Assembly (NCBI GenBank): GCA_022571615.1 | Contig: JACZXM010000012.1 | Span: 1-17,134, forward strand | Length of the DNA: 17,134 nucleotides | Source of the DNA: Acidobacteriota bacterium | GTDB taxonomy: Bacteria > Acidobacteriota > UBA890 > WLXD01 | Reading direction: 5' to 3' | In this document: positions 1 through 17,134 of the stretch, piece by piece | How positions within the stretch are numbered: position 1 is the first letter of the stretch | How the letters are laid out: each line of letters opens with the position of its first letter | Notes under the pieces: model-generated | Seen by the model: the letters and a program-made list of their open reading frames with translations, nothing else | Database searches by the model: none | What the model was told of the DNA's origin: nothing | Made by a program: the position numbers and the translations under genes

Positions 1-168
1 TCGTCGCTCCTTGCCCTCACCCGTAACTCCCACTTGCCAGACCCATCACATTTCCACCACGGACTGCTACGCCTAACATAACCGCGCCGGCTGTCTGAGA
101 CGAGCACGTCGTGGTAGCTTGCACCGCGGCCTCCTAAGTTCCATCCGCCCGCCGGGCAGCAAGCGAAC

Positions 169-1047
169 ATGAGCTTGAACTCTACCGTCATTCCGGTTGC
201 TGGTCGCGGTACGCGTTTCTTGCCAGCGACCAAGGCTCAGCCCAAGGAAATGATGCCGCTGGTGGACCGGCCGCTGATCCAGTACGCGGTCGAGGAGGCG
301 GTGGCAGCCGGTTCCGAGCGCATCGTCTTGGTGTCGGCGCCGGGGAAGGAATCGATCCTGCGGCACTTTCGCCGCGACGCCGAGCTCGAGTCGTTTCTGG
401 AGCGCGCCGGTAGGACGCAATCGCTGGCGATGGTTCGCCACGCTGGCACCCTGGCAACGGTCGATGCGGTGATGCAGCCTGAGCCGCTGGGCGTCGGGCA
501 CGCCATTTTGCAGGCCAGCCCCTTGGTCGGTGAAGGACCGTTCGGGGTCATGTTCCCGGACGACTTCATCGTCGCCCAGGTGCCGGTGTTGGAGCAGCTA
601 CGGCGGGTGCACGAGCAGTACGGTGGAATCGTCATCGCGGTGGAGCGCGTACCGCACGATGAGATCGAGCGCTACGGGGTCATCGACGGTGAGCAGGTGG
701 ACGGGAATGTGGTTCGCGTGTCCGACCTGGTCGAGAAGCCAGCCAGGGATCGGGCACCCAGCGACCTGGCGATCGTCGGGCGCTACATTCTGCCTGGCGA
801 GATCTTCAGGATTCTGGCCGACACCCCGGCTGGGGTGGGCGGCGAGATCCAGATCACCGATGCAATCCGCGCTGCGCTCACCGGCCTGCCGTGCCACGCG
901 GTGGTGTTCGAGGGTCAACGCTTCGACTGTGGAAGCAAGCTCGGGTTTCTGCAGGCGACGATCGAGGTGGCGCGACGCCACGAGGATCTGGGGGCGGAGT
1001 TCTCGCGCTATCTGGAGCAAGTCTCCGGGCAGGGCCGGCCTGCCTAG
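169..1047 (+). CDS. galU: UTP--glucose-1-phosphate uridylyltransferase (GalU)
   Basis: This cytoplasmic enzyme makes UDP-glucose from UTP and glucose-1-phosphate, the precursor for polysaccharides and other UDP-sugars. The 292-residue length is normal for bacterial GalU. The N-terminal nucleotide-binding signature is clear at residues 11-28 (AGRGTRFLPATKAQPKEM), with Arg14 where most GalU proteins have Leu. Further family blocks are FPDD near residue 129, VEKP, GEIQITDAI and CGSKLGF near the C-terminus. The ATG start directly begins the conserved region, and no strong Shine-Dalgarno sequence precedes it. A weak sigma70-like pair lies upstream (TTTCCA at 51-56, TAACAT at 74-79, 17-base spacer). 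A small GC hairpin (1036-1054) spans the stop codon but has no T-tract. A nucleotide-sugar dehydrogenase lies elsewhere in the window, but its motifs point to UDP-GlcNAc/ManNAc rather than UDP-glucose as substrate, so a direct pathway link is unproven. Confidence 0.95.
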   Translation: MSLNSTVIPVAGRGTRFLPATKAQPKEMMPLVDRPLIQYAVEEAVAAGSERIVLVSAPGKESILRHFRRDAELESFLERAGRTQSLAMVRHAGTLATVDAVMQPEPLGVGHAILQASPLVGEGPFGVMFPDDFIVAQVPVLEQLRRVHEQYGGIVIAVERVPHDEIERYGVIDGEQVDGNVVRVSDLVEKPARDRAPSDLAIVGRYILPGEIFRILADTPAGVGGEIQITDAIRAALTGLPCHAVVFEGQRFDCGSKLGFLQATIEVARRHEDLGAEFSRYLEQVSGQGRPA

Positions 1048-1090
1048 GAGGCCGTGGGAGCCCATGTCGGAATGCGAGACAGCACGCGGC

Positions 1091-1099
1091 TGCTATACT
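1091..1099 (+). promoter_or_regulatory. Extended -10 promoter candidate for the FmdB-type gene
   Basis: TGCTATACT reads as an extended -10 (TGnTATACT) and lies 55 bases upstream of the zinc-ribbon start codon. The -35 region 17 bases upstream is poor, as is usual for extended -10 promoters. It would give the gene its own promoter, separate from galU. The call rests on pattern only. Confidence 0.4.
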
Positions 1100-1153
1100 T
1101 TTTTGTCGCGCGGCTTCTTGCGCGAACTCCCCCCCAACAGCAGTGAGATCGTC

Positions 1154-1441
1154 ATGCCGATCTATGAGTACGAGTGCCGCAAGTGTGGCCATCGCTTCGA
1201 GCGCATCCAGAAGTTCTCGGATCGCAAGGTGCGTACGTGCCCGGAGTGCAAAGGACGCGTCGACAGGCTGCTGCACGCTCCCGCTATCCAGTTCAAGGGC
1301 TCGGGCTGGTACGTGACCGACTACTCGGACAAGGGGAAAGCGAGCTCCAAGCAGGCCAAAGAGGAGAGCGAGGCGCCGAAGTCCGAATCCAAGACCTCGG
1401 CCAAGAAGGACAACAAGGACAAGAAGTCGTCGTCCGACTGA
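1154..1441 (+). CDS. FmdB-family putative regulatory zinc-ribbon protein
   Basis: This is a 95-residue small protein. The N-terminus MPIYEYECRKCGHRFE is diagnostic of the FmdB/CxxC_CXXC_SSSS family. Cys8, Cys11, Cys29 and Cys32 form two CxxC knuckles that should bind one zinc ion. The family's short block FKGSGWYVTDY follows near residues 50-60. The remaining third is a Lys/Ser/Glu-rich, probably disordered tail that ends in acidic and serine residues. The role of the family is unsettled; members are often annotated as transcriptional regulators on weak evidence. The open frame extends far upstream through galU, but the conserved MPIYEYEC start fixes the ATG. The gene lies 106 bases after galU, with its own likely promoter, and ends 29 bases from the convergent polA stop. 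Confidence 0.88.
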   Translation: MPIYEYECRKCGHRFERIQKFSDRKVRTCPECKGRVDRLLHAPAIQFKGSGWYVTDYSDKGKASSKQAKEESEAPKSESKTSAKKDNKDKKSSSD

Positions 1442-1470
1442 TCGCCGGATCACGGCCAGCACGTTACTGC

Positions 1471-4143
1471 TTACCCCTTGGCGTCCATCCAGTTGTCGCC
1501 CACGCCGATCTGTACCTCCAGCGGGACGTCGAGCTCGATTGCGCCTTCCATCTCTTCCTTGACCGCTGTGCGCACCTCCTCGAGCTCGGACTCCGGTACC
1601 TCCAGAACCAGCTCGTCGTGCACCTGTATGATCATTGCCGCGTTCAGCCCGCTTTCGCCCAATCGCTGGTGCAGGTTGACCATGGCGAGCTTGATCAGGT
1701 CGGCGGCAGTGCCTTGGAGCGGAGTGTTGACGGCGATTCGCTCACCGAACGACCGGGTCATCGGACGGCCGCTCTGAAGCTCGGGTAGGTGCCGGATCCG
1801 GCCCAGCAGGGTACACACGTAGCCCCTCTCCTTGGCCTCGGTGATGGTCTTCTCCAGGTACGCCTTGACCTGCGGAAAGGCGCCGAAGTAGCGGTCGATA
1901 AAGCCGCGCGCATCCTTGGGCGTGATGCCGAACTCGCGGGCCAGACGCTGTGGTCCCATGCCGTACAGCACGCCGAAGTTGATCACCTTGGCGCGATCCC
2001 GTTGTTCGTGCGTGACCTGTTCGGGTGCCACACCGAAGATCTCGGCCGCGGTGGCGCGATGGATGTCGAACCCCTCGCGGAAGCCCTGTGCCAGGGCCGG
2101 GTCGCCCGACAGGTGCGCCATGATCCGCAGCTCGATCTGCGAGTAATCGGCGGTCAGCAGCACGCAACCGTCGGCGGGAATGAAGGCGCGGCGGATCTGG
2201 CGTCCGGTCGCCGTACGGATCGGGATGTTCTGCAGGTTGGGATTGCTGCTCGAGAGCCTTCCGGTCGCCGCGACGGCCTGATCAAACGATGCGTGGACCC
2301 GTCCGCTCTTCGGGTTCACGTACTGCGGCAGCGCGTCCAGATAGGTACTCTTGAGCTTGGAGAGCTCGCGGTACTCCAGAATCTGGCGGGCGATCGGATA
2401 CTCCTGAGCCAGCGTCTCGAGGATCTCCGCCTTGGTCGACCGGCCGCCGGTGGCAGTCCGGCTGCCGGCGGGGAGCTCGAGCTTGTCGAACAGAATCTCT
2501 CCCAGTTGCTTGGGCGAGTTGAGATTGAACCGGCCGCCTGCGGTCTCGAAGATCTGCGCCGTGAGGGCGTCGATCTCAGCGCCGAAACGCTCCGCTAGCT
2601 GGTTGAGCCACGACACATCGATGCGGACACCACGCCTTTCCATGGCGGCCAGCACCCCCATCAGCGGCATTTCGATGTTGGCGAGCAGGTCCGCCAGTTG
2701 TGGCTGTGCCGCGAGCTCGGCTTGTAGCGTTGGGCTCAACGCTAGGGCCGCGTCCGCGCGCCCGGCCGCGTACCTCGCCGCTTCGGGCGGGGGTACGGTC
2801 TCGAAACCCGATTTCTTGCCGGGCAGAACGTCTTTGGCAACTGTCAAGCGGAGATGAAGGACATCGAGCGCCAGGGCATCGAGAGCATGGCTCTGGCGCG
2901 TCGGGTGCAGAACATAGGAGCCGAGCATGGTGTCGAGCGCCGGCTCGATGCCGTCGATGCCGTGGCGTTGGAGCAAGATCAGCACCTGCTTGAGATCGTG
3001 GCCTATGAGATCGGCGCCGCCCCGCAGCAGTGGCTCCAGAAGCTGCAGGCATTCCTGCACGCGCATTGCGTTATCGGCTCCAAGCCCCTGGTGACCCAGT
3101 GGCACGTAGGCGCCGCTGCTCTGCGCCCAGCTCAGGGCCACCCCGACGATGCGAGCACGCATTGGCTCGCCGTGGTCGGTGAGCAGCTCGAGGGCAAACC
3201 GTCCTGCCGTGTGGATTGCCGCGATCGCCTTCTGTAGCTGTTCGGCGTCGGCGATGACCTCGTACGTAGTGTCCGACTCGCTCGGCGCCTCGGCGAACTC
3301 ATCGACCAGACGCCGGAAACCAAGCTCGGCGAAAAGCTCGCGACAGGCAGCGGCGTCGGGCTCTTGCACCCGCATTGCGTCCAAGTCGAGCTCGACCTCG
3401 AGATCCCGATACACGGTCGCGAGTCGCTTGGACAGGTGCGCCTGCTGGGCGTACTCGGCTAGATTGCGGCCGTATTTGTACTTCGCTAGATCCTCGGCGT
3501 GCGCGACCGCGTTTTCTAGCGTGCCATAAGTCTGCAGCAGCTCGAGCGCCCGCTTGGGCCCGATCCCGGGGACCCCCGGAATGTCGTCTACGCTGTCGCC
3601 CATCAGCCCCAGCAGATCGGTAATGCGCTCGGGCGGCACACCGTACTTGCGTTCCACTTCCGCCGGGTCGTACACGTGCCGGCCAGTGCGCTCGCTGAGC
3701 ACAGACACCTGCTCGGTTACCAGCTGCATCAAGTCCTTGTCCTCGGACACGATCGTGGTCCGTAGACCCGCCGCCTCCGCTCTTGTTGCCAGCGTGCCGA
3801 TCACGTCGTCGGCCTCGTACGGTGGCACCATCAGCACCGGAATCCCGAACGCTTCGCACACCCGCTTGATATAGGGAAACTGGACCTTGATGTCGGCGGG
3901 CGTCTCAGGGCGGCTTTTCTTGTAGTCGGCGAACTGCTGGTGGCGAATGGTGGGCCCCGGCGGGTCGAACACGGCGGCGCAATACGTCGGCTTCTCCACC
4001 TGCAGCAGCTTGCGCAACATGGTAGTGAAGCCGTACGTCGCGTTGGTGGGCACGCCGGCCGAGTTGGTCAGCTCAGGGAGTGCGTGGTAAGCACGGAAGA
4101 TCTGACTGGAGGCGTCGATGAGGCAGAGGCGTTCGGCGGCCAT
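1471..4143 (-). CDS. polA: DNA polymerase I
   Basis: This repair and Okazaki-fragment polymerase has 890 residues. The N-terminal 5' nuclease domain (about 1-290) shows LIDASSQIFRAYHAL, YEADDVIGTLA, SEDKDLMQLV and the helix-hairpin-helix around GVPGIGPKRA. The C-terminal polymerase domain has motif A with Asp666 (DYSQIELR), the O-helix block RAKVINFGVLYG with Phe at the dNTP-discriminating position, and motif C with Asp843 (VHDELV). The middle 3'-5' exonuclease domain is present but its metal ligands are lost: the ExoI position reads FALELLTD (E319, L321), ExoII reads GHDLKQV and ExoIII reads YAAGRAD, compared with FDTETD, QNLKYD and YAAEDAD in E. coli. Proofreading is therefore probably absent, as in Taq polymerase. 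No convincing promoter was found upstream of the start. Confidence 0.97.
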   Translation of the reverse strand: MAAERLCLIDASSQIFRAYHALPELTNSAGVPTNATYGFTTMLRKLLQVEKPTYCAAVFDPPGPTIRHQQFADYKKSRPETPADIKVQFPYIKRVCEAFGIPVLMVPPYEADDVIGTLATRAEAAGLRTTIVSEDKDLMQLVTEQVSVLSERTGRHVYDPAEVERKYGVPPERITDLLGLMGDSVDDIPGVPGIGPKRALELLQTYGTLENAVAHAEDLAKYKYGRNLAEYAQQAHLSKRLATVYRDLEVELDLDAMRVQEPDAAACRELFAELGFRRLVDEFAEAPSESDTTYEVIADAEQLQKAIAAIHTAGRFALELLTDHGEPMRARIVGVALSWAQSSGAYVPLGHQGLGADNAMRVQECLQLLEPLLRGGADLIGHDLKQVLILLQRHGIDGIEPALDTMLGSYVLHPTRQSHALDALALDVLHLRLTVAKDVLPGKKSGFETVPPPEAARYAAGRADAALALSPTLQAELAAQPQLADLLANIEMPLMGVLAAMERRGVRIDVSWLNQLAERFGAEIDALTAQIFETAGGRFNLNSPKQLGEILFDKLELPAGSRTATGGRSTKAEILETLAQEYPIARQILEYRELSKLKSTYLDALPQYVNPKSGRVHASFDQAVAATGRLSSSNPNLQNIPIRTATGRQIRRAFIPADGCVLLTADYSQIELRIMAHLSGDPALAQGFREGFDIHRATAAEIFGVAPEQVTHEQRDRAKVINFGVLYGMGPQRLAREFGITPKDARGFIDRYFGAFPQVKAYLEKTITEAKERGYVCTLLGRIRHLPELQSGRPMTRSFGERIAVNTPLQGTAADLIKLAMVNLHQRLGESGLNAAMIIQVHDELVLEVPESELEEVRTAVKEEMEGAIELDVPLEVQIGVGDNWMDAKG

Positions 4144-4220
4144 GAGCTTTCAGCGGGTGCGAGAGGGCCCGGTTGGCGGGCGAACGCGATGCTACAGTGC
4201 GGTGCCCACGAGTGCCAGTC

Positions 4221-4233
4221 GCGGCAAAGCCGC
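4221..4233. repeat. Short perfect hairpin in the polA divergent region
   Basis: GCGGC-AAA-GCCGC is a perfect 5-bp stem with a 3-base loop, about 80 bases upstream of polA. A second small palindrome, GCCAC-T-GTGGC, sits at 4284-4294. Either could be an operator or chance in GC-rich DNA. Apart from these, the possible small ORF at 4276-4452 and the promoter at 4449-4478, I see nothing further in the gap 4144-4505. Confidence 0.25.
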
Positions 4234-4275
4234 TTACCGGACCTCTATCGACAGCATTTCACGGCCACCTAAACC

Positions 4276-4452
4276 ATGTTTTGGCCACTGTGGCTCAACA
4301 ATGACCATGTCCGCCCGGTGAGCCGTGTGAGCGTGCCCACAGAGGTAGCTCGCGCCGTTGCGCGCCGCTACAATGGGCGGCACGATTTGATCAGCGAGTC
4401 ACCCGCGAGCGTCCTCACACCGATCACCAAGGAAGCGATTGGCCTGAGTTGA
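4276..4452 (+). CDS. Possible small protein, 58 residues, unknown function
   Basis: An uninterrupted frame runs from ATG to TGA in the polA divergent gap, starting MFWPLWLNND and ending TKEAIGLS. By hand count, GC is about 72% at codon position 3, about 62% at position 1 and lower at position 2, the ordering expected of real genes in this genome. No Shine-Dalgarno sequence precedes the ATG. I recognise no motif; the middle (EVARAVARRYNG) could be a short basic helix. It ends 53 bases before the outer-membrane barrel gene, and that gene's promoter overlaps its stop codon. It may be a real small gene, the eroded tail of an older gene, or chance. Confidence 0.3.
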   Translation: MFWPLWLNNDHVRPVSRVSVPTEVARAVARRYNGRHDLISESPASVLTPITKEAIGLS

Positions 4453-4478
4453 CCCTGTTTGTTGGCTGGTGTTAGATT
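4449..4478 (+). promoter_or_regulatory. Sigma70-type promoter candidate for the barrel gene
   Basis: TTGACC at 4449-4454 matches the -35 consensus at five of six bases. A TAGATT -10 candidate lies at 4473-4478 (spacer 18), or TTAGAT with spacer 17. The start of transcription would be about 20 bases before the ATG at 4506, leaving a very short leader without a clear Shine-Dalgarno sequence. Confidence 0.45.
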
Positions 4479-4505
4479 CGGGCCATCCTACCCCTGCGGA
4501 TCATC

Positions 4506-6233
4506 ATGTCGAACACATTGCGGACATCGCGCAACTCGGACCGCGTGCTGCGCGTCGTAGCGCTGGTCGTTCTTGCCGCCGGCGTGTCGACCAACGCGCT
4601 TGCACAGGTTGCCGCGGCGCAACCGGTGCAGACGCTCCAGGGCACGGTGCAGGACGCTCGTGGAGTTCCTTTGCTCGGTGCGTTCATCGCCGTCATCGCG
4701 CTCGGGTCCGACCAGCCTTCGGCGGTCGTGGTGACCGACTCGCGCGGCGACTTCCAGGTGCGCAACCTGCGCGCCGGGATGTACTCGCTGCTGGTGGGCA
4801 GCCTGGGATTCACCGGCACTCTCTTGCAGGGGATCAATGTTCCGACCGCCGCTCCCATCAGCCTGCAGCTCGAACCTAGCGACGGGCGCACGCTGCCGGC
4901 CTTCGACGTTCCGCTCGACCTTAGCTGGGCGCTGCGCTCGAGCAAGCGCGACGTGCTGCGGCAATCCGATGCCACGCTGGTAAGCGACGCTGGCGATGTC
5001 GTCTCTGATAGGGCGGGCTTCTGGGCCCCTTCGGTCGCCGCCGCTGGAGATGTCGCGCCGGTTGTCGGCGAGTTCCGGCTCTGGAGCGTCACCACGGCGG
5101 GTGACCACCAGAGTGTGGGTGTCACGTCTTTGGCGCTTGGAAGTAAGAACAGCTGGGATCTGACGGCTCATGTCGGGGATCGGGGCTCGATCTGGGCATC
5201 GAGCAGCTTCAACTGGTCGTTCGGTTCTGCACACTCCGTTGGCGTCGGTTTCGGGTACGTAGGCGGAAACTTCGGTCTGCTCGAACAAGTCGGTGTCGAT
5301 GCGGAGGTTCACGACAACTGGATCGGCCGCTTCGAGGCGCGCGACACCTGGCAGGTGAGCAGGCCGCTTTCGGTGTCCTATGGCGTTCGCTACGAGCACC
5401 ACAACTATCTGGCCGAGAACGCGCTGCTGTCGCCGAGCATCGAGATCGCGTTCACGCCGCTCGCCGACACGCGCTTATTCACGGGCGTCGCATACACCTC
5501 CGAGGGTCTCGATCTGGCGCGTCAAGATGCTGGCTTCGAGATCCTGTCGCTGCTGGGGCAGACCAACCTGCGGCTTGCCGACACCGGCGACGTGAACCCG
5601 CAGCGTACGTTGCGCTACCACCTGGGGTTGGAGCAAAGAATCGGGCAGGCGCATGTGAGCGTGAAGGCCTACTACTACGACATGACCGACGAGCTGCTCG
5701 GGGTTTACGTCTCGGACCGAAGCGGCTCCAACAGCTACCTGTTGTTGAACGTTGGCGACGCCAACGCGCGCGGCTTCGAGCTCGGCGTGGCCGGCGAGCT
5801 GATGGACGCTGTTTCGGGACAGATCACGTACGCGTTCCGTGATCGCGATACCGAGTACGAGCTGCCGAGCCCCGATTTGGTTGCGGTCATGGGCGCCGAC
5901 TTCGGTGGTTGGAGCGTGCAACAGACCCACGAGTTGCAGGCCTCGGTCTCGGCCGAGCTGGCCCCCTCGCACACCCAGGTAGTGGCGAGCTACAACTGGC
6001 GCCGTGGGATGCCGGTGGTGCGCGACGGCGAGGTGACCGACGAGTACGGTCGCCTCGATGTCCAAGTGCGGCAGCTGCTGCCGTTCCGGGGGCTGCAGAC
6101 CGAATGGTCGGCCATGCTGCACGTGCGGAATCTGTTGGGGCCCAACGAGTACGACGGTCTGTTCAACGTTTCCTTGGCCGAGCTGATGGGCCTCACGCGC
6201 GGAATCGCGGGAGGCTTGGCGGTTCGTTTCTAG
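4506..6233 (+). CDS. Secreted carboxypeptidase-regulatory domain / outer-membrane barrel protein (TonB receptor-like)
   Basis: This 575-residue protein starts with a signal peptide: a basic N-region, hydrophobic core at about 15-28, and likely cleavage after ALA at 31-33. Residues about 42-122 form a carboxypeptidase-like regulatory domain (LQGTVQDARGVPLLGAFI, then SRGDFQVRNLRAGMYSL). A linker with LSWALRSSKRDVLRQ follows. The rest, about 190-575, alternates hydrophobic and polar residues like outer-membrane beta strands. It includes a block resembling TonB-dependent receptor barrels (RTLRYHLGLEQRIGQAHVSV, then NVGDANARGFELGV) and ends in a terminal Phe (GGLAVRF), the usual barrel-insertion signature. 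I do not see a TonB plug domain, and the protein is short for a TonB-dependent receptor. The substrate is unknown. A strong terminator lies 109 bases after the stop. Confidence 0.7.
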   Translation: MSNTLRTSRNSDRVLRVVALVVLAAGVSTNALAQVAAAQPVQTLQGTVQDARGVPLLGAFIAVIALGSDQPSAVVVTDSRGDFQVRNLRAGMYSLLVGSLGFTGTLLQGINVPTAAPISLQLEPSDGRTLPAFDVPLDLSWALRSSKRDVLRQSDATLVSDAGDVVSDRAGFWAPSVAAAGDVAPVVGEFRLWSVTTAGDHQSVGVTSLALGSKNSWDLTAHVGDRGSIWASSSFNWSFGSAHSVGVGFGYVGGNFGLLEQVGVDAEVHDNWIGRFEARDTWQVSRPLSVSYGVRYEHHNYLAENALLSPSIEIAFTPLADTRLFTGVAYTSEGLDLARQDAGFEILSLLGQTNLRLADTGDVNPQRTLRYHLGLEQRIGQAHVSVKAYYYDMTDELLGVYVSDRSGSNSYLLLNVGDANARGFELGVAGELMDAVSGQITYAFRDRDTEYELPSPDLVAVMGADFGGWSVQQTHELQASVSAELAPSHTQVVASYNWRRGMPVVRDGEVTDEYGRLDVQVRQLLPFRGLQTEWSAMLHVRNLLGPNEYDGLFNVSLAELMGLTRGIAGGLAVRF

Positions 6234-6262
6234 CAGCCCGCGCCACTTCTGCCACGGGCTGC
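6233..6262 (+). repeat. REP-like palindromic repeat (short copy) at the barrel gene stop codon
   Basis: Perfect 8-bp arms GCAGCCCG (6233-6240) and CGGGCTGC (6255-6262) enclose a 14-base loop. The left arm begins on the last base of the TAG stop. The right part, CCACTTCTGCCACGGGCTGC (6243-6262), matches the palindrome inside folK (minus strand, 14236-14283) at 19 of 20 bases, and the left arm matches as well. This copy lacks about 16 internal bases relative to the folK copy. No T-tract follows, so it is not a classical terminator by itself. Confidence 0.65.
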
Positions 6263-6342
6263 CAGGTGTGTGGAGGTGTAGTACGGCGGTCCGCCCCCTC
6301 AGGGCGAAGCAGGGGACGCGCCGCGGGATGAGAAACAGGGTG

Positions 6343-6373
6343 ACGGCGAGGGAGGGACCCCTCGCCGTTTTTT
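6343..6373 (+). terminator. Rho-independent terminator after the barrel gene
   Basis: ACGGCGAGGG (6343-6352) pairs perfectly with CCCTCGCCGT (6359-6368) around a 6-base loop. Six T residues run from 6368 to 6373. This is a strong intrinsic terminator on the plus strand. It insulates the following kinase operon from upstream transcription. Confidence 0.88.
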
Positions 6374-6388
6374 GCGCGACTTCGGAAA

Positions 6389-6416
6389 ATTGGATATATT
6401 ATCCATAATATTGGAT
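6389..6416. promoter_or_regulatory. AT-rich palindromic operator / enhancer-site candidate
   Basis: TGGATATATTATCCA at 6391-6405 is a perfect 15-base inverted repeat (6-bp arms, 3-base centre). A third half-site, TGGAT at 6412-6416, makes a second inverted pair with ATCCA (6401-6405). The heptamer ATTGGAT recurs at 6389 and 6410, 21 bases apart, so both copies face the same side of the helix. The site lies about 126 bases upstream of the predicted sigma54 transcription start, in the usual range for NtrC-type enhancer sites, and stands out in AT content from its GC-rich surroundings. Confidence 0.5.
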
Positions 6417-6496
6417 CATCGAGTGACAAATACCGTCATGGCAGCGTGTAAATGCTTCGGATAAACGAGAAAAAACTCAGACCTCGAACGGTCGGT

Positions 6497-6513
6497 TTGG
6501 TACGGAGTTTGCG
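6497..6513 (+). promoter_or_regulatory. Sigma54 (-24/-12) promoter of the kinase-regulator operon
   Basis: TTGGTACGGAGTTTGCG fits the sigma54 consensus TTGGCACRNNNNTTGCW with two deviations (T for C at position 5, final G). The invariant GG (6499-6500) and GC (6511-6512) are separated by exactly 10 bases. Transcription would begin near 6524, about 42 bases before the kinase start. The operon's second gene is itself a sigma54 activator, which supports the call. Confidence 0.75.
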
Positions 6514-6565
6514 ACACTTGTTTCACTGCCTACGGCGTGCGTCCTGAACCCTGAATGACAGCGCG

Positions 6566-9454
6566 ATGAGCCAGCCGACACAGCGATTCGATACCCTGCA
6601 GATCGTGGGGCTGATTGCGCTCACCGGGATGCTGTTGTTTCTCGGTGTGATCTCGTTTGCCAACCAGTTGTCGTGGCGCGAGCCCACCGATGGTGTGGTC
6701 TGGGAGCTGCGTGGGGATCGCGTCGTCGCGATCGATGTCGCGCCGGAGGGCAGCGGCGCCAAAGCGGGCATCCGCGAGGGCGATCGGCTGGTCGCCATGG
6801 ACGGGCGCCCGCCGCTGCACCCGGACGTGGTCGAGATGATGCTGTTCGCGCACGATGTGGGCGAGATGATCGAGTACCAGGTCGCGCGGGGAGCCGAACC
6901 GACCCCGGTGATGGTCGTGGTCGGCGGTCGGGAGGTCGACAACAGCACCACTTTCTACCTCGCCTTCGTTGGCCTGGCGTTCCTGGTCGTGGGCGTGTTC
7001 GCGCTGTTGCGGCAGCCTGATGCCCCGGCGCGCCGGTACTTTGTACTCGCGGTTGGCTTCTACGCGTTGCTGGCCCTGTCTCCGACCACGCGCGATGCCG
7101 ACCCGTTCAACAAGATCATCTACTGGCTCGACCAGATCGCCCGTGACCTGTTGCCGGCTTTGTTCATCTACTTTGCGTTGACCTTTCCGCGCCCGAAGAA
7201 AGAGTTCGAGCAGAACCGCGCCCCGATCCTGCTGGCGATATTCACCCCGGCTGCAGTCCTGATGACCGTCAACGTGCTGGCATTGCACGGTGCACAGTGG
7301 CTTGGCCTCACATCCATCGGCGCAGACCGCCTCTTCCAACTGGGTGGACGCGCCGAGCTGATCTACTTCGCCGCCGCGATCGCACTCGGGATTCTGGCAC
7401 TGGCCCATACCTTCAAGACGGCTACGGCTCCGCTCGAGCGCATGCGACTCAAATGGCTCGTCGGTGGTGTTGCACTCGGCTTCCTTCCCTTTCTGGTGAT
7501 TTACGTACCGATGACGGTTCTGGGCGTGCGGAGCCTGGCGCTGACCAATATCGCGGTACTGCCGCTGATGCTCGTGCCCCTGTCATTCGGCTACGCGGCG
7601 GTCGGATTCCGGCTCTGGGACGTCGAGGTGATCCTCAAGCGCGGCGTGATCTACGCCCTCGCCAGCCTCTTGGTCCTGGGTGTCTATCTGTCTAGCCAAT
7701 GGAGCCTGGCGCGACTGCTGGGACCGGACGCGCAGGTGGTCCAGACCGCAGCCCTCCTCGCTACTCTGGCGGCGGCGATGGCGTTTGCGCCGCTGCGCGA
7801 CAAGCTGCAGGATCTTGCCGACCGACTCTACTATCGCGGCAGCTATCGGGCGCGGCGCACGCTGATGGACTTCGGGCGCGAGCTCAACAGTGAGACCGAT
7901 TTGGCGCGACTGGTCGACCTGCTGGTGGTGCGGGTGCGCGAGACACTCGGTGTGGGCCGAGTGGCGGTGCTGCTGCGCGTGCAGGAGAAGGATCACCTCC
8001 GGATCGTCCCGCGGAGCGGGCGCCTGAACGAGGGGCGCAAGCTGTCCTCGAACTTCTCCCAGTTCGTGGCCGGTGCCCTGGCCAAGCGCGAGATGCTGTA
8101 TGTGGACGACTTGTCGGGTCTGCTAGAGGAGTTCCCATACGACCGCGAGGTACTGGAGTCAGAGGACCTGGCCTATTTCCTGCCGCTCGAGGTCAAGGGT
8201 GACATCATCGGGGTATTGGCTCTGGGGCGGAAGCTCTCGGGTGATTTCCTTTCCACCGAAGATCTCAAGGTACTCCAGCCACTGGCGGCTCACGTCGCGC
8301 TGGCCATCGACAACGCGCTCCTGTACCGCGAGGTGAAGCGACGCGCCCGCGAGTTGGAGCAGCTCAAGACCTACAGCGAGAACATTATCGAGAGCATCAA
8401 GGGTGGCGTCATGGTGCTCGATGACGCCGGCGTCGTGTTGTCGTGGAACCGCTCGCTCGAGCACATCTATGGGATCGCCCCCGAGATGGCGATCGGTAAG
8501 CCGGTGCGCGAGCTGTTCCCGCTGAATTTTCTGGAGATCCTCAACGAGGCGCGCGCCAAAGTGCATCGTGGCCTGGAACCGTTGACGTCCGCCTACCGCA
8601 TTGCGCTCCGTACCCGGGGCGGCGAGGATCGGGTCGTCACGCTGTCGATGGCACCGTTGCTCGGCGACGGCGACGGCGACGGGGAGGGAGCGCAGAGCAC
8701 GGTCATCATCATCGATGACGTGACCGAGCGCACCGAGCTCGAGTCGCAGCTCCGGCAGGCCGAGAAGCTCAGTTCGATCGGGCTGCTGGCCGCCGGCGTG
8801 GCGCACGAAGTCAACACGCCACTGACCGGCATCTCCAGCTACGTGCAGATGCTCCAGCGCAAGATGCCCGAGACGGACCCCCGCCGCGCGATCCTCGAGA
8901 AGATCGAGAAGCAGACCTTCCGAGCTTCGCAGATCGTCAACAACCTGCTGAATTTCTCACGCCAGGACACGGGAGAGCTTCGTCGAGTCGACCTGAACGA
9001 TGTGGTTCACGACACGCTGGCGCTGGCCGAGATCCAGCTCCGAAGGCAGAACATCCGCGTCAGCACGGAACTCGACGAAGACGTCGTCCCGGTCATGGGC
9101 GACCCGATCAAGTTGCAACAGGTGCTCATGAACTTGGTCCTCAACGCGCGCGACGCCATGCCCGAGGGTGGAGAGCTGAGGATCATGACGCGGCAACGCA
9201 ACGGCGACGCGATTCTTCAGGTGCACGATACTGGCTCCGGGATCTCCCAGGAGCACATCGACAAGGTCTACGATCCCTTCTTCACCACCAAGGGGGTCGG
9301 CAAGGGAACCGGGCTCGGGCTGTCGGTGAGCTACGGGATCATCCAGGAGCACCGCGGCACGATCACGGTCGAGAGTGATCCCGGCCACGGCACGACGTTC
9401 AGGATTTCGCTCCCCGCTAGCGAGGCCGACACCGCCCACGCCGCTGCAAGCTGA
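6566..9454 (+). CDS. Membrane sensor histidine kinase with PDZ, multi-TM, GAF and PAS domains
   Basis: This is a 962-residue inner-membrane kinase. A first TM helix spans about 11-30. A PDZ domain follows at about 40-120 (AKAGIREGDRLVAMDG is its signature) and is probably outside the cytoplasm. Eight or nine further hydrophobic segments lie between about 129 and 410. Next come a GAF domain (about 440-590), a coiled linker, and a PAS domain (about 605-720) holding an Asp-Gly run at 700-707. The kinase core has H-box His747 (AAGVAHEVNTPLT), N-box NLVLNARDAM, DTGSGI, FFTTK and GKGTGLGLS. The H-box and its order resemble NtrB-type kinases. It lies 43 bases before an NtrC-type regulator, which is the obvious phosphotransfer partner, and follows a sigma54 promoter. 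The signal is unknown; a PDZ next to a TM bundle suggests sensing of a protein C-terminus or envelope state, which is inference. Confidence 0.9.
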   Translation: MSQPTQRFDTLQIVGLIALTGMLLFLGVISFANQLSWREPTDGVVWELRGDRVVAIDVAPEGSGAKAGIREGDRLVAMDGRPPLHPDVVEMMLFAHDVGEMIEYQVARGAEPTPVMVVVGGREVDNSTTFYLAFVGLAFLVVGVFALLRQPDAPARRYFVLAVGFYALLALSPTTRDADPFNKIIYWLDQIARDLLPALFIYFALTFPRPKKEFEQNRAPILLAIFTPAAVLMTVNVLALHGAQWLGLTSIGADRLFQLGGRAELIYFAAAIALGILALAHTFKTATAPLERMRLKWLVGGVALGFLPFLVIYVPMTVLGVRSLALTNIAVLPLMLVPLSFGYAAVGFRLWDVEVILKRGVIYALASLLVLGVYLSSQWSLARLLGPDAQVVQTAALLATLAAAMAFAPLRDKLQDLADRLYYRGSYRARRTLMDFGRELNSETDLARLVDLLVVRVRETLGVGRVAVLLRVQEKDHLRIVPRSGRLNEGRKLSSNFSQFVAGALAKREMLYVDDLSGLLEEFPYDREVLESEDLAYFLPLEVKGDIIGVLALGRKLSGDFLSTEDLKVLQPLAAHVALAIDNALLYREVKRRARELEQLKTYSENIIESIKGGVMVLDDAGVVLSWNRSLEHIYGIAPEMAIGKPVRELFPLNFLEILNEARAKVHRGLEPLTSAYRIALRTRGGEDRVVTLSMAPLLGDGDGDGEGAQSTVIIIDDVTERTELESQLRQAEKLSSIGLLAAGVAHEVNTPLTGISSYVQMLQRKMPETDPRRAILEKIEKQTFRASQIVNNLLNFSRQDTGELRRVDLNDVVHDTLALAEIQLRRQNIRVSTELDEDVVPVMGDPIKLQQVLMNLVLNARDAMPEGGELRIMTRQRNGDAILQVHDTGSGISQEHIDKVYDPFFTTKGVGKGTGLGLSVSYGIIQEHRGTITVESDPGHGTTFRISLPASEADTAHAAAS

Positions 9455-9485
9455 GAGCTGTCTGCCGTCGCGGACGGCGATGGGG

Positions 9486-9500
9486 GGAGGGGGACATTTG
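9486..9500 (+). promoter_or_regulatory. Shine-Dalgarno sequence selecting a TTG start for the NtrC-type regulator
   Basis: GGAGG (9486-9490) lies 7 bases before TTG at 9498-9500. The in-frame ATG at 9480 sits just upstream of this G-rich tract and has no Shine-Dalgarno sequence of its own. An ATA-initiated extension farther upstream overlaps the kinase gene. TTG is therefore the best-supported start. Confidence 0.6.
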
Positions 9501-10895
9501 TCTAGCAAGCAGGCCATCCTCGTCATCGATGACGAGCCGATCATGCAGGAGATCCTCGCCGACTTTCTGGGGGAGGAAGGATACGAGGTCGACATCGCCA
9601 GCTCTGGCGAGGAGGGCGTCGAGATCGCACGGACCAAACCGTACGACTGTGCCATCGTCGATCTGATGATGCCCGGTATCGACGGCATCCAGACCACCCA
9701 GGCGCTCAAGGAGCTCGACGCGACGCTGCCGGTGATCATGATCACGGCGTTTGCCTCCGTGGAGTCCGCGGTGGAGGCGATGAAGCGCGGTGCCCACGAG
9801 TACATCACCAAGCCGTTCAAGAACGACGAGGTGCTGCTGGTGGTGCAGAACGCGATCAAGCAGCGCGAGCTGGAGATCGAAGTCCGCAGCCTGCGCCGTG
9901 CGCTGCGCGACAAGTATCGGTTCGAGAACATCGTTGGCAAGAATCGCAAGATGCAGGAGGTCTACGCGCTCATCGCGCAGGCGGCGCCCTCCCGATCGAC
10001 GATCCTGATCCAGGGAGAGAGCGGGACTGGCAAGGAACTGGTGGCGAAGGCGATCCATGCCAACAGCCCGCGCACCGACAAGGCGTTCGTGACCGTAAAC
10101 TCCGGGGCCATGCCGGCGGATCTGCTCGAGAGCACGCTCTTCGGCCACGTCAAGGGGGCGTTCACCGGCGCGGTCGCCAGCAAGAAGGGGCTGTTCGAGG
10201 TCGCCCACGGCGGCACGATCTTCCTCGATGAGATCGGCACCGTGGCGCCCGAGGTCCAGGCCAAGCTGCTGCGGGTGCTGCAGGAACGGGAGTTCATGCG
10301 CGTCGGAGGGGTGGAGACCATCAAGGCCGACGTACGCATCATCGCTGCCACCAACGTCAACCTACGTCAGCTTGTCGCCGAAAAGCTCTTTCGCGACGAT
10401 CTCTACTACCGTCTCAACGTCATCACCGTCAACCTGCCTCCACTGCGTGAGCGCCCCGACGACATTCCCCTGCTGGCGCATCATTTCATCGACAAGTACA
10501 CCCGCGAGAACGAGCGCAACGACATCACGCTGTCGCAGGAAGCGCTCGATGTCCTGCGCAGCTTCCATTGGCCTGGCAACGTCCGCGAGCTCGAGAACGC
10601 CATCGAGCGCGCCGTGGTCCTGGCGCCGCCCGACGGCCTGATCCGCGCGGAGTTGGTGCAGGAGTACATCGATTCCGGCAGCTTCGACCACTCGCAGATG
10701 CCCAGCCCCCCGATCGGGAGCGTCTCCCTCAAGGAGATGGTCTGGGAGTTTCAGAAAAACCTCATCATCCGCGCGCTCGACCAGGCCGACTGGGTACAGA
10801 AAGACGCCGCGGCGCTGCTCAACGTCAAGCCCACCACCCTCAACGAGATGATCAAGCGCTACGGCATCCGCGACGCCCAGCGCGAGCAGGTGTAA
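9498..10895 (+). CDS. NtrC-family sigma54-dependent response regulator
   Basis: This 465-residue regulator (TTG start) activates sigma54 promoters after phosphorylation. The receiver domain (about 6-120) has Asp11-Asp12, phospho-acceptor Asp55 (CAIVDLMMPG), Thr83 and Lys105 (TKPF). The AAA+ domain (about 145-375) has Walker A GESGTGKE (173-180), an intact GAFTGA loop (220-225) that contacts sigma54, Walker B TIFLDEI (240-246) and an arginine region LFRDDLYYRL. The C-terminus (about 418-456) is a Fis-type helix-turn-helix ending KPTTLNEMIKRYGI. All catalytic parts are present, so it should be active. It is co-transcribed with the kinase and may bind the palindrome at 6391-6405. An alternative start is the ATG at 9480, six codons longer. 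It ends 35 bases from the convergent DUF5916 gene, and no terminator is visible between them. Confidence 0.93.
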   Translation: MSSKQAILVIDDEPIMQEILADFLGEEGYEVDIASSGEEGVEIARTKPYDCAIVDLMMPGIDGIQTTQALKELDATLPVIMITAFASVESAVEAMKRGAHEYITKPFKNDEVLLVVQNAIKQRELEIEVRSLRRALRDKYRFENIVGKNRKMQEVYALIAQAAPSRSTILIQGESGTGKELVAKAIHANSPRTDKAFVTVNSGAMPADLLESTLFGHVKGAFTGAVASKKGLFEVAHGGTIFLDEIGTVAPEVQAKLLRVLQEREFMRVGGVETIKADVRIIAATNVNLRQLVAEKLFRDDLYYRLNVITVNLPPLRERPDDIPLLAHHFIDKYTRENERNDITLSQEALDVLRSFHWPGNVRELENAIERAVVLAPPDGLIRAELVQEYIDSGSFDHSQMPSPPIGSVSLKEMVWEFQKNLIIRALDQADWVQKDAAALLNVKPTTLNEMIKRYGIRDAQREQV

Positions 10896-10930
10896 CCAAG
10901 ACGCTTCACGCTTCCACCCCGGTCTGCCAG

Positions 10931-13195
10931 CTACAGCATGAACAGGTACGTGAACTTGAAGATGATCGCGCGGTTGGCCGGGAGGGTGCCGTCGCCGGTC
11001 TGCCAGTCCTGATTGTAGACCAGGAAGACGTCGGCGCCTGGCTTGTAGATCCAGTTCAAGCGGCTGTTGAGGGTGAGCAGATCCGCGGCGTCGCTGTACT
11101 GGACGAAAGTGTTCCAGAACAGGTTGGGTGAGAACGCAAAGTTGATACGCTGGGCCACGATGTTGGTGCTGAACGATCCCTCGGGCAGATCGACGTTGTT
11201 GAAGCTCCAGTTGGTCTCGGCCGAGAGATGTCGGCCGAGGCGGAGCGTCAGCTCGCTGGTTCCCTGGAATCGATTGCCGCTCCAGAAGCGGCCCTTGGTG
11301 TAGAAACCGAAGAACGAGACTGGCCGGCTGCCATCGGTGCGGACGAAAATCCCCAGGTCGGTGAAGTTGTAGTCGCCCGGTTGCAGGCTCACGCCGGGGA
11401 AGATCTCGAACGAATCGAACAGCCGCTCGAAGTTGTAGTTCGCGAACAAGGTCACCCGGTCTCCCGAGCGCAGGTCGAAGCCGAAGAACCGCAAGGTCGA
11501 GTTCACGGTCTCGAGCGTGCCGTCGGTGCGGGTGGTGATCGTGGTGCGCTGGTTGAAGGTGAGGTTGCGGACCCCCAGGTTATTGGAAGGCCGGGGCTCG
11601 AAATCGACGTTGTGGCTGTAGCGTCGGATGCCGCCACGTAGCAGGAACCCCATCTCCGGGTTGAAGTCGTCGCTGATCGCCTGCACCGACAGGTTGGCGC
11701 GCCAGACTCGCCCACGCCAGGCGCCGCCGGCACTGCCGGCCCACCCGGTGCTCGACCCGCCGCCATCTCGGCTGGTGATGAAGAAGCCGTTGAAGTTCAG
11801 TCGCCGTGTGGGGTTGATGTCGGCGTCGACGCCGAACACGCGGTTCCAGTTGTCGCCGTCGATCTGCTTGTTGGTGAAGATGGCGCCGATGAACGAGCGC
11901 GACCCTAGATTGCGCTTGAACCGCACCACACCCCAGTTGGTGGAAGGCTCGAAGCTGTCCTCATCAAGAAGCTTGCTGTCGGTTTGCACGTCGAGCAAGC
12001 CGAAATTCCAGCCTCCGACGCGGCCGGTGAACCGCCCACCGACGGCGATGGGAATGATCTCCCCCTCTGCGATGCCGATACGCCGGGAGTGGAAGATCTT
12101 CAGGAGCGGGGGACGGAAGCCGGAACGACGGCCGGATGAACCGAACTCGAAGATCCCCGCGTTCTCGAGGAAAAACTCACGCTTCTCTGGGAAAAAAAGT
12201 GAGAATCGTGTCAGGTTGACGCGCTGGTTGTCGGCCTCGACCTGCGCGAAGTCGGTGTTGACGGTCAGGTCGAGCGTCAGGTTGTCGGTGATTCCCCAGC
12301 GCAACAGATCGAGCCCACCGTCGAGCTGCTCACCCGGGCTCCCATCCGGGTCCAGGTAGTCTTTGCCGGTGCTCGCCACGGCGAAGGGCTTGATCCTGAG
12401 GTTCAAGCCGGGCTGCAAGCCACGCATGCCCGCCAGCGAGCCGGCGAGCGAGATGCGGAACAGATTGGCGTCGAGCCCGACCGGGGCCCAGTACGCCTCC
12501 TCGTTCTTGCGCCGGATCAGGCGGCGGACGTTCAGCCCCCAGCTGTCGGTCTCGGGGTCGAACCGGAGAGTCGAAAACGGGATCGCGATCTCCACGCTCC
12601 AGCCCTGATCGGTGATCTGGGCGGCGGCGCGCCAGACGCCATCCCACTCGAAATTGGCATTGCCCTCGTTCTCGATCAGGGCATCGGCGCGCGCCCCGGT
12701 CGGGTTGGTCTCGAAATAGAACGCGTTGCGGCGGTCGTGGAAGGTATCAAGAACGATGCCGATCGAATCGTCGTTACGGAACGCGCCGCCGCTGCCACCG
12801 AAGCCGCCGCCGCCGCCCTCTCCGTCGCGTCGCATCTCCTTGGCCACGATTGCGGACGGGTCGGAGTCGAAGGCCATGATCCCCAAATACAGCGTCTTGC
12901 CATCGGAGGCGACACGAACCTCGGTTCGCTCGGTGGCAGCGTCGCCCGGATCAGGCTGCCGCTGCACGAAACCGGTTCCGGAATCGGCACGTTGCCAAAA
13001 GGGCTCGTCCAGACGCCCATCGAGGCGGACCCGCTCCTGAATGCTCAGCGCCTCGATGGCCGGCCGCTCGGGGGCAAGCTGGCTCTCCTGCGGGGTCGCT
13101 ATGGCAACCGGCGCAGGGAGCGAGCCGCTTGCGAGGAGGCCGCCGAGCATGGCGGCGCGTAGACGGGTGGCGAGACACAAGCGTGTGGGTGGCAT
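10931..13195 (-). CDS. DUF5916 protein: CBM9-like domain plus outer-membrane barrel
   Basis: This 754-residue exported protein has unknown function. From the chosen ATG it starts MPPTRLCLATRLRAAML with a basic then hydrophobic signal region and likely cleavage near ALA/ATP at 30-35. Residues about 50-240 form the carbohydrate-binding-family-9-like domain (VRLDGRLDEPFW; LDTFHDRRNAFYFETNP). The DUF5916 part begins after it with the characteristic SLFFPEKREFFLENAGIF, HSRRIGIAEG and a long run of beta strands ending IFKFTYLFML. This is consistent with an outer-membrane barrel. A Gly/Ser-rich stretch at about 125-138 interrupts the first domain. Longer in-frame starts (up to 13330) would add an arginine-rich, unconserved leader and hide the signal peptide. 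It lies 150 bases downstream of the deoxynucleoside kinase on the same strand, and could be co-transcribed with it. Confidence 0.85.
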   Translation of the reverse strand: MPPTRLCLATRLRAAMLGGLLASGSLPAPVAIATPQESQLAPERPAIEALSIQERVRLDGRLDEPFWQRADSGTGFVQRQPDPGDAATERTEVRVASDGKTLYLGIMAFDSDPSAIVAKEMRRDGEGGGGGFGGSGGAFRNDDSIGIVLDTFHDRRNAFYFETNPTGARADALIENEGNANFEWDGVWRAAAQITDQGWSVEIAIPFSTLRFDPETDSWGLNVRRLIRRKNEEAYWAPVGLDANLFRISLAGSLAGMRGLQPGLNLRIKPFAVASTGKDYLDPDGSPGEQLDGGLDLLRWGITDNLTLDLTVNTDFAQVEADNQRVNLTRFSLFFPEKREFFLENAGIFEFGSSGRRSGFRPPLLKIFHSRRIGIAEGEIIPIAVGGRFTGRVGGWNFGLLDVQTDSKLLDEDSFEPSTNWGVVRFKRNLGSRSFIGAIFTNKQIDGDNWNRVFGVDADINPTRRLNFNGFFITSRDGGGSSTGWAGSAGGAWRGRVWRANLSVQAISDDFNPEMGFLLRGGIRRYSHNVDFEPRPSNNLGVRNLTFNQRTTITTRTDGTLETVNSTLRFFGFDLRSGDRVTLFANYNFERLFDSFEIFPGVSLQPGDYNFTDLGIFVRTDGSRPVSFFGFYTKGRFWSGNRFQGTSELTLRLGRHLSAETNWSFNNVDLPEGSFSTNIVAQRINFAFSPNLFWNTFVQYSDAADLLTLNSRLNWIYKPGADVFLVYNQDWQTGDGTLPANRAIIFKFTYLFML

Positions 13196-13345
13196 TGGCA
13201 CGGGCGCGGTTGAACGTCGATGGGATGACGACGCCGCGGGGACCCCAGAACTTACCATGTCGTGCGGGTGGTCTCTGACCGCCGTCCGTGAGCGAGAGCA
13301 CGACCTGCCGAGTTGCGTCCGGGGGCGCACAGGCCGAGCTTGCAG

Positions 13346-13981
13346 TCAGCGGGCGCGGCGCGGCACGTAGATTTGCCGTCCGGCTTCCATGGCGTCCACC
13401 TGTGCCATCAGATCGTCGAAGTCCTCGGCATCGCGCACGAAGTCGATCTCGGTGGTGTTGATCACCAACAGCGGAGTCTCGTCGTACTGCAGGTAGTAGT
13501 GGGAGTAGGCCTGGTTGACGGCCTCGAGGTATTCGTAGGAGATATGGTGCTCCTCGGCGCGGTCGCGCCGGCGCACACGCTGCACCAGGACGTCGGTGGA
13601 GCCTTGCAGATACACCACCAGGTCGGGGCGCGGTACCTGCGGGGCCAGCACTGCGTACAGCTTCTCGTACAACAGCAACTCGCTGTCGCTGAGCGTGAGG
13701 TGGGCGAATACGCGGTCCTTCTGCAGCGTGAAATCTGCCACTGTGAAACGAGAGAACAGGTCGCTTTGGCGCGCCTGGGTCAACAGTTGGTAGCGCGACA
13801 GGAGGAAATACAGCTGGGCCTGGAACGCGGCACCGACATCCTCACGGTAGAACGACTCCAGGAACGGGTTGTCCACGTCCTCGAGGATCTTGGTCGCCCC
13901 GAGGTGCTCGACCATCAGGTTCACCATGCTCGTCTTGCCGACGCCGATCGGCCCATCCAGCGCGATGTAGTTCTTCGGCAT
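13346..13981 (-). CDS. Deoxynucleoside kinase (deoxyadenosine/deoxyguanosine kinase family)
   Basis: This 211-residue cytoplasmic salvage enzyme phosphorylates deoxynucleosides. The P-loop GPIGVGKT is at residues 10-17. The family block around EDVDNPFLESFY follows, then FQAQLYFLLSRYQLL, then KDRVFAHLTL in the place of the substrate-binding DRS-type motif. The lid region RVRRRDRAEEHHIS and the C-terminal strand LLVINTTEIDFV complete the fold. Length is normal for bacterial dGK/dAK. The ATG follows the folK stop by only 7 bases, with GAGAG nearby, so the two genes are one operon. Substrate preference between dA, dG and dC cannot be read from the sequence. Any longer reading upstream lies inside folK and is not coding. 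Confidence 0.88.
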   Translation of the reverse strand: MPKNYIALDGPIGVGKTSMVNLMVEHLGATKILEDVDNPFLESFYREDVGAAFQAQLYFLLSRYQLLTQARQSDLFSRFTVADFTLQKDRVFAHLTLSDSELLLYEKLYAVLAPQVPRPDLVVYLQGSTDVLVQRVRRRDRAEEHHISYEYLEAVNQAYSHYYLQYDETPLLVINTTEIDFVRDAEDFDDLMAQVDAMEAGRQIYVPRRAR

Positions 13982-13988
13982 CAGTCTC

Positions 13989-14549
13989 TCAGCGTCCCGC
14001 GAACTCGGATGGTGGGGGAGCCAGCAACCATACCCGTTCGTCTCGGTGAAGCTGCGCGAGCAGTTCCCCGACGCTTCTTGCCAGGAGGGGATGAAGAGCA
14101 CTGGGCGCGATCTCCACCAGCGGTTCGAGCACGAACCGACGCTCGTGCATCCGCGGGTGCGGGATCGCCAAACTCGGCCCATCGACCACCAGCTGATCAT
14201 AAAGCAGAACGTCGAGATCCAGGGACCTGGCCTCCAGCAGCCCGTGGTAGAAGTGGCGGGACTCGCAACCGCCACGGGCTGCTTGCTCGGGAGCCTGTCG
14301 GCACCGACCGCAGCGCCGCTCGACCTGCAGGCACAGCTCCAGCAACCGCTCTGGCGCCGGCGGGTCGGTCACTTCAGCGACGCAATTCAGAAACCACGGC
14401 AGGTCCGGGTCGCCGACCGGCTCGGTCAGATAGATCGACGAAACCGTGCTGATACGGATCCCGGCGGCGGCAAGCTCACGCAACCCCTGTAACAGCCACG
14501 CTGCACGGTCGCCTTGGTCCGACCCCAACCCGAGATAGGCGTTTTTCAA
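13989..14549 (-). CDS. folK: HPPK (2-amino-4-hydroxy-6-hydroxymethyldihydropteridine pyrophosphokinase) with a 16-residue palindrome-encoded insertion
   Basis: This folate-pathway enzyme transfers pyrophosphate from ATP to the hydroxymethylpterin. It has 186 residues; E. coli HPPK has about 159. The N-terminus YLGLGSDQGDR, the pterin-contact region (EPVGDPDLPWFLNCV), the Mg-binding LDLD (Asp111, Asp113) and IPHPRMHERRFVLEPL are all present. Arg82 and Arg84 are in the same positions as in E. coli, but the next active-site elements (E. coli Arg92, Asp95, Asp97) appear 16 residues later, at 108, 111 and 113. The extra segment is encoded by the 48-bp palindrome at 14236-14283 and replaces the loop that holds Trp89 in E. 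coli. The start is TTG with GGGAG 7 bases upstream. Whether the enzyme is active with this insertion is unknown. Confidence 0.9.
   Translation of the reverse strand: MKNAYLGLGSDQGDRAAWLLQGLRELAAAGIRISTVSSIYLTEPVGDPDLPWFLNCVAEVTDPPAPERLLELCLQVERRCGRCRQAPEQAARGGCESRHFYHGLLEARSLDLDVLLYDQLVVDGPSLAIPHPRMHERRFVLEPLVEIAPSALHPLLARSVGELLAQLHRDERVWLLAPPPSEFAGR
14236..14283 (-). repeat. 48-bp palindromic element inserted in frame in folK
   Basis: Perfect 12-bp arms AGCAGCCCGTGG (14236-14247) and CCACGGGCTGCT (14272-14283) enclose 24 bases. A second nested hairpin can form from GTGGCGG (14253-14259) and CCGCCAC (14269-14275). On the minus strand the element encodes residues 90-104 (AARGGCESRHFYHGL) plus edge bases. 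Its length is exactly 16 codons. Its right part on the minus strand recurs at 6243-6262. I infer a mobile or formerly mobile palindromic repeat. Confidence 0.75.
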
Positions 14550-14561
14550 GCGGTGACTCCC
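14547..14561 (-). promoter_or_regulatory. Shine-Dalgarno sequence and TTG start of folK
   Basis: On the minus strand, GGGAG (14561-14557) lies 7 bases before TTG (14549-14547). TTG begins the conserved KNAYLGLGS segment, and no ATG is available at that place. This fixes the start. Confidence 0.7.
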
Positions 14562-14627
14562 GTACGCGATCGCGGTGAGAGAGCCCGCGCCAGGCGTTCA
14601 CGCCCGCGGACTGTAGCGCTCAGGTGA

Positions 14628-14655
14628 TTCAAGGTCGGCGTCCCTCCGTTATACT
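14628..14655 (+). promoter_or_regulatory. Sigma70-type promoter candidate for the nucleotide-sugar dehydrogenase gene
   Basis: TATACT at 14650-14655 is a good -10 element. A weak -35 candidate, TTCAAG (14628-14633), lies 16 bases upstream. The site is in the 165-base divergent gap between folK and the dehydrogenase, about 60 bases before the latter's start. Confidence 0.4.
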
Positions 14656-14714
14656 GCCGAGACTGCCAGAGTTTCCGAGCTCTTGCCCGGCTCGCAGCCC
14701 TTCAGTGTGTGTTC

Positions 14715-16022
14715 ATGGCCGACTTATTCTCCAAGATCGAAGATCGTAGCGCCCACGTATGCGTGGTCGGTCTCGGCTATGTGGGCCTGCCGCTGGCGGT
14801 GGCGTTCGCCGAGGCCGGCTTCAGGGTCACGGGGTTCGATGTCGACACCGAGAAGGTCGCTAGAATCCGGGCTGGGGAGTCGTATATCCCGGACATCCCG
14901 AGCCGACAGCTCGCGCGGCAGGTGCGCGAAGGTAGGCTCGATGCCACCGGCGAAGCCGCGATCCTGGGCGATGTCGATTCGGTGCACATCTGCGTGCCCA
15001 CGCCGCTGAGCAAGACCCGGGATCCCGATGTCTCCTATGTGATCGCTGCTGCCGATCTGGTGGCCGAGCACTGGCACCCGGGGATGCTGATCGTGCTCGA
15101 GAGCACGACCTATCCGGGGACCACCGAAGAGGTCATGCTGCCGCGCTTCCAAGACGGTGGCCGAGTGGTCGGGCGCGACTACTTCCTGGCCTTTTCGCCG
15201 GAGCGCATCGACCCCGGCAACGAAGTCTACACGCTGGCCAACACGCCCAAGGTGATCGGCGGTGTCACTCCCGAGTGTGCCCGCGCGGCCAAGGCCCTTT
15301 ACCGCACCATCGTCGACAACGTCCACATGGTCTCCTCGCCTCGGTCGGCCGAGCTGGTCAAGCTGCTCGAGAATACGTTCCGCGCGGTCAACATCGCGCT
15401 CGCCAACGAGATGGCGATCATGTGCGATCGGCTCGGCATCGACACCTGGGAGGTCATCGAGGCGGCCGCGACCAAGCCGTTCGGCTTCATGCCCTTTTAC
15501 CCCGGTCCGGGGCTGGGTGGGCACTGCATTCCGATCGATCCTCACTATCTGACCTGGAAGGTTCGCACCCTCGACTACAACGCGCGACTGATCGAGATCG
15601 CCGCGGAGATCAACTCGGAGATGCCCAAGTACGTTGTTGGCAAGGTTGTCGACGCGCTCAACGAGCGAGAGCGGAGCGTCAAGGGCTCGCGCATCCTGGT
15701 CATCGGAGTAGCCTACAAGCGCGACGTCGATGACACTCGCGAATCGCCCTCGCTGGAGATCATGCAACTGCTCATGAAAAAGGGAGCGCAGGTGGATTTC
15801 GCAGATTCCCATGTTTCCGTCCTCGGTGAGCAGGCTGGCTTTGATCCCGCGCTCGAAGCGGTTGACGGCCTTCCCCAGATCTGCGCCGACTACGACTGCG
15901 TCGTCGTGGGTACCGACCACTCGGGCATCGACTGGGACGCGGTGGTCGAGAGATCACTGCTGGTGGTCGACACGCGCAACGTGGCCAAGGGCAACCCGGC
16001 GCCCAACATCGTTCGGCTCTAG
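14715..16022 (+). CDS. Nucleotide-sugar dehydrogenase (UDP-GlcNAc / UDP-ManNAc 6-dehydrogenase type, WbpA-like)
   Basis: This 435-residue NAD-dependent enzyme oxidises C6 of a UDP-sugar to the uronic acid, for surface polysaccharide synthesis. The N-terminal Rossmann domain has CVVGLGYVGLPLA near residues 17-29. The block AFSPERIDPGN is typical of UDP-N-acetylhexosamine dehydrogenases; UDP-glucose dehydrogenases usually have a different sequence after SPE. The catalytic cysteine is Cys271 in GPGLGGHCIPIDP. The C-terminal UDP-binding domain contains GVAYKRDVDDTRESPSLEI. All key residues are present. An in-frame GTG two codons upstream (14709) is the alternative start; neither has a clear Shine-Dalgarno sequence. 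smpB follows after 20 bases, so the two are probably co-transcribed. Exact substrate is uncertain. Confidence 0.92.
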   Translation: MADLFSKIEDRSAHVCVVGLGYVGLPLAVAFAEAGFRVTGFDVDTEKVARIRAGESYIPDIPSRQLARQVREGRLDATGEAAILGDVDSVHICVPTPLSKTRDPDVSYVIAAADLVAEHWHPGMLIVLESTTYPGTTEEVMLPRFQDGGRVVGRDYFLAFSPERIDPGNEVYTLANTPKVIGGVTPECARAAKALYRTIVDNVHMVSSPRSAELVKLLENTFRAVNIALANEMAIMCDRLGIDTWEVIEAAATKPFGFMPFYPGPGLGGHCIPIDPHYLTWKVRTLDYNARLIEIAAEINSEMPKYVVGKVVDALNERERSVKGSRILVIGVAYKRDVDDTRESPSLEIMQLLMKKGAQVDFADSHVSVLGEQAGFDPALEAVDGLPQICADYDCVVVGTDHSGIDWDAVVERSLLVVDTRNVAKGNPAPNIVRL

Positions 16023-16042
16023 CAGGCCGTGGTGGAGGTGTG

Positions 16043-16519
16043 ATGGGTCGGGCAGCCGCGGGCGACAACCACAAGGTCGTGGTCAGCAACCGCCGCGCCC
16101 GCAAGGACTACGAGATCCTCGAGACCTACGAGGCGGGAATCGCGCTGATCGGCGCCGAGGTGAAGTCGCTGCGCCAGGGAACGGCTCACCTCAAGGACGC
16201 CTACGCCTCTATCCTGAGCAACGAGGTGTGGCTGCACAACATGTACATTGGCCCCTACGCGCCGGCCGGCAAGCACCACCAACACGATCCCGAGCGCGCC
16301 CGCAAGCTACTGTTGCACCGGCGCGAGATCGATCGCCTGATCGGCAAGGTGGTCGAGAAAGGACTGACCCTGGTGCCGCTGCGGGTCTATTTTCACAAAG
16401 GTCGAGCCAAGGTGGAGCTGGCGGTGGCCCGGGGCAAGCGCTTGTACGACAAGCGCGAGAGCCTCAAGCGGGAGGCGGTGCGGCGGGAGATCGAACAGGC
16501 GTTGCGGAGGAGGAGATAA
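16043..16519 (+). CDS. smpB: SsrA (tmRNA)-binding protein SmpB
   Basis: SmpB delivers tmRNA to stalled ribosomes in trans-translation. The 158-residue length is normal. Family blocks are NRRARKDYEILETYEAGI, GAEVKSLRQGTAHLKDAYA, the HxxHDPERARKLLLHRREI region, and the basic C-terminal tail (GKRLYDKRESLKRE to the terminal arginines) that enters the empty mRNA channel. GGAGG at 16034-16038 lies 4 bases before the ATG. A GTG one codon earlier is too close to the Shine-Dalgarno sequence. No tmRNA gene or terminator is recognisable in the following 220 bases. Confidence 0.96.
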   Translation: MGRAAAGDNHKVVVSNRRARKDYEILETYEAGIALIGAEVKSLRQGTAHLKDAYASILSNEVWLHNMYIGPYAPAGKHHQHDPERARKLLLHRREIDRLIGKVVEKGLTLVPLRVYFHKGRAKVELAVARGKRLYDKRESLKREAVRREIEQALRRRR

Positions 16520-16566
16520 GCAGAGGGGAAGGGCTTCTTAGCGACTGCTAACGTCCCGCGAAGGGC

Positions 16567-16695
16567 TCAGGAACGGCGCCATGCTGATCGTTCGGGTAGG
16601 CGCAGCGGCGGCGGCGCAGGCGGCGTATCGGTGCTGTCGTCGTGGGTGGCTTTGAACGAGCCCGCGACGTGTGTGAACTCCAGCAAGCCGCCGTC
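16567..16695 (-). pseudogene. Coding-like C-terminal fragment, 42 codons
   Basis: Downstream of the truncated receiver gene on the minus strand, the frame between two stop codons reads DGGLLEFTHVAGSFKATHDD, then a Pro-rich tail, and ends RRS. By hand count its first 34 codons have about 90% G or C at position 3, like strongly coding DNA here. There is no start codon with a Shine-Dalgarno sequence. It may be the remains of a gene's 3' end. The family is not recognised; a chemoreceptor-like tail is only a guess. Confidence 0.3.
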
Positions 16696-16740
16696 TCATC
16701 TGGCTTGACAGGCCCCGCCAGGCGACCGCTTGGCCGGCGG

Positions 16741-17112
16741 TTAGCGAAGGAGCCGTCGCTTCGATCGGGCGTCGCCGGCGATGAACGCCTCGCGCTTGAC
16801 GATCGGCTCCTCCTTCGCGGACAGCACGATGATCGGCACGCGAGCGGTGCCGGCGTCCGCGCGCCACGCGCGGACCAGATCGCGGCCGTCGATCTCCGGC
16901 ATCACGAGATCCTGCAGGATGACCGTCGGCTTCACGTCACGCGCGACCGCCATCGCCCGGTGCGCGTCGGTGCAAACATGCAGGTCGATGTCATGTTCGC
17001 TGCGCAGCGCGCGGCGGATCACCTCGCCGACGAACGGTTGATCGTCGACGAGAAGGACCGATAACCCCGATTCAAGACAATCCGAGGCATTATCACCGCT
17101 CGATTCTTTCAT
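16741..17112 (-). CDS. Truncated response-regulator receiver domain (WspR-like)
   Basis: This is a 123-residue protein. The receiver core is clear: VLLVDDQPF with Asp23-Asp24, phospho-acceptor Asp68 in ILQDLVMPEIDG, and VPIIVLSAKEEP with Ser98 in the Thr/Ser position. The sequence matches the receivers of WspR-type diguanylate cyclases, which continue AGANDYLVKLPD and then a GGDEF domain. Here similarity stops at IAG (111-113), and nine unrelated residues and a stop follow. The invariant Lys after beta-5, helix alpha-5 and any output domain are missing. No Shine-Dalgarno sequence is visible at the ATG, which lies 22 bases from the window edge. It is probably non-functional or a free-standing remnant; an assembly error is possible. 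Confidence 0.7.
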   Translation of the reverse strand: MKESSGDNASDCLESGLSVLLVDDQPFVGEVIRRALRSEHDIDLHVCTDAHRAMAVARDVKPTVILQDLVMPEIDGRDLVRAWRADAGTARVPIIVLSAKEEPIVKREAFIAGDARSKRRLLR

Positions 17113-17134
17113 AAATACAGTTTCAAACGCCGAT

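Follow-up and report, generated by a model that had tools for sequence, protein, structure and literature searches.

In-frame palindromic elements are described above all for Rickettsia (PMC10969869, PMC2229807). The Rickettsia palindromic elements (RPE) consist of repeated palindromic DNA, 105-146 bp long, that lies in frame inside conserved protein genes and also in intergenic DNA, and a guanylate kinase that carries an RPE is translated and keeps its activity, with an altered substrate affinity (PMC2229807). Terminal inverted repeats, often with TA motifs, and frames fused to host ORFs are reported for Coxiella QMITE, enterobacterial RU/ERIC and the Neisseria 107-bp element (PMC2229807, PMC5896051, PMC10969869). 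Furthermore, the work on IS1272, a member of the IS1182 family, describes 16-bp repeats, the absence of target duplication and the replacement of inverted repeats in new insertions (PMC5678879).

The locus described here lies in an Acidobacteriota contig of which a stretch of 17,134 nucleotides (the window) was analyzed. It resembles RPE in that a palindrome is read in frame inside conserved protein genes, in this case folK and a second gene, L081. Unlike RPE, the folK copy is 48 bp long, short forms start at 32 bp and paired ends span up to 276 bp; moreover, the host belongs to the Acidobacteriota, the ends match those of an insertion sequence that is the likely parent, and the half-sites accepted as mid-gene copies number only 2 in 104. 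With QMITE, RU/ERIC and the Neisseria element it shares terminal inverted repeats, TA motifs and open frames, but it differs from them in phylum, apparently in end sequence, and in having a copy in the middle of a gene, within an enzyme loop, for which a relative shows the empty site. In-frame palindromes or MITE fusions are reportedly also present in Wolbachia, going by the title of a paper. As in-frame palindromes are already known elsewhere, for instance in Rickettsia, what is new here is the phylum, the likely parent transposon and the stop-codon bias.

We consider it very probable that the 48 bases in folK belong to a MITE-like family of short palindromes dispersed in this Acidobacteriota genome, which would be mobilized in trans by an IS1182-type transposase and would enter at TA. 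The observations that support this reading are the many copies, their shared ends, the TA found at most junctions, a relative with an empty site at the protein level and a second in-frame case. The family is filed here as MITE-like by its ends, its TA junctions and the existence of an insertion sequence with the same ends, and it is not assigned to the RPE.

The palindrome in folK and the extra residues of HPPK

The folK gene (HPPK; positions 13989..14549, minus strand) has a TTG start, encodes 186 aa and matches PF01288 (HPPK) with 104 bits. Its ORF (14549-13989) holds all 48 bases of the palindromic element (14236..14283, no strand assigned), in which two perfectly complementary 12-bp arms, 14236-14247 and 14272-14283, enclose a 24-bp middle; coordinates and ORF therefore agree with the original prediction of a 48-bp palindrome lying in frame inside folK. 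The whole codons of the element correspond to residues 90-104 (AARGGCESRHFYHGL), with partial codons at both sides. One side carries the full 23-nt terminal repeat of a dispersed family (AGCAGCCCGTGGTAGAAGTGGCG; 14236..14258, plus strand, 0 mismatches against the family pattern) and the opposite end carries 12 nt of the same repeat, inverted (14272..14283, minus strand).

The 48-nt strand folds as DNA with a z score of -4.9 (0 of 200 shuffles as good), and a 71-nt stretch around the element folds as RNA with a z score of -3.0 (1 of 200). Nevertheless, the palindrome is unremarkable by itself, because 22 of 200 first-order Markov simulations contain at least one as good as the single 12-bp perfect palindrome with a loop of 50 or less that the window holds; taken alone it is weak evidence and could be due to chance. 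What is remarkable is that it coincides with extra residues and belongs to a genome-wide repeat family. The window gave no match to Rfam at gathering scores.

In a multiple alignment the HPPK P0002, 88% identical to the window protein, does not have the extra residues, and P0001, 91% identical, carries a diverged copy of the insert. Comparison of P0002 (GRRRRAPEPAARCLDLD) with the window protein (GRCRQAPEQAARGGCESRHFYHGLLEARSLDLD) gives a difference of exactly 16 residues, and between Arg82 and the second Arg there are 25 residues in the window protein and P0001 against 9 in P0002, the 16 additional ones amounting to 48 nt. The predicted addition of exactly 16 residues, or 16 codons, was thus confirmed, and the proposed comparison of close relatives gave a filled site (P0001) and an empty one (P0002) at the protein level. 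The insert is also missing from the same-family genomes G001-G003. By parsimony, the lineage of P0002 would have branched off before the insertion and that of P0001 after it.

In the MAFFT alignment R82, R84, R108, D111 and D113 occupy the positions that had been claimed for them; the E. coli residue numbers are those of the original prediction. R82, R108, D111 and D113 are invariant in 65 aligned HPPKs (the window protein and 64 of the 120 homologs listed), and the loop between them is expanded. Both the PF01288 domain and the catalytic Arg/Asp residues are present, in agreement with the assignment to the HPPK class. The stretch between the two Arg residues varies from 8 to 39 residues, is 8 or 9 residues long in 82 of 121 sequences and is longer than that of the window in 5 of them, counts that come from a single MAFFT alignment of the window protein and 120 listed homologs, out of 4307 found, in which at least P0047 looks misaligned. 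As loop length spans this whole range among the aligned relatives, the insertion site appears to be a loop that tolerates changes of length. The other long loops that were printed are mostly Pro/Ala/Gly-rich and do not contain the peptide of the element.

It had also been claimed that the insertion cost the enzyme its Trp89. This is not supported: the window protein does lack Trp in the inter-Arg stretch, but the same is true of 116 of the 121 aligned HPPKs, the window included, so that the missing Trp89 is a trait of this HPPK group. The idea of a selfish palindrome inserted in frame therefore stands as regards the repeat family, the empty-site relative and the preserved frame, and is not supported as regards the loss of Trp89. 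An AlphaFold2 model of the window HPPK (mean pLDDT 90.6) has an intact core, with residues 95-102 below 50, which fits a floppy extension of the loop. According to this model, the added residues would form a disordered extension of loop 3 and, with the HPPK core undisturbed, the enzyme probably retains its activity. The window HPPK and P0002 would serve as two natural alleles for comparison, one carrying the 16 residues in a loop next to the active site and one lacking them.

The dispersed repeat family and its likely parent transposon

The terminal repeat of the family follows the pattern [T]AGCAGCCCGTGG(C/T)AGAAGTGGCG. A search of the host genome (G000, 71% complete) with the 23-nt end AGCAG(C/G)CCGTGG(C/T)AGAAGTGGCG at up to 3 mismatches returned 124 matches, and the reversed control returned 0; the element is thus dispersed and multi-copy, as expected for a MITE. 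The exact 48-mer, on the other hand, is unique to folK even with up to 3 mismatches, and a search with both 10-bp arms also found folK's copy only. By themselves these two results would point to a one-off sequence; a 61-base query exposed the family with 74 matches in the host genome (40 of 91 candidates were scored, and several matches are the two arms of one copy). The expectation that the element would recur elsewhere in the host genome consequently holds for the family and fails for the exact 48-mer.

Going by the sequences compared, it is this dispersed family, and not the palindrome, that settles the case. Ordinary variation of loop 3 length in HPPK, accompanied by a palindrome arisen by chance, would agree with the range of 8 to 39 residues, with the five loops longer than that of the window and with the equally good palindromes of the 22 simulated windows. 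However, the inserted DNA matches over 23 nt, without mismatch, a repeat found 124 times, the length of the element equals that of the insertion, and the second gene, L081, has undergone the same kind of event; the repeat copies refute length variation as a full account, and we regard it as very improbable. A local inverted duplication, with the palindrome generated in situ by template switching at a hairpin rather than by transposition, would explain why the arms are perfect over 12 bp, as one arm could template the other. Yet the 23-nt identity to dispersed copies runs past the arm into the middle, and the occurrence of AARGRSG in L081, an unrelated gene, would be left unexplained, which makes such an origin extremely unlikely.

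The end is also present in other genomes. At up to 2 mismatches, a search of 98 genomes gave matches in two of them only, 71 in G000 and 4 in G079 (the reversed control gave one match, in G001). When 396 genomes from the phylum were searched with 20 nt of the end at up to 1 mismatch, 11 had matches, namely 76 in G000, 34 in G342, 33 in G184, 28 in G376, 11 in G392 and 1-4 in each of six others; one of these six is G003, of the same family as the host, which has 1 match. G184, G342, G376 and G392 thus stand out with 11-34 matches. An exact 21-nt version occurs in 22 stretches of named genome contigs, in a scan that may omit the genome of the window itself, and the records are titled Acidobacteria/Acidobacteriia, Terriglobia, Thermoanaerobaculia and Candidatus Sulfopaludibacter, all of them groups within the Acidobacteriota. 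At the loci of several records the same end is followed by quite different interiors. Contigs of one record (L125, L135 and L142-L144) end some 145-150 bases into the element, as would be expected if short-read assembly came to a halt at this repeat.

The literature search, as far as titles and abstracts show, returned no description of this repeat, and a text search for GCAGCCCGTGG gave nothing related by title. K. versatilis and T. saanensis are acidobacteria. Terminal-repeat families with tyrosine transposases are described in these two organisms (PMC3733652).

In G099, the genome of L125, whose record is titled Candidatus Sulfopaludibacter, the same end bounds an element of about 1454 bp (L149, about 195-1648), whose transposase-side end occurs at 8 places with different flanks. 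As in the IS1182 family, this element combines terminal repeats with an IS1182-like transposase: the best NCBIfam match of its ORF is NF033551 (IS1182 transposase), with 172.3 bits, below the curated cut-off of 270, and the ORF also matches DUF772 and DDE_Tnp_1. The match to the family ends near residue 362, so that the copy may not be intact. Unlike IS1272, the repeats described here have a TA motif at their junctions and include short copies without transposase. We consider the IS1182-like insertion sequence of G099 the likely parent element of the family. Ends shared with an autonomous transposon were found in G099 and not in the host genome, and in the copies examined, with interiors compared by eye, the G000 family shares with the G099 insertion sequence only the ends.

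A search of the host genome found no transposase with these ends, and since this genome is 71% complete a parent may be missing from the assembly. A search for IS630-type DDE_3 in it found nothing. Its single IS1182-like ORF, on C254, was considered as the mobilizing enzyme and rejected, the 3.3-kb locus being without the 18-nt end at up to 5 mismatches. We also considered whether the repeats are REP/REPIN elements that depend on a RAYT (a tyrosine transposase) for their movement. The repeats are, like REP/REPIN, short, palindromic, numerous and mostly extragenic, and some copies show GTAG. However, the 71%-complete G000 gave 0 matches to RAYT (Y1_Tnp) in a search that was positive in 5 of 14 control genomes, and, unlike REP/REPIN, the element has a two-ended architecture bounded by terminal inverted repeats that are shared with a DDE insertion sequence. 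This origin is accordingly judged highly unlikely.

Junctions and a second in-frame copy

The junctions were studied in 104 half-sites from 86 sources, collected from the window and the retrieved stretches at up to 4 mismatches and with duplicates removed, a set that excludes places counted but unlisted by the 23-nt search of the host genome. TA is present at the junction in 75 of them, and C at the preceding position in 73 of the 104. A right end was found within 32-65 bp in 33 half-sites, 14 of them at exactly 32 bp, some of these pairings being possibly due to chance as one mismatch in 8 was allowed. Furthermore, eight outward-facing pairs span 60, 88, 167, 168, 174, 176, 276 and, doubtfully, 1177 bp (L054), so that seven of the eight combine terminal inverted repeats with the small size of a MITE (60-276 bp).

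With respect to genes, called with a simple codon-model caller trained on the ORFs of the window and not with a published gene finder, 63 of the 104 half-sites are intergenic, 36 lie at gene edges and 5 fall inside called genes. Three of the candidate in-gene copies were dropped: in L080 the element is upstream of what appears to be the MutS start, in L067 it is near a doubtful start and in L115 it is at a contig edge. The accepted mid-gene copies are therefore those of folK and L081.

L081 encodes a membrane protein of GT39 type (a name taken from a homolog) that carries the AARGRSG peptide of the element. Where L081 has 46 residues, 119 of its 120 listed homologs have 32-33, which is 13-14 fewer. 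The exception is P0121, 95% identical to L081, with 52 residues there; when its extra residues are compared with the translation of the interior of L046, a long member of the family, 20 of 24 positions agree. The in-frame inserts are 48 bp in folK and 39 bp in L081, and one gene site thus holds the element in two lengths (L081 and P0121), both of them in frame.

These data also bear on the possibility that the palindromes are targets or scars of an IS1182-type element that replaces inverted repeats, as IS1272 does, the present state resulting from insertion and imprecise loss of a longer element. L081 and P0121 could be a short and a long remnant at one site, the short forms cluster at 32 bp (14 of 33) and the parent-type element in G099 is IS1182-like; moreover, the IS1272 study describes three new insertions in which stem-loops were replaced with no target duplication (PMC5678879). 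However, TA is found at 75 of 104 junctions, as for TA-targeting MITEs, and the same study places the older copies of IS1272 either at inverted repeats or at plain targets (PMC5678879). We see in this a genuine possibility, though an unlikely one.

Entry into coding frames

Under the preferred reading of a MITE-like family, an IS1182-type DDE transposase acting in trans would insert the element at TA, most likely in a CTA Leu codon of the loop between Arg82 and Arg92. An element of 46 bp plus a duplicated TA would give 48 bp, that is, 16 codons; the duplication is deduced from the TA found at 75 of 104 junctions of the family, empty and filled sites having been compared at the protein level. 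Neither junction of the folK copy shows TA: in the sense strand its junction codons are CAA and CTG, each one base off the CTA that the family would give. The frame is open when TA occupies codon positions 2-3; in this phase the element would be translated as Ala-Ala-Arg-Gly ... His-Gly-Leu-Leu and folK would stay open. The two phases other than the one in which TA opens a stop codon are open in both directions at the end of the element (LAARGRSG / RHFCHGLL and SSPWQKW / PLLPRAA).

The repeat has a strong bias for stop codons. In 26 of 104 half-sites a gene that reads into the element has a stop codon starting at the junction (23 TAG, 2 TAA and 1 TGA), a count that mixes hits in old stops with new stops that truncate genes, and in the same sources called stop codons begin at 101 of 3520 TA dinucleotides, repeat junctions with TA included. 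Since G follows TA in the consensus, insertion into TAA or TAG would leave the gene with a stop again. The window holds a second copy, a 32-bp short form of the family (6232..6263, minus strand, 1 mismatch in the 23-nt end), and the TAG stop of the 4506-6233 ORF (6231..6233, plus strand) is made of the T adjoining this copy and its first two bases.

We find it rather doubtful that the transposon end has been shaped for harmlessness in genes, by TA entry, by its initial G and by the rebuilding of a stop codon that is hit. If this were true, short peptides would be scattered over Acidobacteriota genomes, in enzymes, in signal peptides and at C-termini, and protein-coding palindromes would gain a traceable parent transposon. 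Apart from this idea, the family arrives at the Rickettsia outcome in a different phylum and has both a recognizable transposon end and a likely parent element, which would make the entry route of selfish palindromes into proteins testable.

Going by the translations only, copies lie at the very start of two predicted genes (L041, about 1503-1531, and L088, about 1249-1292), inside apparent lipoprotein signal peptides that read MRRHFCHGLLA... and ...RHFWHELLA..., respectively. Likewise, the translations indicate that copies make the last codons of called genes in L065 (1071-1093), L078, L097 and L107. The L065 gene, which we take to be TruA, ends in EQAVVEV* within the element.
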